In this document: positions 1 to 64,000 of the stretch, one piece after another
Layout of the letters: the number at the start of each line of letters is the position of its first letter
Numbering within the stretch: the stretch's first letter is position 1
Origin: Bacteroidota bacterium
GTDB taxonomy: Bacteria > Bacteroidota > Bacteroidia > UKL13-3
Assembly (NCBI GenBank): GCA_027484685.1
Contig: JAIXSO010000031.1
Coordinates: 1 to 64,000, forward strand
Direction: 5' to 3'
Length of the DNA stretch: 64,000 nucleotides
Notes under the pieces: model-generated
Database searches by the model: none
What the model was told of the DNA's origin: nothing
What the model saw: only the letters and a program-made list of their open reading frames with translations
Position numbers and translations under genes: made by a program

Positions 1-2
1 TT

Positions 3-98
3 AAATTTATCAATGAACTAGATAATGAATTACTAAAACAAATAATTATTGAGTGTAATGGAGACCCTAAAATATTTATGCAGAAATATCAAACTTAA
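3..98 (+). CDS. 3' end of an unidentified protein-coding gene (partial)
   Basis: An open frame enters from the left edge and ends at a TAA at 96-98, leaving a 31-residue tail rich in Asn, Ile, Lys and Glu. The other two forward frames stop within the first 21 bases. No domain can be recognised in so short a piece. It may be a real gene end or chance openness in AT-rich DNA. Confidence 0.35.
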   Translation, partial: KFINELDNELLKQIIIECNGDPKIFMQKYQT

Positions 99-146
99 TG
101 TTTCGTACAACCGTGTTTTTGAAACCTGTCAGGTCTGTTCAAGGGT

Positions 147-161
147 AAACTTTGACAAAGT
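147..161. repeat. Single copy of a 15-bp near-palindromic motif also found at 37.3 kb
   Basis: The motif AAACTTTGACAAAGT is nearly self-complementary around a central A. The same 15 bases form part of the right arm of the inverted repeat at 37324-37358. Here it stands alone, next to a short ACCTGTCAGGT palindrome at 124-134. Its role is unknown; it may be a fragment of a dispersed palindromic repeat. Confidence 0.5.
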
Positions 162-210
162 ATAATCAATGCGAGAACGCCTTTATCAAAAAACCAAACA
201 ATAAAACATA

Positions 211-242
211 AAAAAAAGACTTGCCGATTAAAGCAAGTCTTT
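211..242 (-). terminator. Rho-independent terminator of mdh
   Basis: A perfect 10-bp stem (215-224 with 233-242) closes an 8-base loop. Read on the minus strand it is followed by a run of T (complement of the A-run at 211-217). It lies 26 bases past the mdh stop codon. Confidence 0.85.
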
Positions 243-267
243 CTTTGTTATTATTGAAAATATTGTA

Positions 268-1209
268 TTACAACACGCCAATTTCGCTTAATACATTGTT
301 CATATTGCGAACTGCATCTGCGCTTTTGTTGAATAATTCTTGCTCTTCAGCATTTAATTTATAATCAACTATGGTTTCCCAACCATTTTTACCAATAGTA
401 ACAGGAACACCTAAACAAATATCTTTTTGTCCGTATTCACCATCTAAAGATACGCAGCAAGGCATTACACGTTTTTGATCACGAACAATGCTTTCAACTA
501 ATAGAGCACTAGCAGCACCTGGAGCATACCAAGCCGAAGTACCTAATAATTTGGTTAAAGTAGCTCCACCAACCATAGTAGCATCGCTAATTTCTTTTAA
601 TTGCTCAGCACTTAAAGTATTTGAAACTGGCACACCATTTAAAGTAGCTAAACGGGTTAAAGGAATCATAGTAGTATCGCCATGACCACCAATAACTGTT
701 CCTTGAATATCGGCAGTTGGTTGGTTTAAAGCTAAACCTAAATAACCTTTAAAACGAGCGCTATCTAACAAACCACCCATACCAATAATTCTGTTTTTAG
801 GTAAACCAGTAGCTTTTAAAGCTAAATAAGTCATAGTATCCATTGGGTTAGAAACTACCACAATGATTGCATTTGGCGAATGTTTTAATACATTTTCAGC
901 AACTGTTTTTACAATATTTGCATTGGTACCAATTAACTCTTCGCGGGTCATACCTGGTTTACGAGGAATACCTGAAGTAATAACTACCACATCTGAATTA
1001 GCAGTTTTGCTGTAATCGTTTGTAGTTCCGCTTACGCGTGTTTTCATGCCTAATAACGAAGTAGTTTGGTAAATGTCTAAAGCTTTACCTTCAGCAAAAC
1101 CTTCTTTAACATCTAATAAAACTACCTCATCGGCCAATTGGCGATAAGCAATAACATCGGCTGTGGTTGCACCCACTGCACCTGCTCCAATAACTGATAC
1201 TTTTGTCAT
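268..1209 (-). CDS. mdh: Malate dehydrogenase (LDH-like type)
   Basis: Cytosolic NAD-dependent oxidation of malate to oxaloacetate in the TCA cycle. The 313 residues match the family's usual length. Visible features: the Rossmann loop GAGAVG at 8-13, an acidic residue (Asp33) after beta-2 expected for NAD binding, the substrate-binding arginines Arg83, Arg89 and Arg152, the catalytic pair Asp149 and His176 (in GGHGDTT), and Arg at 83 in the position that separates malate from lactate dehydrogenases. It is transcribed alone, ending at the terminator at 211-242; the next minus-strand gene upstream is 632 bases away. Identification is secure. Confidence 0.96.
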   Translation of the reverse strand: MTKVSVIGAGAVGATTADVIAYRQLADEVVLLDVKEGFAEGKALDIYQTTSLLGMKTRVSGTTNDYSKTANSDVVVITSGIPRKPGMTREELIGTNANIVKTVAENVLKHSPNAIIVVVSNPMDTMTYLALKATGLPKNRIIGMGGLLDSARFKGYLGLALNQPTADIQGTVIGGHGDTTMIPLTRLATLNGVPVSNTLSAEQLKEISDATMVGGATLTKLLGTSAWYAPGAASALLVESIVRDQKRVMPCCVSLDGEYGQKDICLGVPVTIGKNGWETIVDYKLNAEEQELFNKSADAVRNMNNVLSEIGVL

Positions 1210-1841
1210 GTTGTGTATGTATGAATTTAAATTTTTGAGAATTAACCAGTTTTAAAAACTGCACTGCGAAAATAAAACGATAACACACCAATAAAAATGA
1301 TTGTTTGCAGTTTTCGGCAAAGCTTATCAATTGCCTTTATTATATATTAAAACTAAAGACCAAGCTAAAAGCGAACCAACAATCAAACAACTTATAAATA
1401 ACTGATATATAATTACTTGCAAAAATATATGCAATTTCATAAAACAAATAAAAAGGTAGTTTCAATATACTTATTTAGCAAAAAATTGAGTTAATAGTTC
1501 TACATTGAGCATTTTATAAAACTATTTTAAATTCTTTAGGCTCCATTGTAGCAGAGTGTTTTTATTTGGGAGTAAACCAACTGCTACCATATTATTTTTA
1601 GGTACACATTATTTAAAAAAATTAAATAAGTGATACCAATACTTTATTAGATTTTACATAAAACCACCTATTATAACAAAAAGTTATACCATTTTGATTT
1701 ACGAAATAGGCAATGGGTTGGGTGTAAATCTTAGATGGTATTATGCCGCAAAAAATAAATTGGACTAAATAACACATCAAAGCGATATTATTTCATCAGG
1801 TGAAAGTAGTTATAGTAATCTAATGCAGAAAAAACCAGATT
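1210..1841. other. Intergenic region, 632 bases, no gene seen
   Basis: AT-rich sequence between two minus-strand genes. It should hold the mdh promoter; a TATTTTCGC stretch on the minus strand about 60-70 bases upstream of the mdh start loosely resembles the Bacteroidota -7 element but misses the consensus. No RNA gene, repeat or convincing ORF was found. Confidence 0.5.
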
Positions 1842-2936
1842 TTAACTAACTCTAAAACGTTCAAAAGATTGCCAATATTTGTCTTTATAAATATCATACG
1901 ATAATTCGTATTTATTGGCATTATCCATTTGTGTTTGATAAAAAACTTTGGATGGTTTTCTAAAATCCTTACACGCAAAATAAATCTCGCGTTCGTTATT
2001 AGCAGTTTGCCTACCTATGTATAAATAACCGTCTTTATCTTGTAATTGCTCCAGTATTTTTTCTTCAATTTCATCTAAATTTTGGAAATCATCTTCATAT
2101 GGCATACCATTATTATCATTGCCATCATATTGAAAAGTAATTACTGCAATCCAAGGATGAGAAGCTTTTCTATCCCATTTTAAAAGTTGAGTATTTATAA
2201 CAGCTATCAAATTGTTACCACTTTCTAATTCAGCCTCCAAAATGGAGTATTCATCATCGGGTGAATAATAACCAAAACCTAGGTATTTTTCAATAAATTC
2301 TTTTTGTCGCCAAGTCAAAAAATCTTTGAGTTTTGCAATTGGAACCAACTCCTTTTCTGCTTCATTTTTACTGATAAATTGGAGATTATCAATATTATTT
2401 AAAAAGTCAATTTCGCCCAAATAATTATCTAAAAAAATATAAATGCCATTTCCTATTTCTTGCTTGTTATCTTCAGTGCGGTCGTTATGGATTACACAAA
2501 TATCAATTTCATCAGGATAATGAGGGTTTTCATTGGCGTAAAAAAACAAATTACTGCTATCAAATCTATACCCATTCATATTAATTCCAATGTCTTCAAT
2601 ATCGGTTGCGGGTTTAAATGCAGTAAATTTCCAACCATTAATGTTAGGTGCTGCTGCTACAAGTTCTTCCACAAAAACCATGTTTTTAGGGTTGCCATCA
2701 GCAGTTAAAATTAATTCAACGGTATTATCGTCACACATACCTGTTAAATAAAAATAGCCTTCTTTTAACTCAGCAAGTTTTGGCGAAAGTTTATCAAAAA
2801 ATTCTTTTTCAATATGTGTATGAGCTTTAACCACACTAAAAAACTCCTTTTCATTGTCTTTAAACCAATTCCAAAAATCGCTATAACTTTTAATGGGTGT
2901 CTCTTTTTTGCCGAATATATTTTTTAAAAAACTCAT
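1842..2936 (-). CDS. DUF695-family protein
   Basis: A soluble 364-residue protein with no signal peptide or membrane segment. The C-terminal part, roughly residues 230-360, resembles DUF695: an alternating aromatic/acidic stretch around DGYLYIGRQTANNEREIYFA followed by DFRKPSKVFY. The N-terminal 200 residues look like a second, separate alpha/beta domain. The biochemical function of DUF695 is not known to me. The gene stands alone, with long AT-rich gaps on both sides. The start is the first ATG of the frame and gives a typical cytosolic N-terminus. Confidence 0.75.
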   Translation of the reverse strand: MSFLKNIFGKKETPIKSYSDFWNWFKDNEKEFFSVVKAHTHIEKEFFDKLSPKLAELKEGYFYLTGMCDDNTVELILTADGNPKNMVFVEELVAAAPNINGWKFTAFKPATDIEDIGINMNGYRFDSSNLFFYANENPHYPDEIDICVIHNDRTEDNKQEIGNGIYIFLDNYLGEIDFLNNIDNLQFISKNEAEKELVPIAKLKDFLTWRQKEFIEKYLGFGYYSPDDEYSILEAELESGNNLIAVINTQLLKWDRKASHPWIAVITFQYDGNDNNGMPYEDDFQNLDEIEEKILEQLQDKDGYLYIGRQTANNEREIYFACKDFRKPSKVFYQTQMDNANKYELSYDIYKDKYWQSFERFRVS

Positions 2937-3395
2937 GTATTTGTTAATTTAATTTATATAGTATAAGGTTATAAATAATAGAAAATTTCTGATTACAACT
3001 TGGCAGTAAACATGATAATAAATGGTAATAAAAAAAAGTAAAAAATTTTATATGAATAATTTTTACCATCCATACAAATACTGTTTGATTCCATTTTCGC
3101 ATTTTGAAAAATATTTTTTTAGCGCAAACACCATTAAATGCCTATAGATGATTAAAGTTTATGATTAAATTATATACACCTAAAATTATTTAATTAACAG
3201 AAAACCAAATCTATCAAACAAATAATATTTGTAATAACCGAAACTGTTTATTTCAAACTTAAGTTGAATTGAATAAAAAAAATTTCATTCCAAATTTTAA
3301 ACCGTTTGTGCACTTAAACAATACACTTTGTTCCTTATTTGCAAAAAAATTATACTCTTTTGTTTTTTTCGAGCATCGAATAAGAAATAAAAAGT
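2937..3395. other. Intergenic region between divergent genes, no gene seen
   Basis: 459 very AT-rich bases separate the DUF695 gene from the plus-strand adhesin gene, so both promoters should lie here. TTTG motifs occur at 3305-3308 and 3328-3331, but no correctly spaced TTTG/TAnnTTTG pair could be assigned. No repeats or RNA genes seen. Confidence 0.5.
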
Positions 3396-6300
3396 ATGAA
3401 AAAGAAAACTACATCAATTAAGAAAAGACTAATTAAAAGTGCTTTTCTGTGTTTGGTTTTGATGCTCATTTTTGCTAGAGCGCAAGCGCAAAACCCAGGA
3501 AATTGTTTAAATTTTAGTGGCACTAATAGCCATGTAAAACTGCCCAATGGAAGTATCAATACCAAGCTTACCGGAGGTAAAGTAACCATCGAATCATGGA
3601 TTTTGTTAAACTCGTACAAGCCATTAGCTACCATTTGTAAAAACTGGGGTAATACGCCAATAAATGGTGCATTCCACTTTGGAATGGATGGCACAGGTAA
3701 CAAAGTTGGGATTGCTATTACCCAAGATAACAACAGCACCCAACCATACGTAATTTCTAATGATTCTTTACAATTAAACAAATGGTATCATGTGGCCTTT
3801 AGTGCAGATGGAAGCAACCTCAGTTTGTACATTAATGGTAAATTACAAGGTTCTACCCCATATAATGGAACCTTATTAACTACTAATCAGTACACTTATA
3901 TAGGCGTAAAGCCTGATGGTGCTGGAGCTGCAGTGCCACCTTCGTCACAATTTGCAGGTTATTTAAACGGAAGTTTAGATGAATTGAGAATTTGGAATGT
4001 AGGAAGAACACAAGCGCAAATTAGAGCATCAATGTTAGATACCATTTCGCGAAATACTGCTGGCTTAATAGCATATTATAACTTTAATCAAGGTGTAAAT
4101 GGCGGAAATAATGCTGCTATTACCACTTTAAATGATTTAACAAGCAATGCAACAAACGGACAGTTATCGGGCATAAGTTTAACAGGAGCTAGTAATAATT
4201 GGATAGAAAGTTACGCTATGGCTGTGCCACCGGTTTTAACTCCAACCAATATTGGTGGATTTACATTTACTGCCAATTGGTCAAATCCAGTTGTGGGAGT
4301 TGTTGATACATTTTTATTAGAAGTATCAACTAATAGTTTATTTACTAATAATGTTGGTGGCTCACCATTTAAATTTGCTAATAACGTTAATTCAAAAGTT
4401 TTAGTAGGTTTAACCAATGCAACTAAATTTTATTACAGAGTAAGTGCAAGCAAAAATAGTGTAATTAATCAAGGCTTACCGTTTTTCCTTGATTCAGCAA
4501 CAACCGCAACGGTATCAACTATGATTGCTGGTGATACAAGCGTGAAATTAACCACAAGAGGAAATAATATTGTAATAGATAATTCATTAACAATTACGGC
4601 TTCCAATACCATATCAGGAGCCAATGTAACCTTCACTTCAGGCAAACAAACTGGCGATACTTTATGGTACTCAGGCACACTTCCTGCGGGAGTAACTGCT
4701 AGTTACAATGCAACCACAGGCATATTAGCTTTTACTGGAAATGCTACTGCAGCTCAATATCAAACTTTATTAAGAACTGTTACTTTTAAATCTATTTCTT
4801 CAACTAATTTTACAGTTAGGAATATTGCATTTACATTAGGAAGAGCTATTCCTTTTAATGGTCATTATTACGAATTTGTGGCAGCTAGTAATATAAGTTT
4901 TACCAATGCAAAAACAGCGGCTAGCGCTCGAAACTATTTTGGTTTACAAGGCTATTTGGCAACAGTTACTTCATCGGCAGAAAACAATTACATTGCTTCA
5001 AAACTAACTGTTGATGCTTGGATGGGTGCCTCAGATGAGTTTTCACAAATTAATGCAGCAAAAGGAACTACTGCGTTTGCTAATCAAGCAGCTTCAGAAG
5101 GAAAATGGCATTGGGTTACTGGCCCTGAAAAAGGCATACAATTTAGTAACGGTAACTCTCCAAATGCTGTTGCTGTTGGTGGTAGTTTTATTAATTGGAA
5201 CAATAACCAACCAGATAATTTTTTAAATTTAGAACATTATGGTCAATTTTATGGAAGTTCGGTTCCTGCAGGCCGTTGGAACGATTTAGCTTTAACCGAC
5301 TTACTTGCAGGATATATGTGCGAATATGGAGGAATGGCAGGCGACCCAACAGTGGTACTTTCATATAACCGTAACATACAATTAACTGCTGGAGAGGCAC
5401 CTCAAACAATTACTGGTTTACAACTTTGGCTAGATGCTTCTGATGTTAACAATAATGGAGCTAATCCAAGTAATAATACCGCTATTACCACTTGGAAAGA
5501 TCGTTCAGGTGCTGGCAATGATGCAGTAGTTCTTTCTGGACAAAATGCAGGTGTATTAACTACTAATCAAATAAACGGCAAAGCAACTATTAAATTTACC
5601 AGAACATCATCAACTGTAGGTTCGGTTTATAATGTTCCAAACGTAGATATTAGAGCTCAAAATATGCCTAAAACTACCATCTTTACTGTTTATAAGCAAG
5701 GCGCTCAAACTACTCCTCCTGCTGACCAAGCTATTTGGGGCTGCGATAATGGTGCATGGGACAGATTTTTCTTTTCAAGTTTCCCTTCGTACAATGCAGG
5801 TGGAAATAACCCAAATAATGGTGGTGTTTCGCAAGGTACTTATGCAAATGTTGTTCCTAATGCTGGTTTATTAAACAAAACTCAATTATTAACCGCTGTT
5901 TACGATAATCAAACTGCATCGGGTTCAGGAGTTTATTTTAACGGCCAAAATATTGCAACATTTACAGATGTTACCACTTTAAATGCAGCACAAACAACCT
6001 TAAGAATTGGCTTTGATGGAGACGACAATTGCTACAATGGCGATATAGCCGAAATGATTGTTTACAATAGAAAATTAACTGATTGTGAAATATTGAGCAT
6101 TAACAAATATCTTGGTAATAAATATGGTGTAACCTTTGCATCGGTTAGTATTGATACTTCTGGCCCTACTAACTTTAGATTAGGGGATAGTGTTATACTT
6201 TCTTCAAGTATTACGGCTAGTTCATACCAATGGTTAAAAAATGGTTCAATTATTTCTGGAGCTAATTCAAAAAATTACACTGCAAAGCAATCGGGTAACT

Positions 6301-7826
6301 ACCAAGTAGTTGTTACTAATTTATGTAATGATACTTCAGCAGTGAAACAAGTGGTAGTTATACCAACTCCAATAGTAAAAACTACATCTATTACTAATAT
6401 CAAATCAACAAGTGCTAATCTAAGTGGTAATGTTATTGATACAGGTTCAACAGCTGTTACTGAGCGCGGAGTTGTTTATGCTACAACTAATAATCCAACT
6501 ACTGCTAACAATAAAGTTATAATTGGTGCGGGCTTAGGTGCTTATTCACAAAACATCACAGGTTTATTACCTGCCACTATTTACCATGTGCGAGCTTATG
6601 CCATTAACAATGTTGGCACAAGTTATGGTGCTGATAGTATCTTTACCACTTTATCTGCTGCCGCTCCTTCGGTAAAAACTGAAAGTATTTCATCAATTGG
6701 TGCTACTAACGCTACCTTAAGTGGAAATGTTACCGATTCAGGCACATTTGCTGTAACGGAACGTGGTGTAGTTTACGCTACAACTGTTAACCCAACTACT
6801 GCTAATACCAAAGTTGCTTTGGGTTTTGGTTTAGGAAACTTCTCTCAAAATGTAACAGGGTTATCACCTGCCACTACATACCATGTTCGCGCTTATGCCA
6901 TTAACAGTGTTGGCACAAGTTATGGTGCTGATAGTGTGTTTACCACTTTATCTGCTTTTGCTCCTTTGGTATCAACAGGTAGTATTTCATCAATAGGTAT
7001 TACCAATGCTACTTTAGGTGGTAACGTTACCGATTCAGGCACAACAGCTGTAACTGATCGAGGAGTAGTTTATGCTACAACCATTAACCCAACTACTGCT
7101 AATATAAAGGTTGCTATGGGTTCTGGTTTTGGTTCTTTCTCTCAAAATGTTACTGGTTTATTACCAGCCACTACTTATCATGTGCGTGCTTATGCCATTA
7201 ATAGTGTTGGTACAAATTATGGCGCTGATAGTGTATTTACCACCTTACCTGCTCCAACTGTAGCAAATGTTATTACTGGTAATGTTACCAATATTTCTAA
7301 CACTTCGGCTAATCTTTCGGGTAATGTTATTGCCGATGGCGGTGCTTCAGTTACTGAACGTGGTGTTGTTTTAGCTACAACAGCTAACCCTACTACGGCC
7401 AATATCAAAATAGCTTTGGGTTCAGGTTTAGGTAATTTCTCGCAAAATGTAACAGCTTTAATTCCTAATACTACTTATCATTACAGAGCTTATGCTATCA
7501 ATAGTGTTGGTACTAGTTATGGTGTTGATAGTGTATTTACTACTTTACCTAACCCTGAGTTTAATAAAAATATTACCAATGCTTTCTCCCCTGATGGCGA
7601 TGGTACAAATGATACTTGGGTAATTGATAATGCTGATATGTTAGATGGACATGAAATTACTGTTTATAATATTTTTGGTCAAGAAGTATTTAGCCAAACT
7701 GGTTATAATACTCCTTGGGATGGTAAAAAAGATGGAAACCTTGTTCCTTCTGGCGAATACTATTACCATATTAAAGGCAGTAAAATCAACATCAAAGGAG
7801 CATTACTAATTAAAAATAATCAATAA
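3396..7826 (+). CDS. Multidomain surface adhesin with C-type lectin and LamG-like domains, T9SS type B sorting domain
   Basis: A 1476-residue secreted protein. Domains in order: signal peptide (1-32, ending AQAQ); LamG/concanavalin-like (about 30-230); FN3-like (270-360); cadherin-like stretch; C-type lectin fold (about 488-642, with WHWVTGPEKG and PAGRWNDLA); a second LamG-like domain opening LQLWLDASDVNNNG (675-910); Ig-like domain (925-990); four FN3-like repeats of about 97-99 residues (994 to about 1385); and a gliding-motility-associated C-terminal domain starting NAFSPDGDGTNDTW (about 1391-1476). The last domain is the type B T9SS sorting signal. The lectin and LamG domains imply binding of glycans or other surface ligands. 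The partner gene starts 24 bases downstream, so the two are probably co-transcribed. Confidence 0.88.
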   Translation: MKKKTTSIKKRLIKSAFLCLVLMLIFARAQAQNPGNCLNFSGTNSHVKLPNGSINTKLTGGKVTIESWILLNSYKPLATICKNWGNTPINGAFHFGMDGTGNKVGIAITQDNNSTQPYVISNDSLQLNKWYHVAFSADGSNLSLYINGKLQGSTPYNGTLLTTNQYTYIGVKPDGAGAAVPPSSQFAGYLNGSLDELRIWNVGRTQAQIRASMLDTISRNTAGLIAYYNFNQGVNGGNNAAITTLNDLTSNATNGQLSGISLTGASNNWIESYAMAVPPVLTPTNIGGFTFTANWSNPVVGVVDTFLLEVSTNSLFTNNVGGSPFKFANNVNSKVLVGLTNATKFYYRVSASKNSVINQGLPFFLDSATTATVSTMIAGDTSVKLTTRGNNIVIDNSLTITASNTISGANVTFTSGKQTGDTLWYSGTLPAGVTASYNATTGILAFTGNATAAQYQTLLRTVTFKSISSTNFTVRNIAFTLGRAIPFNGHYYEFVAASNISFTNAKTAASARNYFGLQGYLATVTSSAENNYIASKLTVDAWMGASDEFSQINAAKGTTAFANQAASEGKWHWVTGPEKGIQFSNGNSPNAVAVGGSFINWNNNQPDNFLNLEHYGQFYGSSVPAGRWNDLALTDLLAGYMCEYGGMAGDPTVVLSYNRNIQLTAGEAPQTITGLQLWLDASDVNNNGANPSNNTAITTWKDRSGAGNDAVVLSGQNAGVLTTNQINGKATIKFTRTSSTVGSVYNVPNVDIRAQNMPKTTIFTVYKQGAQTTPPADQAIWGCDNGAWDRFFFSSFPSYNAGGNNPNNGGVSQGTYANVVPNAGLLNKTQLLTAVYDNQTASGSGVYFNGQNIATFTDVTTLNAAQTTLRIGFDGDDNCYNGDIAEMIVYNRKLTDCEILSINKYLGNKYGVTFASVSIDTSGPTNFRLGDSVILSSSITASSYQWLKNGSIISGANSKNYTAKQSGNYQVVVTNLCNDTSAVKQVVVIPTPIVKTTSITNIKSTSANLSGNVIDTGSTAVTERGVVYATTNNPTTANNKVIIGAGLGAYSQNITGLLPATIYHVRAYAINNVGTSYGADSIFTTLSAAAPSVKTESISSIGATNATLSGNVTDSGTFAVTERGVVYATTVNPTTANTKVALGFGLGNFSQNVTGLSPATTYHVRAYAINSVGTSYGADSVFTTLSAFAPLVSTGSISSIGITNATLGGNVTDSGTTAVTDRGVVYATTINPTTANIKVAMGSGFGSFSQNVTGLLPATTYHVRAYAINSVGTNYGADSVFTTLPAPTVANVITGNVTNISNTSANLSGNVIADGGASVTERGVVLATTANPTTANIKIALGSGLGNFSQNVTALIPNTTYHYRAYAINSVGTSYGVDSVFTTLPNPEFNKNITNAFSPDGDGTNDTWVIDNADMLDGHEITVYNIFGQEVFSQTGYNTPWDGKKDGNLVPSGEYYYHIKGSKINIKGALLIKNNQ
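6375..7555 (+). repeat. Four tandem about 297-bp coding repeats (FN3-like)
   Basis: Equivalent codons recur at 6375, 6672, 6969 and 7260, giving periods of 297, 297 and 291 bases. Each unit carries a TERGVVYATT-like strand, NPTTAN, and YHVRAYAIN.VGT.YG. Copies 1-3 are close at the DNA level; copy 4 is more diverged and two codons shorter. Confidence 0.9.
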
Positions 7827-7850
7827 TTTAAACCTATTTATTACAAAATC

Positions 7851-9362
7851 ATGAAAAAGATAAATTTTCTATTGATATTGACATTGGTAATGAAGATATC
7901 AGCTATAGCACAACAACCAATTCCATATAATTTATATACACAAAACTCATTTTTATTGAATCCAGCTGCCATGGTGGAGGATAATTGTTTCCATGCTTTC
8001 ATCAATCGCCAAAGCAAGTGGTCGGATGTAAACTCACTCAATGTAAATACTTTTGGTGCACATGGCAATGTAGCCAAAAATTCATACATAGGTGGTATGA
8101 TAGTTGGCGATAACCGCGCTATGGTAAGTTATTTAACAGGTAACTTAATGTATGCTCATAAAATAATTTTTAAACAAAATAATTTTCTTGCATTAGGCCT
8201 TGGAGTTGGATTTGCTAACAACTCGCTGAACACAGAAATGGTAAACACCCAAGTAAAAAACGATCCGTCATTTAATGTATTTAACACCACTCGATTAGAT
8301 GTAGGTTTTGGTGCTACTTATTATTTAAATAAATGGCGTTTTGGTATTTCAAATCCTCATATTTTTGACCAATTTGGCGATTTTTCTAATCAATACAATG
8401 CCAACTTGGGTTATAGCTTTAATACTAAAAATAACGATTGGAGATTTACTCCTTCTGTTATGTTACGTAACTATAAAAATGTAGGTATTTTATACGATTT
8501 AATGGGAATGGCTACTTGGAAAGAAAAAGTAACTGGACAGGTTGGCTATCGTACTGATAAAAGTATTATTGCTGGAGTTGGTTTAAATTGGAAAATGCTT
8601 ACCATAGCCTATGCTTACCAATACCATGTGGGCGAAGCTTACAATGCTTTTTCGGCTAATGGAACCCAAGAAATCCAATTGGCTATTAAGTTGTGTAAAA
8701 AAGATAAACCTTTAGCTGAAGAGAAAAAACCAATTGTGGACGAAAACGCAGATAAAGTAGCAGCTACCGTAATAATGCTTGACGAAAAATATGGCAATCC
8801 TGTAGCTGGTAATATTGTAGTTAAAAAAGGTAAAACCGAAGTATATACAGGTAAAGGCGATGCAAGTGGTATTACCAATATTTATTTAGCACCTAACAAG
8901 TATGAAATGCTAGTAACCGCAGCAGGTTACTTGCCTCAACTTGAAAATGTAGATTTAAGTAATGAAGCCAAAGGTTCAAAATACGAAATTAAACTAAAAC
9001 CAGTTAAACTTGAAAAAGGTTTGGTGTTTAAATTTAAGTCTATCAATTTTGAAACTGGTTCCGATAAACTTAAAACTTCATCGTACCAAATATTAGATAA
9101 AATAGCTGATATCATGCTTGAAAATCCTAATATGGTTATTGAAATTGCAGGCTATACCGACAATGTTGGTGATGATGCTAAAAACAAAGTATTATCTGAA
9201 AAACGTGCACAATCGGTATTGGCTTACTTAACAGCTAAAGGTGTTAAGCAAGGCCAAATGAAAGCAGTGGGTTATGGCGAAGCAAACCCTATTGCTACCA
9301 ACGATACCGAAGAAGGAAGGTTACAAAACCGCAGGGTTATGTTTACCGTTATTGAATTCTAA
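7851..9362 (+). CDS. PorP/SprF-family outer-membrane protein fused to an OmpA peptidoglycan-binding domain
   Basis: A 503-residue outer-membrane protein. A signal peptide (1-20, ending AIAQ) leads into a PorP/SprF beta-barrel (about 21-290, with the family's early NPAA motif), then a carboxypeptidase-regulatory-like linker domain (about 297-385), then an OmpA C-terminal domain (about 390-503, with EIAGYTDNVGDD and LSEKRAQSVLAYL, ending NRRVMFTV). SprF-type proteins are known to be needed for secretion or anchoring of type B T9SS substrates; OmpA domains bind peptidoglycan. The gene sits 24 bases after such a substrate and before a strong terminator, suggesting a two-gene transcript in which this protein serves the adhesin. 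Confidence 0.88.
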   Translation: MKKINFLLILTLVMKISAIAQQPIPYNLYTQNSFLLNPAAMVEDNCFHAFINRQSKWSDVNSLNVNTFGAHGNVAKNSYIGGMIVGDNRAMVSYLTGNLMYAHKIIFKQNNFLALGLGVGFANNSLNTEMVNTQVKNDPSFNVFNTTRLDVGFGATYYLNKWRFGISNPHIFDQFGDFSNQYNANLGYSFNTKNNDWRFTPSVMLRNYKNVGILYDLMGMATWKEKVTGQVGYRTDKSIIAGVGLNWKMLTIAYAYQYHVGEAYNAFSANGTQEIQLAIKLCKKDKPLAEEKKPIVDENADKVAATVIMLDEKYGNPVAGNIVVKKGKTEVYTGKGDASGITNIYLAPNKYEMLVTAAGYLPQLENVDLSNEAKGSKYEIKLKPVKLEKGLVFKFKSINFETGSDKLKTSSYQILDKIADIMLENPNMVIEIAGYTDNVGDDAKNKVLSEKRAQSVLAYLTAKGVKQGQMKAVGYGEANPIATNDTEEGRLQNRRVMFTVIEF

Positions 9363-9388
9363 TCTATCACTTTAATAACTCTTTTTTC

Positions 9389-9424
9389 AAAGCCCAATCG
9401 AAAAACTTCGGTTGGGCTTTTTTA
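9389..9424 (+). terminator. Rho-independent terminator of the adhesin/PorP unit
   Basis: A 12-bp stem (9389-9400 with 9409-9420, one G-T pair), 8-base loop, then a T-run. It starts 26 bases after the PorP-OmpA stop codon. Confidence 0.88.
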
Positions 9425-9449
9425 TGGATTATAGATATGTTTGTGCAAC

Positions 9450-10280
9450 ATGAAAACCTTAAAATTCAGTTTCACAATACTTACATTTTTTATACTTACA
9501 GTGTTAACTCAAATTGGCGGTATTGTTTTTCTAATATCCATTTATACAAACAAATGGATAGACAAGTACGTAGCCCACAAATTTTTGAAAACTACTTATC
9601 AATTCATTTATTTTACCATACTTTATTGCACCACCACATTTTTTATAGTTCCTATAATTGCCAAGCCATTTGGGCGTGTGCAATTACCTATTAAAGAAAC
9701 AAATAACCTTCAACCTTTAAACATATTAACTTGTTTGCTTAATCGAAATTATGTAAGACCCGAATTACAAGAAGCTGCGTTTGATATTGCAAATAAAATG
9801 AATGCTACTTTTGAAGATTCCAAAGTTAATTATTTGGATGCTAACTTCCCCTTCATCAATAAATTTCCTCTGCTACCCCATTTGAGCCATAACGATGGTA
9901 AAAAACTAGACATTTCATTTTGTTATATAGATAACAAACTAAATTTACCAACCAGTGAAGCTCCTTCATTTATAGGTTATGGCATTTGCGAAGAACCACT
10001 ACCGCACGAAAAAAATACTGCTGAATTTTGCTCAGAAAATGGTTATTGGCAATATAGCTTTTTAACCAAAGTTGTTTCACAACAAAACAAACCTTACTTT
10101 AACTTTGATAGCATAAGAACAAGGGCATTAATGAACATGATTACTGAAAATAACTATGTAGAAAAAGTATTTATTGAACCACATTTAAAAACTCGATTAA
10201 ACTTAACTTCAAACAAAATACGTTTTCACGGTTGCCAAGCTGTAAGGCACGATGATCATATACATTTACAAGTAAAATAA
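9450..10280 (+). CDS. Membrane-anchored LAS-type (MepA/M15-like) metallopeptidase, putative
   Basis: A 276-residue protein from the ATG at 9450; an in-frame TTG nine bases upstream is a less likely start. Two hydrophobic segments (about 6-32 and 52-72) precede an extracytoplasmic domain. That domain carries HNDGKKLD (His147, Gly150, Asp154), the HxxGxxxD zinc motif of the LAS superfamily, and HDDHIH near the end (His267, His270, His272), spaced exactly as in MepA murein endopeptidase. By family analogy it would cleave peptide bonds in peptidoglycan, but overall similarity to characterised members is too low to name the bond. It follows the PorP-OmpA terminator and converges on the monooxygenase gene 5 bases away. 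Confidence 0.7.
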   Translation: MKTLKFSFTILTFFILTVLTQIGGIVFLISIYTNKWIDKYVAHKFLKTTYQFIYFTILYCTTTFFIVPIIAKPFGRVQLPIKETNNLQPLNILTCLLNRNYVRPELQEAAFDIANKMNATFEDSKVNYLDANFPFINKFPLLPHLSHNDGKKLDISFCYIDNKLNLPTSEAPSFIGYGICEEPLPHEKNTAEFCSENGYWQYSFLTKVVSQQNKPYFNFDSIRTRALMNMITENNYVEKVFIEPHLKTRLNLTSNKIRFHGCQAVRHDDHIHLQVK

Positions 10281-10285
10281 AACTT

Positions 10286-11728
10286 TTATTGCCCTTGTCG
10301 AGCACAACCACCTCGGGTTATATTTCCTTCTTGTAATACTACATCTGAATGTAAAAACTGTGCTGCTGCTCTTGAATCTTTTACTTTTCCTGCACTGCGT
10401 GTCATCATCTCTGCTTCAAAATTTTCCAATACACGATTACGTAGTCCATCCGCTCTCCAATTGATAGTTGGCTTGCAACCTTCTGTTATGGCTCTGGCTA
10501 ATACCAATGCATCGAGCAAAGCTTGGTTAGCACCTTGTCCTTTAAACGGACTCATAGGATGAGCAGCATCGCCAATTAAAGTAACTGAACCTGCACGAGA
10601 AAGCATTTCGGGTTGCAGTAACTCCCTATCATAAACGGGATAGCCCGAAACTTGTGTAGCTTGAGTAGCAGCTACTATTTGTGGCACAGGTGAATGCCAT
10701 TTAGTAATTCTTACTGCCTCCTCTTTTAATGCTTGCGCACCATTTGCACTTAATATTTTGGCCTCTTCTTCCTCCATAGGAAAACTCAATTGCCACATCA
10801 CAGAATCAGCAGTGTAAGGCATCATGTAAATGCGTTCACTGCCGTTAGCAGTTTGAAAAACGGTAGCAGAGTCTAGCAAAGTACTTTCAATTCCTTGAAG
10901 TGCACTGAGCGGGCAAATACCCAATATAACCATACAACCTAAATATTGTAATGGTGTTGCTTCATCGCCAATAATAAATTTACGAACTGTGCTTCTAATG
11001 CCATCAGCACCTACCACCAAATCCGCTATTACATTTTTTTCCGTTCCATTTTCGTTAAAACTTAAGTTTACCTTATTATCATCTAACTTATTTATGCCTG
11101 TAAGTTGATGTCCCCATTTTATCATTTCAGGACCTCCTAGTTGGTTTATCAAAGCGTGGCGCAACTCTTGGCGAGCAATATGAATATTATGTATATTACT
11201 TTTGCGTGGCAGTGCATAAGGATTTAACTCCAACCACTTACGCATTCCCCATTCTCCAATAATTTTTCCTTCAGTATTAAAAACCACGTGTTTGGTAGAA
11301 ACTACACCTTGGTTTAAAGATAAAATTCCAAGTCCTGCAATGGCTTTACTAGCTTGTTGCAAAGTAAGTCCATAGCCTTGCGAACGAGCATCAAAACTAG
11401 TATCACGCTCAAAAATGGTAAACGGAATACCACGATGTAAACACGCTATAGCTAATGCCACACCGCCAATACCTCCTCCAATTATAGCCACATGAGGGTA
11501 ATCAATTTCGTTAGGTTTGGGCGGATTAGCAGATAGCAACAATCCTTTTCCTTGGCATTTGGGGCAATTTTCTAAATGCGATTTATAAATAACAGCAAAG
11601 TCAATTTCAGCAAGTTTTGAAGTGGAGTAATAATCTTTTTTAGGAGTTACTTTAACAAGTCGGTTTTGTTTTCCTTTACCTTCACATTCGTTACAAATTG
11701 TCCAATTACTAGCTTGCACTTCCTCCAT
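10286..11728 (-). CDS. FAD-dependent monooxygenase with N-terminal DnaJ-like CxxCxGxG module
   Basis: A 480-residue cytosolic flavoprotein of the PHBH-type aromatic hydroxylase family. Visible: GGGIGG at 84-89 (FAD ADP-binding loop), ADGIRS with Asp242-Gly243 (the DG motif), and GDAAHPMSPFKGQG from Gly386-Asp387 (flavin ribityl binding). Unusually, residues 12-62 form a separate module with two zinc-knuckle-like motifs, CNECEGKGK (Cys12/15) and CPKCQGKG (Cys55/58), resembling half of the DnaJ zinc domain. The substrate cannot be inferred. It is a single gene between the peptidase and a secreted-protein gene. Confidence 0.85.
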   Translation of the reverse strand: MEEVQASNWTICNECEGKGKQNRLVKVTPKKDYYSTSKLAEIDFAVIYKSHLENCPKCQGKGLLLSANPPKPNEIDYPHVAIIGGGIGGVALAIACLHRGIPFTIFERDTSFDARSQGYGLTLQQASKAIAGLGILSLNQGVVSTKHVVFNTEGKIIGEWGMRKWLELNPYALPRKSNIHNIHIARQELRHALINQLGGPEMIKWGHQLTGINKLDDNKVNLSFNENGTEKNVIADLVVGADGIRSTVRKFIIGDEATPLQYLGCMVILGICPLSALQGIESTLLDSATVFQTANGSERIYMMPYTADSVMWQLSFPMEEEEAKILSANGAQALKEEAVRITKWHSPVPQIVAATQATQVSGYPVYDRELLQPEMLSRAGSVTLIGDAAHPMSPFKGQGANQALLDALVLARAITEGCKPTINWRADGLRNRVLENFEAEMMTRSAGKVKDSRAAAQFLHSDVVLQEGNITRGGCARQGQ

Positions 11729-11851
11729 TGCTGTTTAACTTTTTTGCTTTTAAAGTCTGCAAATATAAAAGTTGTTAGAAGTAAATTACCATTACGGCAA
11801 AAATCAGTGTCAAACAAAACGTTTGTCAGACTATAAAATATTGCCTATAAG

Positions 11852-12838
11852 TTAAAAATATTGGTATTCGTAAACCTGATTAGTTTTAACCTCGCCTTTT
11901 GCATTTGTAATTTTATAGCTTTCAGTTAAACCGTTAATTTTATAGGTTAAATAGTAAGTTCTTTTCAATTTCCCCTTGAAAAAATATTGGCATGTTACAA
12001 CTTTTCTATCCTTATAAACTGAAACATAACGTACAGTTTCTTTATCATTTTTATTATAATATACCATTTCAAGTTCTAAACTATCTTTAGAGTATTTACC
12101 TATTCTTCTTGAGGTATGACCTTTGTTATCATAACCTTCAAAAATTTCAAAGTATGAACTATCAGGATTGTATGTTCTTTTTTTACAAATATTTTGCTGG
12201 GTAACTTTTTTCTCAATCACACCCGTAGGCTCACATACATAGCTATAAATCTTTACTAATTTGTTCTTTTTATTATAATGTCGAGTTTCTTTTTTACTTC
12301 CGTTATCATAATAATCAAATTCCATTCTATACTGCTGCTTGCCTTTTTTATTTAGGCTAATACCAGACGAAACTTTATTTAGATTATTATAAGTGTATTT
12401 ATAAGTTAAATACAATTTACTTGAGCCATTAAAATATTGTGTTTCAGTTACTTTATTAATATTATTAAAAATATTTACAGTAGTAAAAGTATCTCTAATA
12501 TAAGCGTACTCCAATTTATCATATCTAACTGTATCTATTAAATGATAAGTTCGAGTTAATTCAATCTTACCTTTTTTATTAATTCTTTGGTAAAAATACC
12601 CAATACCATTTTTATTCAGTCTATATATTCCTTTTGTTTTTAATTGGTTATTGTTTTTATCAAAATTTATGGTGATAACTTCTTTAACATTTTGATTTTT
12701 GTATTTATTTTCTACTGTTAATAAACCTAAATTATTCTCATAACTATTATAATCGTTAAAATCAATATAAGAGCGGAACTGAGCATTGGCAACAATACTT
12801 AACAAAAAAGCAGTAGATAATAAAACTAGTTTTTTCAT
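11852..12838 (-). CDS. Secreted protein with YD/MORN-like strand repeats, unknown function
   Basis: Translation most likely starts at the ATG at 12836-12838, which opens directly on a signal peptide (MKKLVLLSTAFLLSIVANAQ); an upstream ATG at 12901 would add 21 hydrophobic residues. The mature part of about 308 residues consists of repeated beta-hairpin units of the form YxxxGKxxxxxxY, as in MORN/RHS-like or YwqK-type repeats, with many Lys, Tyr and Asn. There is no sorting domain, so it may stay in the periplasm or reach the outer membrane. No function can be assigned. It lies downstream of, and on the same strand as, the giant adhesin gene. Confidence 0.7.
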   Translation of the reverse strand: MKKLVLLSTAFLLSIVANAQFRSYIDFNDYNSYENNLGLLTVENKYKNQNVKEVITINFDKNNNQLKTKGIYRLNKNGIGYFYQRINKKGKIELTRTYHLIDTVRYDKLEYAYIRDTFTTVNIFNNINKVTETQYFNGSSKLYLTYKYTYNNLNKVSSGISLNKKGKQQYRMEFDYYDNGSKKETRHYNKKNKLVKIYSYVCEPTGVIEKKVTQQNICKKRTYNPDSSYFEIFEGYDNKGHTSRRIGKYSKDSLELEMVYYNKNDKETVRYVSVYKDRKVVTCQYFFKGKLKRTYYLTYKINGLTESYKITNAKGEVKTNQVYEYQYF

Positions 12839-12905
12839 AATTAATGATTTAAAAAGTAATAACGAATATATTATAAAAAATATTATAAAACATTTATCCA
12901 AGAAA

Positions 12906-12932
12906 AAAGGCCACCTTTTACGGGCGACCTTT
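12906..12932 (-). terminator. Imperfect hairpin downstream of the giant adhesin gene
   Basis: AAAGG/CCTTT arms extend to about 10 pairs with two mismatches, and an A-run at 12902-12908 gives a T-run on the minus strand. It begins 27 bases after the adhesin stop codon. The stem is weak, so termination may be partial. Confidence 0.4.
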
Positions 12933-12958
12933 AAACAAACCTATTATTTACTTACTAG

Positions 12959-15900
12959 TTAATTGTTAATCTTAGAAACTTTAACAATTTTACTATCAGT
13001 TCCTTGAACAATTCTAACAAAATACATACCTGCAGGTATTTTATCTAAATTGGTTATGGTATAAATTGAATTACCACTTAATGTTCCTAATGTTTCAGTG
13101 TAAACTGTTTTACCGTTCATATCAACAACCTCTACTTTTGTATCAGCAGTATTATTAGTTGAAACGGTTACATTGATAGTTCCATTAAATGGATTTGGAT
13201 AGATTGATGCATCAAAAGCAGTTGTTTCTTGATTCATTGATACACTAATTACCTTACTGTAATTAATAGAACCATCAAAATCAACTTGGCGTAAACGATA
13301 ATAAATAGTTTTAACTTCGTTTTGAGTAGCAAAACCTAATGCTTCGTTATCAAAAATTTGATATTGATTTACTACATTGCTAGAACCAGCACCTTTTACT
13401 CTATCTCCAATAGCTTCAAACATTTTATTATTTGCACTGCGTTCAATCACAAAATAATAATTGTTTATTTCGCTTGCAGTAGCCCAATTTAATTGAACAT
13501 TTTCGTTAATACGTTTGCCATTAAAGCTGATCAATTCAACTGGTAACGTTCCGCCACTTCCTACACCAAATGCACTAAACGAAGTAATACCTGAGCGTGT
13601 TTGAGTATAAGGATTTGAACCGGAAGCTGCACTTGCCACAGTGCTCATCCAAGTTGTTCCATTATAGAAAGCTACATAAGAATTAGCACGTGCAAATCCG
13701 CTTAATTCATCAGCAGCATTCCACTGAACTGTAACAGTGGCATTACTACCTCCATTAACCAACTCATTAACAGCCCATGTACGATTAACAGCATTGCTTG
13801 TAATAGCAGTTCCTGTTAAACCATTGCTATTTACTCCATTAATTACTCTCACACTAAATTGATCTTGAGTACCAGTATTAGTAATGGTTATTGGAGTAAA
13901 TGAAGTTGAATTGATACCAATTGGGAATCTAACAGAACCTGTTCGACCAGCAGCTCCAATATTAGCTATATTAACTGTACCTGTTCCATTGGTTATAATA
14001 TGTCGAGTAGCAGAATCTCTAAAGAAAACAGAATTAGAACCACTCATGTTTAAGTTATTATTTCCTAAGAATAATGGACCTGAGTTAAAGTTTAAAGTAT
14101 CTGTTAAAGTAATATTACCACTTAATTGTACTCCTAATGGATTACCAATAAATACTCTTGCATAGGTATTTGCAGGAATAGTTTGAATTGCTGTTGTACC
14201 TAAGAAACCAATATATCCGTTGGTGTGATTTAAAGTACCCACTTTGGTAAATGTTCCTGCAATTCCTAATTGAGAATTGGCATTATTAATAGTTAATGTA
14301 GCACCACCATTAATAGCTAAATGGTTAATAAATCTGTTTCCATCAATTACAATTGGCTGATTGGTTGTTGGTACAATTACTACACTATCAGTAATAGTTG
14401 GTACACGTCCGCAACCCCAGTTAGTAGCTATTTCCCAAGCACCGCTTGTTGTACCTGTCCATGTATTGGTATTAGTAATACTTACCAATATTGCAGCCGT
14501 TGTATCTGCATTACAAACTCCCGAGGTTACTCTTCTTCTAAACCATGTGTTTTGTGTTAAAGCACTTGGTGAATAGTTTTGAGCATTATTAGTTCCGCTT
14601 GCTGCCGCAAAACCTGATGTGGCACTAGTTGTTGAACTTAACCAAGTATATGTATAAGTACTTCCATTTCCTCCAGTGGCAACACTTGCGGTTATTTGCG
14701 CTGGCGTTGAGCCTGAACAAATGGTTTGTGGTGTTCCTGTTATGGTGTTATTGGCAACAGCGTTATTAATTGTGATTTGAATTGCTGCTGTGGTATCTGC
14801 ATTACAAACTCCCGAGGTTACTCTTCTTCTAAACCATGTGTTTTGTGTTAACGCAACTGGTGTATAGTTTTGAGCATTGTTAGTTCCACTTGCTGCTGCA
14901 AAACCTGATGTAGCACTAGTAGTTGAACTTAACCATCCATAAGTATAAGTAATTCCATCACCACCTGTGGCTACACTTGCTGTTATTTGAGCAGGGGTTG
15001 ATCCTGAACAAATGGTTTGTGGTGTTCCTGTTATGGTGTTATTAGCAACAGCATTATTAATAGTTATTTGAATAGCTAATGTGGTATCGGCATTACAAAC
15101 TCCCGAGGTTGCTCTTCTTCTAAACCATGTAGTAGATGTTAAAGTTCCTGGTGTATAGTTTTGAGCATTGTTAGTTCCACTTGCTGCCGCAAAACCTGAT
15201 GTGGCACTAGTAGTTGAACTTAACCAGCCATAAGTGTAAGTACTTCCATTACCACCTGTGGCAGCATTAGCATTTATTACTGAAGGTACTGATCCTGAAC
15301 AAATGGTTTGAGGTAAGGTTGTTATTGAATTGTTTGCTACAGGATTATTTATAGTAATTAAAATTGCAACTGAAGTATCCGCATTACAAGCACCAGATGA
15401 AACAATTCTTCTAAACCATGTATTAGAGATTAAACTACTTGGTGTATAGTTTTGTGCATTACTAGTTCCAGCTGCTAAATCAAAACCAGAAGTACTACTT
15501 AATGTAGAACTTATCCATTGGTATGAATAAGTTGAACCATTTCCACCAGTAGGAGTTGATGCGGTAATAGCACTAAGTGTAGAACTTGAACATACAGTTT
15601 GCGATAATGAAGTAATGTTATTATTAAAAATTGTATCATTTACATTTACAACCACTTGCGCTCTTGGAGAAACACAACCTAAAGTTTGATTGCTATCTGC
15701 AACATAAAAGCTAGTAGCTCCTGTAGTTGTAGTTAAAGGAGTTGGAGCAGTTAAGTTGCCCGCCCCACCAGCAGCACTAGTGTACCATAATAGTGTATTT
15801 ACTCCTGTTGCTGATAAATTAGTAGCCGCACTATTTTTACAATAATTGATTGGAGAAGTTGCAGTTGGCGCAGCAATTGGAGTTGGTGTAAATTCAATGG

Positions 15901-18900
15901 CTCCTATATCTGGTGTTGAACTTCTGCTTAATCCATTTAAGTCATTGGTAACATCAGTTAAAAGAATTCCATTATTATTTATAAAACATGACCTAGGGGT
16001 AAGGTTACTAGTGGTATCAATAAAACTAGGATTTAAAGTAAATGAATTGGCATGAATACTAGTCGCTGTTTGTAATGCCGAGAGTGTTGCATAATCAGTA
16101 GTACTTACAGCAGCAAGCACCCCATTTGCACCAGAGGCAAATAATACATTATTACTTGCTGCACTAACAGTACCAGAATTTAAATAAAGTGTATATGCTT
16201 TAGAGCCTGTAAAACCAGTTTGGGTATTTCTTAAAATATTATTTACAATTTCAACTCCAGTAGCTCCAAAATTTGCAATACAAGCAGTATATTGAACAGA
16301 GGCAGTATTAAAAGAAACACTATCAATTGATATCGTGTTATTATATACTTTCACGCCTGAAGCAGCCGCCAATCTGATACCAAAGGTATTATCAGTTAGT
16401 GTTGTTAAATTATATGAACTTGAATTGATATTGTAAATAGCATTGTTTTTTATAGTAATGTTTGTACCTGCTAATATACTGATACCATACGTACCATAAA
16501 GACCAGTATTGGTTGATCTGTTTCCAAAAATTCTATTTTGTTCAATTACAACATTTGAAGAGCCTGTATTTACCACAACACTACTATTATTAATGCTCAA
16601 ATTAGTTATTAGATTTTTAAATACATTATTCCTAACAAACGAATTAGAGGTAAAAAACAATTGAATTCCTGAAAAAGTTAAATACTTAGAGGCTAAATCT
16701 TCCCCAAATACATTATTGGTAAAAAATAAGCTATCGTAATTAACCGTAACCGTTCCTGCTCCAACAACAACGCCATTATAAGCCTTTTTAAATTCACAGC
16801 TATCCACAAAAATTTTCCTATGACCATTGTTTTGAATATGTATATTATTTACCAATGTACCTCCACTTAAGTTGGTGCTGCCACTTTCAAACACGGTATT
16901 TCTTATACTTATATTTTGACAACCATTGCTGGTAGAGGCTTGATTTGAGATGAGCATTGCAATTGATGTAGTAGTTGCATTATTGTTTTGAAACAACAAG
17001 TATTTACCACTACCACCACTTCTGCCATCAATAGTTACGTTATCTGCACCCAATAAGCCTAATAAAATGGTTGAGGTGGTAGATACAGTGCGTAAAACTG
17101 GCGCATCTGGAACTATGGTTAATTGATGGGGGGCATTAAACTCAAGTAAACCTATAGCTCCAGTTTCTGTGCTAATATCGCTTATTACTTGAGCAGTTAT
17201 ATTACCATTTACAAATTTATTATTCATATCATCGAACAAACCACCTGCATTGGTAAATGACGAATAGGTGCCACCTGTTCCAACCGTTACCACTCCGGAC
17301 AAACTTCCTACAATTCTATAAAAACTAGTTAAACCAGTTATTGGGAAATTAGCTGCTCCTAAAACAGTAGTAGTAGGCGTAAGTGCTAAGGTTCCATTAC
17401 TTATTCCAATATTACTATAAATCGAACTATCCATAGCGACAATAAAATATTGAATGGTATCGCCAGCAGAAACACTGCCACCATTTAAAATGGCATAATT
17501 AATATTGAATGTAAATAAGGAGCCAACATTGGTTGCACCCACATATTTCCAGCCATTATCAGCACTGGTATTGCCATTAAATGCATTATTATCTGTAGTT
17601 TTCTTATAGTACAATTGTGGACCGTTGGTAGTAACCCTAACACCACTTCCGTCTGAAATAGTAGCTGTAACAGTTCTATCAATAGCAACAGGCACATTAC
17701 CGTATGCCGCAAATGATAAAGTTGGTGGAGCTAAATCTAAATACACCCCATCAAACTCATCTGCTCCTAAATCAGGTGCAAATCCTGCACCATTTACTGA
17801 ACCTATTGGTCCTGGACGGGTTTGGTTATCAAAATCGGTATTAATGCCTGCAATGGTTGCACCATTGGACTCCAACTGAGTTGGAGTAGTACCCATATTT
17901 AAATGCAGGTCACCCAAAGCCGTATTAACAAAAGTGGTAGTAACACCAGAAAAAGAATTGGCATCTCCAGCAGAAATGGTTCTCCAGCCTGCCAAAGTTT
18001 GAGCACTTGTCCAAAAACCAACGGTTGCTGGATTTGCATTTAATATATTATTGTTTGATGCACCGGCAGCCCAACCTACAGCAGAAGTAGTAGTTGCATT
18101 AAAATAGTTACCAATGGCATAATGTCCACCAGTTCCACCAGTTCTAGTATTGTTGAATATATTATTTCTAATATTCATAACAACCTGATTTACCACTGTG
18201 GTTGCAAAGTTACCCCTATGAAAACCAAAACTTGAGATAGCCCCGGAAGTAACCGTGCCTTCAATATGTATGGTATTATGGTAAATATTCACATTGGGAT
18301 TAGGTGAAGAACCATGGTTACCCCAGATACCAATAAAGCTAGTATTGGTAGTTTGTCCACTTCCCAATGAAATCATGTTGTTTATAACATTTGTGTTTGC
18401 CGAAGTCGTACCGCTTCGTAGCATAATTCCAGAAGCAGTTCCAGGGGTTGTTAATGTAACCGAAGTACTTGCATTGGTAATATTATAAATAGTGTTGCTC
18501 GTAACATCTATTGATGAATTAGCAACAGATATACCAGCAATATTAGTTCCTGATGTAGTAGTATTTGTTAATGATAAACTATGTATCGTATTCTTATTAA
18601 TTATTGAACCTACAGTTCCTCCATTCGAATATATACCAACACCTGCTAATGCTGCATTGGCAACAGTTACATTTGAGCTTGCACTAGTAATATTTCGTAT
18701 GGTATTGTTTGTAATCAAATATGTTCCATTAGTTATTTCAATTGTTCTAAAAGAAGCACCCGTTCCTGTTGAATTCACACTTGCGTTTTGAACAATATTA
18801 GGTAGTAAAGCGGAGCCAATAGTTACAGTACCAGATGCTGCATTTGCAATACCTCTGAAAAGGGCAGTACCAGATGCTGCTGAGAATGTTGTGCCCACAT

Positions 18901-20323
18901 TAGATAAATTAGTACCTGTAAGCAAATTACCCATCCTTAAGTTCGGATTGGTGGTATTACCAATGTTATTTCCTACAATAGTAAAAGTACCCGTTCCTGC
19001 TGTACTAATACCCGTTACACCACCACAAAAGGTGGCAGTGGAGCCCATTGCATCAATAGCCCCAACGGAATTATTTTGAATAACTACCGTATTGGCACTT
19101 GAAGCAAAAATACCAACTACAGCACCCCCTGTAGTTCCAGTAGCTATATAAATGGAACCAGTACCAGTAGTAGAACCTATGGTATTGCCCGTTACTGTTC
19201 CAATATTTGCATTACCTGCTGTAACAGATATCCCACCTAAAACACCACTTGTAGTTGTTGCACCACTTGAAGTATATAAAGCAAAACCAGCTATGGTATT
19301 ACCTTGAATAGATGAAGCTGCTCCACCAGCCAAAAAGGCGCAATTGATAGCAACATACCTGGTTGCATTATTCGTTCCAGTAACCGTATATGAACCTGGA
19401 AAGCCCGCTAAAGCCACTGAATTACCAATCATATTTGTAGTTCCAGTGCCACTAGCATTGGCATATCCTATTACATTACCTGTAATGGTATAAGCACTTC
19501 CAGAATTAACAAAAATACCGTTATGTATATTTCCAGTAGTATATGTTCTTGTAGCGGTTTGATATAGCTTATTGTTGCTAATAGTCCAATTTGAATTGCC
19601 AGTGTTAACATTGATACCACTTGTAACCACTGTAGCACTAAAGTAATCAAAAATATTGTTGCCAGTTACTGTATTCGCATTGTTTTCAATGAGTGCACTT
19701 GTACCTAAAGAGTAAATACAATTGACAGGAAAGTTACTTCCCGCCACACCAATATTATTATTGCTAATGGTGTTACTATCGTTACCATTTATGTTCCCAG
19801 TAGAAAAAAATACGTTCCCAAATGATGTAGTAGAACCTGTAATGGTACAATTGGTAACTGTATTTACCGATGCATCATTTATAAACCGAATACAGCTAGA
19901 AGCACCTGTAGCTGTATTACTTATTATTAAACCATTACCACCCGTGTTTAATCCATTAATAGTAACATTTCTTGCACCATTTAAATCAATTAAATGTCCT
20001 GTAATGGCACCTGAAATAGTTCTAACAGCACCGCCAGTTGGCGATATGGAAATGCTAGAATAAGATGCGAAACCACTTCCGCTTGCAAGGAGCACAGCCG
20101 AAACCGTTTCAGTGGTATTGGCTGAAATACTAATTGAGATTACTCCTGTATGCAAACCACTATCGACCGCAGCTAGTGCAAGGGCAAGGGTGGTGTAAGA
20201 AGCCGAAGTAATACTTCCTGAGCTACTTGTTAATGAAATTTGTGCTTTTGTATTATTTAAATACATTATTGAAACAATCAATAAACAAGCTTTAATTAAA
20301 TGTGTTGTAAATTTATTTGCCAT
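12959..20323 (-). CDS. Giant beta-helix surface protein with tandem repeats, T9SS type A sorting domain
   Basis: A 2454-residue secreted protein. A signal peptide (1-27, ending TKAQ) is followed by about 1450 residues of short Asn/Thr/Gly/Ser-rich coils typical of right-handed parallel beta-helices (NxI.NNTI-type turns); a PKD/Ig-like domain (about 1480-1555); four 97-residue repeats (about 1556-1948) each with ICSGS, GNGSTYTY.WLSST and NTWFRRRVTSGVCNADT; a G8-like beta segment starting NTWTGTTSGAW; and a type A T9SS sorting domain beginning SIYPNPFNG (about 2375-2454). It is presumably exported to the cell surface and used for adhesion or matrix formation. It is transcribed alone from the 20.3 kb end. 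Confidence 0.9.
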   Translation of the reverse strand: MANKFTTHLIKACLLIVSIMYLNNTKAQISLTSSSGSITSASYTTLALALAAVDSGLHTGVISISISANTTETVSAVLLASGSGFASYSSISISPTGGAVRTISGAITGHLIDLNGARNVTINGLNTGGNGLIISNTATGASSCIRFINDASVNTVTNCTITGSTTSFGNVFFSTGNINGNDSNTISNNNIGVAGSNFPVNCIYSLGTSALIENNANTVTGNNIFDYFSATVVTSGINVNTGNSNWTISNNKLYQTATRTYTTGNIHNGIFVNSGSAYTITGNVIGYANASGTGTTNMIGNSVALAGFPGSYTVTGTNNATRYVAINCAFLAGGAASSIQGNTIAGFALYTSSGATTTSGVLGGISVTAGNANIGTVTGNTIGSTTGTGSIYIATGTTGGAVVGIFASSANTVVIQNNSVGAIDAMGSTATFCGGVTGISTAGTGTFTIVGNNIGNTTNPNLRMGNLLTGTNLSNVGTTFSAASGTALFRGIANAASGTVTIGSALLPNIVQNASVNSTGTGASFRTIEITNGTYLITNNTIRNITSASSNVTVANAALAGVGIYSNGGTVGSIINKNTIHSLSLTNTTTSGTNIAGISVANSSIDVTSNTIYNITNASTSVTLTTPGTASGIMLRSGTTSANTNVINNMISLGSGQTTNTSFIGIWGNHGSSPNPNVNIYHNTIHIEGTVTSGAISSFGFHRGNFATTVVNQVVMNIRNNIFNNTRTGGTGGHYAIGNYFNATTTSAVGWAAGASNNNILNANPATVGFWTSAQTLAGWRTISAGDANSFSGVTTTFVNTALGDLHLNMGTTPTQLESNGATIAGINTDFDNQTRPGPIGSVNGAGFAPDLGADEFDGVYLDLAPPTLSFAAYGNVPVAIDRTVTATISDGSGVRVTTNGPQLYYKKTTDNNAFNGNTSADNGWKYVGATNVGSLFTFNINYAILNGGSVSAGDTIQYFIVAMDSSIYSNIGISNGTLALTPTTTVLGAANFPITGLTSFYRIVGSLSGVVTVGTGGTYSSFTNAGGLFDDMNNKFVNGNITAQVISDISTETGAIGLLEFNAPHQLTIVPDAPVLRTVSTTSTILLGLLGADNVTIDGRSGGSGKYLLFQNNNATTTSIAMLISNQASTSNGCQNISIRNTVFESGSTNLSGGTLVNNIHIQNNGHRKIFVDSCEFKKAYNGVVVGAGTVTVNYDSLFFTNNVFGEDLASKYLTFSGIQLFFTSNSFVRNNVFKNLITNLSINNSSVVVNTGSSNVVIEQNRIFGNRSTNTGLYGTYGISILAGTNITIKNNAIYNINSSSYNLTTLTDNTFGIRLAAASGVKVYNNTISIDSVSFNTASVQYTACIANFGATGVEIVNNILRNTQTGFTGSKAYTLYLNSGTVSAASNNVLFASGANGVLAAVSTTDYATLSALQTATSIHANSFTLNPSFIDTTSNLTPRSCFINNNGILLTDVTNDLNGLSRSSTPDIGAIEFTPTPIAAPTATSPINYCKNSAATNLSATGVNTLLWYTSAAGGAGNLTAPTPLTTTTGATSFYVADSNQTLGCVSPRAQVVVNVNDTIFNNNITSLSQTVCSSSTLSAITASTPTGGNGSTYSYQWISSTLSSTSGFDLAAGTSNAQNYTPSSLISNTWFRRIVSSGACNADTSVAILITINNPVANNSITTLPQTICSGSVPSVINANAATGGNGSTYTYGWLSSTTSATSGFAAASGTNNAQNYTPGTLTSTTWFRRRATSGVCNADTTLAIQITINNAVANNTITGTPQTICSGSTPAQITASVATGGDGITYTYGWLSSTTSATSGFAAASGTNNAQNYTPVALTQNTWFRRRVTSGVCNADTTAAIQITINNAVANNTITGTPQTICSGSTPAQITASVATGGNGSTYTYTWLSSTTSATSGFAAASGTNNAQNYSPSALTQNTWFRRRVTSGVCNADTTAAILVSITNTNTWTGTTSGAWEIATNWGCGRVPTITDSVVIVPTTNQPIVIDGNRFINHLAINGGATLTINNANSQLGIAGTFTKVGTLNHTNGYIGFLGTTAIQTIPANTYARVFIGNPLGVQLSGNITLTDTLNFNSGPLFLGNNNLNMSGSNSVFFRDSATRHIITNGTGTVNIANIGAAGRTGSVRFPIGINSTSFTPITITNTGTQDQFSVRVINGVNSNGLTGTAITSNAVNRTWAVNELVNGGSNATVTVQWNAADELSGFARANSYVAFYNGTTWMSTVASAASGSNPYTQTRSGITSFSAFGVGSGGTLPVELISFNGKRINENVQLNWATASEINNYYFVIERSANNKMFEAIGDRVKGAGSSNVVNQYQIFDNEALGFATQNEVKTIYYRLRQVDFDGSINYSKVISVSMNQETTAFDASIYPNPFNGTINVTVSTNNTADTKVEVVDMNGKTVYTETLGTLSGNSIYTITNLDKIPAGMYFVRIVQGTDSKIVKVSKINN
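14480..15655 (-). repeat. Four tandem 291-bp coding repeats in the giant adhesin
   Basis: The string CATTACAA (followed by ACTCCCGAGGTT in three copies) recurs at 14509, 14800, 15091 and 15382, an exact 291-base period (97 codons). The three copies nearest the C-terminus are nearly identical DNA over long stretches; the fourth is more diverged. Confidence 0.92.
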
Positions 20324-20410
20324 ATAATTTTTTATTTATTTAAAAGAAAAATATCAAGCATTGAATTCCAATTAACTTGACTTAATTAAATTTTTGGTAC
20401 TAAATAAAAA

Positions 20411-20791
20411 TTAACAGGGTGGCTTTATGAGTAATAACTTAAATGCTTTGCTCAGAGAGGTATTTTTATAGTAAAATACAATTTTTGGTTTTTCGTTTGA
20501 AGATTCTGCGAATTGATTGTGAACAACCAAATTATTATAGAAATTATTGCAATCTTTTACAAAATTTATTGATTGATTTGGCGGAAGATTGTTAGGTATA
20601 AATCGTTTTGAATAAAACACGACTTCACCATTATCCACCTGCATTTTTAAAAATACAGACGAAATTGCTTTAAAAACCAATGTAAAATAGGGCCTTTCGG
20701 CTATTTTGGAACCAATTCTATTAAAAAACGCCCCATTTAAAACACTGATAATTAGTACATATGAAATTAATGTTTGTAAATGTTTTTTCAA
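20411..20791 (-). CDS. Small hypothetical protein with N-terminal hydrophobic segment
   Basis: A 126-residue protein with one hydrophobic stretch (about 8-24, possible signal anchor) and a basic, aromatic-rich remainder ending in a Pro-Pro-Cys tail. No motif is recognised. It lies 87 bases upstream of the giant adhesin gene on the same strand. The adhesin has its own upstream space, so linkage is uncertain. Coding is supported by the uninterrupted frame and ordinary composition, but not by recognisable homology. Confidence 0.5.
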   Translation of the reverse strand: MKKHLQTLISYVLIISVLNGAFFNRIGSKIAERPYFTLVFKAISSVFLKMQVDNGEVVFYSKRFIPNNLPPNQSINFVKDCNNFYNNLVVHNQFAESSNEKPKIVFYYKNTSLSKAFKLLLIKPPC

Positions 20792-21108
20792 TATGCTAAA
20801 ATCTATTACAGCATATTTCTAAAAAAAAACTTAATAATAAAAGAGACTTAAAGAATTATAATCTGATTACTTATTCGGCAAAATACCTACATAAGCGGCA
20901 AAATATCCAAATAAACAGCTTTTAAGTAGTTAATATTTTTTAATAGTAATATAAATTACTAAAAATTAGCATTTCTAAAAATTGACAAAAATCTTAAAAG
21001 CAAAAATTTGTGATAAAAATATTACAAACCATGCTGATAATATTCACAGTTTTAGTTGAAATTTTATAATAAAAACTTGCAATTTATATTAGCGTAGCTA
21101 AAAGAAAA
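20792..21108. other. Intergenic region, 317 bases, no gene seen
   Basis: Very AT-rich stretch between two minus-strand genes. It should contain the promoter of the 20.4 kb gene and the end of the ribD operon transcript. There is no clear hairpin after 21109 and no repeat or RNA gene. Confidence 0.5.
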
Positions 21109-22473
21109 TTAAGTATTAGCTCGGGTTCTCTTCTTACTATGATATTCAAAAAATAACTTCAAAATTATTACCAAGGCAATAAACAATACAAGCCAAGTTG
21201 CTCTTGAGTTATACCTTGCTGATATTGTTGAAAGTACAGCTGTAATCATTGCATTTAAAAACACAAATGCAAATACTAAAATACTTACCACCGAGGTTAC
21301 TGTAACACCAAACTTAATTATATATAATATTATTAAGCAAATACTAAATATTAACAATAAATTCTGAATATATGATGAGTGCTGATAATCATAACTTTGT
21401 TTATTAGCAAATTGCCTTGCATGCGTATAGGCGAACAAATCGTTAGAAAGTCTAATTTTTATTTGATTATACGGTGGTGACTGTTCATCGTATTTTACTA
21501 AATACTCCTCACCAAAATTATTAAATGTAAGCTGAACAAAAGTCTCAATTACACCTTGATATATGAATGGTAAGCAATATTGCTTATTAGTGAGTATATC
21601 ATGAATAATAAAATCATATTCTTGCTTATTGGCAGCCCAACCACCTGTTTTGTAAAGAACACTGTTAGCACCCCAAAGAAAATCACCGCCTACAGCAGGT
21701 AAACTATCTTTGTATTTATAAATATTTAAGTTTTGGGCATTGGCACTAGTATTCAAATAATTAACCAAAACACCATTATCAATCATTTTGGCTAATAAAA
21801 ACACATGTGACGATTTATTGGAATGAAATCCAAAACCAAATAGTGAGTTAATAAATGGTAATAAAACCCAACAAAATAATGTTATTGATGTGAGTACAAT
21901 TAACCTAATTCTATTAAGTATTTCTTTTTCTTTTACAAAATAATAAAACACCCAAAGCACTACCAATAACATACTTAAAGTAGCTAAATTTGAAAGATGA
22001 GTAAATATTATGAAAATGTAAGAAATATAAAGCAGAACCCATTTAATTTTACTCATTGGTTTACTAAAAAGTATCAAGCAAAACAATAATAACGACATTG
22101 GTGTAAAAATATCGGGAATAGCTAAGCTTGTAAAATAAGGTACTGCCGAAAATGTGGTTAACAAACTTACCACAACGGTAAAAATATATGGCTCATACTT
22201 TTTATTAGCTACCAATAATTGCACCATTGCATACAATATATTTGCCACAATAAAACTCTGTACAAATAAACTAAGCCAAAGACTAGAACCCAAACTAGTA
22301 TGACGTAAAAATATACCATAAAATATGGGTCTATCAATGGGAACGGTACCTGAAAATCCACTACTTATGTAAGTTCCAGTATCGGAAAAAACAATAGGAA
22401 AACCATTATAAAAAGCAGGGAATAAAAACAAGAAACTTGCTATTACTACCAGCATCCATTTAGTTTGTTTCAT
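21109..22473 (-). CDS. Polytopic membrane protein, GT-C glycosyltransferase-like
   Basis: A 454-residue integral membrane protein with about ten hydrophobic segments. The first extracytoplasmic loop holds FSDTGTYI and further on DRPIFYGIF, resembling the Asp-containing first loop of GT-C enzymes that use polyprenyl-phosphate sugars. A soluble loop of about 130 residues (220-350) separates the last helices. A GT-C role is inference from topology and this loop only; donor and acceptor are unknown. It is the last gene of a six-gene minus-strand run, 18 bases after the SDR gene. Confidence 0.6.
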   Translation of the reverse strand: MKQTKWMLVVIASFLFLFPAFYNGFPIVFSDTGTYISSGFSGTVPIDRPIFYGIFLRHTSLGSSLWLSLFVQSFIVANILYAMVQLLVANKKYEPYIFTVVVSLLTTFSAVPYFTSLAIPDIFTPMSLLLFCLILFSKPMSKIKWVLLYISYIFIIFTHLSNLATLSMLLVVLWVFYYFVKEKEILNRIRLIVLTSITLFCWVLLPFINSLFGFGFHSNKSSHVFLLAKMIDNGVLVNYLNTSANAQNLNIYKYKDSLPAVGGDFLWGANSVLYKTGGWAANKQEYDFIIHDILTNKQYCLPFIYQGVIETFVQLTFNNFGEEYLVKYDEQSPPYNQIKIRLSNDLFAYTHARQFANKQSYDYQHSSYIQNLLLIFSICLIILYIIKFGVTVTSVVSILVFAFVFLNAMITAVLSTISARYNSRATWLVLFIALVIILKLFFEYHSKKRTRANT

Positions 22474-22491
22474 ACAAAAAAGTAATGTATA

Positions 22492-23202
22492 CTATCCTAA
22501 ATCACCTAGCTGAGGACGAATAACAATTTCCTCCACAACAGTATTGCCCGAAAGGCAAAAAACATTCCAAATAGTTTCTGCAACATCTTTCGGTTTAATA
22601 AATCTGCTAGCAGGTAAATCAGTTCCGCTCCAACTATCTGTTAAAGTAGCACCAGGCATAACTGCAGTTACTTTAACATTGTGGTCTTTTAACTCCTCGC
22701 GCAATACTTTGGTCATACCAAGCATAGCATATTTGCTTATACAATAACTACCTCCATTAGGATAAGCTTTGATACTTGCAGTACTACAAATATTAAATAC
22801 ATAGCCGTATTTTCTATTCTTCATACTTGGCAATATCTCACGTGTTAAATGATAAGCACTTGCCAAGTTTGTATTTATTTGCTTTTCAAATGAGCCATCA
22901 TCTTCGCCCAAAATAGTACCCGGAATAAATACGCCAGCATTATTTATTAAAATATCAATTTTATCAAATTCGGTTAGCACATCGCTAGCAAAAGCTTGAA
23001 CCGCCACCTTATCACTTACATCAACCGAAGCAAATAAAAAACGTTGGTTTTCGTATTTATTCCAAAGTTCAGCTTTAAACTCGTTTAATTCTTTTTCGTT
23101 GCGAGCGCAACCTGCAATATTAAATCCTTCTTCGGCAAAAAGTTCGGCCAATGCCTTACCTATTCCTTTTGTTACACCTGTTATTAAAACCGTTTTACTC
23201 AC
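22492..23202 (-). CDS. Classical short-chain dehydrogenase/reductase
   Basis: A 236-residue cytosolic NAD(P)-dependent oxidoreductase. Visible: TGVTKGIG (8-15), NNAG (87-90), a catalytic serine in CSTAS (about 140-143), and YCISK with Tyr153 and Lys157. The substrate cannot be told from sequence. Basic residues after beta-2 (around CARNEKE) suggest NADP preference, as inference. It lies 11 bases after the peptidase gene and 18 bases before the GT-C-like gene in the same operon. Confidence 0.88.
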   Translation of the reverse strand: MSKTVLITGVTKGIGKALAELFAEEGFNIAGCARNEKELNEFKAELWNKYENQRFLFASVDVSDKVAVQAFASDVLTEFDKIDILINNAGVFIPGTILGEDDGSFEKQINTNLASAYHLTREILPSMKNRKYGYVFNICSTASIKAYPNGGSYCISKYAMLGMTKVLREELKDHNVKVTAVMPGATLTDSWSGTDLPASRFIKPKDVAETIWNVFCLSGNTVVEEIVIRPQLGDLG

Positions 23203-23213
23203 GTTATTTATAG

Positions 23214-24968
23214 TTAAAATTTTGTTACTTTATAATTGAATGTTTTATTGCCAATGGCAATATTCATAATATATAATCCTTTAGTTAAAACCGAAGGTTC
23301 AATTGAAAAATCATTGATTTGATGAGTAGCAGTAAATACCGTTTTACCTTGCAAATCAACAAACGAAACATCGAACTTTTGGTTGCTTGGCAGCTGCACT
23401 GTTAAATTTTCATTACCTAAAGCAAATCCTTCAGAATTTAAAATTTTGATGAATGACTTATCCATTATTTCATCAACCGAAACAGAATTGATAATTTTTC
23501 GGTTAAAAAAAGAATTTTTTATAGGACCATAATGGTATTTATTATATAAAATACTATCTGCTTGAATAAACAATTGTGCAAACTGAGGAATAGTCATATT
23601 GGTTTGATAAGAAGCCATGGCGGTAAGTAATAATGAAACAGTAGTATCTATTCCTATTTGCTCTGCAAAATCGGTTACAGCACCGCTCCAAATTGCGCTT
23701 AATGAGTAACGTTCCATTACAAAATCATCAACATAATTTTTGTTGTTTAAGGTGGTTCGACCATTCCAAGTTTGGTTACCATCCCAATTAAAAACTTTGC
23801 GCCAATTATAATCACTTAATTTACGTGAGTATAAAACAGCCATAATATCGCAGTTTCCTTCATCTATTCCAATACGCTCTTCACCATCAATGGTATTTGG
23901 CGCAATATAAAATCCAATGGCATGCGTATATTCATGTGTTATCACATCAGCGTCTTCGGCATCAGGTATACCGCCTATACCAAGTAACACATAAGGATTT
24001 TCAGTAGAAAATTCAAACCTAGAATTTTCACCAAAATCACCTAAAGGGTCAACCCAAAGCTGTTTCTTTAAATTATTAAAACCTAAACTTTGTATATACA
24101 TTTGATATTGATGTATATGAAACAAAGCCATTTCCTGCTTAAAAATATCGGTATTACGAGTAACCACCAAACTATCTTTAGTACTAATAGAAAAAGGAGC
24201 AGCCTTTGGACCCATTATATCTTTTACCAAAACATAATTATTTTCAGCAATAAAATTTCCAATGCTATCTAATTTCAAGTTTAGCATAAGAATTTTTCGT
24301 TCATTATTAAGCGATGGTGTATCTTGTTTGTTATAATTTAAGTAAGGAGCCACATACTCGCTGCGGGCTGTAGTTAAGGGGTCAGGATTAAATATTTTTA
24401 CCAAAGCATTGGTATCTTTTCCTGCTTTTAAACTTTTTATATTTTCAAAAAGCAATTGATTATCCAAATCAAAATATTGTTCTTTATTACCTACAATTTG
24501 TTTATTGGCAACTACTAATTTAGTACCATCAAATGCCCAAATTTGATTAGTACTAATAGCCGATGTAGGCAAGTTTATATTACGCAAATCAACTAAATCG
24601 TTAACAATATTGATTACCTGTCCGTTATTATTGATGGTAATTTTTATATTTGATTGATAGATATTTGAGCCCAAATAAGTTTGCGAAAATTGATAATGCG
24701 TACCAATTAAACTTTGATAAGTATGAACCAATTTTAAATCAACATTGCTTAGTTTTAGTTCAGTTAAATTATCTAGTAAATATTGTTTAGCTAATTGGCT
24801 TAAATCTATATTTTGCTTTGCTAATAAAGTCTTACTACTAGGCAAAACCGAAACATTAGCCATTATCAATTTGGCCTTTTTATTTTTAAAATAATTAACA
24901 AACTCAGTATTTTGAGCCTGCACCAATTGACCAATTAATAAAGCTAAAACAATGGCTAGTTTTTTCAT
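23214..24968 (-). CDS. Secreted thermolysin-like zinc metallopeptidase with T9SS type A sorting domain
   Basis: A 584-residue secreted protease. Signal peptide (1-18, ending VQAQ), N-terminal propeptide with FTP-like features (about 20-190), catalytic domain with HEYTH (His345, Glu346, His349) and the third ligand Glu370 in DEGNCD, 20 residues downstream as in M4/M36 gluzincins, then a type A sorting domain (about 510-584, ending GLYIMNIAIGNKTFNYKVTKF-like). It should be exported by the T9SS and degrade extracellular protein. Its ATG overlaps the yigZ stop by four bases, indicating translational coupling, although the operon otherwise encodes cytosolic functions. Confidence 0.85.
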   Translation of the reverse strand: MKKLAIVLALLIGQLVQAQNTEFVNYFKNKKAKLIMANVSVLPSSKTLLAKQNIDLSQLAKQYLLDNLTELKLSNVDLKLVHTYQSLIGTHYQFSQTYLGSNIYQSNIKITINNNGQVINIVNDLVDLRNINLPTSAISTNQIWAFDGTKLVVANKQIVGNKEQYFDLDNQLLFENIKSLKAGKDTNALVKIFNPDPLTTARSEYVAPYLNYNKQDTPSLNNERKILMLNLKLDSIGNFIAENNYVLVKDIMGPKAAPFSISTKDSLVVTRNTDIFKQEMALFHIHQYQMYIQSLGFNNLKKQLWVDPLGDFGENSRFEFSTENPYVLLGIGGIPDAEDADVITHEYTHAIGFYIAPNTIDGEERIGIDEGNCDIMAVLYSRKLSDYNWRKVFNWDGNQTWNGRTTLNNKNYVDDFVMERYSLSAIWSGAVTDFAEQIGIDTTVSLLLTAMASYQTNMTIPQFAQLFIQADSILYNKYHYGPIKNSFFNRKIINSVSVDEIMDKSFIKILNSEGFALGNENLTVQLPSNQKFDVSFVDLQGKTVFTATHQINDFSIEPSVLTKGLYIMNIAIGNKTFNYKVTKF

Positions 24969-25579
24969 AATGTTTGTATAAATTTTATTTCAGTGATACC
25001 AGCATCTTTCAATTGCTTCTTTATATCATCTGCTTTTAGTTTTCTTACTTCAAATATAAAAGAGTTTGTATTTAAATAATCATTAGGATACACCTTAATG
25101 CCATTATTTTTACCAACCTTATACAATTGATTGTGCAAATGAAAATCAGCTTCCACTTGATATTGCTCAATCACTTGTTTTTCAACCACATTTGCATTTA
25201 GCAAGGCAGCAACTCCAGCTTCATGATAAGCATTAATTAAACCAGGTACTCCTAATAGTTTTCCACCAAAATACCTAACCACCACTACCATTACATTGGT
25301 TAAATCTTTTTGCAAAATAGCTCTTAAAATAGGTTTTCCAGCAGTATTAGCAGGCTCTCTGTCATCGGAGCTTTTTTGAAACTCTTTACCTGCGCCAATT
25401 ATCATAGCCCAGCAATGGTGATTGGCTTGTGGATGTTCTTTTTTAAGTTGTTTTACAATTTCTTTTCCTTCATCCTCCGTTTTTATTGGATACGCAAAAC
25501 CTAAAAACTTACTGCCTTTGTCCTTAAACTCGCCTGTAGCAGGTTGGGTTATGGTTAAATAAGTATCGGTAAATAACAT
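24965..25579 (-). CDS. yigZ: YigZ/IMPACT-family protein
   Basis: A 204-residue cytosolic protein of the UPF0029/IMPACT family. It has the hallmark DDREPANTAGKPIL segment and VVVRYFGGKLLGVPGLINAY, then a C-terminal DUF1949-like domain from about residue 140. Family members are thought to bind nucleic acid or influence translation or peptidases; the role in bacteria is not settled. It overlaps the downstream peptidase gene by four bases and follows the EamA gene by 9 bases. Confidence 0.9.
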   Translation of the reverse strand: MLFTDTYLTITQPATGEFKDKGSKFLGFAYPIKTEDEGKEIVKQLKKEHPQANHHCWAMIIGAGKEFQKSSDDREPANTAGKPILRAILQKDLTNVMVVVVRYFGGKLLGVPGLINAYHEAGVAALLNANVVEKQVIEQYQVEADFHLHNQLYKVGKNNGIKVYPNDYLNTNSFIFEVRKLKADDIKKQLKDAGITEIKFIQTL

Positions 25580-25588
25580 AAATGATTT

Positions 25589-26461
25589 TTAAAATTGTAT
25601 AGAAATTAAAGCAATGGCAATCAAAGATAATGTTAGGCCGATTATGTTTTTAGTATTGAGTTGTTCTTTAAAAAACAATACCGAAACCAAAGTACTTGCC
25701 GCCACAATGCCAATATTATTAATTGGAAAAATGGTAGCGCTAGCAGTAGGAAAATAGCTCAAAGTTTTTACTAAAAACAACATGCTGAAATAATTAGGAA
25801 TACCTAAAAATATACCCCAATACACATTTTTAAACGCCACTTTTTCGTTTTTAAAAATTACCAAATAGGTTAAAAAAACAGCACCTAAAACAAATGCAAT
25901 ACTAAAAACTGTAGTGATAACATAAGCCTCGCTAACAGCCGGTATAAAACGTTTTTGAATTAAATTTAGAGTAGTATCAATAATGCCACTACCAATAAAA
26001 ACAATGGCTGGCAAAATCCAAATATTTTTTGTTTTAGTTGAACCATCATTATGTTTTTGACTGATGAAATAAACTGCTAATAATGACAATGCAATACCCG
26101 AAATTTGAAAAACAGTTAAACTTTCGCTAAAAAACAACAATGCAAAAACAATAGGAACTACCACCGAAAGTTTGGCAGAAACCATGCTCACCGAAACTCC
26201 CATTTTCTGACTGGTTTCGCCAATGGCAAAAAATATACTTATGAAAAGAAAACCTAATAATAGCGTGTATGGAAACCAAGGTTGATTATAAAAATCGGTA
26301 GTAATTACGGGCGTTTCGTTTGTAATTAAATTGCCTAAAATGGCACAGGTTATATAATTAAAAATAATGCCCTGTAATGTATTTACACCTACACGTTCAA
26401 AAATTTTAAAAAAACTAACCGTAATGGTGGAAGCAATAATGCTTAAAATTAAAAATATCAT
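25589..26461 (-). CDS. EamA/DMT-family transporter
   Basis: A 290-residue inner-membrane protein with ten predicted hydrophobic helices in two similar halves, the layout of drug/metabolite transporters. The first half ends with the common LSVVVPIVFALLFFSESLT motif and the second with FKEQLNTKNIIGLTLSL. The substrate is unknown; next to ribD a flavin or precursor link is conceivable but unsupported. It sits 16 bases after ribD in the same operon. Confidence 0.88.
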   Translation of the reverse strand: MIFLILSIIASTITVSFFKIFERVGVNTLQGIIFNYITCAILGNLITNETPVITTDFYNQPWFPYTLLLGFLFISIFFAIGETSQKMGVSVSMVSAKLSVVVPIVFALLFFSESLTVFQISGIALSLLAVYFISQKHNDGSTKTKNIWILPAIVFIGSGIIDTTLNLIQKRFIPAVSEAYVITTVFSIAFVLGAVFLTYLVIFKNEKVAFKNVYWGIFLGIPNYFSMLFLVKTLSYFPTASATIFPINNIGIVAASTLVSVLFFKEQLNTKNIIGLTLSLIAIALISIQF

Positions 26462-26477
26462 TTAGTAATTTGAATAA

Positions 26478-27533
26478 TTAGTGAGTAGCTAGAAGAACTT
26501 GCATGTTAATGCCATCTATATCTTCTTGCTGTATTTTATTACCATAAATTAAAGGTGCTTTTATACCATCGTTTATGGTTTTAGGCGATGAAAACACAAT
26601 GGCTTCATCCCAAATTTTACTTGCTATTACTGCATTTAAAAACTGTGAACCACCTTCTATAATTAAGCTTTGAATGTTGAGCTTATATAAATGAGTTAAC
26701 ATTTCGTCCAGCCAATTTTTACTAAAATCAAGCTGAATAAAAGTTAAATTCACTTCACTTGGTTTTTGTTTTTGTGTAAATACGACTGTTGGTGTGCTTT
26801 TATCAAATAATTTTAAATCAGCTGGCAAACGCAGATTTTTATCTAATAAAACCCTTACTGGATTTCTTCCTGGCCATTCTCGCGCATTTAAAGCTGGATT
26901 ATCAAATAAAGCGGTATTGGTAGCCACCATAATGGCATCTTCTTGTGTGCGCCATTTATGAACCAATTTTTGAACTATCCTATCGGTAATATGCCTTTGA
27001 TTTTCGAAATCCTCAGCACTTAGCTTAGTAGCATCAGGAGCAATATATCCGTTCCAAGTTTGGGCCCATTTTAAAATTACATAAGGCTTTTGTTGGGTAA
27101 CAAATTTTATAAAACGTCTGTTTAAAAATTTACATTCATTTTCTAATACACCTAATGTAACTTCAATTCCCGCATCTTGTAGTTTTTTTATACCATTACC
27201 CGCCACCTTTTCGTAAGGGTCAACCATGCCAACTACCACACTTTTTAACTGATAGGTTACCAATAAATCGGCACAAGGCGGTGTTTTCCCAAAATGATTG
27301 CAAGGTTCTAAGTTTACATATAAAGTAGCGTCTTTTAGTAAACTTTTATCTTTAACCGACTGAATAGCATTTACCTCGGCATGAGCTTGCCCAAATTGTT
27401 GGTGCCAACCTTCGCCAATAATGGTTTGATTATGAACAATTACGCAGCCCACCAAAGGATTGGGCGATACTGAACCAGCACCATTTAGCGCTAATTCAAT
27501 ACAACGCTGCATATACATTTCGTGTGTTTTCAA
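26478..27533 (-). CDS. ribD: Bifunctional riboflavin biosynthesis deaminase/reductase RibD
   Basis: Catalyses steps two and three of riboflavin synthesis: deamination of diaminohydroxyphosphoribosylaminopyrimidine, then reduction of the ribose side chain. The 351 residues hold an N-terminal cytidine-deaminase-like domain with HAE (His51, Glu53) and zinc ligands Cys78 and Cys87 (PCNHFGKTPPC), and a C-terminal DHFR-like reductase domain (about 147-351, with RDPVR-like NPVRVLLD and EGGSQF). It is the first gene of the six-gene minus-strand run. No FMN riboswitch is apparent in the 205 bases upstream. Confidence 0.95.
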   Translation of the reverse strand: MKTHEMYMQRCIELALNGAGSVSPNPLVGCVIVHNQTIIGEGWHQQFGQAHAEVNAIQSVKDKSLLKDATLYVNLEPCNHFGKTPPCADLLVTYQLKSVVVGMVDPYEKVAGNGIKKLQDAGIEVTLGVLENECKFLNRRFIKFVTQQKPYVILKWAQTWNGYIAPDATKLSAEDFENQRHITDRIVQKLVHKWRTQEDAIMVATNTALFDNPALNAREWPGRNPVRVLLDKNLRLPADLKLFDKSTPTVVFTQKQKPSEVNLTFIQLDFSKNWLDEMLTHLYKLNIQSLIIEGGSQFLNAVIASKIWDEAIVFSSPKTINDGIKAPLIYGNKIQQEDIDGINMQVLLATH

Positions 27534-27738
27534 ATGAGGCGCAAAATAAGTAATACCAACAAGATATTAGAACGGTGTGGTAAAATTGTGTACAGCGAGT
27601 TTTCATTTATCAAATAAATGGTAAATCAAAGTGGAAATTACTTTTATTTATTTCACCTAAGAATTTTAACTCTTACCAACTTTATTAACTCATGAACCCA
27701 ATCACTTATCAACTTTATTAACTACTAACTTTATCCAC

Positions 27739-28386
27739 CTAACTCAAAGTAAAAAACTCAGTTTTTTCGGTAGTATGAGAGCGTAAAATACCTGCACTCA
27801 CTAAGTTAATCAACATTTTTTGAGCTCGCCAACGGCCTATATTGAGCAATTTTGATACTTCCTTTAAAGTAATTTTATTATTGGTATTTAAATATTGTAA
27901 CAAACCTTGCTCGTGCTTACTATAGGCTATAAAAGTATTGGTATTATTGGTTTGTCGTTTTAAAACATCTAATACAATTTTACTAGCCAATAAAGTTTTA
28001 TCAGCTACGCGAATGTGAGCCCACCATTTTCCATCTTCATCTTTGGCATAATAAGGCTTGTCGTTTCCTTCAGGAATAACACATTCAATAACAGTTTTAC
28101 CGCCTATCTCCCACTCTATTAGCTGTATTTTTATTTCGGGTTTGCAGTAAAAACTAGCCGCCAAATCAAGCATGTATTTTTCATCTTCGCTTTTTACTCC
28201 AGAAATGGTTTTATTATCATTAACTCCAACTAATAAAGTTCCGCCTTTGTGGTTAGCAAAAGCTGCCATGGTTTTAGCTATTTTATTGGCCGAAGAAATG
28301 GTTTTTTTAAAATCCAATTGCTCTCCCTCGCCCTTACTTATTAGCTGCATTACATGCGGAAACGATATGTTTTTATGAAAACTCAA
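27739..28386 (-). CDS. AlbA_2 (Schlafen-like) domain protein with C-terminal winged helix
   Basis: A 215-residue cytosolic protein. Residues about 10-135 form an AlbA_2 (former AAA_4) domain: GEGEQLDFKKTIS, AFANHKGGTLLVGVNDNKTISGV, and a YYAKDEDGKWWAHIRV strand. Residues 150-215 look like a winged helix-turn-helix (ITLKEVSKLLNIGRWRAQKML). The combination suggests a nucleic-acid-binding regulator, but targets are unknown. The gene is divergent from the small plus-strand gene at 28601 and alone on its strand; ribD lies 205 bases downstream. Confidence 0.82.
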   Translation of the reverse strand: MSFHKNISFPHVMQLISKGEGEQLDFKKTISSANKIAKTMAAFANHKGGTLLVGVNDNKTISGVKSEDEKYMLDLAASFYCKPEIKIQLIEWEIGGKTVIECVIPEGNDKPYYAKDEDGKWWAHIRVADKTLLASKIVLDVLKRQTNNTNTFIAYSKHEQGLLQYLNTNNKITLKEVSKLLNIGRWRAQKMLINLVSAGILRSHTTEKTEFFTLS

Positions 28387-28600
28387 GACGAAAATTTTAC
28401 TTAACTAATACCTTTATTCAAGTATAATTTAAAACATTATGCAAACAAATAAGTTTTAATGAAAAATGAGCTATTTAAAATTTAAATATTTGATTTATTT
28501 ACTAATAAAATATTTGTATTAAAAATTAGCAATTAAATTAGTAAATATCATTTCAAACTCTACATTTGACATAACAATATAAAAAACCATTCAATCAATT

Positions 28601-28885
28601 ATGGATACTTCATTTGAAATTATTGAAAAAGAAGCAATCGAGGCACTAAAATTTCCGCACGAAGAAGTTTTAAAAGATGCTGAGAAAATTAAAGAAAGAA
28701 CCGATAACTTAAACAAAGCACTTTCGTTGGGAAATTTAGAGCATTTTAAAATAAAAATATATTTTGAAGACAATACCAAAAAGCGCATGGTTGATACCAC
28801 TGTTTGGGGCTTAACAGAAGAAAGAGTTATTTTAAAACAAGGAGTAGTAATTCCAATAAAAAGAATTCATAAATTAGAATTATAA
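28601..28885 (+). CDS. Small conserved-looking cytosolic protein of unknown function
   Basis: A 94-residue protein with an acidic alpha-helical N-terminal half (about 1-45) and a beta-strand C-terminal half (HFKIKIYFEDNTKKRMVDTTVWG, EERVILKQGVVIPIKRIHKLEL). No family name recognised. It is followed within 7 bases by a strong terminator and has a 214-base divergent upstream region, so it is a monocistronic gene with its own signals, which supports it being real. Confidence 0.75.
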   Translation: MDTSFEIIEKEAIEALKFPHEEVLKDAEKIKERTDNLNKALSLGNLEHFKIKIYFEDNTKKRMVDTTVWGLTEERVILKQGVVIPIKRIHKLEL

Positions 28886-28891
28886 AACAGT

Positions 28892-28931
28892 AAAAGGAGG
28901 TTGAAGTATTAATATTTCAACCTCCTTTTTT
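28892..28931 (+). terminator. Rho-independent terminator
   Basis: A 13-bp perfect stem (28893-28905 with 28916-28928), 10-base loop, and a T-run, 7 bases after the stop codon of the 94-residue protein. Confidence 0.92.
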
Positions 28932-29033
28932 ATGGTTTAAGTAACTAGTTTTCAAATAGAATTTTTTTTTGAATCTAAAATGAAAATAGAGTTTGCAACT
29001 CGATATTACTATATTTATTTTTAAAACTAATGT

Positions 29034-29117
29034 TTTTAACAACCCGTGTCAGAGACACTTCATTTCATTGTAAATCCATAGAGCGCTTCGCTAACTCTAA
29101 GGATAGTGGGTTGCTAA
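29034..29117. other. Branched inverted-repeat element (three-way junction fold), possible structured RNA or palindromic repeat
   Basis: An outer 11-bp stem with one mismatch (around CAACCC at 29040-29045 with GGGTTG at 29108-29113, extended by TTTA/TAAA) encloses two hairpins: GTGTC-AGA-GACAC (29046-29058), and TCCATAGAG with CTCTAAGGA (29075-29083 with 29095-29103, one mismatch). It lies between two convergent genes, after an independent terminator, and is more GC-rich than its surroundings. The strand cannot be decided because both read-outs fold. Confidence 0.55.
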
Positions 29118-29144
29118 ATTCTTTTGTGAAAAATAATTACTAAT

Positions 29145-29477
29145 TCACAAAACCAACTCCACATTTGGATCCCAAAAGTGTTTATCAAAATTTTGAATTT
29201 GGTTATTTTCAATTGTAAAACCTTCGGCTTCTAACAATTCTTGCATGGTGTTTCCGCCAAAATGGTGTTTACCAGTTAGTAAACCATTTCTATTTACCAC
29301 TCTATGAGCTGGAATTGGTGGAATTACTTGGTGGCTTGCATTCATGGCATAACCTACCATGCGGCTACTTTTGGCGCTACCTAAATATTTAGCAATTGCT
29401 CCATAACTTGTTGCTTTTCCGTAGGGAATTTGCCTAACTACATCAAACACATTTTGAAAAAAAGTGTATTTATCCAT
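29145..29477 (-). CDS. Alkyltransferase-like protein (ATL, MGMT fold without catalytic cysteine)
   Basis: A 110-residue DNA-binding protein with the MGMT C-terminal fold: IPYGKATSYGAIAKYLG, SSRMVGYAMN with the arginine finger Arg39, and IPAHRVVNRNG where the alkyl-accepting Cys of PCHRV is Ala57. ATL proteins bind O6-alkylguanine and hand the lesion to nucleotide excision repair instead of repairing it directly. Length and motif fit ATL rather than Ogt/Ada. It is the second gene of a pair, starting 9 bases after the ureohydrolase-like gene. Confidence 0.88.
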   Translation of the reverse strand: MDKYTFFQNVFDVVRQIPYGKATSYGAIAKYLGSAKSSRMVGYAMNASHQVIPPIPAHRVVNRNGLLTGKHHFGGNTMQELLEAEGFTIENNQIQNFDKHFWDPNVELVL

Positions 29478-29486
29478 TCAAAAAAA

Positions 29487-30641
29487 TTATATCAATTTTT
29501 GGAAAGCCTTAATCCATCTATCAGGAATTTCATCGGCTAAAGCAGTTTGGTAATCGCTGTAATTGCAAGGCACCATAAACGAACCTTTGTTATTGCTTCT
29601 ATCCTTTGGATATGGCACTTCCATCCACCACCTATCGCTCAACAAGTTTTTGTAAAAAGTAATATCGTAAGTTCCTTGAATGCTGGTATAATAAACCATG
29701 TAATCGTTACTTTCTTTGGTTGGATATTCAGTTTTTCTGCTACCTAATCCATCCATAAAATACCATAACATTTGTGCCACTAGCTGACTGGTTAAGTTAT
29801 TTAAATCGTTTTTAGGATTTACATTATAAATGCCAAAACTTTTTAAGTCGTTGCTCATACCAGCATATCGCGCTATTTGGCAAGCCTCTTCGCCCAAAAA
29901 TCCGTTAGCCGAAGGTGTATTTTGCCCATGTGCATCTGCTGCTTTTATAGCCGACATATTAAAAGCCATCATATCTGCATTGCGGCAAAAAGGTTCAATG
30001 TCTTTTATTTTATTTCTAAAAATTCCTAAACGCAGCATATCAAAATTCATGCGTTCAAAAGCATCATAACTTTCTGGCTCTACAAAATAACTTTGATGCC
30101 CAATGTGGGCCACGTTGAATAAATAATTTTTAGGATGCGCAATTATTCGGCTTAAATAACCTGAATTTAACTCATTATCATCATCAAATTTTAAAGCCAC
30201 CCTAGCATCGGTCAAAAGTACATTCATATTAAAATGGGTACTTTCGTAAGCAGCGTATTGTTGGTAAATAAAATCTTCGCTTGCGCCAATTACCAAACAC
30301 AACACTTTTTGTTTTAAAAGCGCTTCAATGGTTTGCCTTACCGCAAAATAAGTATCGTTAATGGTATTTCCGGCTTCAATGTTTCCTAAATCAACCAAAC
30401 GCACATCGGCCCTATGTTTAATTAATTGGTAAAATTCTTTTCTAATTTGATTAGCAGCCAAAGCCGAACCTTCAAATTGAGGATTTAACCTATCATCGCA
30501 AACGCCCAAAATAGCTATTTGAAATTGGCTTAAATTTTCGAAATTATAAGTAAATGAAGTATGATTATAAATGCTTTTAGTGCTGCAATTAGCTGCTAAA
30601 AACTGAACTATTTCAGAAGGGATTGGTTTTAAAAATTCCAT
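29487..30641 (-). CDS. Arginase/formimidoylglutamase-fold protein lacking the metal ligands (predicted pseudoenzyme)
   Basis: A 384-residue protein of the ureohydrolase superfamily by overall layout: VIGASEDF (118-124) in place of GGDHS, LLTDARVAL (142-150) in place of DAHxD, and MAFNMSAIKAADA (225-237) in place of SxDxDxxDP. Only Asp145 of the usual six manganese ligands is kept; the His of GGDH is Glu/Asp-shifted, His147 is Arg, and the DxD pair is Asn228/Ser230. Hydrolysis of a guanidino or formimidoyl group is therefore unlikely. It heads an operon with the ATL gene and may have a structural or binding role, but that is inference. Confidence 0.72.
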   Translation of the reverse strand: MEFLKPIPSEIVQFLAANCSTKSIYNHTSFTYNFENLSQFQIAILGVCDDRLNPQFEGSALAANQIRKEFYQLIKHRADVRLVDLGNIEAGNTINDTYFAVRQTIEALLKQKVLCLVIGASEDFIYQQYAAYESTHFNMNVLLTDARVALKFDDDNELNSGYLSRIIAHPKNYLFNVAHIGHQSYFVEPESYDAFERMNFDMLRLGIFRNKIKDIEPFCRNADMMAFNMSAIKAADAHGQNTPSANGFLGEEACQIARYAGMSNDLKSFGIYNVNPKNDLNNLTSQLVAQMLWYFMDGLGSRKTEYPTKESNDYMVYYTSIQGTYDITFYKNLLSDRWWMEVPYPKDRSNNKGSFMVPCNYSDYQTALADEIPDRWIKAFQKLI

Positions 30642-30754
30642 GGTTTTATTTTTAAGAACTACATTTTATTTTAAATAAAAGTTTATTTAATGGTAGCTAT
30701 TTGCTTCAAAACTCATTAATTTGTTGGCATATAAAATAAACATATCCACAAACA

Positions 30755-31783
30755 GTGATTTTAGTAACCGGTTCAACAGGATTTTTAGGTGCTCATATAG
30801 CTTGTTATTTGCTACAGCATCAAAAAAAAATAAAGCTAATAAAGCGTAAATCAGCTAGTTTGGCTGAGTTTGAAAAAATATTTAATTACTATTTCAAGCA
30901 TTTTAGTACTGATGCAAAAAACGCATTGTTCCAATCAATTAATTGGGCAGAAGCCGACATTTTAGATATTCCGCAACTTGAAGAAGCTTTTTCTGGAGTT
31001 ACAGAAATATATCATTGCGCTGCTATGGTAAGTTTTGCAGCAGCCGACAAAGAAAAAATGGATAAAACCAATGTAGAAGGCACAGCCAATATGGTAAACC
31101 TTGCATTGCAAAATAAAGTTGAAAAGTTTTGTTTTATAAGTTCCATAGCCGCGATTGGCCGAAGTATAAGTGGAGCTACCATTGATGAAAACTGCAAATG
31201 GGAAAACAGCAATTTAAACAGCAATTATGCCATCAGTAAATACAAAGCCGAAATGGAAGTATGGCGTGCTAAGGAAGAAGGGCTAAATGTTTGTGTAGTA
31301 AATCCTGGCGTAATTTTAGGTTATGGCGATTTTACCAAAGGCTCAATTGTATTGTTTAATTCTGTTTATAAAGGAATGCCATTTTACACCACTGGCGTTA
31401 ATGGTTATATTGATGTGCAAGATATTACCAAGGTTTGTTATCAATTAATGGAACAAAATATTTTTGGACAACGTTATATTTTGGTGAGCGAAAGTGTTAG
31501 TATTAGGCACTTATTTTTCACTATGGCTAAATACTTACAAGTGAAACCTGCTAAATTTAAAATCACCCCATTTTTAAGCGAAATAGCTTGGCGAGTATTT
31601 GCCATAGTACGTTTTTTAAAACTATCTAACTTCAGTTTAACTAAAGAAACTGCTAGGGCTTCGCAAAAGGAGTATTATTACAACAATAGTAAAATCATAC
31701 AAACGCTTCAATTTCAGTTTAAGCCTGTGGAGCAAACAGTGAAAGAAGTTTGTACACAATTTTTAATTGATTTAGAACCATAA
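30755..31783 (+). CDS. Extended SDR, NAD-dependent epimerase/dehydratase family
   Basis: A 342-residue nucleotide-sugar or sterol-type SDR. TGSTGFLG (5-12) is the cofactor loop, followed by the acidic stretch AEADILD, the CAAMVSF strand, FISSIAAIG with the active serines, and NYAISKYKAE with the catalytic Tyr/Lys. The C-terminal third is variable and does not reveal the substrate. The start is GTG; no ATG exists between it and the upstream in-frame stop at 30737-30739. It is divergent from the ureohydrolase-fold gene by 113 bases. Confidence 0.85.
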   Translation: MILVTGSTGFLGAHIACYLLQHQKKIKLIKRKSASLAEFEKIFNYYFKHFSTDAKNALFQSINWAEADILDIPQLEEAFSGVTEIYHCAAMVSFAAADKEKMDKTNVEGTANMVNLALQNKVEKFCFISSIAAIGRSISGATIDENCKWENSNLNSNYAISKYKAEMEVWRAKEEGLNVCVVNPGVILGYGDFTKGSIVLFNSVYKGMPFYTTGVNGYIDVQDITKVCYQLMEQNIFGQRYILVSESVSIRHLFFTMAKYLQVKPAKFKITPFLSEIAWRVFAIVRFLKLSNFSLTKETARASQKEYYYNNSKIIQTLQFQFKPVEQTVKEVCTQFLIDLEP

Positions 31784-31807
31784 AAACTTAGTATTTTTTG
31801 TTTTTGT

Positions 31808-31862
31808 ACCACATAGAACATAGAAACAAAGTTTATAACTATGTTTCTATGTTCTATGTGGT
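31808..31862. repeat. Perfect 21-bp inverted repeat, copy 1 of a dispersed palindromic element
   Basis: Arms 31808-31828 and 31842-31862 are exact reverse complements (arm starts ACCACATAGAACATAG) around a 13-base spacer. The same sequence recurs at 46.2 kb. It lies 25 bases past the SDR stop and before the GH57 terminator. Confidence 0.9.
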
Positions 31863-31915
31863 TTAGTATTCTGCCAAAGTTGAATATATACAATTTTCTT
31901 AGATGATATAACACA

Positions 31916-31948
31916 AAGAGGCTGCCTTTTTTAAGGACAGCCTCTTTA
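31916..31948 (-). terminator. Terminator of the GH57 gene
   Basis: AAAGAGGCTG (31916-31925) pairs with CAGCCTCTTT (31939-31948). The hairpin begins 4 bases after the GH57 stop codon on the minus strand. The following T-run is short, so efficiency is uncertain. Confidence 0.7.
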
Positions 31949-31951
31949 CAT

Positions 31952-33154
31952 TTACTTAGTTTTTTTAGCTTCAAACTTATCAAGCTCCATTAAAAAATCG
32001 CTATACGAATTCATAAAATAAATATAAGCATCGTAAGGACTTTCATAAGGACTAAAATATTTATGAACATCGCCATCGCTCCAAAACTTGGTACACATAT
32101 AGTAAAAATGATCGCTGGTTAGCATTTTTTGCCAAGTATCTATAATGGCTTTATCGGCAGTAGCATAAACTCTTTTTTCTATTGAATAAATTTTTGCTAT
32201 GCTTTCATCTTGCATTGGGTTTCCAAGCCAAGCTGATAAATCGCGTTCCATATCGGCCCAACTGGTTAAATCATGCGCATCATACTCATCTCTAACTGGG
32301 TAAGCCGCCACTGTTTCCGAAGGTGTTTTAAAAGTAAAATCTTTGTGTTTTAAAATATACTCAGGCATGTGCCACATAAAATCAAAAATACCAGTTTCGG
32401 CCCATTGGTGTTCGCCAAAAGTTTCGTAATCCATAAACAAGTTAATGGTTTCGCCATGCCCTGCAACAGCATGACACCAACTAGCAAATTTATCGGCTGT
32501 TAAAGGCCAACTTTCCCAGCCTCGGTTACTAAATCTAAAAGCTATATCATCGCTAAGTTGATAATTTTTAAGCAACGATTTTATTTTGGTAACATTTGGC
32601 GCTTTGTACAAATAGTTAGGTGTTCTACCTTTTAAAAGTCTATCAACTCCTTCGCAAATAATGCCTTCGTAACCTAAATCTTCAATGAATTTGGCTAATT
32701 CATTATTATACTGCAATTCAGTATTCCTAAATACTTTAGGCGTATAATTAAAATGCTTTTTTAGCAATGCTTTGTGTTTTTCAACTTGCTTTACAAACTC
32801 ATCTTTACTAAAAATATAAGCCAACGAGTGGTAATAAGTTTCGCTAATAAACTCCACACAGCCTGTAGCTGCAAGATCTTTAAAACTTTGCAATACATCA
32901 GGTCGCCAAGTTTCAAATTGCTCCAAAGCCACACCACTAATGGCATAACTAATTTTAAATTCGCCTTTGTGCTTTTTTATTAAATCAAGCATTAATTTAT
33001 TAGTAGGCAAATAGCAGCGTTCGCTTACCTTATCTAACACTTGTCTGTTTTTTTCATCATCGTAATAATGATGGTTATTGCCAATATCAAAGAAAGTATA
33101 TTCTTTTAAACGATATGGCTGATGTACTTGAAAATAAAAACAAATTGATGGCAT
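31952..33154 (-). CDS. Glycoside hydrolase family 57 (alpha-amylase/glucanotransferase type)
   Basis: A 400-residue cytosolic enzyme (no signal peptide) acting on alpha-1,4-glucan. GH57 marks in order: VHQPYR with His11, EFISETYYHS (101-110), FRNTELQYN with the probable nucleophile Glu146, and FMDYETFGEHQ with the probable acid/base Asp242. Whether it hydrolyses or transfers glucan cannot be told from sequence. It lies downstream of a GT-B glycosyltransferase on the same strand and near a divergent GH31 gene, which points to intracellular glycogen or maltodextrin turnover. Confidence 0.92.
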   Translation of the reverse strand: MPSICFYFQVHQPYRLKEYTFFDIGNNHHYYDDEKNRQVLDKVSERCYLPTNKLMLDLIKKHKGEFKISYAISGVALEQFETWRPDVLQSFKDLAATGCVEFISETYYHSLAYIFSKDEFVKQVEKHKALLKKHFNYTPKVFRNTELQYNNELAKFIEDLGYEGIICEGVDRLLKGRTPNYLYKAPNVTKIKSLLKNYQLSDDIAFRFSNRGWESWPLTADKFASWCHAVAGHGETINLFMDYETFGEHQWAETGIFDFMWHMPEYILKHKDFTFKTPSETVAAYPVRDEYDAHDLTSWADMERDLSAWLGNPMQDESIAKIYSIEKRVYATADKAIIDTWQKMLTSDHFYYMCTKFWSDGDVHKYFSPYESPYDAYIYFMNSYSDFLMELDKFEAKKTK

Positions 33155-33232
33155 AGGAGTATATTTTTGATTTATGATTGGTGAAATTGTTTAATTGTTG
33201 TATTGCTGAATTGTTGTATGGTTGAATTGCTA

Positions 33233-33304
33233 CTCTATTAACTCTATTAACTCTATTAACTCTATTAACTCTATTAACTTTATTAACTTTATTAACTTTA
33301 TTAA
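33233..33304. repeat. Eight tandem 9-bp units between GH57 and glycosyltransferase genes
   Basis: Five CTCTATTAA units followed by three CTTTATTAA units, without interruption. A ninth CTCTATTAA at 33313-33321 contains the stop codon of the glycosyltransferase. A further AT-rich stretch with repeated ATTGTTG words lies just before (33188-33229). Confidence 0.95.
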
Positions 33305-33317
33305 CAAACCAACTCTA

Positions 33318-34598
33318 TTAACTCATAACAGACTCATACACTTCCATTACTTTTAAGGCTGTATTTTCCCAAGTGATGTGTTTCAGGTCTTCGTTTGCTT
33401 TATCTACCATTTCGGTACTTAATCCTTTGTAATCAAGCGAAGCTATCATGTATTGAGCCAATTTATGCGTATCCCAAAAGTCTATTTTTAAAGCACTGCT
33501 TAGCACCTCTCCTGCTCCACTTGTTTTACTCATAATTACAGGTAATCCATATTGAACAGCCTCTACCGCGCTAAGGCCAAAAGGCTCGCTCATACTTGGC
33601 ATACAATACACATCGCTTATGGCTAATAATTCATTTAACTTTTGTTTATTTAAAAAACCAGTAAAGTAAAATTTATCACCTAAACCAAATGAAGCAATTT
33701 TTTCAATCAATGGTTTGTGTAAATCGCCACTGCCAGCCATTACAAATTTTACATTTTTATGGTGTTGTAATACAATGCGAGCAGCCTCAACAAAAAACTC
33801 AGGGCCTTTTTGCATGGTTATTCGTCCAAAGAAAATAATTAATTTATCCTTATGCGGACTATCTTTTACAGTATGTTTTACCGTTTCAACGCCATTATGA
33901 ATGGCTGTAATTTTATATTCAGGTATGCCATAATGCTTATTGCAAATACTGCCAGTGTAATGACTTACAGGAATAACTTTATCAGCCAATTGCATGGCAC
34001 GTTTTTCCAAGTCGTAAACCCAATTTCTGCTATCGGCACCCGAGCGATCATATTCTGTTGAATGCACATGCAAAACCATTGGTTTACCTGTGAGCATTTT
34101 TAATTCAATGGCAGGTAAAAAAGTCATCCAATCGTGTGCATGAATTACATCAAACTCTTGGGTAAGTGCATATTGAACCGAAATACGCGAAAACTCAATG
34201 GCTTTTTTTATTACATCACCAGCATATAACGCATCTATTTCAAAAGGTTCAATATTATTGTTATAAACTTCGTAAAATTTTTGGTTAATTGATTCGTGGT
34301 TATCAATTTTAGCATACGGATTTACACCAGCGTTAACCTGATGTGAGTTTAAACCATGGTCTCCATGTTTGCTTCTCTTACTAAAAATTTCGCGCAATTG
34401 TTCTCTGCTGAAAGCATTTAACCCTATCAATTCAATATTAGGAATTTTAAAATCGGGAACACTTTTGGGAATAATCATTTTTACATCAGCCAAAGGCGAA
34501 AGCGCCTTGCATAATCCTAAGCAGGCTACACCCAAGCCGCCACTAATTACTGGGGGAAACTCCCAGCCAAACATCAATACTTTAGGTCGTTTTTGCAT
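33318..34598 (-). CDS. GT-B glycosyltransferase, GT4/starch-synthase-like
   Basis: A 426-residue cytosolic glycosyltransferase. The N-terminal lobe opens MFGWEFPPVISGGLGVACLGL, the glycogen/starch-synthase-like K/GGLG donor-contact motif, and includes IHAHDWMT. The C-terminal lobe starts around IIFFGRITMQKG and contains SEPFGLSAVEA (the EX7E motif of retaining GT4/GT5 enzymes). It most likely transfers glucose or another hexose to an alpha-glucan, given the GH57 gene 163 bases downstream and GH31 gene divergent upstream, but the acceptor is inferred from context only. Confidence 0.88.
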   Translation of the reverse strand: MQKRPKVLMFGWEFPPVISGGLGVACLGLCKALSPLADVKMIIPKSVPDFKIPNIELIGLNAFSREQLREIFSKRSKHGDHGLNSHQVNAGVNPYAKIDNHESINQKFYEVYNNNIEPFEIDALYAGDVIKKAIEFSRISVQYALTQEFDVIHAHDWMTFLPAIELKMLTGKPMVLHVHSTEYDRSGADSRNWVYDLEKRAMQLADKVIPVSHYTGSICNKHYGIPEYKITAIHNGVETVKHTVKDSPHKDKLIIFFGRITMQKGPEFFVEAARIVLQHHKNVKFVMAGSGDLHKPLIEKIASFGLGDKFYFTGFLNKQKLNELLAISDVYCMPSMSEPFGLSAVEAVQYGLPVIMSKTSGAGEVLSSALKIDFWDTHKLAQYMIASLDYKGLSTEMVDKANEDLKHITWENTALKVMEVYESVMS

Positions 34599-34784
34599 GT
34601 AAATTAATTAATTCAATATTTTAAAATTCTACTTAGCAATATATTTAATTATGTTTCAAACAACAAAATGTTTTGATATTATTTTTAAATTAAACAACTG
34701 ATTATTAAATCTTGATAACTTTTTTAGTTATTTTTTCAATTATTTATTTTATTGTGTTGTTTTTAAAATACTACATTCAAACCA

Positions 34785-37175
34785 ATGCTTACACAGACAA
34801 AATACTCCAGCAAATTTTATCCGGACGCCATAATAGATGTAAAAAAAGAAGGTAATTTTTTTATTTTCACCACTAGCGAAACCATTTTAGAGGCCAGGGT
34901 AATGACCGATAAAATCATCAGATTTAGATATGCAGCTGATGGTTTTTTTCAAAAAGATTTTAGTTATGCTGTTAGCAAATATTTTGACGAAAAGTTAGTA
35001 GAACTTCATTTTTATGAAGATGACGGTTTTTATTATATCCAAACACAATCAATTACTGCCAAAATAAGCAAGGAAAACATGAAAATTACCATGCTTGACA
35101 GGCAAAATAATATTATTAGTGAAGATGAAGCAGGTTTTCATTGGCAACATTATTTGGTAAAAGGTGGTAAAATAAATTATTGCAGCAAAAAAATTCAGCC
35201 AGACGAGTACTTTTATGGTATGGGCGATAAGCCAACCGAAATGAACTTACGTGGTAAATATTTTGAAAACTATGGTATGGATACTTATGGTTTTCAAAAA
35301 GACCAAGACCCATTGTATAAAAATATTCCGTTTTTTATGGGTGTGCATAGCAAAGGCGAAATTGGATATGGTATTTTTTACGACAACTCTTTCCGTACCA
35401 TTTTTGATTTTGGAAAAGGAAATCCTGATATATTAAGCTTTTATGCGCGAGGTGGCGAAATGAATTATTACTTTATTTACGGACCAGATTTATTAAAAGT
35501 AGTAGAACAATATGCTAGTTTAACTGGAACGCCCGAACTACCGCCAATGTGGAGTTTAGGTTACCATCAATGTAAATGGAGTTACTACCCCGAAAGTAAA
35601 GTACGTGAAATCACCTCTGAATTTAGGAAACGAAAAATTCCATGCGATGCCATTTATTTAGACATTGATTACATGGAAGGTTTCCGTTGTTTTACTTGGA
35701 GCAAGGAATATTTTCCTGACCCTAAAAAAATGATCAGTGAACTTTCGGCAGATGGATTTAAAACGGTAGTAATTATTGACCCAGGAATAAAAATAGATAA
35801 AGATTACTGGGTTTGGCAGGAAGCCATTGCTAAAGATTATTTTTGTAAAAGAGCAGATGGCACTTTAATGGAAGGCGATGTTTGGCCGGGTAAATGTCAT
35901 TTCCCCGATTTTACCAATCCAGAAGTGCGTGAATGGTGGAGTGGTTTATTTAAAGGTTTAATTGAAGCGGGCGTGCGCGGAGTTTGGAACGATATGAACG
36001 AACCTGCTGTTTTTGAAATTGGCACTTTCCCTGAGGATGTGCGCCATGATTACGATGGAAACCCATGTAGCCACAGAAAAGCGCATAATGTATATGGTAT
36101 GCAAATGGCCAGAGCTACTCAAAAAGGTATTAAACGCTATTTACAACCTTTGCGTCCGTTTGTAATTACTCGTTCAGGATACAGTGGTTTGCAACGTTAT
36201 TCAAGTGTATGGACAGGAGATAACATTGCTACTTGGGAGCATTTATGGATAGCTAGTCAACAATGCTTACGATTAAATATTTCGGGTGTATCTTTTTGCG
36301 GAAGCGATGTAGGCGGATTTATAGGCGAACCTGATGGTGAATTGTATACACGTTGGGTTCAATTAGCTGCTTTCCATCCGTTTTTCAGAACACATAGTGC
36401 TGGTAACGAAACTAAGTTTGACCAAGAACCTTGGAGTTTTGGAACCAAATACGAATACATTGTAAAAAAATTCATTCATTTACGTTACCAATTATTGCCT
36501 TACATGTACACTGCATTTTGGCAAAACAGTAAGTTTGGAACTCCTATTTTACGTCCGTTGGCATTTATTGACCAAACCGACACAGAAACCCTTTACCGTA
36601 ACGATGAGTTTGCAGTTGGTGACCATATTTTGGTTTGCCCTGTAATGCGCCCTGGAATTACCGAACGCACTGTTTATTTACCAAGAGGACGTTGGTTTAA
36701 TATTTGGAACGACCATGAATATATTGGTGGAAAAGAACATTTAATTGGTTGCCCACTTGATAGAATGCCTGTATTTATTAAAGCTGGTGCAGTTATTCCA
36801 CAATGGCCAAAACAACAATATGTAGGCGAGTTAGATGTTTTAGAAACCACTTTACATGTTTATTTCAATAAGGAAAAAGAAGTAATTAGTTACCTTTACG
36901 AAGATGCAGGCGACAATTACGGCTACCGCATGGGATTATATAACCTACATAAATTTTATGTAAAAGGAAACAGTAAAAATTTAATCCTTTCTCATATTTT
37001 AGAAGGTGCTTTTGAAAGCAATAAAACGTTTAAAGTAGTAGTTCATGGGTTACCATTTACTTGCACTGAGTTTGTGGTAGATGGAAAAAGCCATAAAGTA
37101 ACTGAAAAGAACTTGGCCGTTGGCACTGTTAAATTTAAAGTAGATAGAGATTTTAAACGCATTATTTTGAGATAG
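34785..37175 (+). CDS. Glycoside hydrolase family 31 alpha-glucosidase
   Basis: A 796-residue enzyme releasing glucose (or a related sugar) from alpha-linked oligosaccharides. The N-terminal beta-sandwich (about 1-240) precedes a TIM barrel with WNDMNEP (nucleophile Asp403) and VWTGDNIATWEH (acid/base Asp479), then YLDIDYMEG earlier in the barrel and C-terminal beta domains. There is no signal peptide, so it should act in the cytosol. The divergent GT-B and GH57 genes suggest a shared alpha-glucan pathway. The ATG start at 34785 is the first in frame. Confidence 0.95.
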   Translation: MLTQTKYSSKFYPDAIIDVKKEGNFFIFTTSETILEARVMTDKIIRFRYAADGFFQKDFSYAVSKYFDEKLVELHFYEDDGFYYIQTQSITAKISKENMKITMLDRQNNIISEDEAGFHWQHYLVKGGKINYCSKKIQPDEYFYGMGDKPTEMNLRGKYFENYGMDTYGFQKDQDPLYKNIPFFMGVHSKGEIGYGIFYDNSFRTIFDFGKGNPDILSFYARGGEMNYYFIYGPDLLKVVEQYASLTGTPELPPMWSLGYHQCKWSYYPESKVREITSEFRKRKIPCDAIYLDIDYMEGFRCFTWSKEYFPDPKKMISELSADGFKTVVIIDPGIKIDKDYWVWQEAIAKDYFCKRADGTLMEGDVWPGKCHFPDFTNPEVREWWSGLFKGLIEAGVRGVWNDMNEPAVFEIGTFPEDVRHDYDGNPCSHRKAHNVYGMQMARATQKGIKRYLQPLRPFVITRSGYSGLQRYSSVWTGDNIATWEHLWIASQQCLRLNISGVSFCGSDVGGFIGEPDGELYTRWVQLAAFHPFFRTHSAGNETKFDQEPWSFGTKYEYIVKKFIHLRYQLLPYMYTAFWQNSKFGTPILRPLAFIDQTDTETLYRNDEFAVGDHILVCPVMRPGITERTVYLPRGRWFNIWNDHEYIGGKEHLIGCPLDRMPVFIKAGAVIPQWPKQQYVGELDVLETTLHVYFNKEKEVISYLYEDAGDNYGYRMGLYNLHKFYVKGNSKNLILSHILEGAFESNKTFKVVVHGLPFTCTEFVVDGKSHKVTEKNLAVGTVKFKVDRDFKRIILR

Positions 37176-37188
37176 TTTTAGGTTGTTA

Positions 37189-37216
37189 GTTGTCAGTTGA
37201 TGGTTGTCAGTTGATA
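37189..37216. repeat. Two tandem 14-bp units downstream of the GH31 gene
   Basis: GTTGTCAGTTGAT plus one variable base, twice in a row, followed shortly by the short palindrome AACCATGGTT at 37231-37240. This gap of 324 bases (37176-37499) holds no gene. Confidence 0.85.
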
Positions 37217-37323
37217 GCTAATGGACCATAAACCATGGTTGATAGCAGATGTTTTTTCGGCCTAAGCGTGATGTCATTGATTGGTTCAATTAATAACCTC
37301 ATGATTAATTTGAATCTTGAATT

Positions 37324-37358
37324 AAACTTTGTCAAAGTTTAAAACTTTGACAAAGTTT
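37324..37358. repeat. 17-bp perfect inverted repeat whose arms are themselves near-palindromes
   Basis: AAACTTTGTCAAAGTTT (37324-37340) is followed one base later by its exact reverse complement (37342-37358). Each arm is also nearly self-complementary around its centre. Fifteen bases of the right-arm form recur at 147-161. Confidence 0.9.
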
Positions 37359-37499
37359 TCCCGCACTTTTTTTTATAATAGATTATGTAAATTTAAACGC
37401 CTTATATTAAATAAATTTCAACTTTGCAATATTATTTTAGCAAGGAAAAGACTCGAAAAAGTTAAATGCTTATAGAAAATATAACCATACAAAAAATCA

Positions 37500-37925
37500 A
37501 TGCCAATCATTATTAACCATAAACTTAACCAACAGGAATTACAAAGTTGGGTGATAAAAATAAATGAAGGCAAATCTTCTTTTTTACTTAACCAATATAC
37601 ACATATAGAAGCAGCAGTAAAAAACGATGTAATTGTGTTAAAAAATATTGCCTATATAGCTAAAGGAAAACTAACAGACGACAATAACCTAGTATTTGAT
37701 ATAAAACTAAAGCCTATATTTAAACTAATAGCAGCACTTTTTATACTTATGCTATTAGCTTTTCTAATTTCAGACCAAGTAACCGTAAACAGTATAAACA
37801 ATCCAAGCATTTTAAATAGAATTGCATTTGTTTCGGTAGGTTTGATATTAGGAGCATTTATAGCAATGATATTGATAAAAATAAAACGCAGCTTTATTGA
37901 ATTGATAAAAAAAGAACTATCCTAA
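37500..37925 (+). CDS. Hypothetical membrane protein with two C-terminal helices
   Basis: A 141-residue protein with a soluble N-terminal part (about 1-75) and two hydrophobic helices (about 78-96 and 109-127), then a basic tail. No family recognised. It opens a run of three small membrane-protein genes on the plus strand (37.5-39.2 kb), each separated by about 100 bases, so shared expression is possible but not shown. Confidence 0.62.
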   Translation: MPIIINHKLNQQELQSWVIKINEGKSSFLLNQYTHIEAAVKNDVIVLKNIAYIAKGKLTDDNNLVFDIKLKPIFKLIAALFILMLLAFLISDQVTVNSINNPSILNRIAFVSVGLILGAFIAMILIKIKRSFIELIKKELS

Positions 37926-38021
37926 AGTTTGATATAAAAATGAGACTTATAACTAGCTATTATTTAATCATAAAATAGTCGGCAAATAAATAAATCAGCG
38001 AATAACCATTTGACAAACTAC

Positions 38022-38639
38022 ATGAAAGAATTTTTAAACTTAAACCAACAAAAAATAATTTTTTGGACTAAAATTTTATTCATTTCTATTGGGTTGCTAG
38101 GACTATTATTTTCTGTTGTAGTTGCATTCACTAATAACTTGGAAAGTGGACTTGAGTGCATGTTATATTCAATACTCTTTAATATTTGTTTCGTAGTTAT
38201 TATAGTTCTGTTAGCTATTGTTTTAGACTATTTTTTTATATTTAAAAAAAGACTTGATTACTTAAATAATCAATACTTGCAAAACTTCTTTATAAAAAAT
38301 CAATTTACTATTGTAATAATTAACAGTGAAAATAAACACAAGCTAACGCATTACGAAATGCAAGGTAAAATAGGAGAATTTACGGTAAGAACTTATACTG
38401 TACCTTATCATTTTAATAGACTTTTCTTTAATTTTAAAGTGGATATTATTCCAATTGAAAAAGAACGTTATAAATCTCTGGCTAAAATATTTAAAGACTT
38501 AAATGCCATATTTGAATTTGAAGGAATATTGGTAGAAATTGAAATAAATAAAACCCTATCTGAAGAAAGTATAACCAAAAAACTTTATGCCTTTGCAGAT
38601 GTGTTGAGAAAAGAAAACATTAAGCCAACCTTTGAATAA
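38022..38639 (+). CDS. Hypothetical membrane protein, two N-terminal helices
   Basis: A 205-residue protein from the ATG at 38022 (a TTG 12 bases upstream is in frame but less likely). Two hydrophobic helices (about 15-36 and 46-71) are followed by a soluble alpha/beta domain of about 130 residues with many Lys and Ile. No motif recognised. It lies between two other membrane proteins of unknown role. Confidence 0.62.
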   Translation: MKEFLNLNQQKIIFWTKILFISIGLLGLLFSVVVAFTNNLESGLECMLYSILFNICFVVIIVLLAIVLDYFFIFKKRLDYLNNQYLQNFFIKNQFTIVIINSENKHKLTHYEMQGKIGEFTVRTYTVPYHFNRLFFNFKVDIIPIEKERYKSLAKIFKDLNAIFEFEGILVEIEINKTLSEESITKKLYAFADVLRKENIKPTFE

Positions 38640-38748
38640 CAAGGCTTTCAATTAGCAATAATTGAATGATTTTTTATATTTGAAATAGCATAAAACTAAG
38701 GTTATTCTACAAACTAATTTCAAGCAAAAATTAAGTAATAAAGGCACA

Positions 38749-39228
38749 ATGAGCAAAACCAAAATAAATTCAATAATAAAAATTCAAATCTTGTATACTT
38801 TTATTACCACTTTTTGTATTTATATGTTTTTTGCACTTCTTGATAACGATTTTGGTTTTGATGGAATTTTAGGTCTTATGTTTTTTCAACCAATTATAGC
38901 ATTCTTATTATCGGGCTTAACCATTTTAATTTGTTTAATTATTGGTCTTCCAATTAGACTTTACAGCAAGCTTAATTCTTGGTGGACAAAAAACTTTTAC
39001 ATTTCAATTATTGGAGTAATTATTGGACTCATGATGATTTTACTAGCTTTGCTACCAGCCTTCAACGAAACTGTAACATATAACCTTAACGAACAACCAA
39101 CCTCCAAACAAATACCAAACCTAACACTTTCATGTATTGGTTGGTTATTAACCGCTTTTTCAATTTTGCATTCTTATACGCCCCCGTTATTGATAAAAAA
39201 AATTAAAAATATTATCATAACTCGATAG
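38749..39228 (+). CDS. Hypothetical polytopic membrane protein
   Basis: A 159-residue protein with four hydrophobic helices (about 12-30, 38-68, 80-101 and 122-143) and a short basic tail. No conserved motif is recognised. It is the third of three neighbouring small membrane-protein genes and is followed by a gene relic. Confidence 0.6.
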   Translation: MSKTKINSIIKIQILYTFITTFCIYMFFALLDNDFGFDGILGLMFFQPIIAFLLSGLTILICLIIGLPIRLYSKLNSWWTKNFYISIIGVIIGLMMILLALLPAFNETVTYNLNEQPTSKQIPNLTLSCIGWLLTAFSILHSYTPPLLIKKIKNIIITR

Positions 39229-39349
39229 TATATTACTTTTGAGTCTATAAAAAGCCTTTAGCTAATAACCCAAACCTTGTTGCTAAATAATAGGGTTATC
39301 TTTTTAAAGGAAACAAACCAATGTATAACTTAAAATTGAATTTTGATGA

Positions 39350-39454
39350 ATAACCCAAGCAGCTTTTGTTACTCTTGATAAAACACAGAAATTATCTGAA
39401 TGGATAAAACAACTGAAAGAAGAAGGTATTTGGGAAAAACTCAAAATAAAATAA
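39350..39454 (+). pseudogene. Possible relic of the 3' end of a gene
   Basis: A stop-free stretch of 34 codons without ATG, directly after an in-frame TGA, reads like an amphipathic C-terminal helix (FVTLDKTQKLSEWIKQLKEE, then GIWEKLKIK and TAA). Composition looks protein-like rather than random, but it is short and no parent family is recognised. The rest of the 273-base gap holds nothing else. Confidence 0.3.
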
Positions 39455-39501
39455 CCACAATTCAAAAAAATCTATTAAAATATTTAGTTAGTGATTCTTG
39501 A

Positions 39502-40386
39502 TTATTCAGTTGCTGTTGCAATTTTGGTTGGTGCAACTGTGCCAGAATATGATTTAGCATACACGTAAGTAAACTCTGCTCCAAAAAACATAATAATAGA
39601 GGAATAAGAAACCCATAATAAAATTAATATAACCGAACCAGCAGCGCCATAAACCGAGGCTGGATTTGCTTTTCCAAAATAATAAGCAAGCGCAGTTTTT
39701 CCAATGGTAAATAATATACCGGTTATTAATGAACCTAACCAAACCTGCTTCCATTTTATTTCAGCATCTGGTAAAACTTTAAACATCAATGCAAACAAAA
39801 ATGAAATTACTGCAAGCGATAATAAAAAATTAATGATGCTAAAAACTGAAATCATAAAAGGTGAAGTATCCACTTTTATCCAATTGCTCATGGCAGCTAT
39901 GGCGGTAGAGATAACCAATGAAATAGTTAACAAAAAAGCAATAGCCAATATTAATCCAAACGAAAATAACCTTGCTTTTAAAATAGGTAAAATACCTTTT
40001 TGAGACACTGTTTTAACTTGCCAAATTACATTGAGTGTTTTTTGTAATTCAACAAAAACACCTGTAGCGCCAATTAATAGAATAATTACACCCACTATAG
40101 AGCCCCAAAGTGTAGCTTTTGATTCGTTGGCTTTTTCTAATATTTGGCTAATTTGATCGGCAGTGCTTGCCCCCATGCTTTTCGATATTTCATGAATGAG
40201 ATCATTATTTACGGTTTCATTACCGAAAAAATAGCCCATAATGGTAACTATTAAAAGCAACAAACCTGGAATGCTAAAAATGGCGTAGTAGGCTATAATT
40301 GCGCTTTCTCTAAATGGATCTATATTGATCCAAGCTTCAAAACTATCTTTAAAAAGTTTACCCAAATGTTTAAGTTTAAATGCCAT
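39502..40386 (-). CDS. YihY/BrkB-family inner-membrane protein
   Basis: A 294-residue membrane protein of the YihY (formerly RNase BN) family, with six hydrophobic helices and the family segments AIIAYYAIFSIPGLLLL, GATGVFVELQKTLNVIW and LPDAEIKWKQVWLGSL, ending with GAEFTYVYA. Transport of small molecules has been proposed for the family, but the function is not established. Its ATG overlaps the stop codon of the 61-residue gene upstream (TAATG), making it the last of three translationally coupled genes. Confidence 0.9.
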   Translation of the reverse strand: MAFKLKHLGKLFKDSFEAWINIDPFRESAIIAYYAIFSIPGLLLLIVTIMGYFFGNETVNNDLIHEISKSMGASTADQISQILEKANESKATLWGSIVGVIILLIGATGVFVELQKTLNVIWQVKTVSQKGILPILKARLFSFGLILAIAFLLTISLVISTAIAAMSNWIKVDTSPFMISVFSIINFLLSLAVISFLFALMFKVLPDAEIKWKQVWLGSLITGILFTIGKTALAYYFGKANPASVYGAAGSVILILLWVSYSSIIMFFGAEFTYVYAKSYSGTVAPTKIATATE

Positions 40387-40571
40387 TATTTAACCTTGGT
40401 ATTCTTTTTATTTAACTTAATACCTGCCTTGGTAATTTTTTTAGGTGAACCTGCTATTTGATTAGGATCATTCGCATTGGGTTTTTCTCCATTAAAATCT
40501 TGATATGTTTTTTTCTCTAACAAGTTAATGGTTTCAATGGTATTTATGGTTTTCAAAGTCTTCTTTTTCAT
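40386..40571 (-). CDS. Small basic hypothetical protein in YihY operon
   Basis: A 61-residue Lys/Asn/Thr-rich soluble protein with no recognised domain. Its start overlaps the upstream small membrane-protein gene by four bases (ATGA) and its stop overlaps the YihY start by one base. This tight packing supports it being translated. Confidence 0.6.
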   Translation of the reverse strand: MKKKTLKTINTIETINLLEKKTYQDFNGEKPNANDPNQIAGSPKKITKAGIKLNKKNTKVK

Positions 40572-40789
40572 TTTGATGTATTGTTAAATTTATAAGTTAT
40601 TAATTTAGTTGGTTTTACTTTTTTAGTATTTCCTACTATTTTTCTTCCTATAACATACCGAGCTATTAAGGAACCCACCACTAAAATGAGCAACAAATGA
40701 ATGAAAACACCCGCGCCAAAAAAGAAAAAGCCAAAAGCCCAAATAACCAATAAAACTTTTGCTGAAATATGTAAAAATTGTGTTGCCAT
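40568..40789 (-). CDS. Small membrane protein, DUF5670/lmo0937-like
   Basis: A 73-residue protein with two hydrophobic helices (about 8-26 and 28-45) arranged like the lmo0937/DUF5670 family: a W-aromatic-Gly first helix, then GVFIHLLLILVVGSLIARYVIGRK. The basic tail of about 25 residues is extra. Members are often linked to envelope stress, but function is unknown. It starts the three-gene YihY operon. Confidence 0.68.
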   Translation of the reverse strand: MATQFLHISAKVLLVIWAFGFFFFGAGVFIHLLLILVVGSLIARYVIGRKIVGNTKKVKPTKLITYKFNNTSK

Positions 40790-40977
40790 GTTGTTCTTGT
40801 TTGCTCCAAAAGTGGCTTAAATAAACATATAACTTATTACATAATTATTTAAAGTGTTGCATAAATCACACGTTAAAGGAGGTATCAATTGAGAAAATTA
40901 ACTATTATAAATTAAAAGAAATATATTTGGAAATAATAATTCGTAGTAAATATTTACCGAGTGGTAATAATAAATCA

Positions 40978-41556
40978 ATGAGACTATTATCAATTGTATT
41001 TGCTTTTCTAATTTGGGGACAACCCATTCTAGGACAGACTAAAGATTCGACAAACTACTTAATCAATAGACTTTACTTGAAAATTAAATCATCTCGTTAT
41101 GTTCAATCTAAATATATTGGTTGTTATGGTTACCTATCAGAAACTTATCAAAATGTTGACTCACTTAAAGCAGCAATAGGTTTAGAATCTTTTACCGATT
41201 ATTTTAATGATTCATCTGTTAATTTGAAATATTATGCTTTTATTGAAATATTAGCCGTGGATGACAACCTAGCATTTGAAAAACTAAAAAGCATATCACA
41301 AAACTTTGATTCGATAAACTTTGATTTTGCAGGTCAGTTTCGAGGTGAAATATCTTTAAAAGAGCTACTAATTTGGGAGTATCTTAGCTATATAAAAGCG
41401 AAGTACTATTTGGGTGGTAATTGCTTATATCATGGCCGAGTTTATTTGTTTGATAAAAAGAATAAACGGGTATGGCGACAAAAGAAAAAAAAGACATACA
41501 ATTTTTTAACAAAGAATGGAATACCAAAAGAATGGATTGAAAATAACTACCATTGA
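40978..41556 (+). CDS. Secreted hypothetical protein
   Basis: A 192-residue protein from the ATG at 40978, chosen because it opens straight into a signal peptide (MRLLSIVFAFLIWGQPILGQ); an upstream TTG at 40927 would bury it. The mature part is mostly alpha-helical, with an Asp/Ser-rich middle and a very basic stretch (KKNKRVWRQKKKK) near the end. No family recognised. It opens a run of three small secreted or lipoprotein genes. Confidence 0.65.
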   Translation: MRLLSIVFAFLIWGQPILGQTKDSTNYLINRLYLKIKSSRYVQSKYIGCYGYLSETYQNVDSLKAAIGLESFTDYFNDSSVNLKYYAFIEILAVDDNLAFEKLKSISQNFDSINFDFAGQFRGEISLKELLIWEYLSYIKAKYYLGGNCLYHGRVYLFDKKNKRVWRQKKKKTYNFLTKNGIPKEWIENNYH

Positions 41557-41769
41557 AAGTACCTTGTTTTCTAAAAGTTGGGTATTTCTGTTAGCGGAAA
41601 CTTTTTGGCTCTATCAAATTTTAAAGGTTGCTTAACAAATTTCTATCCCAAACCCTCCAATAAACCAAACATTCAAACATTAGTCAAATTTCAAAAAATA
41701 TTTACTGTATTCAAGAAACCTAAATATATGAAATGCATAATGAAAATAAACCTTTTTTATAACAAAAAA

Positions 41770-42660
41770 ATGAAGCAATTTTTTAGTATAAATCAATCCT
41801 ATAAGTTTTTCAAATTTTCTATTTTGGTAATGCTATTAAGCTGTAATTCATTAGAAAATAAAGTCCAAAATAAACAGGTTTTAGTTGACTACTTTAACTC
41901 AAAAGGAAGATATGAGAGATTTACTAACTGTAACCTTAATTTTGGAGAAAGTTTAAATTCAAAAATTCAAGGCCTTCTTTTATTAGATTCAAATTCTAAA
42001 ATAAAGTATTATAGAAATTGCGCCTTTTCAAAAATAAGTGGTAATGACACCATTAATTATTTTATTTATGGCACCTCCGTTTCTGATTCATTTGTCTCTC
42101 AATTAAGAATACGATCCTTAAAAAACAAAATCCTTACAGATGATCAGCTCATATTTGACTTTAATAAAAAAAGCAACCTTAGTTTTGATTATTGGGTTGA
42201 TGATAACATGATAAGATTCTATTCAAGGATGGAAAATGGTAAAGCACATTACTCCGAATTTCAGTTAAACGAAGGTCTGATTACTAATATTTCCTTCATT
42301 CCAGATAGCATATATAGAAGGTTAGACTATATTCCAGAGGCAGGACAAAAAGTAAGAATTTTTGATGATTTTAGTTCAAAAAAAGTTGAAATAAACGGAA
42401 TTAAATCAAGTATGACGGGAATAATTACCAACTTGTATGGAAGTAAATGCGGCTTTTACATGATAATCCATTTAGATAAAAATGATTTAGTAAGTGATTC
42501 ATTTGTGGCCACTTCCAATGTAATTAACAATCACACAGAGTTGTTTAAACTTAATAATGATCAAACAGAAGAAAGAACTAATCTTTGCATTACTAATGGC
42601 AGTTGGCCTATAGAAGAACCTGTTTTAATAAAAGATAAAGTTTATATCGAATTTAAATAA
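41770..42660 (+). CDS. Putative lipoprotein of unknown function
   Basis: A 296-residue protein from the ATG at 41770, which gives a lipoprotein signal with the lipobox LLSC (Cys25). In-frame ATGs at 41728 and 41740 would lengthen the N-terminus and spoil the signal. The mature part is a Ser/Asn/Lys-rich, mainly beta protein without recognised domain. The first 21 bases downstream of the previous gene contain a spurious TTG start. Function unknown. Confidence 0.65.
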   Translation: MKQFFSINQSYKFFKFSILVMLLSCNSLENKVQNKQVLVDYFNSKGRYERFTNCNLNFGESLNSKIQGLLLLDSNSKIKYYRNCAFSKISGNDTINYFIYGTSVSDSFVSQLRIRSLKNKILTDDQLIFDFNKKSNLSFDYWVDDNMIRFYSRMENGKAHYSEFQLNEGLITNISFIPDSIYRRLDYIPEAGQKVRIFDDFSSKKVEINGIKSSMTGIITNLYGSKCGFYMIIHLDKNDLVSDSFVATSNVINNHTELFKLNNDQTEERTNLCITNGSWPIEEPVLIKDKVYIEFK

Positions 42661-42785
42661 AAATATCATTCGTTGAGAAGTATGACTATTTTGTGGCTTG
42701 GGAAAATATATTCTTCTAAGTACTTTTGTTACAATGAATACCTAAGTTTCGATTCCTTCATTTACTAAAACACTCAAATAAAACT

Positions 42786-43235
42786 ATGCAGTTAACATGT
42801 AAAAACAATTTTGTTAAATGGAAAACAATTTTGAATATCCTAACAATTTTACTATTTGTTTCCCTAACAACAGAAGCCTTTGCTAAGGGTTGTGCCGGAA
42901 CATACTTCATTAAAGGTATAGCCTATTCATTTGACAAAACAGTTTTAAAAAATGCTACTTTCACTGTAAAATTTGGCACTAAGATTAAAACTATTTCAAC
43001 AGACAGCAACGGACATTATGAAATTGAATTGAGCTGGGAAAGTCCATGTCCATCAGGAAGATCAAAAGAACAGCAAAAAAAAGATAGTGAAAAATCAAAT
43101 CCAGCATTTATCTACATCAATTTTGCCAATAAAGAAATAAAGTTAGAAAATAATTGGAAAAAATATGCTGAATGCCATCCCCACTCAAAAGACGCTATCA
43201 CTTGCAAAAAAGATTTATATTTCACTAACGATTAA
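42786..43235 (+). CDS. Secreted protein with carboxypeptidase-regulatory-like fold, unknown function
   Basis: A 149-residue protein. Hydrophobic segment at about 13-32 ending TEAFAKG acts as a signal peptide. The mature part looks like a single transthyretin/carboxypeptidase-regulatory-like beta-sandwich (FIKGIAYSFDKTVLKNATFTV, ISTDSNGHYEIELSW) with four cysteines (CAG, SPCPSG, CHPHS, CKKD). No partner gene gives a role. A bidirectional terminator follows 49 bases after the stop. Confidence 0.65.
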   Translation: MQLTCKNNFVKWKTILNILTILLFVSLTTEAFAKGCAGTYFIKGIAYSFDKTVLKNATFTVKFGTKIKTISTDSNGHYEIELSWESPCPSGRSKEQQKKDSEKSNPAFIYINFANKEIKLENNWKKYAECHPHSKDAITCKKDLYFTND

Positions 43236-43283
43236 CTAATTCTTACGTTAGTGAGTTTGTAAAAAGCCTATTTCGAAAACCAG

Positions 43284-43310
43284 AAAAGGTTGCCATTTGG
43301 CAACCTTTTT
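43284..43310. terminator. Bidirectional rho-independent terminator
   Basis: An 11-bp perfect stem (43284-43294 with 43299-43309), 4-base loop, flanked by A and T runs on the proper sides for both strands. It ends transcription of the plus-strand secreted-protein gene and of the minus-strand threonine dehydrogenase gene, whose stop is 6 bases away. Confidence 0.92.
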
Positions 43311-43315
43311 TATTG

Positions 43316-44269
43316 TTATACTGATTGTTTATACAGTTTATTTAAGTTTAGCATCATGTCGTCAGTCATTTTTTGTAAGTCAAAATCTGGCTGCCAGCCC
43401 CAATGTGCTCTTGCTTCTGCATCGTTAATGCTTTTTGGCCAACTATCGGCTATGGCTTGTCTAAAGTCTGGTGCAAAATCAATGGCAAAACTAGGTATGT
43501 GTTTTTGAATAGATGCTGCAATTTCCAATGGATTAAAGCTCATACCTGCTATATTATAACTACTTCTAATTTTAACTTGCTCTGCAGGCGCTTCCATTAA
43601 GTTAATAGTTGCTTTTAAAGCATCAGGCATATACATCATAGGTAAGGTAGTATGCTCATTTAAAAAACAAGTGTATTTGCCATTTTTTATGGCTTCGTGG
43701 TAAATATGTACTGCATAATCGGTAGTTCCTCCACCCGGTGCCGATTTATGGCCAATTAAACCAGGGTAACGAATGCTACGAACATCTACATTGTATTTTT
43801 GGAAATAATATTCGCAAAAACGCTCTCCAGCTTGTTTGCTTATACCATAAATGGTATTGGGCTCCATTACAGTGTATTGTGGAGTTAATATACTTGGCGT
43901 AGTTGGCCCAAATACAGCTATTGAACTTGGCCAATACACTTTTTTAATCAATCCTTCTTTGGCTGCATCCAAAATATGAAACAAACCTTGCATGTTTAAA
44001 TCCCATGCAAACTTCGGATTTTTTTCGGCAGTAGCGCTTAGTAAAGCCGCTAACAAATAAACTTGCGTTACATTGTATTTTTTTATGATGGCATAAACAC
44101 CATCGCGATCCATGATATCAATAATTTCGAAAGGACCAGGTGTAATTTCAGGTTTTTTCAAATCGCTACAAACCACTTTGTCTGTTCCGTAAATGGCACG
44201 AAGCGACTCGGCCAATTCTGTTCCAATTTGCCCGTTTGAGCCAATAATAAGTATCGTATCTGTTTTCAT
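43316..44269 (-). CDS. L-threonine 3-dehydrogenase, SDR type
   Basis: A 317-residue NAD-dependent enzyme that oxidises L-threonine to 2-amino-3-ketobutyrate. It is of the extended-SDR type known from Flavobacterium, not the zinc MDR type. Visible: GSNGQIG (10-16) cofactor loop, PSSIAVFG with Ser115/116, TIYGISKQAGER with Tyr141 and Lys145, and the family-specific PGGGTTDYAVHIYHEAI and LPMMYMPDALKAT segments. A 2-amino-3-ketobutyrate ligase is not in the window. It is a single gene. Confidence 0.9.
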   Translation of the reverse strand: MKTDTILIIGSNGQIGTELAESLRAIYGTDKVVCSDLKKPEITPGPFEIIDIMDRDGVYAIIKKYNVTQVYLLAALLSATAEKNPKFAWDLNMQGLFHILDAAKEGLIKKVYWPSSIAVFGPTTPSILTPQYTVMEPNTIYGISKQAGERFCEYYFQKYNVDVRSIRYPGLIGHKSAPGGGTTDYAVHIYHEAIKNGKYTCFLNEHTTLPMMYMPDALKATINLMEAPAEQVKIRSSYNIAGMSFNPLEIAASIQKHIPSFAIDFAPDFRQAIADSWPKSINDAEARAHWGWQPDFDLQKMTDDMMLNLNKLYKQSV

Positions 44270-44301
44270 TTTTTATGTATTACTAAGCTTGTGAGTGTTT
44301 A

Positions 44302-44477
44302 TTATTTAACTAAAAATTTGGTTTTAATCGTTTGGTTATTGGTATTTACCACCAAAATTTACTTGCCATTGGTATATATAAATTATCAAAAATCCCTACC
44401 CTATTTGTATTGCCATTAGCTGCTTTTAAGCCACTTACAAGCAGTACAAAACTTAATAAGTATAAAAATTTCCTCAT
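44302..44477 (-). pseudogene. Decayed T9SS-cargo gene: signal peptide joined to a sorting-domain tail
   Basis: An ATG at 44475-44477 starts a typical signal peptide (MRKFLYLLSFVLLVSGLKA) that runs only 43 residues to a stop at 44346-44348. In another frame the overlapping sequence reads FIYTNGK, a TAA, then ILVVNTNNQTIKTKFLVK and a TAA at 44302-44304, a normal end for a type A T9SS sorting domain. So both ends of a secreted protein are present with the middle lost, a frameshift and a nonsense codon. Confidence 0.55.
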
Positions 44478-44563
44478 TTAATATATAATTTAGATTGGCA
44501 AATTAAAAAAATGTTTCAATTTTTGATTAGAAAGATTTATTTGCAACTTTAAATCACAAAATA

Positions 44564-45427
44564 ATGAAGAAAATAATCACCATAGCTTTACTACTTTTTA
44601 TAAGTTTTAGTGCATCGGCACAGTTTGGATTTTTCAAGAAAAAATCTGACGTTGAGAAGTTTAAAAACACAAAAGTTGTAGTTGTGCTTTTTATGGATAG
44701 TGCCTACAATGCATCGGTAGAAATTGCCATGTTACGCTACTGGAAATTCAACGAGTTTGAAGTGGCTTTTGACAATGAGTTAACTAAATACAAGAAAAAA
44801 GATGTAGCTTATTTGGTATTTAGTAAATCAAAAGGAAGCAAAAACAAAGCGCGTTTGGCTAGCTGCGAAGAAGACTTTAACGGCCTTGTATTAATGAATA
44901 AATTTAAACGCAAAGCTTTGCCTGAAGATATTTTGGCACAAGCATTTTGTAGCAACGATATTGATACAGCAGATTGGAACTTTGAAATGCAACGTGCAGT
45001 TCAAATGATGAACAATTACTTAGAATATGCCATTAAAGTAGATAGAGATGGCGATTTATCAGCTTCAAAAATGATGGTTGATTATCCTTCGGACAAAAAC
45101 CAATTACTTGATAAAAAACTTTTGGTAGAAGATAAAACCTTAGATTTAAAAGGCAAAAAAAGTGCTAATGATTTATTTGATGGAGAGGTAGAGGAAGTAG
45201 AAAGAGAAGTAATTTACCGTTCTATAGTTGACCAAGACAATGCTTTACTTTATGCACTTTGTGTGAAAGATGAAAAATATTGCAATAAATTAGTAATTAG
45301 CGCTCAAAACAGCGAAATTATGTACTACGATTCATCGGCTCCTGATAAATGTAAATTAAACAACAAAGATTTAGAAGCTTTAAATGCCTTGAAAAAAGAC
45401 ATTATGAAAAAAAATAGTAAGAACTAG
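44564..45427 (+). CDS. Secreted protein of unknown function
   Basis: A 287-residue exported protein with a clear signal peptide (MKKIITIALLLFISFSASAQ, 1-20). The mature part begins FGFFKKKSDVEKFKNTKVVVVLF and is alpha/beta with acidic segments (GEVEEVEREV); no sorting domain and no recognised family. It is monocistronic, with a terminator 20 bases after the stop. Confidence 0.75.
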   Translation: MKKIITIALLLFISFSASAQFGFFKKKSDVEKFKNTKVVVVLFMDSAYNASVEIAMLRYWKFNEFEVAFDNELTKYKKKDVAYLVFSKSKGSKNKARLASCEEDFNGLVLMNKFKRKALPEDILAQAFCSNDIDTADWNFEMQRAVQMMNNYLEYAIKVDRDGDLSASKMMVDYPSDKNQLLDKKLLVEDKTLDLKGKKSANDLFDGEVEEVEREVIYRSIVDQDNALLYALCVKDEKYCNKLVISAQNSEIMYYDSSAPDKCKLNNKDLEALNALKKDIMKKNSKN

Positions 45428-45446
45428 TTTTTTTAAAAATTTATAG

Positions 45447-45487
45447 AAGCCATTTTAAAAGTAGTTTGCTTTTAAAATGGCTTTTTT
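45447..45487 (+). terminator. Rho-independent terminator
   Basis: A 14-bp perfect stem (45447-45460 with 45470-45483) with 9-base loop and T-run, right after the 287-residue secreted-protein gene. Confidence 0.9.
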
Positions 45488-45630
45488 TATGCTCATTATT
45501 TTCCATTTATGAATTAAACAGTTTCAAAATGAAACAAAATATAAAATCTATAAAATGCAATTAAATGCAAATCAAATAGTTATGTTTTGGCCCTATTCAT
45601 GCATATTGGTTATAGAACAAAAACAACAGT

Positions 45631-46080
45631 ATGAAACTAATTCTTAAATATATAGCAACCTTGGTTACATCATCGCTACTATTTGTAGCAGGCGATGTGG
45701 CAGTAAAAGGTGCTTGGCTTAACAAAATAGGAAATACCGATTTTATGTTTTCACATAAACTTGGAGTAGAGGAATCAGAAAACAGAAACCTATTTGTAAG
45801 CGTAGTGCCAGACAACAATATTAGCATCAATAAAAATTTATTAGAAGGATTACAAATTCAACTAATGAACGATGAATATACCGAAGTACAAAGTGCAGTG
45901 GTAAAAAATGGAATTGCCATTTTTGACTTAAGTAAAGTTAAAAGTAGCTACAGGAACTTGATTTTGATATCGCCAATAACTAGTAACGAAATGGCAATTA
46001 CTTCCGATTTGAAGTATGTTGACCTGAAACTAGATGTAAGTGAGATAAACATAAATCAAAAAGCAAACAAAGAAAAATAG
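45631..46080 (+). CDS. Small hypothetical protein with N-terminal hydrophobic segment
   Basis: A 149-residue protein with a probable signal or anchor (about 5-22, SLLFVAG) and a beta-rich mature part (NRNLFVSVVPDNNISIN, YRNLILISPI). No family recognised. It has its own terminator 28 bases downstream and no close neighbour, so it is an independent unit. Confidence 0.62.
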   Translation: MKLILKYIATLVTSSLLFVAGDVAVKGAWLNKIGNTDFMFSHKLGVEESENRNLFVSVVPDNNISINKNLLEGLQIQLMNDEYTEVQSAVVKNGIAIFDLSKVKSSYRNLILISPITSNEMAITSDLKYVDLKLDVSEININQKANKEK

Positions 46081-46107
46081 TTTTTCATGTTTAATAGTTC
46101 AATTAAG

Positions 46108-46137
46108 GCTCTAGCTGTAATGGCTAGGGCTTTTTTT
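46108..46137 (+). terminator. Rho-independent terminator
   Basis: GCTCTAGC (46108-46115) pairs with GCTAGGGC (46123-46130, one G-T pair), followed by eight T. It follows the 149-residue gene. Confidence 0.8.
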
Positions 46138-46167
46138 ATGCGTTTATGCTATATTTCCAACCTAAAT

Positions 46168-46229
46168 TAAACCACATAGAACATAGAAACATAGCGTATA
46201 AACATGAAATTTATGTTCTACGCAGTTTA
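46168..46229. repeat. Copy 2 of the dispersed palindromic element, right arm diverged
   Basis: The left arm from 46168 matches the outer flank and arm of the 31.8 kb repeat over 27 bases (starting TAAACCACATAGAACATAG). The right arm (about 46210-46229) is only partly complementary, with TACGCAG in place of TATGTGG. The 308-base gap 46081-46388 holds otherwise only terminators. Confidence 0.85.
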
Positions 46230-46320
46230 TGTTTTATTGTAAAACGGTTTAACTAGAATAGCTAAATCAAATAACCACTTTAAAAGAAATTCAGGTTTAT
46301 ATCCAATTCGTCAAAACACA

Positions 46321-46348
46321 AAAGGCTGCCCTTTTATGGACAGCCTTT
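46321..46348 (-). terminator. Terminator of the endonuclease gene
   Basis: AAAGGCTG (46321-46328) with CAGCCTTT (46341-46348), extendable by one pair, 40 bases past the minus-strand stop at 46389. The T-run on the minus strand is short. Confidence 0.65.
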
Positions 46349-46388
46349 TATAAAAGTTTATTATCAATTTTATCAGATTATCAAATAA

Positions 46389-49175
46389 TTATTCAACAAT
46401 TAGTTTTTTAACCAATATTTTTCCATCAATATTGGCTTTTAAAATATAAACACCTTTATTAGCTAAAGTAACCATATTGGTTTTGCTAAACGAGTCGCTT
46501 ACATATAATTTGCCAGTAATATCATAAATCTCAAAAGTTGAGTATTGTAAATTAATAGTTGAGTTAAAATAAATGGTTCCATTTGATGGATTAGGGTAAA
46601 CTATAAAGTTAAAGTTAGCAGCTTCGTTTACGCCAACTGTGGGCTGAATAGTAAATGCAGCACTACTATCTTTTAAACTGCCATTTATTTCACTAATAAA
46701 TACTTTAGCATTGGTAGTATTGGCATAAGGAACAGTTAAAGAAATTGAACTTTTACTAGCCAACTCTTTCTTAGTCCATAAAGTTACTGTATCTCGTTTT
46801 AATTCAATTAGTATAGAGTCAACAAAAGTTGATTGCCATGTAATTAGTCTATTCTCTGTTTCTTTCCAAATATCAGTAGCTAAAGGAGTTAACAATTTTA
46901 AACTAGCTACATTAATTGTGAAATTAGCATTGCTTAAATCAGTTATTGAATTATTGGTAGTTGAAACTCTAATTTTGGCTGTAGTAGTAGCTACTGTAGG
47001 AACTGTCCAAGTGTAAGAAGCAGGGGTTACATTTACTGAATCAATAAAAATAAAGTCAGTACCATTTGTGGTGTATTCTAACTTTACTTTTCCGGTAATG
47101 TTTGAAGCAACCCAAGTAATATTAGTAGTTTTGCCAGCTAATAAATTTTCGCCACCATTAGGAGTGCTTAAAGTTAACACAGCACCTTGGTTTAAAGTCA
47201 TATTTTTAAAGTTAATCAAACTTGCCCAGCTAGGGTTATCAATAAAAGGATTTCTATTTTTTTGCGTAGCTGCAATGTACTCATGACGAGCAATTTCTTC
47301 TGCACTTGGAGGATCTTGTTGGTGCCATTTCATTAATACTGCTAAATCTTGATCGGCAGGTAACGACCAAATATTACCATTAATTCCGTTATAACAAATT
47401 GACATATAAAACATGGCACGAGCTAAATCACCTTTTTGTGAATCTTTTGGTTCGTATACGGTTTTACCAGTACCATCTTTTCCTAATTTACCAAAACCAG
47501 AAGGAGAAGTAGAAGTTACAGTTACACACTCAGCAAAAGGATTGTTAGATCGAGGCGCATTTGCTAAAGTTTGATGAGTTGGAAACAAATTATGTAAATC
47601 ATTAAACTCAGGTAACTCTCTATTAGTGCTACCTGCATTTGGCCAATTAGGATTTTGACTTGAAACATTGCTTGGCATAGTACTTTGAGCACGTGTATGC
47701 TCACGAGTTAAAATTCCAGTACTGTTGCTGGCATTCCATACAAATGGCTCATCGTAAATATAAGGAATTCCAGTATAAACGCAATTAACTACTTTTTTAC
47801 CAGCAGTGGTGTCTCTTGTCAAAAAGTTATTAATAACAGTTGGGATATAATTGCTATAAAAAATGGTATCGTGTGGATTAACTTTTGCCGATAAAGTAGT
47901 TAAAAAATCAGTTGAACCAGGTGCTGACACAGGGCTGTAGTAAGCACCAGGATTACCTGCCAATGATGATACAGAGGTGTTAGCAGAGGCAGAGGTCAAA
48001 TAATTTTCGTAAGTAGCAGGTCCGTTAAAGGCAAATGCTGCAAACGAATAATTGATATTAGCTAAAATATAAGCAGGTCTAAATGAACCTATTTTGCCAA
48101 TATAAGCTACTTGAGCATCTCCAATATAATCACCTCTACGGTAAGTTTGACCATCAACTGGGGTTTCGGTAATAGTTCCGTTTTTACGTAAAACAATATA
48201 ATTTTCAGTTAAAGTACTTGTATCAGCCAATGTTATATTCATGCTATAAGCTGTTACATTGCTAGCATTTAAAGATAATGGTTTAAACAATGGTTCAGTA
48301 GCCAAATTTCCAGCTATTCCATATAAGTTAATAGTAAACTTTGTTTTATCAATATCATTGTTATAAATATTGATGGTTGCCAATCTGCTTCCATTTCCAG
48401 CAGTATTTAGTGTACAATTAATGGTGGTTGAGTCGTTTGCAGCCACCTTAATTGGAAAAGAATTAGTTACACTATAGAAACCAGCGCTTGAACCAGTAAA
48501 ATTAATACTATCAATACTTAATGTATCTGATAAGCCAACATTTTTAACTTTAAAAGAGAAAGTAGCATTATTACCTACCACATTTTGCGTGTTATTTGCA
48601 ATAATTTGGTTATTTCTTGAAATCTGAATAGTTGGTGTTGATGCAATTGGAGCCGCTTTTATCAATACACTATCTAAAGCCATATTGCCACCGGGAGTTC
48701 CTGCAACACCTCCTGGTAATTTTGTGGTATAAAAAAAGCGAACAAATCGAGTTGTAGTTTTTAAGTTTGTTTCAGTGTATTTTCCACCAGTAAAATTAGT
48801 AGTTGTAGTCGACTTAGTAGTAATTGAACGTAAAGTTGACCAAGTAGTTCCATTATCACTTTCTTGAATATCGAACTGACCACCCCAAGCTGCACCAGCA
48901 TTTTGCGGACTTAAGTAGTAGCTTAACTCACCTGGTTTATCAGTAATATTAATTGTTACAAATTCGCCTGTTGCGTCCAATCTGCATGAAATGGCATCAC
49001 CTATCCCAAATGCATAAGTTAAATTACCATTTGTACCAAGACCTAATGTCCATCCTACTGGCGGACTAGCAATAGAAGGTGTTGAGAAATTCCAACTTGT
49101 TGGAAGCAATGCTTGCGCTTGCGAGGCAACTACTGCCACACAAAAGCCAATATTTAATATAATTTTTTTTAACAT
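46389..49175 (-). CDS. Secreted endonuclease I family nuclease with T9SS type A sorting domain
   Basis: A 928-residue exported protein. Signal peptide (1-20); N-terminal beta-sandwich (about 25-175) and an ASPM/Hydin-like beta domain (about 176-290); endonuclease I core (about 410-670) with REHTRAQSTMP (catalytic His493), DLHNLFPTH, EPKDSQKGDLARAMFYM and WHQQDPPSAEEIARHEY; two beta domains around NGGENLLAGKTTNITW; and a type A sorting domain starting FIVYPNPSNG. The core is a periplasmic/secreted DNase family, so this should degrade extracellular DNA. It is a single gene. Confidence 0.9.
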   Translation of the reverse strand: MLKKIILNIGFCVAVVASQAQALLPTSWNFSTPSIASPPVGWTLGLGTNGNLTYAFGIGDAISCRLDATGEFVTINITDKPGELSYYLSPQNAGAAWGGQFDIQESDNGTTWSTLRSITTKSTTTTNFTGGKYTETNLKTTTRFVRFFYTTKLPGGVAGTPGGNMALDSVLIKAAPIASTPTIQISRNNQIIANNTQNVVGNNATFSFKVKNVGLSDTLSIDSINFTGSSAGFYSVTNSFPIKVAANDSTTINCTLNTAGNGSRLATINIYNNDIDKTKFTINLYGIAGNLATEPLFKPLSLNASNVTAYSMNITLADTSTLTENYIVLRKNGTITETPVDGQTYRRGDYIGDAQVAYIGKIGSFRPAYILANINYSFAAFAFNGPATYENYLTSASANTSVSSLAGNPGAYYSPVSAPGSTDFLTTLSAKVNPHDTIFYSNYIPTVINNFLTRDTTAGKKVVNCVYTGIPYIYDEPFVWNASNSTGILTREHTRAQSTMPSNVSSQNPNWPNAGSTNRELPEFNDLHNLFPTHQTLANAPRSNNPFAECVTVTSTSPSGFGKLGKDGTGKTVYEPKDSQKGDLARAMFYMSICYNGINGNIWSLPADQDLAVLMKWHQQDPPSAEEIARHEYIAATQKNRNPFIDNPSWASLINFKNMTLNQGAVLTLSTPNGGENLLAGKTTNITWVASNITGKVKLEYTTNGTDFIFIDSVNVTPASYTWTVPTVATTTAKIRVSTTNNSITDLSNANFTINVASLKLLTPLATDIWKETENRLITWQSTFVDSILIELKRDTVTLWTKKELASKSSISLTVPYANTTNAKVFISEINGSLKDSSAAFTIQPTVGVNEAANFNFIVYPNPSNGTIYFNSTINLQYSTFEIYDITGKLYVSDSFSKTNMVTLANKGVYILKANIDGKILVKKLIVE

Positions 49176-49309
49176 ATTTTGCTATTTTAAAAGCTCCGCA
49201 ATGTAAAACTTTTACCAGCATTTTTTTGCTGTAGCTTTGTAAATAAATAGTTACCTTTTAAAACCATTTATTTTGATTTAATATTTTTATATATTGCAAT
49301 TGCACTTAT

Positions 49310-50584
49310 ATGAAGGAAGAACTACTACATTTTATTTGGCAAAGCAAGATTTTACTTAAACAAAACCTAGTTTTAACTAATGATAAATCGGTTGAAATAT
49401 TGAATATTGGCGCATTAAATAAAGATGCAGGGCCCGACTTTTTTAACGCAAAAATTAAAGTTGACCAAGAAATATTGGTTGGCAATATTGAAATACACAT
49501 TAAAGCTAGCGATTGGTTTAACCACAAACACCAGCAAGACAAAGCTTATGATAATGTAATTCTGCACGTGGTTTTTGAAAATGATAAACCCATTTTTGAT
49601 AACTACCAAAAACCATATTTAACACTTGAACTTAAGAATTATTTACCACAATCGTTACTTACTAAATACAAAATACTTCAAGAACAAAAAAACGAAATTC
49701 CTTGCCAACCTATTTTTAGTTTACCCAATGAGTTTAAATTAAATAATTGGCTTAACCGATTGGTTATAGAACGTTTAGAAAAAAAATGTGAACGCATAGA
49801 AAGCATTTTAAAAAACAATAACAGCAATTGGGAACAAACTTTTTATGTATTAACTGCGCAATATTTTGGGCAAAAAACCAATGCACAAGCGTTTGAATGG
49901 TTGGCACAAAATTTACCCATGCAAATTATTGCAAAGCATAAAGATAAACTGAGTCAAATAGAGGCTTTGGTATTAGGCACTGCTGGTTTTTTAAATCAAA
50001 AACTTACCGATGAATACTTGGTGTTTTTACAAAAAGAATATGTATACCTTCAAAAAAAATACGGTTTAACAAATTTAGATAAAAGCGTTTGGAAATTTGG
50101 CCGTATGAGGCCAAGTAATTTTCCAACTATTAGATTGATGCAATTTGCAGCATTGCTTTACCAAAGCAGCCATTTATTTTCAAAAGTGCTTGAATGCGAA
50201 AACGTGAGTAACCTTCAAAAACTTTATAAACTGCAACATATACATTTAATTAACTTAAGCGAATTAAGTGGCCATCAATTTAGTGCCTTAAAAGCCGATT
50301 TAGGAACTTCAGCTATCAATACCATAATTATCAATACAGTTGTGCCTATTGTTTTTTTATACGGTAAACTCAGGTTTGATGAAGATAAAAGCAATAAGGC
50401 AATTAATTGGCTGGAGCAAATAAATGCCGAAAAAAACAGTATTATTGATTTTTGGAAAACATTAAATATAAATGTAGAAAATGCCATGCAAACACAAGCA
50501 TTATTGCAATTAAAAAACGAATATTGTACCCATAAAAAATGCCTAAGCTGCGAAATTGGCTTTCATGTACTCAACCAAAACTAA
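49310..50584 (+). CDS. DUF2851 family protein
   Basis: A 424-residue cytosolic protein of a Bacteroidota-centred family. It shows the family opening: ELLHFIWQ, ILNIGALNKDAGPDFFNAKI, GNIEIHIKASDWFNHKHQQDKAYDNVILHVV. The C-terminal end has HKKCLSCEIGFHVL with a Cys pair. The fold has been linked to restriction-endonuclease-like or DNA-binding proteins, but I know of no demonstrated activity. It starts 134 bases from the divergent endonuclease gene; the next gene begins 6 bases after its stop. Confidence 0.9.
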   Translation: MKEELLHFIWQSKILLKQNLVLTNDKSVEILNIGALNKDAGPDFFNAKIKVDQEILVGNIEIHIKASDWFNHKHQQDKAYDNVILHVVFENDKPIFDNYQKPYLTLELKNYLPQSLLTKYKILQEQKNEIPCQPIFSLPNEFKLNNWLNRLVIERLEKKCERIESILKNNNSNWEQTFYVLTAQYFGQKTNAQAFEWLAQNLPMQIIAKHKDKLSQIEALVLGTAGFLNQKLTDEYLVFLQKEYVYLQKKYGLTNLDKSVWKFGRMRPSNFPTIRLMQFAALLYQSSHLFSKVLECENVSNLQKLYKLQHIHLINLSELSGHQFSALKADLGTSAINTIIINTVVPIVFLYGKLRFDEDKSNKAINWLEQINAEKNSIIDFWKTLNINVENAMQTQALLQLKNEYCTHKKCLSCEIGFHVLNQN

Positions 50585-50590
50585 CTATTA

Positions 50591-51136
50591 ATGAAAAAAT
50601 TATTATTTACAACTATTTGTATTATAACTATTTATGGAAAAATATTTAGCCAAAACAGTTTGCTATTTTTAAATACCAAAACCAATAAAACCATTGAAGT
50701 AATCCAAGGTCAAACCTTATCTATTCAATATAAAGGTTATAATAACCAAATATATTATTATAAAAACACCGTTACCGAAATTAACGATAGCACTATTGTG
50801 TTAGGTCAACCAAGTATCGAATTGCCGGTTTGGGCTCAAAAATTAAGCAAAAAATTTGAACCCAATTACCGAACCATCAATATCAAAGACATCATTTCAT
50901 TTAGAAGAATTACCGCTGGTAGAACACTTGGAAAAAGTTTGATTGGTTCCACCTTAGCTATCGGCACAGCGCTTGTTTCTTATAATTTATTCAGAGATGC
51001 AGGCACTACCGCATTTAATTCTATCTTGATTTCTTTTGGTTTAAGTTTTGGAATGACAGCCATTAACGCATTTATTCTGCCCGAAAATCCGGCAAACAAA
51101 ATTTCAGATAATTGGGTAATTACTGTTAGAAAATAG
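50591..51136 (+). CDS. Hypothetical protein with signal peptide and C-terminal membrane segments
   Basis: A 181-residue protein: signal peptide or N-terminal helix (1-20, ending IFSQ), a beta-rich middle with QTLSIQYKGY and INDSTIVLGQP, then two Gly/Ala/Thr-rich hydrophobic helices (about 112-131 and 141-161). No family recognised. Spacing of 6 bases to the DUF2851 gene suggests co-transcription. The stop is one base from the convergent pyrF stop. Confidence 0.72.
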   Translation: MKKLLFTTICIITIYGKIFSQNSLLFLNTKTNKTIEVIQGQTLSIQYKGYNNQIYYYKNTVTEINDSTIVLGQPSIELPVWAQKLSKKFEPNYRTINIKDIISFRRITAGRTLGKSLIGSTLAIGTALVSYNLFRDAGTTAFNSILISFGLSFGMTAINAFILPENPANKISDNWVITVRK

Positions 51137-51137
51137 C

Positions 51138-51938
51138 TTACAAATAAGCACTCATTTCTAAACTTAGCTTTTTTGCTTCGGCTTGTGCTGCTTCGGCAAA
51201 ATCTAATCCATTGCTTACATAAATAACACTACGTGATGCATTTATAAGCAAACCAATATCGTTGGTTTTACCATATTTTACTACTTCGGCCAAGCTGCCA
51301 CCTTGAGCACCTACACCTGGAACTAGTAAAAAGTGATTAGGTGCATGCTTGCGAATAGTTACAAAATCTTGAGGCTTGGTAGCTCCTACCACAAACATCA
51401 ATTGTTCATCGCTAGCTAATTTACAAGTATTGCTAATTACACGTTCGTATAAAAACTCGTTTCCAACCATTTGTTGCTCATAATCAGCACTGCCAGCATT
51501 ACTAGTTAAAGCCAATACAATGCCCCATTTATTTTTATATTCAAAAAAAGGTGCTAAACTGTCGTTTCCCATATATGGCGCAAGGGTAATGGCATCAAAA
51601 TTCATTTTTTCGAAAAATGCTTTTGCATACATATTACTTGTATTGCCAATATCTCCGCGCTTAGCATCGGCTATGGTTAATATGTTTTCAGGAATTAAAG
51701 CCAAGGTTTTGTCCATACTTTGCCAACCCGAAATACCCTCAGCCTCGTAAAAAGCGGTATTTATTTTATAACTTACACAATAATCTTTAGTAGCTTCAAT
51801 AATTGCTTTGTTAAACTCAAAAACAGGATCTTCTGATGCAAGTAAATGTTTAGGAATTTTAGTTAAATCGGTATCTAAGCCTATACATAAAAAACTTTTT
51901 TTTAATTTAATTTGGTCAATTAATTCTTGTTTCGTCAC
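51138..51938 (-). CDS. pyrF: Orotidine 5'-phosphate decarboxylase, PyrF type 2
   Basis: Decarboxylates OMP to UMP, the last step of de novo pyrimidine synthesis. The 266 residues are longer than type 1 enzymes and carry the type 2 core IADAKRGDIGNT with catalytic Asp91, Lys93 and Asp96, plus an N-terminal FLCIGLDTDL strand and PGVGAQGG phosphate loop near the end. It starts 26 bases after the beta-barrel gene on the same strand. Confidence 0.95.
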   Translation of the reverse strand: MTKQELIDQIKLKKSFLCIGLDTDLTKIPKHLLASEDPVFEFNKAIIEATKDYCVSYKINTAFYEAEGISGWQSMDKTLALIPENILTIADAKRGDIGNTSNMYAKAFFEKMNFDAITLAPYMGNDSLAPFFEYKNKWGIVLALTSNAGSADYEQQMVGNEFLYERVISNTCKLASDEQLMFVVGATKPQDFVTIRKHAPNHFLLVPGVGAQGGSLAEVVKYGKTNDIGLLINASRSVIYVSNGLDFAEAAQAEAKKLSLEMSAYL

Positions 51939-51964
51939 TGTTATTGTGTGGGGTATAAAAAATT

Positions 51965-52651
51965 TTAAAATACTAAATTCAATTCAAATACTAAATTATT
52001 CATGCTTCCACCTTTGTTTTTAGGTAAAGCTTCATCAATTAATCCATTATTTACATTTAAAAAACCATATTTACAAACGGTTTGAATACTTACATGCCCT
52101 AATCGGTAATGATAGCCTAAACATGCTAACACATCCAAGTCGTTAACTCTAGGTGTTTTATCGTATGCCGTAACCGAACTACCTTTATAAAGTGTACTTG
52201 AAAGCAAATAACTAAACTGAGGGCCAAATAATATTTTCTGATTTTCGTCTTTGGTTAAATTTATAAATAAATAAGTTGGCACATCTAAATAAACCAATCT
52301 TAAAGCAGAATAATCGTCATCTTTAACTACATTAAACCCACCGCCCCTAATGCTTCCATTTAATTCAATTTGGTATCCCCATTTTTGACTTTTAAACTTT
52401 TTGCGCATGTACACACCGCCATTTATGCCAAATCTAAAAGTATTTTCGGTATTTTCGGTACCAGTTAAAGTGCTAAACTGACAGCCAAGTTTAATTCCAA
52501 ATTTATAAATATCATCGGGCAAGGCTTTTACTGGTCTTACCTCGTCTTCTTCTAAAGTTGAATCAATTACTTCATCAACCTGAGCGAAAGCAGAAAAATT
52601 TACTAAAAAAGTAAATACTAAAATCAAACTTATTTTAAACCAATTTGCCAT
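51965..52651 (-). CDS. Outer-membrane beta-barrel protein
   Basis: A 228-residue protein. Signal peptide (1-23, ending AFAQ), acidic linker, then alternating aromatic/polar strands typical of the OMP_b-brl family (IKLGCQFSTLTG, FGINGGVYMRKK, GYQIELNGSIR, ending NLVFELNLVF with a terminal Phe as in barrel proteins). Resembles PorT-like proteins in size, but specific T9SS membership cannot be claimed. pyrF follows by 26 bases. Confidence 0.75.
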   Translation of the reverse strand: MANWFKISLILVFTFLVNFSAFAQVDEVIDSTLEEDEVRPVKALPDDIYKFGIKLGCQFSTLTGTENTENTFRFGINGGVYMRKKFKSQKWGYQIELNGSIRGGGFNVVKDDDYSALRLVYLDVPTYLFINLTKDENQKILFGPQFSYLLSSTLYKGSSVTAYDKTPRVNDLDVLACLGYHYRLGHVSIQTVCKYGFLNVNNGLIDEALPKNKGGSMNNLVFELNLVF

Positions 52652-53058
52652 AATTATTCAAATGCGAAAATAGTAGAATTTAAAAACGTTTTTCATAAAA
52701 TATTCTTATAAAATTAATGATTCGAAAAAAAATCAACCGAATAAAATGTAACTGCTTTTTAAATGAAAAAAGGAAACTTTTTAGGTAACTTCATGTTTAC
52801 TTTATTATAAAAACACTAACAATAAAATTAAAATCCAGAATAAAACAACACAAAGTGAACAGTTAATTTTCTTTGAATCAAGTAATTAAATAAATTAAAT
52901 AAGCAAATGTTAGCAATAGCAGGCTTTTCCACAAGTTATAAACTTTATTAGCCTGATTGTTAGCAATACACGACCAAATGCTAAAAATTTAACACCATTT
53001 TGTTTTATAAAAACTAGGATTACACCTAATTTGCACCCTCGAAAAAAGCACAAATAAG
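52652..53058. other. Intergenic region between divergent genes, no gene seen
   Basis: 407 AT-rich bases. An 11-base direct repeat (TGTTAGCAATA at 52908-52918 and 52958-52968) flanks a 6-bp inverted repeat (CAGGCT/AGCCTG). No RNA gene or ORF is convincing. Promoters of both neighbouring genes should be here. Confidence 0.5.
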
Positions 53059-53466
53059 ATGAACAAAACAGACGATAAACCAATAATTTTAACTAAACGC
53101 AAAAATATTCAAACTGTAATTGATTACTGTTTAGAACAAAAAATTAGTTTCAATGCAAGTCCACGCGCTATCAGTATTGATGAGTGGGAAATTGAATTGA
53201 ATATAAGCACCATAAAAGGCGCTATTGCTTTGGGTATTTTTGTGCGCGAAAATAAATTAGAACTTTACGGTATGGGCGAATTGGTAAAACCAAAAGCAGC
53301 AGCACCAGTGGCTAGTACTTCTAAAAAATCGGAAACAAAAGAAACAGTAGCTACACCTGCAGCTCCAAGTTTAATTGACGAATTAGAACTAGACCCAACA
53401 CCAGCAGTAGCAGCAGAAGAAAATAATGCTACTCTTTCATTCGACTTAAATAACAGTAACAACTAG
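53059..53466 (+). CDS. Hypothetical protein with conserved-looking N-terminal domain and low-complexity tail
   Basis: A 135-residue cytosolic protein. Residues about 8-75 form a compact alpha/beta domain (NIQTVIDYCLEQKISFN, EWEIELNISTIKGAIALGIFV). The remainder is an Ala/Pro/Glu-rich, probably disordered tail (KAAAPVAST, ATPAAPS). No family name recognised. It is monocistronic with a terminator about 85 bases downstream. Confidence 0.7.
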   Translation: MNKTDDKPIILTKRKNIQTVIDYCLEQKISFNASPRAISIDEWEIELNISTIKGAIALGIFVRENKLELYGMGELVKPKAAAPVASTSKKSETKETVATPAAPSLIDELELDPTPAVAAEENNATLSFDLNNSNN

Positions 53467-53546
53467 TTAAGAAACTGTAGTTGTTGTCATAAACATTTAA
53501 GTGATTCTCTTATTGCAAGTGGGAGAAAAGATTTAATTGATTACAC

Positions 53547-53579
53547 AAAATGCGGGCGCGTGCAAGAGCGTCCGCTTTT
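53547..53579 (+). terminator. Rho-independent terminator
   Basis: GCGGGCGC (53552-53559) with GCGTCCGC (53568-53575, one G-T pair), 8-base loop, flanked by A-run and TTTT. The stem is markedly GC-rich compared with the surroundings. Confidence 0.82.
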
Positions 53580-53631
53580 GTATTTTATAGGGCTTGCTTT
53601 AAAACAAAAAGCATTTGATTATCAGTAAAAT

Positions 53632-54018
53632 ATGAAGGATTATAAAAAATATTATATCATACCTGCTCCACCCGAAGAAGTATATTTGGCATTAACTACC
53701 GAAGCAACTATTATGCTTTGGACAGGCGATAAAGCTGAAATGATAGCTGAACCTGGAACAGAGTTTAGTATGTGGGATGGCAGTATTATTGGTAAAAATT
53801 TAGAATTAGAACCTGGAAAAAGAATAGTACAACAATGGTATTTTGGCGAAAATGAAACAGAACCATCAATAGTTACTATAAAACTGCATGTTCATAAACA
53901 AGGAACTTCGGCCGAATTGCGTCATACCAATATTCCTGATGAAGCTTATGACGATATTTGTGAAGGTTGGGACTACGCTTACTTTGCCGAATTGATAGAT
54001 TTTTACGAAGGAGAATAA
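53632..54018 (+). CDS. START-like/AHSA1-type SRPBCC domain protein
   Basis: A 128-residue single-domain protein with the helix-grip layout of AHSA1/SRPBCC proteins: KKYYIIPAPPEEVYLALTT, WDGSIIGKNLELEPGKRIVQQWYF, VTIKLHVHKQGTSAELRHTNIP and a C-terminal helix (GWDYAYFAELIDFYEGE). Such folds bind hydrophobic ligands or chaperones; the ligand is unknown. It lies between two terminators and is transcribed alone. Confidence 0.85.
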   Translation: MKDYKKYYIIPAPPEEVYLALTTEATIMLWTGDKAEMIAEPGTEFSMWDGSIIGKNLELEPGKRIVQQWYFGENETEPSIVTIKLHVHKQGTSAELRHTNIPDEAYDDICEGWDYAYFAELIDFYEGE

Positions 54019-54067
54019 TCTTAGCCTAATTACTTTTGAAAAAAGTTTCATTAAAACTTTATTCCAT

Positions 54068-54100
54068 AAAAAAACCCAAGCTTTTAAACTTGGGTTTTTT
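54068..54100. terminator. Bidirectional rho-independent terminator
   Basis: AAAAAACCCAAG (54069-54080) with CTTGGGTTTTTT (54089-54100), 8-base loop, A- and T-runs on both sides. It serves the SRPBCC gene and the convergent rplY gene. Confidence 0.92.
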
Positions 54101-54119
54101 AGTATTATATAATCTGAGA

Positions 54120-54707
54120 TTATTTTTTCTTTCCTTTAGCTTCTTCTGTAGCTGCTGAAACTGCTGCTCTAGTAGTTTTAACAGTTACCACAGGATTGTT
54201 AGGTGAATCCATCAAGGTTATGTTAGTAACAGTTATATCACCAACTTTTATTGATTTACCAATTTCTAAAGTTTCGATATTTACTTCAATAGATTCTGGT
54301 AAATTAGCTGGTAAACCTTTTACTTTTAATTTTTGTTGTTTAACCATCAATTTACCACCTTGACGAACACCAATTGAATTTCCAACACATTTTACTGGAA
54401 TTAAAATATCAATTGCTTTATTTTCATCCAACTCCATGAAATCAGCATGGATAATAGAATCGTTAACTGGGTGATACTGAATATCTTTTAAAACTGCTTT
54501 GAATACTGAACCATCAATATCTAATTGCACTTTATAAGTATTTGGAGTGTAAACTAAAAGTTTGAAATCAGCTTCATACATAGTGAAGTGAATATGCTCT
54601 TTACCACCATATAATACACATGGTACTTGACCTGCAGCTCTTACTAATTTTGTTGCTGCTTTTCCTAAATCGTTACGTTTGTAACCAAACATTGCTACTG
54701 TTTTCAT
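54120..54707 (-). CDS. rplY: 50S ribosomal protein L25/general stress protein Ctc
   Basis: A 195-residue 5S-rRNA-binding ribosomal protein of the long (Ctc/TL5) type. The N-terminal L25 domain (about 1-92) has GKAATKLVRAAGQVPCVLYGG and the C-terminal beta domain (about 95-180) ends VTNITLMDSPNNPVVTV, followed by a Lys-rich tail. prs lies 92 bases upstream on the same strand, the usual prs-rplY neighbourhood in bacteria. Confidence 0.95.
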   Translation of the reverse strand: MKTVAMFGYKRNDLGKAATKLVRAAGQVPCVLYGGKEHIHFTMYEADFKLLVYTPNTYKVQLDIDGSVFKAVLKDIQYHPVNDSIIHADFMELDENKAIDILIPVKCVGNSIGVRQGGKLMVKQQKLKVKGLPANLPESIEVNIETLEIGKSIKVGDITVTNITLMDSPNNPVVTVKTTRAAVSAATEEAKGKKK

Positions 54708-54799
54708 TCTTTGTTTTCTCCTTTTTACTTTTTAAAAATTTTGGCAAAACCCATTTTGGAATCCCAATACTAATTTTGCTTTTTGGTTTATAATTTATT

Positions 54800-55747
54800 T
54801 TATTTTTTTAATTCGAATAATGAACTGATACTACCATGTTCATTTACATTTCTAATGGCTTCAGAAAATAAATCAGCCGATGTTAATACTTTAATTTTAG
54901 CACTTTCTTGTTTTAATGGAATGGTATCGGTAACCACTAATTCGTCAATAACTGAATTTTCAATGGTTTCGTAAGCTTTTCCAGATAAAACTGGGTGAGT
55001 ACAAAATGCCCTCACACTTAAAGCACCTTTATCTTTCATTAATTGGGCAGCTTTAGCTAGTGTACTTCCGGTATCAATAATATCATCTACCATTACTACA
55101 TGCTTTCCGCTAACATCACCAATTAAGGTCATTGCAGCTATTTCGTTAGCTCTTCTTCTTTCTTTATCACAAATTACCATGTCAATTCCTAATGCTTTTG
55201 CATAAGTTCTTGCTCTGGTAGTTGAACCCATATCGGGCGAAGCAATAATTAAATTACCAATATTGGCTAAGTTTTTAATATATGGTAAAAATATAACCGA
55301 TGGATCCATATGATCAACCGGAATTTCGAAAAATCCTTGAATTTGAGGCGCGTGTAAATCCATTGTCATAACGCGGCTTGCACCAACTGCAGTTAGCATA
55401 TCAGCCACAACTTTTGAACCAATAGCCACGCGGGGTTTGTCTTTTCTATCTTGACGAGCCATACCGAAATATGGAATAACTGCAGTAATATAATGAGCTG
55501 ATGCACGTTTTGCAGCATCAATCATTAATAATAACTCCATTAAATTGTCAGAATTTGCAAACGTTGATTGGATTAAAAATACATCACAACCACGAACACT
55601 TTCATTAAAACTTGGCTGAAATTCGCCATCACTAAATCGGGCAGTAGTACAATCTCCAAGTGGCTGACCAAAAGCGTCAGCAATTTTTTCAGCTAAATAA
55701 CGTGAATTTGTTCCTGAAAATAGCTTAACTTGATTATTATTTGCCAT
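54800..55747 (-). CDS. prs: Ribose-phosphate pyrophosphokinase
   Basis: Makes PRPP from ribose 5-phosphate and ATP for nucleotide, histidine and tryptophan synthesis. The 315 residues are the normal length. Visible: FSDGEFQPSFNESVRG, YFGMARQDRKD, MTMDLHAPQIQGFF with His132, PDMGSTTRAR, and the PRPP loop VDDIIDTGSTL with Asp221/Asp222. It lies downstream of tRNA-Gln and upstream of rplY on the same strand. Confidence 0.96.
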   Translation of the reverse strand: MANNNQVKLFSGTNSRYLAEKIADAFGQPLGDCTTARFSDGEFQPSFNESVRGCDVFLIQSTFANSDNLMELLLMIDAAKRASAHYITAVIPYFGMARQDRKDKPRVAIGSKVVADMLTAVGASRVMTMDLHAPQIQGFFEIPVDHMDPSVIFLPYIKNLANIGNLIIASPDMGSTTRARTYAKALGIDMVICDKERRRANEIAAMTLIGDVSGKHVVMVDDIIDTGSTLAKAAQLMKDKGALSVRAFCTHPVLSGKAYETIENSVIDELVVTDTIPLKQESAKIKVLTSADLFSEAIRNVNEHGSISSLFELKK

Positions 55748-55780
55748 GATTTTTTGTATATGAAACCCTTAAGTAAACAA

Positions 55781-55812
55781 TTAGCTTACCTAAACACCGT
55801 TAAGTAAGCTAA
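55781..55812 (-). terminator. Hairpin between tRNA-Gln and prs, terminator or leader structure
   Basis: TTAGCTTACCTAA (55781-55793) pairs with TTAAGTAAGCTAA (55800-55812) over 13 bp with one G-T pair and a 6-base loop. It starts 23 bases past the tRNA 3' end and ends 33 bases before the prs start. The T-run after it on the minus strand is interrupted (TTGTTTAC), so it may be a processing or attenuating structure rather than a full terminator. Confidence 0.55.
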
Positions 55813-55835
55813 CTATTTTTAAAAAACTAAACTGT

Positions 55836-55907
55836 TGTCCGACTAGGGCTCGAACCTAGACTCTACTGAACCAAAATCAGTTGTGTTGCCAGTTACACCA
55901 TCAGACA
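55836..55907 (-). tRNA. tRNA-Gln (anticodon TTG)
   Basis: A 72-nt cloverleaf on the minus strand: acceptor arms TGTCTGA and TCGGACA pair over 7 bp with one G-T, T-arm GGTTCGAGCC, D-arm with GG, and anticodon arm ACTGA-TTTTGGT-TCAGT with loop anticodon TTG reading CAA. No CCA is encoded. Confidence 0.96.
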
Positions 55908-55936
55908 ATTTCTCAATTCTTTCGTTTTGAGGAGTG

Positions 55937-55944
55937 CAAATGTA
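55937..55944 (-). promoter_or_regulatory. Bacteroidota -7 promoter element of tRNA-Gln
   Basis: On the minus strand this reads TACATTTG, an exact match to the TAnnTTTG consensus, 29 bases upstream of the tRNA 5' end, which fits a short leader. The -33 box (TTTG) is not well placed, so the promoter call rests on the -7 element. Confidence 0.5.
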
Positions 55945-56107
55945 AAATCTTTTTACAAATTGTAAAGCATTTTCTAAAAAAAATTTATTGATAAAAAGCA
56001 ACTAAATAAAAACCAGCGTATAAAAAATTTTACGGCTGTGCAAATATTGTGGCTAAACACTGCAATAATAATAGAACTTTTGTAGTTGTAATATTAATTA
56101 CTTTAAA

Positions 56108-57301
56108 TTGAACAATATACTAACTATAGCACTCATTTCGCCCTATTCTGGAAATAGATTTGCCACCTATTTGAATTATTATGCCGAAAATTTACTTAAA
56201 AAAGGTAAAAAGGTAATAGTAATTAGCCCAGAGTTTTTTGAAATAGCTGAATACATTAAATTAAAAGCACCCCGATATTTAGATAATTTTACAGCTTTGC
56301 CTCTAGATGAAAAAATATTTAGCGATAACCGCCCCAATTATTTTGAACTTTTAGGCCGTTGGAATGCCATTAATAGTAAAATTAAACAAGCTGAAAAAGT
56401 GGTAAAGGCCGAGGTTGATTTTGCCTTCTTCTCTCCTATCGATCCGTTTATACGCGAATCAGTGCATTTATTTTTGCTCGATTTAGTGTTTAAGTACAAA
56501 TGGAGTGGTATTTATTTTAACCCAAAACCATATAGACTAAAACAGTTAAAACTAAATGTGGACCCCAAATTTTTGGAGCCCGATTATTTGTTTAGGTCGA
56601 AAAATTGTGTGGGTGTTTGTGTTTTAGATAGATTTATAACCGAACCTTTAAAAAGTAGGGTTTATAAAAAAGTAGTGGTTTTTCCTGAAATAAGTAATGT
56701 AAGTATTCAAAAAAAGGAATCGGTTTATAGCAAACAAATTAAGGAAATGGCTAAAAGCCGTGTGGTAGTTGGATTGCTTGGTGTAGAACAAAATGAAGGG
56801 ATTACAGCTTTAATCAGGTTAATTAAAAAAGTGGATACCGATAAATACTTTTTTGTATTTGCAGGTAAACTCGATTTTAAATTAATGGATGATAAACAGC
56901 GCCAAGAGGTGGAACTGTTTATGAACGACCATGCACCCAATATTCTATTCATTTTACAACCATTAAACGAAGAGGAAATCAATCAGATTTATAAAGAGAT
57001 AGATATAAGCTACTTGTATTTTTACAATTACGTATCTTCTAATAATTTATTAACTAAAGCAGCTTATTACCAAAAACCCATTTTAGCCAATAAAGATTTT
57101 TGTGTAGGCGATACTGTTAAAAAATTTAAAATTGGTTTAAGTGTAAATGGTAAAATGGAAGAAAGTGTAAATGCACTTGAATTTTTAAGACTAGAACGTC
57201 TTGACTTTAATGTATTTGATAAAGAAGCATTTAGTGAATATTACGCTTTGCAAAGTGAATCATTTTTAACCAATGCCTTTGAAGAAATTATGTTCTTTTA
57301 G
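56108..57301 (+). CDS. Putative GT-B glycosyltransferase
   Basis: A 397-residue cytosolic protein. The start is a TTG; no ATG lies between it and the upstream stop, and this start opens directly on ILTIALISPYSGNRFATYLNYYAENL, the usual first strand/helix of GT-B enzymes. The C-terminal lobe contains VVVGLLGVEQNEGITAL, FVFAGKLDF and LNEEEINQIYKEIDISYLYF, typical of GT4-like nucleotide-sugar lobes, but the EX7E motif is not obvious. Donor and acceptor are unknown. A DedA gene follows. Confidence 0.68.
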   Translation: MNNILTIALISPYSGNRFATYLNYYAENLLKKGKKVIVISPEFFEIAEYIKLKAPRYLDNFTALPLDEKIFSDNRPNYFELLGRWNAINSKIKQAEKVVKAEVDFAFFSPIDPFIRESVHLFLLDLVFKYKWSGIYFNPKPYRLKQLKLNVDPKFLEPDYLFRSKNCVGVCVLDRFITEPLKSRVYKKVVVFPEISNVSIQKKESVYSKQIKEMAKSRVVVGLLGVEQNEGITALIRLIKKVDTDKYFFVFAGKLDFKLMDDKQRQEVELFMNDHAPNILFILQPLNEEEINQIYKEIDISYLYFYNYVSSNNLLTKAAYYQKPILANKDFCVGDTVKKFKIGLSVNGKMEESVNALEFLRLERLDFNVFDKEAFSEYYALQSESFLTNAFEEIMFF

Positions 57302-57384
57302 TACTTTGACTATTTATAAACAATGTAAACTGTTGCATTAATGCATAAAAAGGCTTAATTCGTAAAAAATTAATTTTTAAAATA

Positions 57385-57996
57385 GTGGATAGTTTTTGGG
57401 ATTTATTTAAGCCGCAAGAGTTAATTGAGTTCGGAGGTTTTGCCTTGGTGCTTGTCATTATATTTTTAGAAAATGGCGTTTTCTTTGGCTTTTTTCTCCC
57501 TGGCGATTCGTTGCTCTTCACCGCAGGCTTGCTTTGCACCACTATTTTAAAAATAACCTTAACTAAACTTATTATTGGTATTGCTTTGGCAGCAATTGGT
57601 GGCTATTATTTTGGTTATTGGTTTGGCTGGAAAACAGGCGATAATATTTACAAACGAAAAGAAAGTATTTTTTTTAAAAAGAAATACATGGAAACAGCAC
57701 AAGAGTTTTATAAAAAATATGGTGGAATAGCACTTATTTTAGGTAGATTTTTGCCAATAGTAAGAACTTTTGCTCCTATTTTAGCGGGCATAGTTCGTGT
57801 AAATCCTTTCATATTCTTTATTTACACTGTGGTAGGTGCATTCTTGTGGCCTGTAGTAGTTTGTGGTGCAGGTTTTTATGTTGGCCAAGTTTTTCCTCAA
57901 GCCATCGATTATTTAAATTATATCATCATTGGGTTTATTGTAGTAACTAGCATTCCCGTTGTTAAATCACTTACTAAAAAGAAAACGGTTGAATAG
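57385..57996 (+). CDS. DedA/SNARE-associated family membrane protein
   Basis: A 203-residue inner-membrane protein with a GTG start. DedA signatures: ENGVFFGFFLPGDSLLFTAGLL and, after a polar loop, GGIALILGRFLPIVRTFAPILAGI with the conserved Arg and Pro, then two C-terminal helices. DedA proteins are proposed undecaprenyl-phosphate or lipid flippases; here this is family knowledge only. rsmI begins 70 bases downstream. Confidence 0.9.
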   Translation: MDSFWDLFKPQELIEFGGFALVLVIIFLENGVFFGFFLPGDSLLFTAGLLCTTILKITLTKLIIGIALAAIGGYYFGYWFGWKTGDNIYKRKESIFFKKKYMETAQEFYKKYGGIALILGRFLPIVRTFAPILAGIVRVNPFIFFIYTVVGAFLWPVVVCGAGFYVGQVFPQAIDYLNYIIIGFIVVTSIPVVKSLTKKKTVE

Positions 57997-58066
57997 TTAA
58001 TAGAGTTAACCCATAAACCTATTTTGCCAATTTGGTTTACAACTCTTTTTTATACATTTGCCCAAT

Positions 58067-58744
58067 ATGCACATAGGTACACTTTTTATTGTTCCAACTC
58101 CCATTGGAAATTTGGAAGATATTACGCTTCGAGCCATTCGTATCTTAAAAGAAGTAGATTTAATAATAGCGGAAGATACTAGGCAAAGCATAAAATTATT
58201 AAATCACTACGACATAAAAAAGCCTTTGCAAAGCTACCATATGCATAATGAACATAAGGTATTGCAACATTATGTAAATGAATTACTAGACGGAAAAAAT
58301 ATAGCATTAATTAGCGATGCAGGCACTCCCGCCATTAGCGACCCTGGTTTTTTATTGGTGCGCGAAAGTTTAAAAAACAGCATCAAAGTCGATTGTTTAC
58401 CTGGAGCAACCGCGTTTGTACCAGCTTTGGTAAAAAGTGGTTTACCTGCTGATAGCTTTTGTTTTGAAGGATTTTTGCCAGAAAAAAAAGGCCGACAAAC
58501 CATGTTAAAAAAACTTTGTGAGGAAGAGCGCACCATAATTTTGTATGAAAGTCCGCATAGAATTGTAAAAACACTTAAACAGTTTGTTGAATATTTTGGC
58601 GCAGAAAGGCAAATAAGCGTAAGCCGTGAGTTAACCAAAACCTTTGAGGAAACTGTTAATGGAACAATTGCGGAAGTGCTTAATCATTTTGAAAACAACA
58701 CTGTAAAAGGTGAATTTGTAATAGTTATAGATGGTAAAAAATAA
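58067..58744 (+). CDS. rsmI: 16S rRNA (cytidine(1402)-2'-O)-methyltransferase
   Basis: SAM-dependent 2'-O-methylation of C1402 in 16S rRNA. The 225-residue protein starts best at ATG 58067 (an in-frame TTG nine bases upstream adds three residues). Visible: LFIVPTPIGNLEDITLRAI, EDTRQSIKLLNHY, ISDAGTPAISDPG, LPGATAFVPALV and SRELTKTFEE, all standard. Its last 14 bases overlap the start of lnt, so the pair is translationally coupled. Confidence 0.95.
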   Translation: MHIGTLFIVPTPIGNLEDITLRAIRILKEVDLIIAEDTRQSIKLLNHYDIKKPLQSYHMHNEHKVLQHYVNELLDGKNIALISDAGTPAISDPGFLLVRESLKNSIKVDCLPGATAFVPALVKSGLPADSFCFEGFLPEKKGRQTMLKKLCEEERTIILYESPHRIVKTLKQFVEYFGAERQISVSRELTKTFEETVNGTIAEVLNHFENNTVKGEFVIVIDGKK

Positions 58745-60332
58745 CACATTAAGGTGGCTGTTATACGGCCTTGGGGCAGCAATAAGTTTTGGATTAGCTT
58801 GGGTACCTTTTAATATTACTCCTTTAATTTTTGTAAGTTTCTTTTTGCTTTTATTACTAGAGCAAGAAATGCGTTTACAAAAAATTCATACTGGAATTTT
58901 TGTTTCCATCATAGTTTTTAGCAATATATGTTTAAATTTATTTACCACTTATTGGATTTGGAATGCTAGTCCTGGAGGTGGTGTATTTGCTTGGCTTTTC
59001 GATACTTTTTTAATGACCATACCTTGGTGGATTTTTCATGTAGTTAATAAAAAACAGCAACGTGTAAACTATTGGTTTTTTATTGCTTTATGGATTGGTG
59101 TTGAATTATTGCATACCCGTTGGCAATTTGCTTACCCTTGGCTAACCTTAGGAAATGTTTTTGCAGCTTGGCCACAAATAATTCAATGGTACGAATATAC
59201 AGGTGTATTTGGTGGTAGTTTATGGGTTTTGCTAGTTAGCATAGCAGGTTTAAAACTTTACAATTTTAAAAAGGAGTTTGGCTCAATTCCAACCAAGAAA
59301 ATATTCAATCAATTGTTTATTTATATTTTAGCACCACTGTTTTTATCGTTTTACATTTTAAATGGTCGCCATAACAATAATGCAACCGCTGATAAATCAA
59401 GAAAAGCCGAAATTACCATTGCTCAACCAAACTTTGACCCTTATGAAAAATTTGAAAGCATAGCTCCATATCAGCAAATGCAGCAGATTTTAAATTTAAC
59501 AGCTGGCAAATTAAACCCAACTACGCATGTGGCATTAATGCCCGAAACAGCTATTACTGAAGATATAGATGAACGAAATTTCAACCAAAACAACTCTGTA
59601 AATTTAGTAGATACCTTTATTAATAACCATGCTGGATTGAGTATTTTAAGTGGTGCCAGTACTTTCAAATTTTATTTCGATAAGAATGAAGTAACCCCTA
59701 CAGCAAGGTTTTATCAAGATAATATTTACTACGATTATTACAATACAGCAGTGTTTAAAAACAGCCAATCAAATTGGCAAGTTTACCATAAAAGCAAATT
59801 GGTTCCTGGGGTTGAAAATATGCCTTATGTAAATGTATTTAGTTTCCTTAAAAAATTTGTTATAAACCTTGGTGGTACAAGCGGTGGCCTAGGAAAAGAT
59901 AAAGAACCTAGCAACTTTACCGATGTAAATAAAGTACAATATGCGCCTGTAATTTGTTACGAAAGTGTGTTTGGGGAATATGTAACAGATTATGTAAAAA
60001 AAGGTGCAAACGTTATTTGTATAATAACCAACGATGCTTGGTGGGGAAATACTGCTGGTTATAAACAACATTTTGAGTACGCCAAATTACGTGCAATTGA
60101 AAACAGAAGATATGTGGCAAGGTCAGCCAATACTGGCATTTCGGGCTTTATAGATGACGAAGGAAACACCATTCAAAAAACTAAATGGAATGAAGTTACA
60201 GCAATAAATGGAACTGTAAAAGTAAATGCTGAGATTACTTTTTACACCAAGTATGGCGATTACATTGCATATATGGCTGCATTTTATTTGTTGTTTAATT
60301 TGCCTAAACTTTTATTACGAAGAAAAAATTAA
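58731..60332 (+). CDS. lnt: Apolipoprotein N-acyltransferase
   Basis: Adds the third acyl chain to the N-terminal cysteine of lipoproteins in the inner membrane. The 533 residues have six or more N-terminal helices (about 10-205), then a nitrilase-like periplasmic domain with the triad Glu272 (MPETAI), Lys354 (YHKSKLVPG) and Cys409 (ICYESVF), and a final helix. It overlaps rsmI by 14 bases. It fits an organism with many lipoproteins. Confidence 0.94.
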   Translation: MVKNNTLRWLLYGLGAAISFGLAWVPFNITPLIFVSFFLLLLLEQEMRLQKIHTGIFVSIIVFSNICLNLFTTYWIWNASPGGGVFAWLFDTFLMTIPWWIFHVVNKKQQRVNYWFFIALWIGVELLHTRWQFAYPWLTLGNVFAAWPQIIQWYEYTGVFGGSLWVLLVSIAGLKLYNFKKEFGSIPTKKIFNQLFIYILAPLFLSFYILNGRHNNNATADKSRKAEITIAQPNFDPYEKFESIAPYQQMQQILNLTAGKLNPTTHVALMPETAITEDIDERNFNQNNSVNLVDTFINNHAGLSILSGASTFKFYFDKNEVTPTARFYQDNIYYDYYNTAVFKNSQSNWQVYHKSKLVPGVENMPYVNVFSFLKKFVINLGGTSGGLGKDKEPSNFTDVNKVQYAPVICYESVFGEYVTDYVKKGANVICIITNDAWWGNTAGYKQHFEYAKLRAIENRRYVARSANTGISGFIDDEGNTIQKTKWNEVTAINGTVKVNAEITFYTKYGDYIAYMAAFYLLFNLPKLLLRRKN

Positions 60333-60421
60333 TGATAGCTTTTGAGGAAATAGAATCTAATTGCAAAAAATATCCACTAGAAATAATATTATAAAATTGG
60401 TATCATTTTCTTACTCCAAAA

Positions 60422-60766
60422 TTATACTTCTAATAATGATTTGTCTTCCCAAACATCTTCATAATTATTTTCACCAATTAAGAATCTAAATCCCGGAGGT
60501 AAACCTAAAAATTTAATCACATCAGGACACCAATCAATTAAATGAGAAACATGCAATGGATGAAAAAAATCGTCTGAATCCGAAAACTCCTCTCCTGCCC
60601 AAATATACCAACCTGTAGAATTTCCTTCTTGCGGATGCCTAAGGCCATTAATTGGAAGCATACCAGACTTAATATTCAAAGAAATGCCAACGACAAGTTC
60701 TTCAGGAGATGAAAAAAAAGGAGCTGAATATTTTTCACATATTTCTATTTGACTTTTATTGTTCAT
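60422..60766 (-). CDS. Hypothetical protein resembling Imm33-type immunity proteins
   Basis: A 114-residue soluble acidic protein with many Trp and aromatic residues: [42 protein letters not shown] and [11 protein letters not shown]. The layout recalls DUF2185/Imm33-type immunity proteins, but I am not sure of the family. No toxin gene is adjacent, so if it is an immunity protein it is an orphan. Upstream is a carboxymuconolactone-decarboxylase-like gene on the same strand. Confidence 0.55.
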
Positions 60767-60861
60767 TTATATTTTAACTTTCCTTCGTTTTCAACTTTGT
60801 TAAGTTAATTCGAAAGTGATTTTTAATAAAACAACTAACAAACCTTTATTACTTATAACCT

Positions 60862-61200
60862 CTACCCTACCAACTCTTCCCAATACTCAACTGCTCTGCG
60901 GGTATGTGGAATAACAATGGTTCCACCAACAATATTGGCAACTGCAAATATTTCAAACATTTGCTCAGTAGTAACTCCAGCTTCATGGCATTTACCTAAA
61001 TGGTATTTTATACAATCATCGCAACGCAAAACCATGCTGGCTACCAAGCCTAACATTTCTTTTACTTGACTGCTCAATGCACCATCAGCATAAGTATTGC
61101 TATCTAAGTTAAATAAACGTTTCAATACCAAGTTTTCCGAACCTAGTATTTTTTCATTCATTTTTTCGCGGTAAGTATTAAATTCTTCTACTTTATTCAT
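60862..61200 (-). CDS. Carboxymuconolactone decarboxylase/AhpD-like protein
   Basis: A 112-residue all-helical protein of the CMD/AhpD family. It has the RCDDCIKYHL active-site motif (Cys60, Cys63, His67), the thiol pair used by AhpD-like peroxidase partners and general reductants. The substrate is unknown; no alkyl hydroperoxidase lies nearby. It is transcribed on the minus strand, 95 bases upstream of the Imm33-like gene. Confidence 0.9.
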   Translation of the reverse strand: MNKVEEFNTYREKMNEKILGSENLVLKRLFNLDSNTYADGALSSQVKEMLGLVASMVLRCDDCIKYHLGKCHEAGVTTEQMFEIFAVANIVGGTIVIPHTRRAVEYWEELVG

Positions 61201-61275
61201 AATATTTGGTTTGTTTCAAGCTGTTTGCTTCAAGTTTCTTTAGTAATTTATTTTAAAATATTTATGCCAATAGTA

Positions 61276-61728
61276 TTAGTTATTTTTCAAATAGGTTTCT
61301 AACTCTTCAGGCTTTTGAGTGCCAATTAGAATTCTTTCGCCATTTTTTAAAACCAACTGCAAACCCATATTTCCCGACACATTATAGGCTTTACCGTTTT
61401 TAAAACCATATCGGTATCCCCAACCGCCATATTCTTTTATGGGTGAGTATTTTCTAACCTCAATAGAAGCTACTTCGCTCCAAGTAATTAACCTTCCTTT
61501 AAACTGAAAAGGGAATAATTGAAAATAAACACCTTCTTTATTAATTTTAGTGTTCAACCTTAGTGCTATTAAAATTAAATCGGCCAAAAAAGTAACCACT
61601 AATGGAGATATTGAAGCAAATGAAGCCGGCATTTGCACATAATTAATAGCTGCAAAAATGGTAACAGTTACCATTAATACAATCACCCAAGCTTGCTTCA
61701 CTTTTTGGCTTTCTATAAATTCATTCAT
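61276..61728 (-). CDS. Small membrane protein with PH-like cytosolic domain
   Basis: A 150-residue protein: two N-terminal hydrophobic helices (about 12-30 and 37-57) and a C-terminal beta-rich domain (about 65-150) with FQLFPFQFKGRLITWSEV, EYGGWGYRYGFKNGKAYNV and ERILIGTQKPEELETYL, as in bacterial PH-like membrane proteins. No function known. It is the first of three minus-strand genes (61.7 to 60.4 kb), divergent from isocitrate dehydrogenase. Confidence 0.75.
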   Translation of the reverse strand: MNEFIESQKVKQAWVIVLMVTVTIFAAINYVQMPASFASISPLVVTFLADLILIALRLNTKINKEGVYFQLFPFQFKGRLITWSEVASIEVRKYSPIKEYGGWGYRYGFKNGKAYNVSGNMGLQLVLKNGERILIGTQKPEELETYLKNN

Positions 61729-61897
61729 GTTTTATTTAAAATTTATTATACAAAAATAACTAAAAGCAAGTTATTACTAACCTTTAAAAAAATTAAAACA
61801 AAAACCCATAAAAATAACTTATGCTAAACATTATAAACATAAATAAAAATTTATTGAAAAAGCTTTTCATTTTTGTGCCACAATTTTTAAAACAATT

Positions 61898-63340
61898 ATG
61901 AAAACAAAAAAAATAACGGTAGCAAAAGGCGATGGAATTGGTCCAGAAATAATGGATGCAACTTTAAAAATAATTTTAGCAGCAGGCGCAAAAATTGAAG
62001 TTGAAGAAATTGAGGTTGGGGAAAAAGTGTATTTGGCTGGAAACTTGGCAGGCATTGATAAAGCCAGTTGGGATATAATTAGAAAAAACAAGGTGTTTTT
62101 AAAAGCACCCATTACTACCCCACAAGGAGGAGGATATAAAAGTTTAAATGTAACTACCCGTAAATTTTTAGGATTATATGCCAATGTAAGGCCTTGCGCA
62201 AGTTTACACCCTTATGTAAGCACCAAACATCCGGTAATGGATATTGTAATTATTAGAGAAAACGAAGAAGATTTATATGCTGGTATTGAGCATCAACAAA
62301 CTGATGAAGTGGTGCAATGCTTAAAATTAATTAGCCGCCCAGGATGTGAAAAAATTGTTCGTTACGCATTTGAATATGCTAAACAATATGGTCGCAAAAA
62401 AGTAACATGTTTTACCAAAGATAATATAATGAAACAAACGGATGGTTTGTTCCATCAAGTGTTTGATGAAATTGCAAAAGAATATCCTGAAATAGAAAAC
62501 GAGCACTGGATTATAGATATTGGCGCAGCAAAAATGGCCGATACTCCAGAGTTATTTGATGTAATAGTAATGCCTAATTTATATGGTGACGTACTTTCTG
62601 ATGTAGCAGCACAAATTGCAGGTTCGGTTGGGCTTGCAGGCTCGGCTAATATTGGTGAAGAGTGTGCCATGTTTGAAGCTATTCATGGCTCAGCACCACG
62701 CAGAGCAGGGCAAAATATGGCTAACCCTTCAGGTTTATTGCAAGGAGCTATTCAAATGCTTTGCCATATTGGGCAAACTGAAGTTGCTGAAAAAGTACAA
62801 AATGCTTGGTTAACTACTATTGAAGAAGGTATTCATACTTATGATATTTTTAAAGAAGGAACAAGTAAACAAAAAGTTGGAACCAAAGAGTTTGCAGATG
62901 AAGTAATTAATAATTTAGGTAAAAAACCTAGTTTACTAAAAGAAGTGGTTTACAAAAAAAATGTGGTGCTCAATTTACCAAAATATGTTAGAAAAGAACC
63001 TGCTAAAAAAGACCTAGTTGGAGTTGATTTATTTGTTCACTTTAGTAATTACGAGGTGGATGATTTAGTAAAATTAATAGCAATATTAAATAGCACCAAA
63101 CTAGAGTTAAGTATGATTACTAATCGAGGAATAAAGGTTTGGCCTGAGGGTTTTAAAGAAACTTTTTGTACTGACCATTGGCGTTGCAGATTTAAACCAA
63201 CTAAAGGTAATTTAATCAATAAAAACGATATTATAGAATTACTAATAAGTGCTTATCAACATGATATTGATATTATAAAAACTGAAAATTTATACGAGTT
63301 TGATGGTAAACAAGCTTACTCATTAGGACAAGGACAGTAA
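61898..63340 (+). CDS. NADP-dependent isocitrate dehydrogenase, long type
   Basis: Oxidative decarboxylation of isocitrate to 2-oxoglutarate in the TCA cycle. The 480 residues comprise the usual core (GDGIGPEIM at 11-19, RENEEDLYAGIEH, MPNLYGDVLSDVAAQIAGSVGLAGSANIG, HGSAPRRAGQNMANP) plus a C-terminal extension of about 130 residues (350-480) seen in the long form known from Thermus and rickettsiae. The cofactor is inferred from the family type, not from a mapped residue. It is the first of three plus-strand genes. Confidence 0.92.
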   Translation: MKTKKITVAKGDGIGPEIMDATLKIILAAGAKIEVEEIEVGEKVYLAGNLAGIDKASWDIIRKNKVFLKAPITTPQGGGYKSLNVTTRKFLGLYANVRPCASLHPYVSTKHPVMDIVIIRENEEDLYAGIEHQQTDEVVQCLKLISRPGCEKIVRYAFEYAKQYGRKKVTCFTKDNIMKQTDGLFHQVFDEIAKEYPEIENEHWIIDIGAAKMADTPELFDVIVMPNLYGDVLSDVAAQIAGSVGLAGSANIGEECAMFEAIHGSAPRRAGQNMANPSGLLQGAIQMLCHIGQTEVAEKVQNAWLTTIEEGIHTYDIFKEGTSKQKVGTKEFADEVINNLGKKPSLLKEVVYKKNVVLNLPKYVRKEPAKKDLVGVDLFVHFSNYEVDDLVKLIAILNSTKLELSMITNRGIKVWPEGFKETFCTDHWRCRFKPTKGNLINKNDIIELLISAYQHDIDIIKTENLYEFDGKQAYSLGQGQ

Positions 63341-63360
63341 TTAGATATAAAACCCTAGAA

Positions 63361-63606
63361 ATGAAAGTAAATTTAATACAAGGGCATTTTGAAAGTGCAG
63401 ATGCAATAGAAATTATTACACAAATAATACATGTAAAAATAAAGTATCACGAAAATAAAATAAAAACTACTAGTAGTGAGGAAGAAATAAAAATGCGTGA
63501 AAATAGAATCATAAAACTACAAAGAGATTTATTTGAAATCCGCAATTTTATTGACTCAAAAAAAGATTTTATTGATTTACATGCCGAACTAAATTTAGTA
63601 AAATAA
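63361..63606 (+). CDS. Small helical hypothetical protein
   Basis: An 81-residue, charged, mostly alpha-helical protein with coiled-coil-like heptads (residues about 22-60, EEEIKMRENRIIKLQRDLFE). No family recognised. It starts 20 bases after isocitrate dehydrogenase, and its stop overlaps the next ATG by one base (TAATG), so it is probably co-expressed with both neighbours. Confidence 0.7.
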   Translation: MKVNLIQGHFESADAIEIITQIIHVKIKYHENKIKTTSSEEEIKMRENRIIKLQRDLFEIRNFIDSKKDFIDLHAELNLVK

Positions 63607-64000
63607 TGTATTTGGGGAAAAATATTGTAATAGCTACAAAACATAAAAAGGAGCAAGTAATTGCTCCTTTGTTGTTAACCGAATTAGGTTTAAAAACCAT
63701 AATTATTCCAACTATTGATACCGACACCTTAGGTACTTTTACAGGCGAAGTAGAAAGAACTTTCAGTCCGTTTGAAACTGCTATAAAAAAATGTAAAATG
63801 GCATTGCACAATTCAAATACAACTTTAGCCATAGCAAGCGAAGGTTCATTTGGCCCGCATCCTAGCATGTATTTTATAAATGCCGATGATGAATTATTGG
63901 TATTTTACGACAAGGAAAATAAAATCACTATAACAGCACGTGAAGTAAGCACTGAAACTAACTTTAATGCCCAAACAATTGAAACATTTAATGAGTTAAA
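63606..64000 (+). CDS. DUF6671 family protein (partial, runs off the window)
   Basis: The first 131 residues of a protein with the DUF6671 layout: IVIATKHKKEQVIAPLL, IDTDTLGTFTGEVERTFSP, LAIASEGSFGPHPSMYF. The frame is open to the last base. The function is unknown to me. It is coupled to the preceding 81-residue gene by a one-base overlap. Confidence 0.85.
   Translation, partial: MYLGKNIVIATKHKKEQVIAPLLLTELGLKTIIIPTIDTDTLGTFTGEVERTFSPFETAIKKCKMALHNSNTTLAIASEGSFGPHPSMYFINADDELLVFYDKENKITITAREVSTETNFNAQTIETFNEL

Follow-up and report, generated by a model that had tools for sequence, protein, structure and literature searches.

A ureohydrolase-fold gene with altered metal motifs

The window, i.e. 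the whole stretch of 64,000 nucleotides analysed here, carries at positions 29487-30641 on the minus strand an ORF of 384 aa, with an ATG start and a frame open up to its stop. Its product matches the Pfam Arginase family (PF00491) with 55.9 bits, for a cut-off of 22, and no signal peptide was apparent by eye at its N-terminus. Nine bases downstream on the same strand lies a gene coding for an alkyltransferase-like (ATL) protein (29145-29477; PF01035, 84.6 bits), in which PAHR presumably stands where alkyltransferases have their catalytic Cys. On the other side, a divergent gene of the SDR family (epimerase-like; 30755-31783, plus strand) is also a frequent neighbour in closer relatives. Farther along the window, a putative metallopeptidase of 584 aa (23214-24968, minus strand; HEYTH) has a tail that we take to resemble a sorting domain of the T9SS, the motor for secretion and gliding in Bacteroidota, whose cytoplasmic control is little understood. 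The window itself may hold T9SS cargo in the form of this metallopeptidase.

The window protein was aligned with two members of the same superfamily encoded in its own genome, an agmatinase and an arginase (L001 and L002, names assigned by reading the sequences). Whereas both of these keep all six metal ligands (H, D, H, D, D, D), the window protein keeps one. Its first motif, IGASEDF, starts at residue 118, and the GASED part (residues 119-123; 30273-30287, minus strand) places E122 at the first His ligand. The second, LTDARVA, starts at residue 143; in DARVA (residues 145-149; 30195-30209, minus strand) D145 is kept, R147 stands for His and A149 for Asp. The third, AFNMSAI, starts at residue 226, and FNMSA (residues 227-231; 29949-29963, minus strand) has N228 and S230 in place of the DxD pair. 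Where a binuclear ureohydrolase has H, DxHxD and DxD, the ligand columns of the window protein read E, D, R, A, N, S. The earlier note had described three altered motifs (GASED, DARVA and FNMSA) and a single remaining ligand of six, and the alignment agrees with it on both points.

The nearest profile is that of formimidoylglutamase (HutG, TIGR01227), which 31 of 33 family members match at E ≤ 0.001. The window protein differs from HutG, however, by the missing ligands, by an added C-terminal extension and by its score of 63.5 bits, far under the equivalog cut-off of 229.15. HutG is also the nearest fold for the predicted structure: the AlphaFold2 model (pLDDT 92.7, pTM 0.92) has as its best structural match a formiminoglutamase, 4myn (Z 37.0 over 277 residues, 2.0 A, spanning residues 19-303), and matches a second HutG-type structure, 3m1r, with Z 34.7. 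Metformin hydrolase chains are matched with Z 33-34, and among the 50 structural matches listed, with Z from 27.8 to 37.0, all belong to the ureohydrolase superfamily. The window protein is thus predicted to have the ureohydrolase fold, and both the Pfam score and the fold match place it in that superfamily.

Residues 304-384 (29490-29732, minus strand) lie outside the matched fold. This extension of about 80 residues is common to all 33 aligned members, and carries 6 of the 20 invariant columns of their alignment, compared with none of the 20 in the three metal motifs. A separate model of the extension was weaker (pLDDT 78.8), and Foldseek returned no match for it at E ≤ 0.001. A known fold could not be assigned to it either by VIA-align, the best match (2een, Z 4.0, 65 residues, 3.9 A) being too weak for a model with such a pLDDT. 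This absence of matches does not show that the extension has a new fold.

A class-wide family lacking the binuclear site

Of 40 relatives, 38 have a homologue of the window protein; G009, a member of the genus (91% complete), gave no match. Within the genus, the median dN/dS of the gene is 0.08 (9 sequences, 32 of the 36 pairs having a computable dS), a value similar to those of its neighbours (SDR, 0.087; ATL, 0.10). The gene is under purifying selection within the window's genus, and it is a full-length ORF, as the earlier note had held when it called the gene intact and selected. Because homologues are present in so many relatives and dN/dS is so low, the gene is not a product of chance or decay; a decayed pseudogene was ruled out by this ratio and by the ligand pattern of the whole family, described below.

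A profile built from 33 members was then run against 198 genomes drawn evenly from the class; it matched 189, of which 184 at E < 1e-40. Outside the class, matches were weak (best 2.4e-24 in a draw of 395 phylum genomes), and five of them, taken as an outgroup, keep five or six ligands and are devoid of the C-terminal extension. Ligands were counted in 185 non-identical family sequences, a set that excludes the five outgroup rows and in which the alignment of a few short or very divergent members is uncertain. Four ligands are kept in 19 sequences, three in 102, two in 30, one in 32 and none in 2. The maximum is therefore four and the commonest count three, and no member of the 185 keeps five or six. 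Family members with normal ligands alongside a decayed window copy, one of two outcomes that the earlier note had named as speaking against it, are absent from these 185; since no member keeps five or six ligands, the window gene is no isolated case of decay in an otherwise intact family. The wording of that note, "nearly all" ligands stripped, fits the window's genus; in the wider family three ligands are most often left. As far as binuclear ureohydrolase chemistry is concerned, there is good support, at the level of sequence, for regarding the family as a pseudoenzyme that spans the class. One family ORF (L052) has 562 aa, compared with the usual 385 or so, and represents either a fusion or a mechanical start call.

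The residues still present raise the question of a remaining activity, by which the protein would act on another substrate through a mononuclear metal site or metal-free chemistry. Such a possibility draws on the second, fourth and fifth ligand columns (D2, D4 and D5), which are Asp in 172, 142 and 127 of the 185 sequences respectively, and on the 16 of 185 in which the A site (H, D, D, D) is complete. On the other hand, the first His ligand is Q in 113 of the 185, and the second is K or R in 98, a side chain that would probably fill the metal site rather than hold a metal. The last Asp is retained in only 7 of 185. Closer to the window, the first Asp of the DxD pair (D5) is Asp in none of 42 relatives, while it is kept in L160, which belongs to the window's taxonomic family but is less closely related. 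We regard a residual enzyme as unlikely.

A second way of accounting for a metal-free arginase fold is that of a silent subunit of an active ureohydrolase. The precedent is MetCb of metformin hydrolase, which according to excerpts of one report has the arginase fold, is metal-free with five of six ligands changed, and acts as a protein binder, its partner being MetCa (PMC11271267). The likeness extends to the Z of 33-34 between our model and metformin hydrolase chains, and the window genome encodes two intact ureohydrolases. Unlike MetCb, however, which is encoded beside its active homologue, the window gene has no active arginase-fold gene next to it, the other two Arginase genes of the genome being on other contigs. 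Moreover, among 12 genomes picked for having few or weak matches, the family gene is the sole Arginase-family match in 8 (G137, G176, G540, G456, G521, G564, G447 and G580, of which two are rated 100% complete and two under 70%). Because the gene stands alone in these 8 of the 12 picked genomes, the MetCb model cannot be general, and an obligate partnership with an active ureohydrolase was ruled out as a rule for the family. As an explanation for the family, a silent subunit is thus very improbable.

Gene neighbourhoods in the genus and across lineages

The earlier note had seen a concrete lead in the pairing with the ATL gene, and the gap of nine bases between the two genes (ATL at 29145-29477) was confirmed. 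ATL adjoins the ureohydrolase-fold gene in 9 of the 9 genus members having the latter, but in none of the 13 members outside the genus that could be assessed in its taxonomic family, so that the pairing is a matter of the genus and is not found across the family. The wider comparison relied on 131 loci, after 19 with short flanks had been removed from 150 non-redundant ones scoring 150 bits or more. Most of them were fetched by likeness to the window protein, and for this reason its relatives are over-represented. ATL is adjacent at 7 of these 131 loci, all 7 from the window's genus; being confined in this way, it was ruled out as a general functional partner. The SDR gene is more widespread: of the 23 members of the taxonomic family that were examined, 19 have it next to the ureohydrolase-fold gene, and it is upstream and divergent at 41 of the 131 loci. 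Its orthologue at one locus (L020) matches TIGR03466 with 163.6 bits, under the cut-off of 367.65.

In many other lineages, the gene has a different setting: miaB comes first, followed by a sigma-54-type regulator (named by eye), topA, the ureohydrolase-fold gene, porP and/or gldK, then gldL, gldM and gldN. Names were given by NCBIfam on one representative each, all above cut-off (GldK 598.5 bits, PorP 272.2, GldL 245.7, GldM 334.2, GldN 281.3, topA 708.7). Among the 131 loci, 45 are flanked on the same strand by topA upstream and by T9SS genes downstream, 12 have topA only and 2 T9SS genes only; 34 have SDR, 7 SDR together with ATL, and 31 (including one outgroup, L162) none of these named neighbours. 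At the level of genomes, gldL lies 2.1-5.4 kb downstream of the ureohydrolase-fold gene in 73 of 124 class genomes, and on the same strand in 73 of these 73. The 124 are those of the 198 for which best places were listed for both genes, and in some of the other 51 the linkage is possibly split by contig ends. The gene is thus encoded with T9SS core genes across lineages. Flavobacterium records, as we take it, name it formimidoylglutamase and have it near gldK. In L154, L177 and L178, short and very divergent members (277, 335 and 278 aa) are convergent to a gldK, which porP adjoins in two of the three; proximity to the T9SS is kept there in another orientation.

The window genome departs from this arrangement. 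Its T9SS core sits on a separate contig (G000:C14) and has kept miaB and the regulator close by; a stretch of 19.9 kb around it contains neither topA nor the ureohydrolase-fold gene. Four genes lie there between the sigma-54-type regulator and porP (L223, 12956-17053), at the place which topA and the ureohydrolase-fold gene occupy in other lineages. In a quick tree, T9SS-linked members are found on most deep branches, where support is low (in the whole tree it is weak for 42 of 85 inner branches, and some of the long ones are perhaps misplaced). An ancestral linkage with the T9SS would fit this tree.

The same neighbourhood speaks for another partner. In the main rival to a T9SS role, the protein would work with DNA topoisomerase I, the topA-gene pair being the functional unit and the T9SS genes mere downstream neighbours. 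TopA is encoded upstream on the same strand at 57 of the 131 loci, usually within about 150 bases or overlapping. It is as good a neighbour as the T9SS genes, given the 12 loci with topA alone compared with 2 for the reverse, and this, together with the split in the window genome, weighs against tying the gene to the T9SS. In the window's genus, moreover, the gene again adjoins a DNA-damage gene, ATL. Against a bond with topA, no topA lies within the stretch in any of the 23 examined members of the taxonomic family (mostly 1.5 kb on each side).

Presence with the T9SS and a candidate role

GldL was found in 187 of the 198 class genomes and in 137 of 149 genomes drawn from one order; the ureohydrolase-fold family was detected at E < 1e-40 in 103 of these 149, and more weakly in 8 more. 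SprA was sought in 28 chosen genomes, and is present in the three that have the family gene in the absence of GldL (G506, G561 and G566). Both markers are missing from 13 genomes, some of them incomplete (G569, 56%; G672, 74%), and the family gene is missing from 12 of these 13, with shared ancestry uncorrected, although topA is nearly universal in bacteria. The exception, G467, keeps topA and the adjoining ureohydrolase-fold gene without GldL or SprA, as expected if the unit were the pair. With a threshold of E < 1e-40 and ancestry ignored, the family gene is present in 103 of 141 genomes with a T9SS marker and 0 of 8 without in the order draw (Fisher p 5e-5), and in 183 of 192 compared with 1 of 6 in the class draw (p 5e-6). 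We consider a TopA-linked role, overall, to be somewhat unlikely.

The reverse dependence is not strict. In the order draw, 38 of the 141 genomes with a T9SS marker are without the family gene at E < 1e-40; two of these, G590 and G706, give partial and weaker matches that extend to the C-terminus. Eleven stretches from gene-less genomes were inspected, and one (L230) was excluded for having no T9SS core genes. In all 10 others the core genes are present (one without a recognised porP), and neither topA nor the ureohydrolase-fold gene is in the stretch. Since many genomes with a T9SS lack it, the gene is not needed for secretion as such. At L225, from a T9SS genome without the ureohydrolase-fold gene, an open frame of 2881 aa matches the gldK profile, and is unusually long for GldK.

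We also compared evolutionary rates along branches. In two of the three sets of genes compared, the ureohydrolase-fold gene covaries most strongly with gldL (0.40 for 38 loci, 0.47 for 31 loci), which is a hint only. In a 17-locus set that includes miaB, covariation is 0.24 with gldL, -0.06 with the cytoplasmic part of GldL and 0.49 with topA; for topA, values of 0.31 and 0.49 in two sets, which favour the pair with topoisomerase, go with 0.21 in the third. The measure is noisy, because topA and gldM, an implausible pair, correlate at 0.58 (31 loci), probably by noise. As the three overlapping sets disagree, rate covariation was dropped as a means of choosing between GldL and TopA.

Our best reading, with a probability of about 0.45, is that the product of the family gene is cytoplasmic and catalytically dead, and serves the T9SS as an accessory or a regulator. 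A formimidoylglutamase-like ureohydrolase would have gained the C-terminal extension, lost its binuclear metal site and been kept for binding. The order with topA first, then the ureohydrolase-fold gene, porP and/or gldK, gldL, gldM and gldN may be ancestral, and the protein would act on the cytoplasmic side as a T9SS accessory or regulator. In the window lineage, the gene is located apart from the T9SS cluster and its erosion has gone further, while selection on it persists.

A cytoplasmic T9SS accessory has a precedent, because GldL has a large cytoplasmic part, as stated in excerpts of PMC12239597, and PorX is reported to bind there, the contact with the cytoplasmic domain of GldL being described, in the excerpted text of PMC10951265, by bacterial two-hybrid. 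Like PorX, our protein would be a cytoplasmic-side protein linked to the T9SS; unlike it, PorX consists of CheY-like and PglZ domains, and its contact with GldL was measured, whereas for the ureohydrolase-fold protein we infer it. By this analogy, the likeliest docking site would be on the motor protein, in the cytoplasmic part of GldL, as for PorX on PorL/GldL. The old substrate pocket may be empty, or may sense a small molecule. A more specific version, in which the protein binds GldL at its cytoplasmic part and tunes secretion or gliding as a ligand-sensing regulator of the rotary motor, with a metabolite derived from arginine or histidine in the old pocket, is speculative and, as we see it, improbable as a whole.

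The protein could alternatively act in the topA-T9SS region as a metabolite or transcriptional factor with no physical link to either product. The gene does remain constrained where it is distant from the cluster, as such a factor would allow, but no DNA-binding domain was found by Pfam in the 33 members scanned. This we see as a fairly remote explanation, and a protein working with the T9SS on its cytoplasmic side is still the one we favour.

In open-licence PubMed Central, a collection without bioRxiv and most subscription papers, no paper dealing with the ureohydrolase-fold gene, or linking it to the T9SS, was found. If the T9SS reading is true, a class-wide protein whose gene often stands just ahead of the T9SS core would be a testable new accessory part, and the family would join MetCb as a natural example of an arginase fold retained for binding. 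The gene is an unsafe basis for inferring histidine degradation; in NCBIfam, the family (33 members) matches only enzyme families such as HutG.
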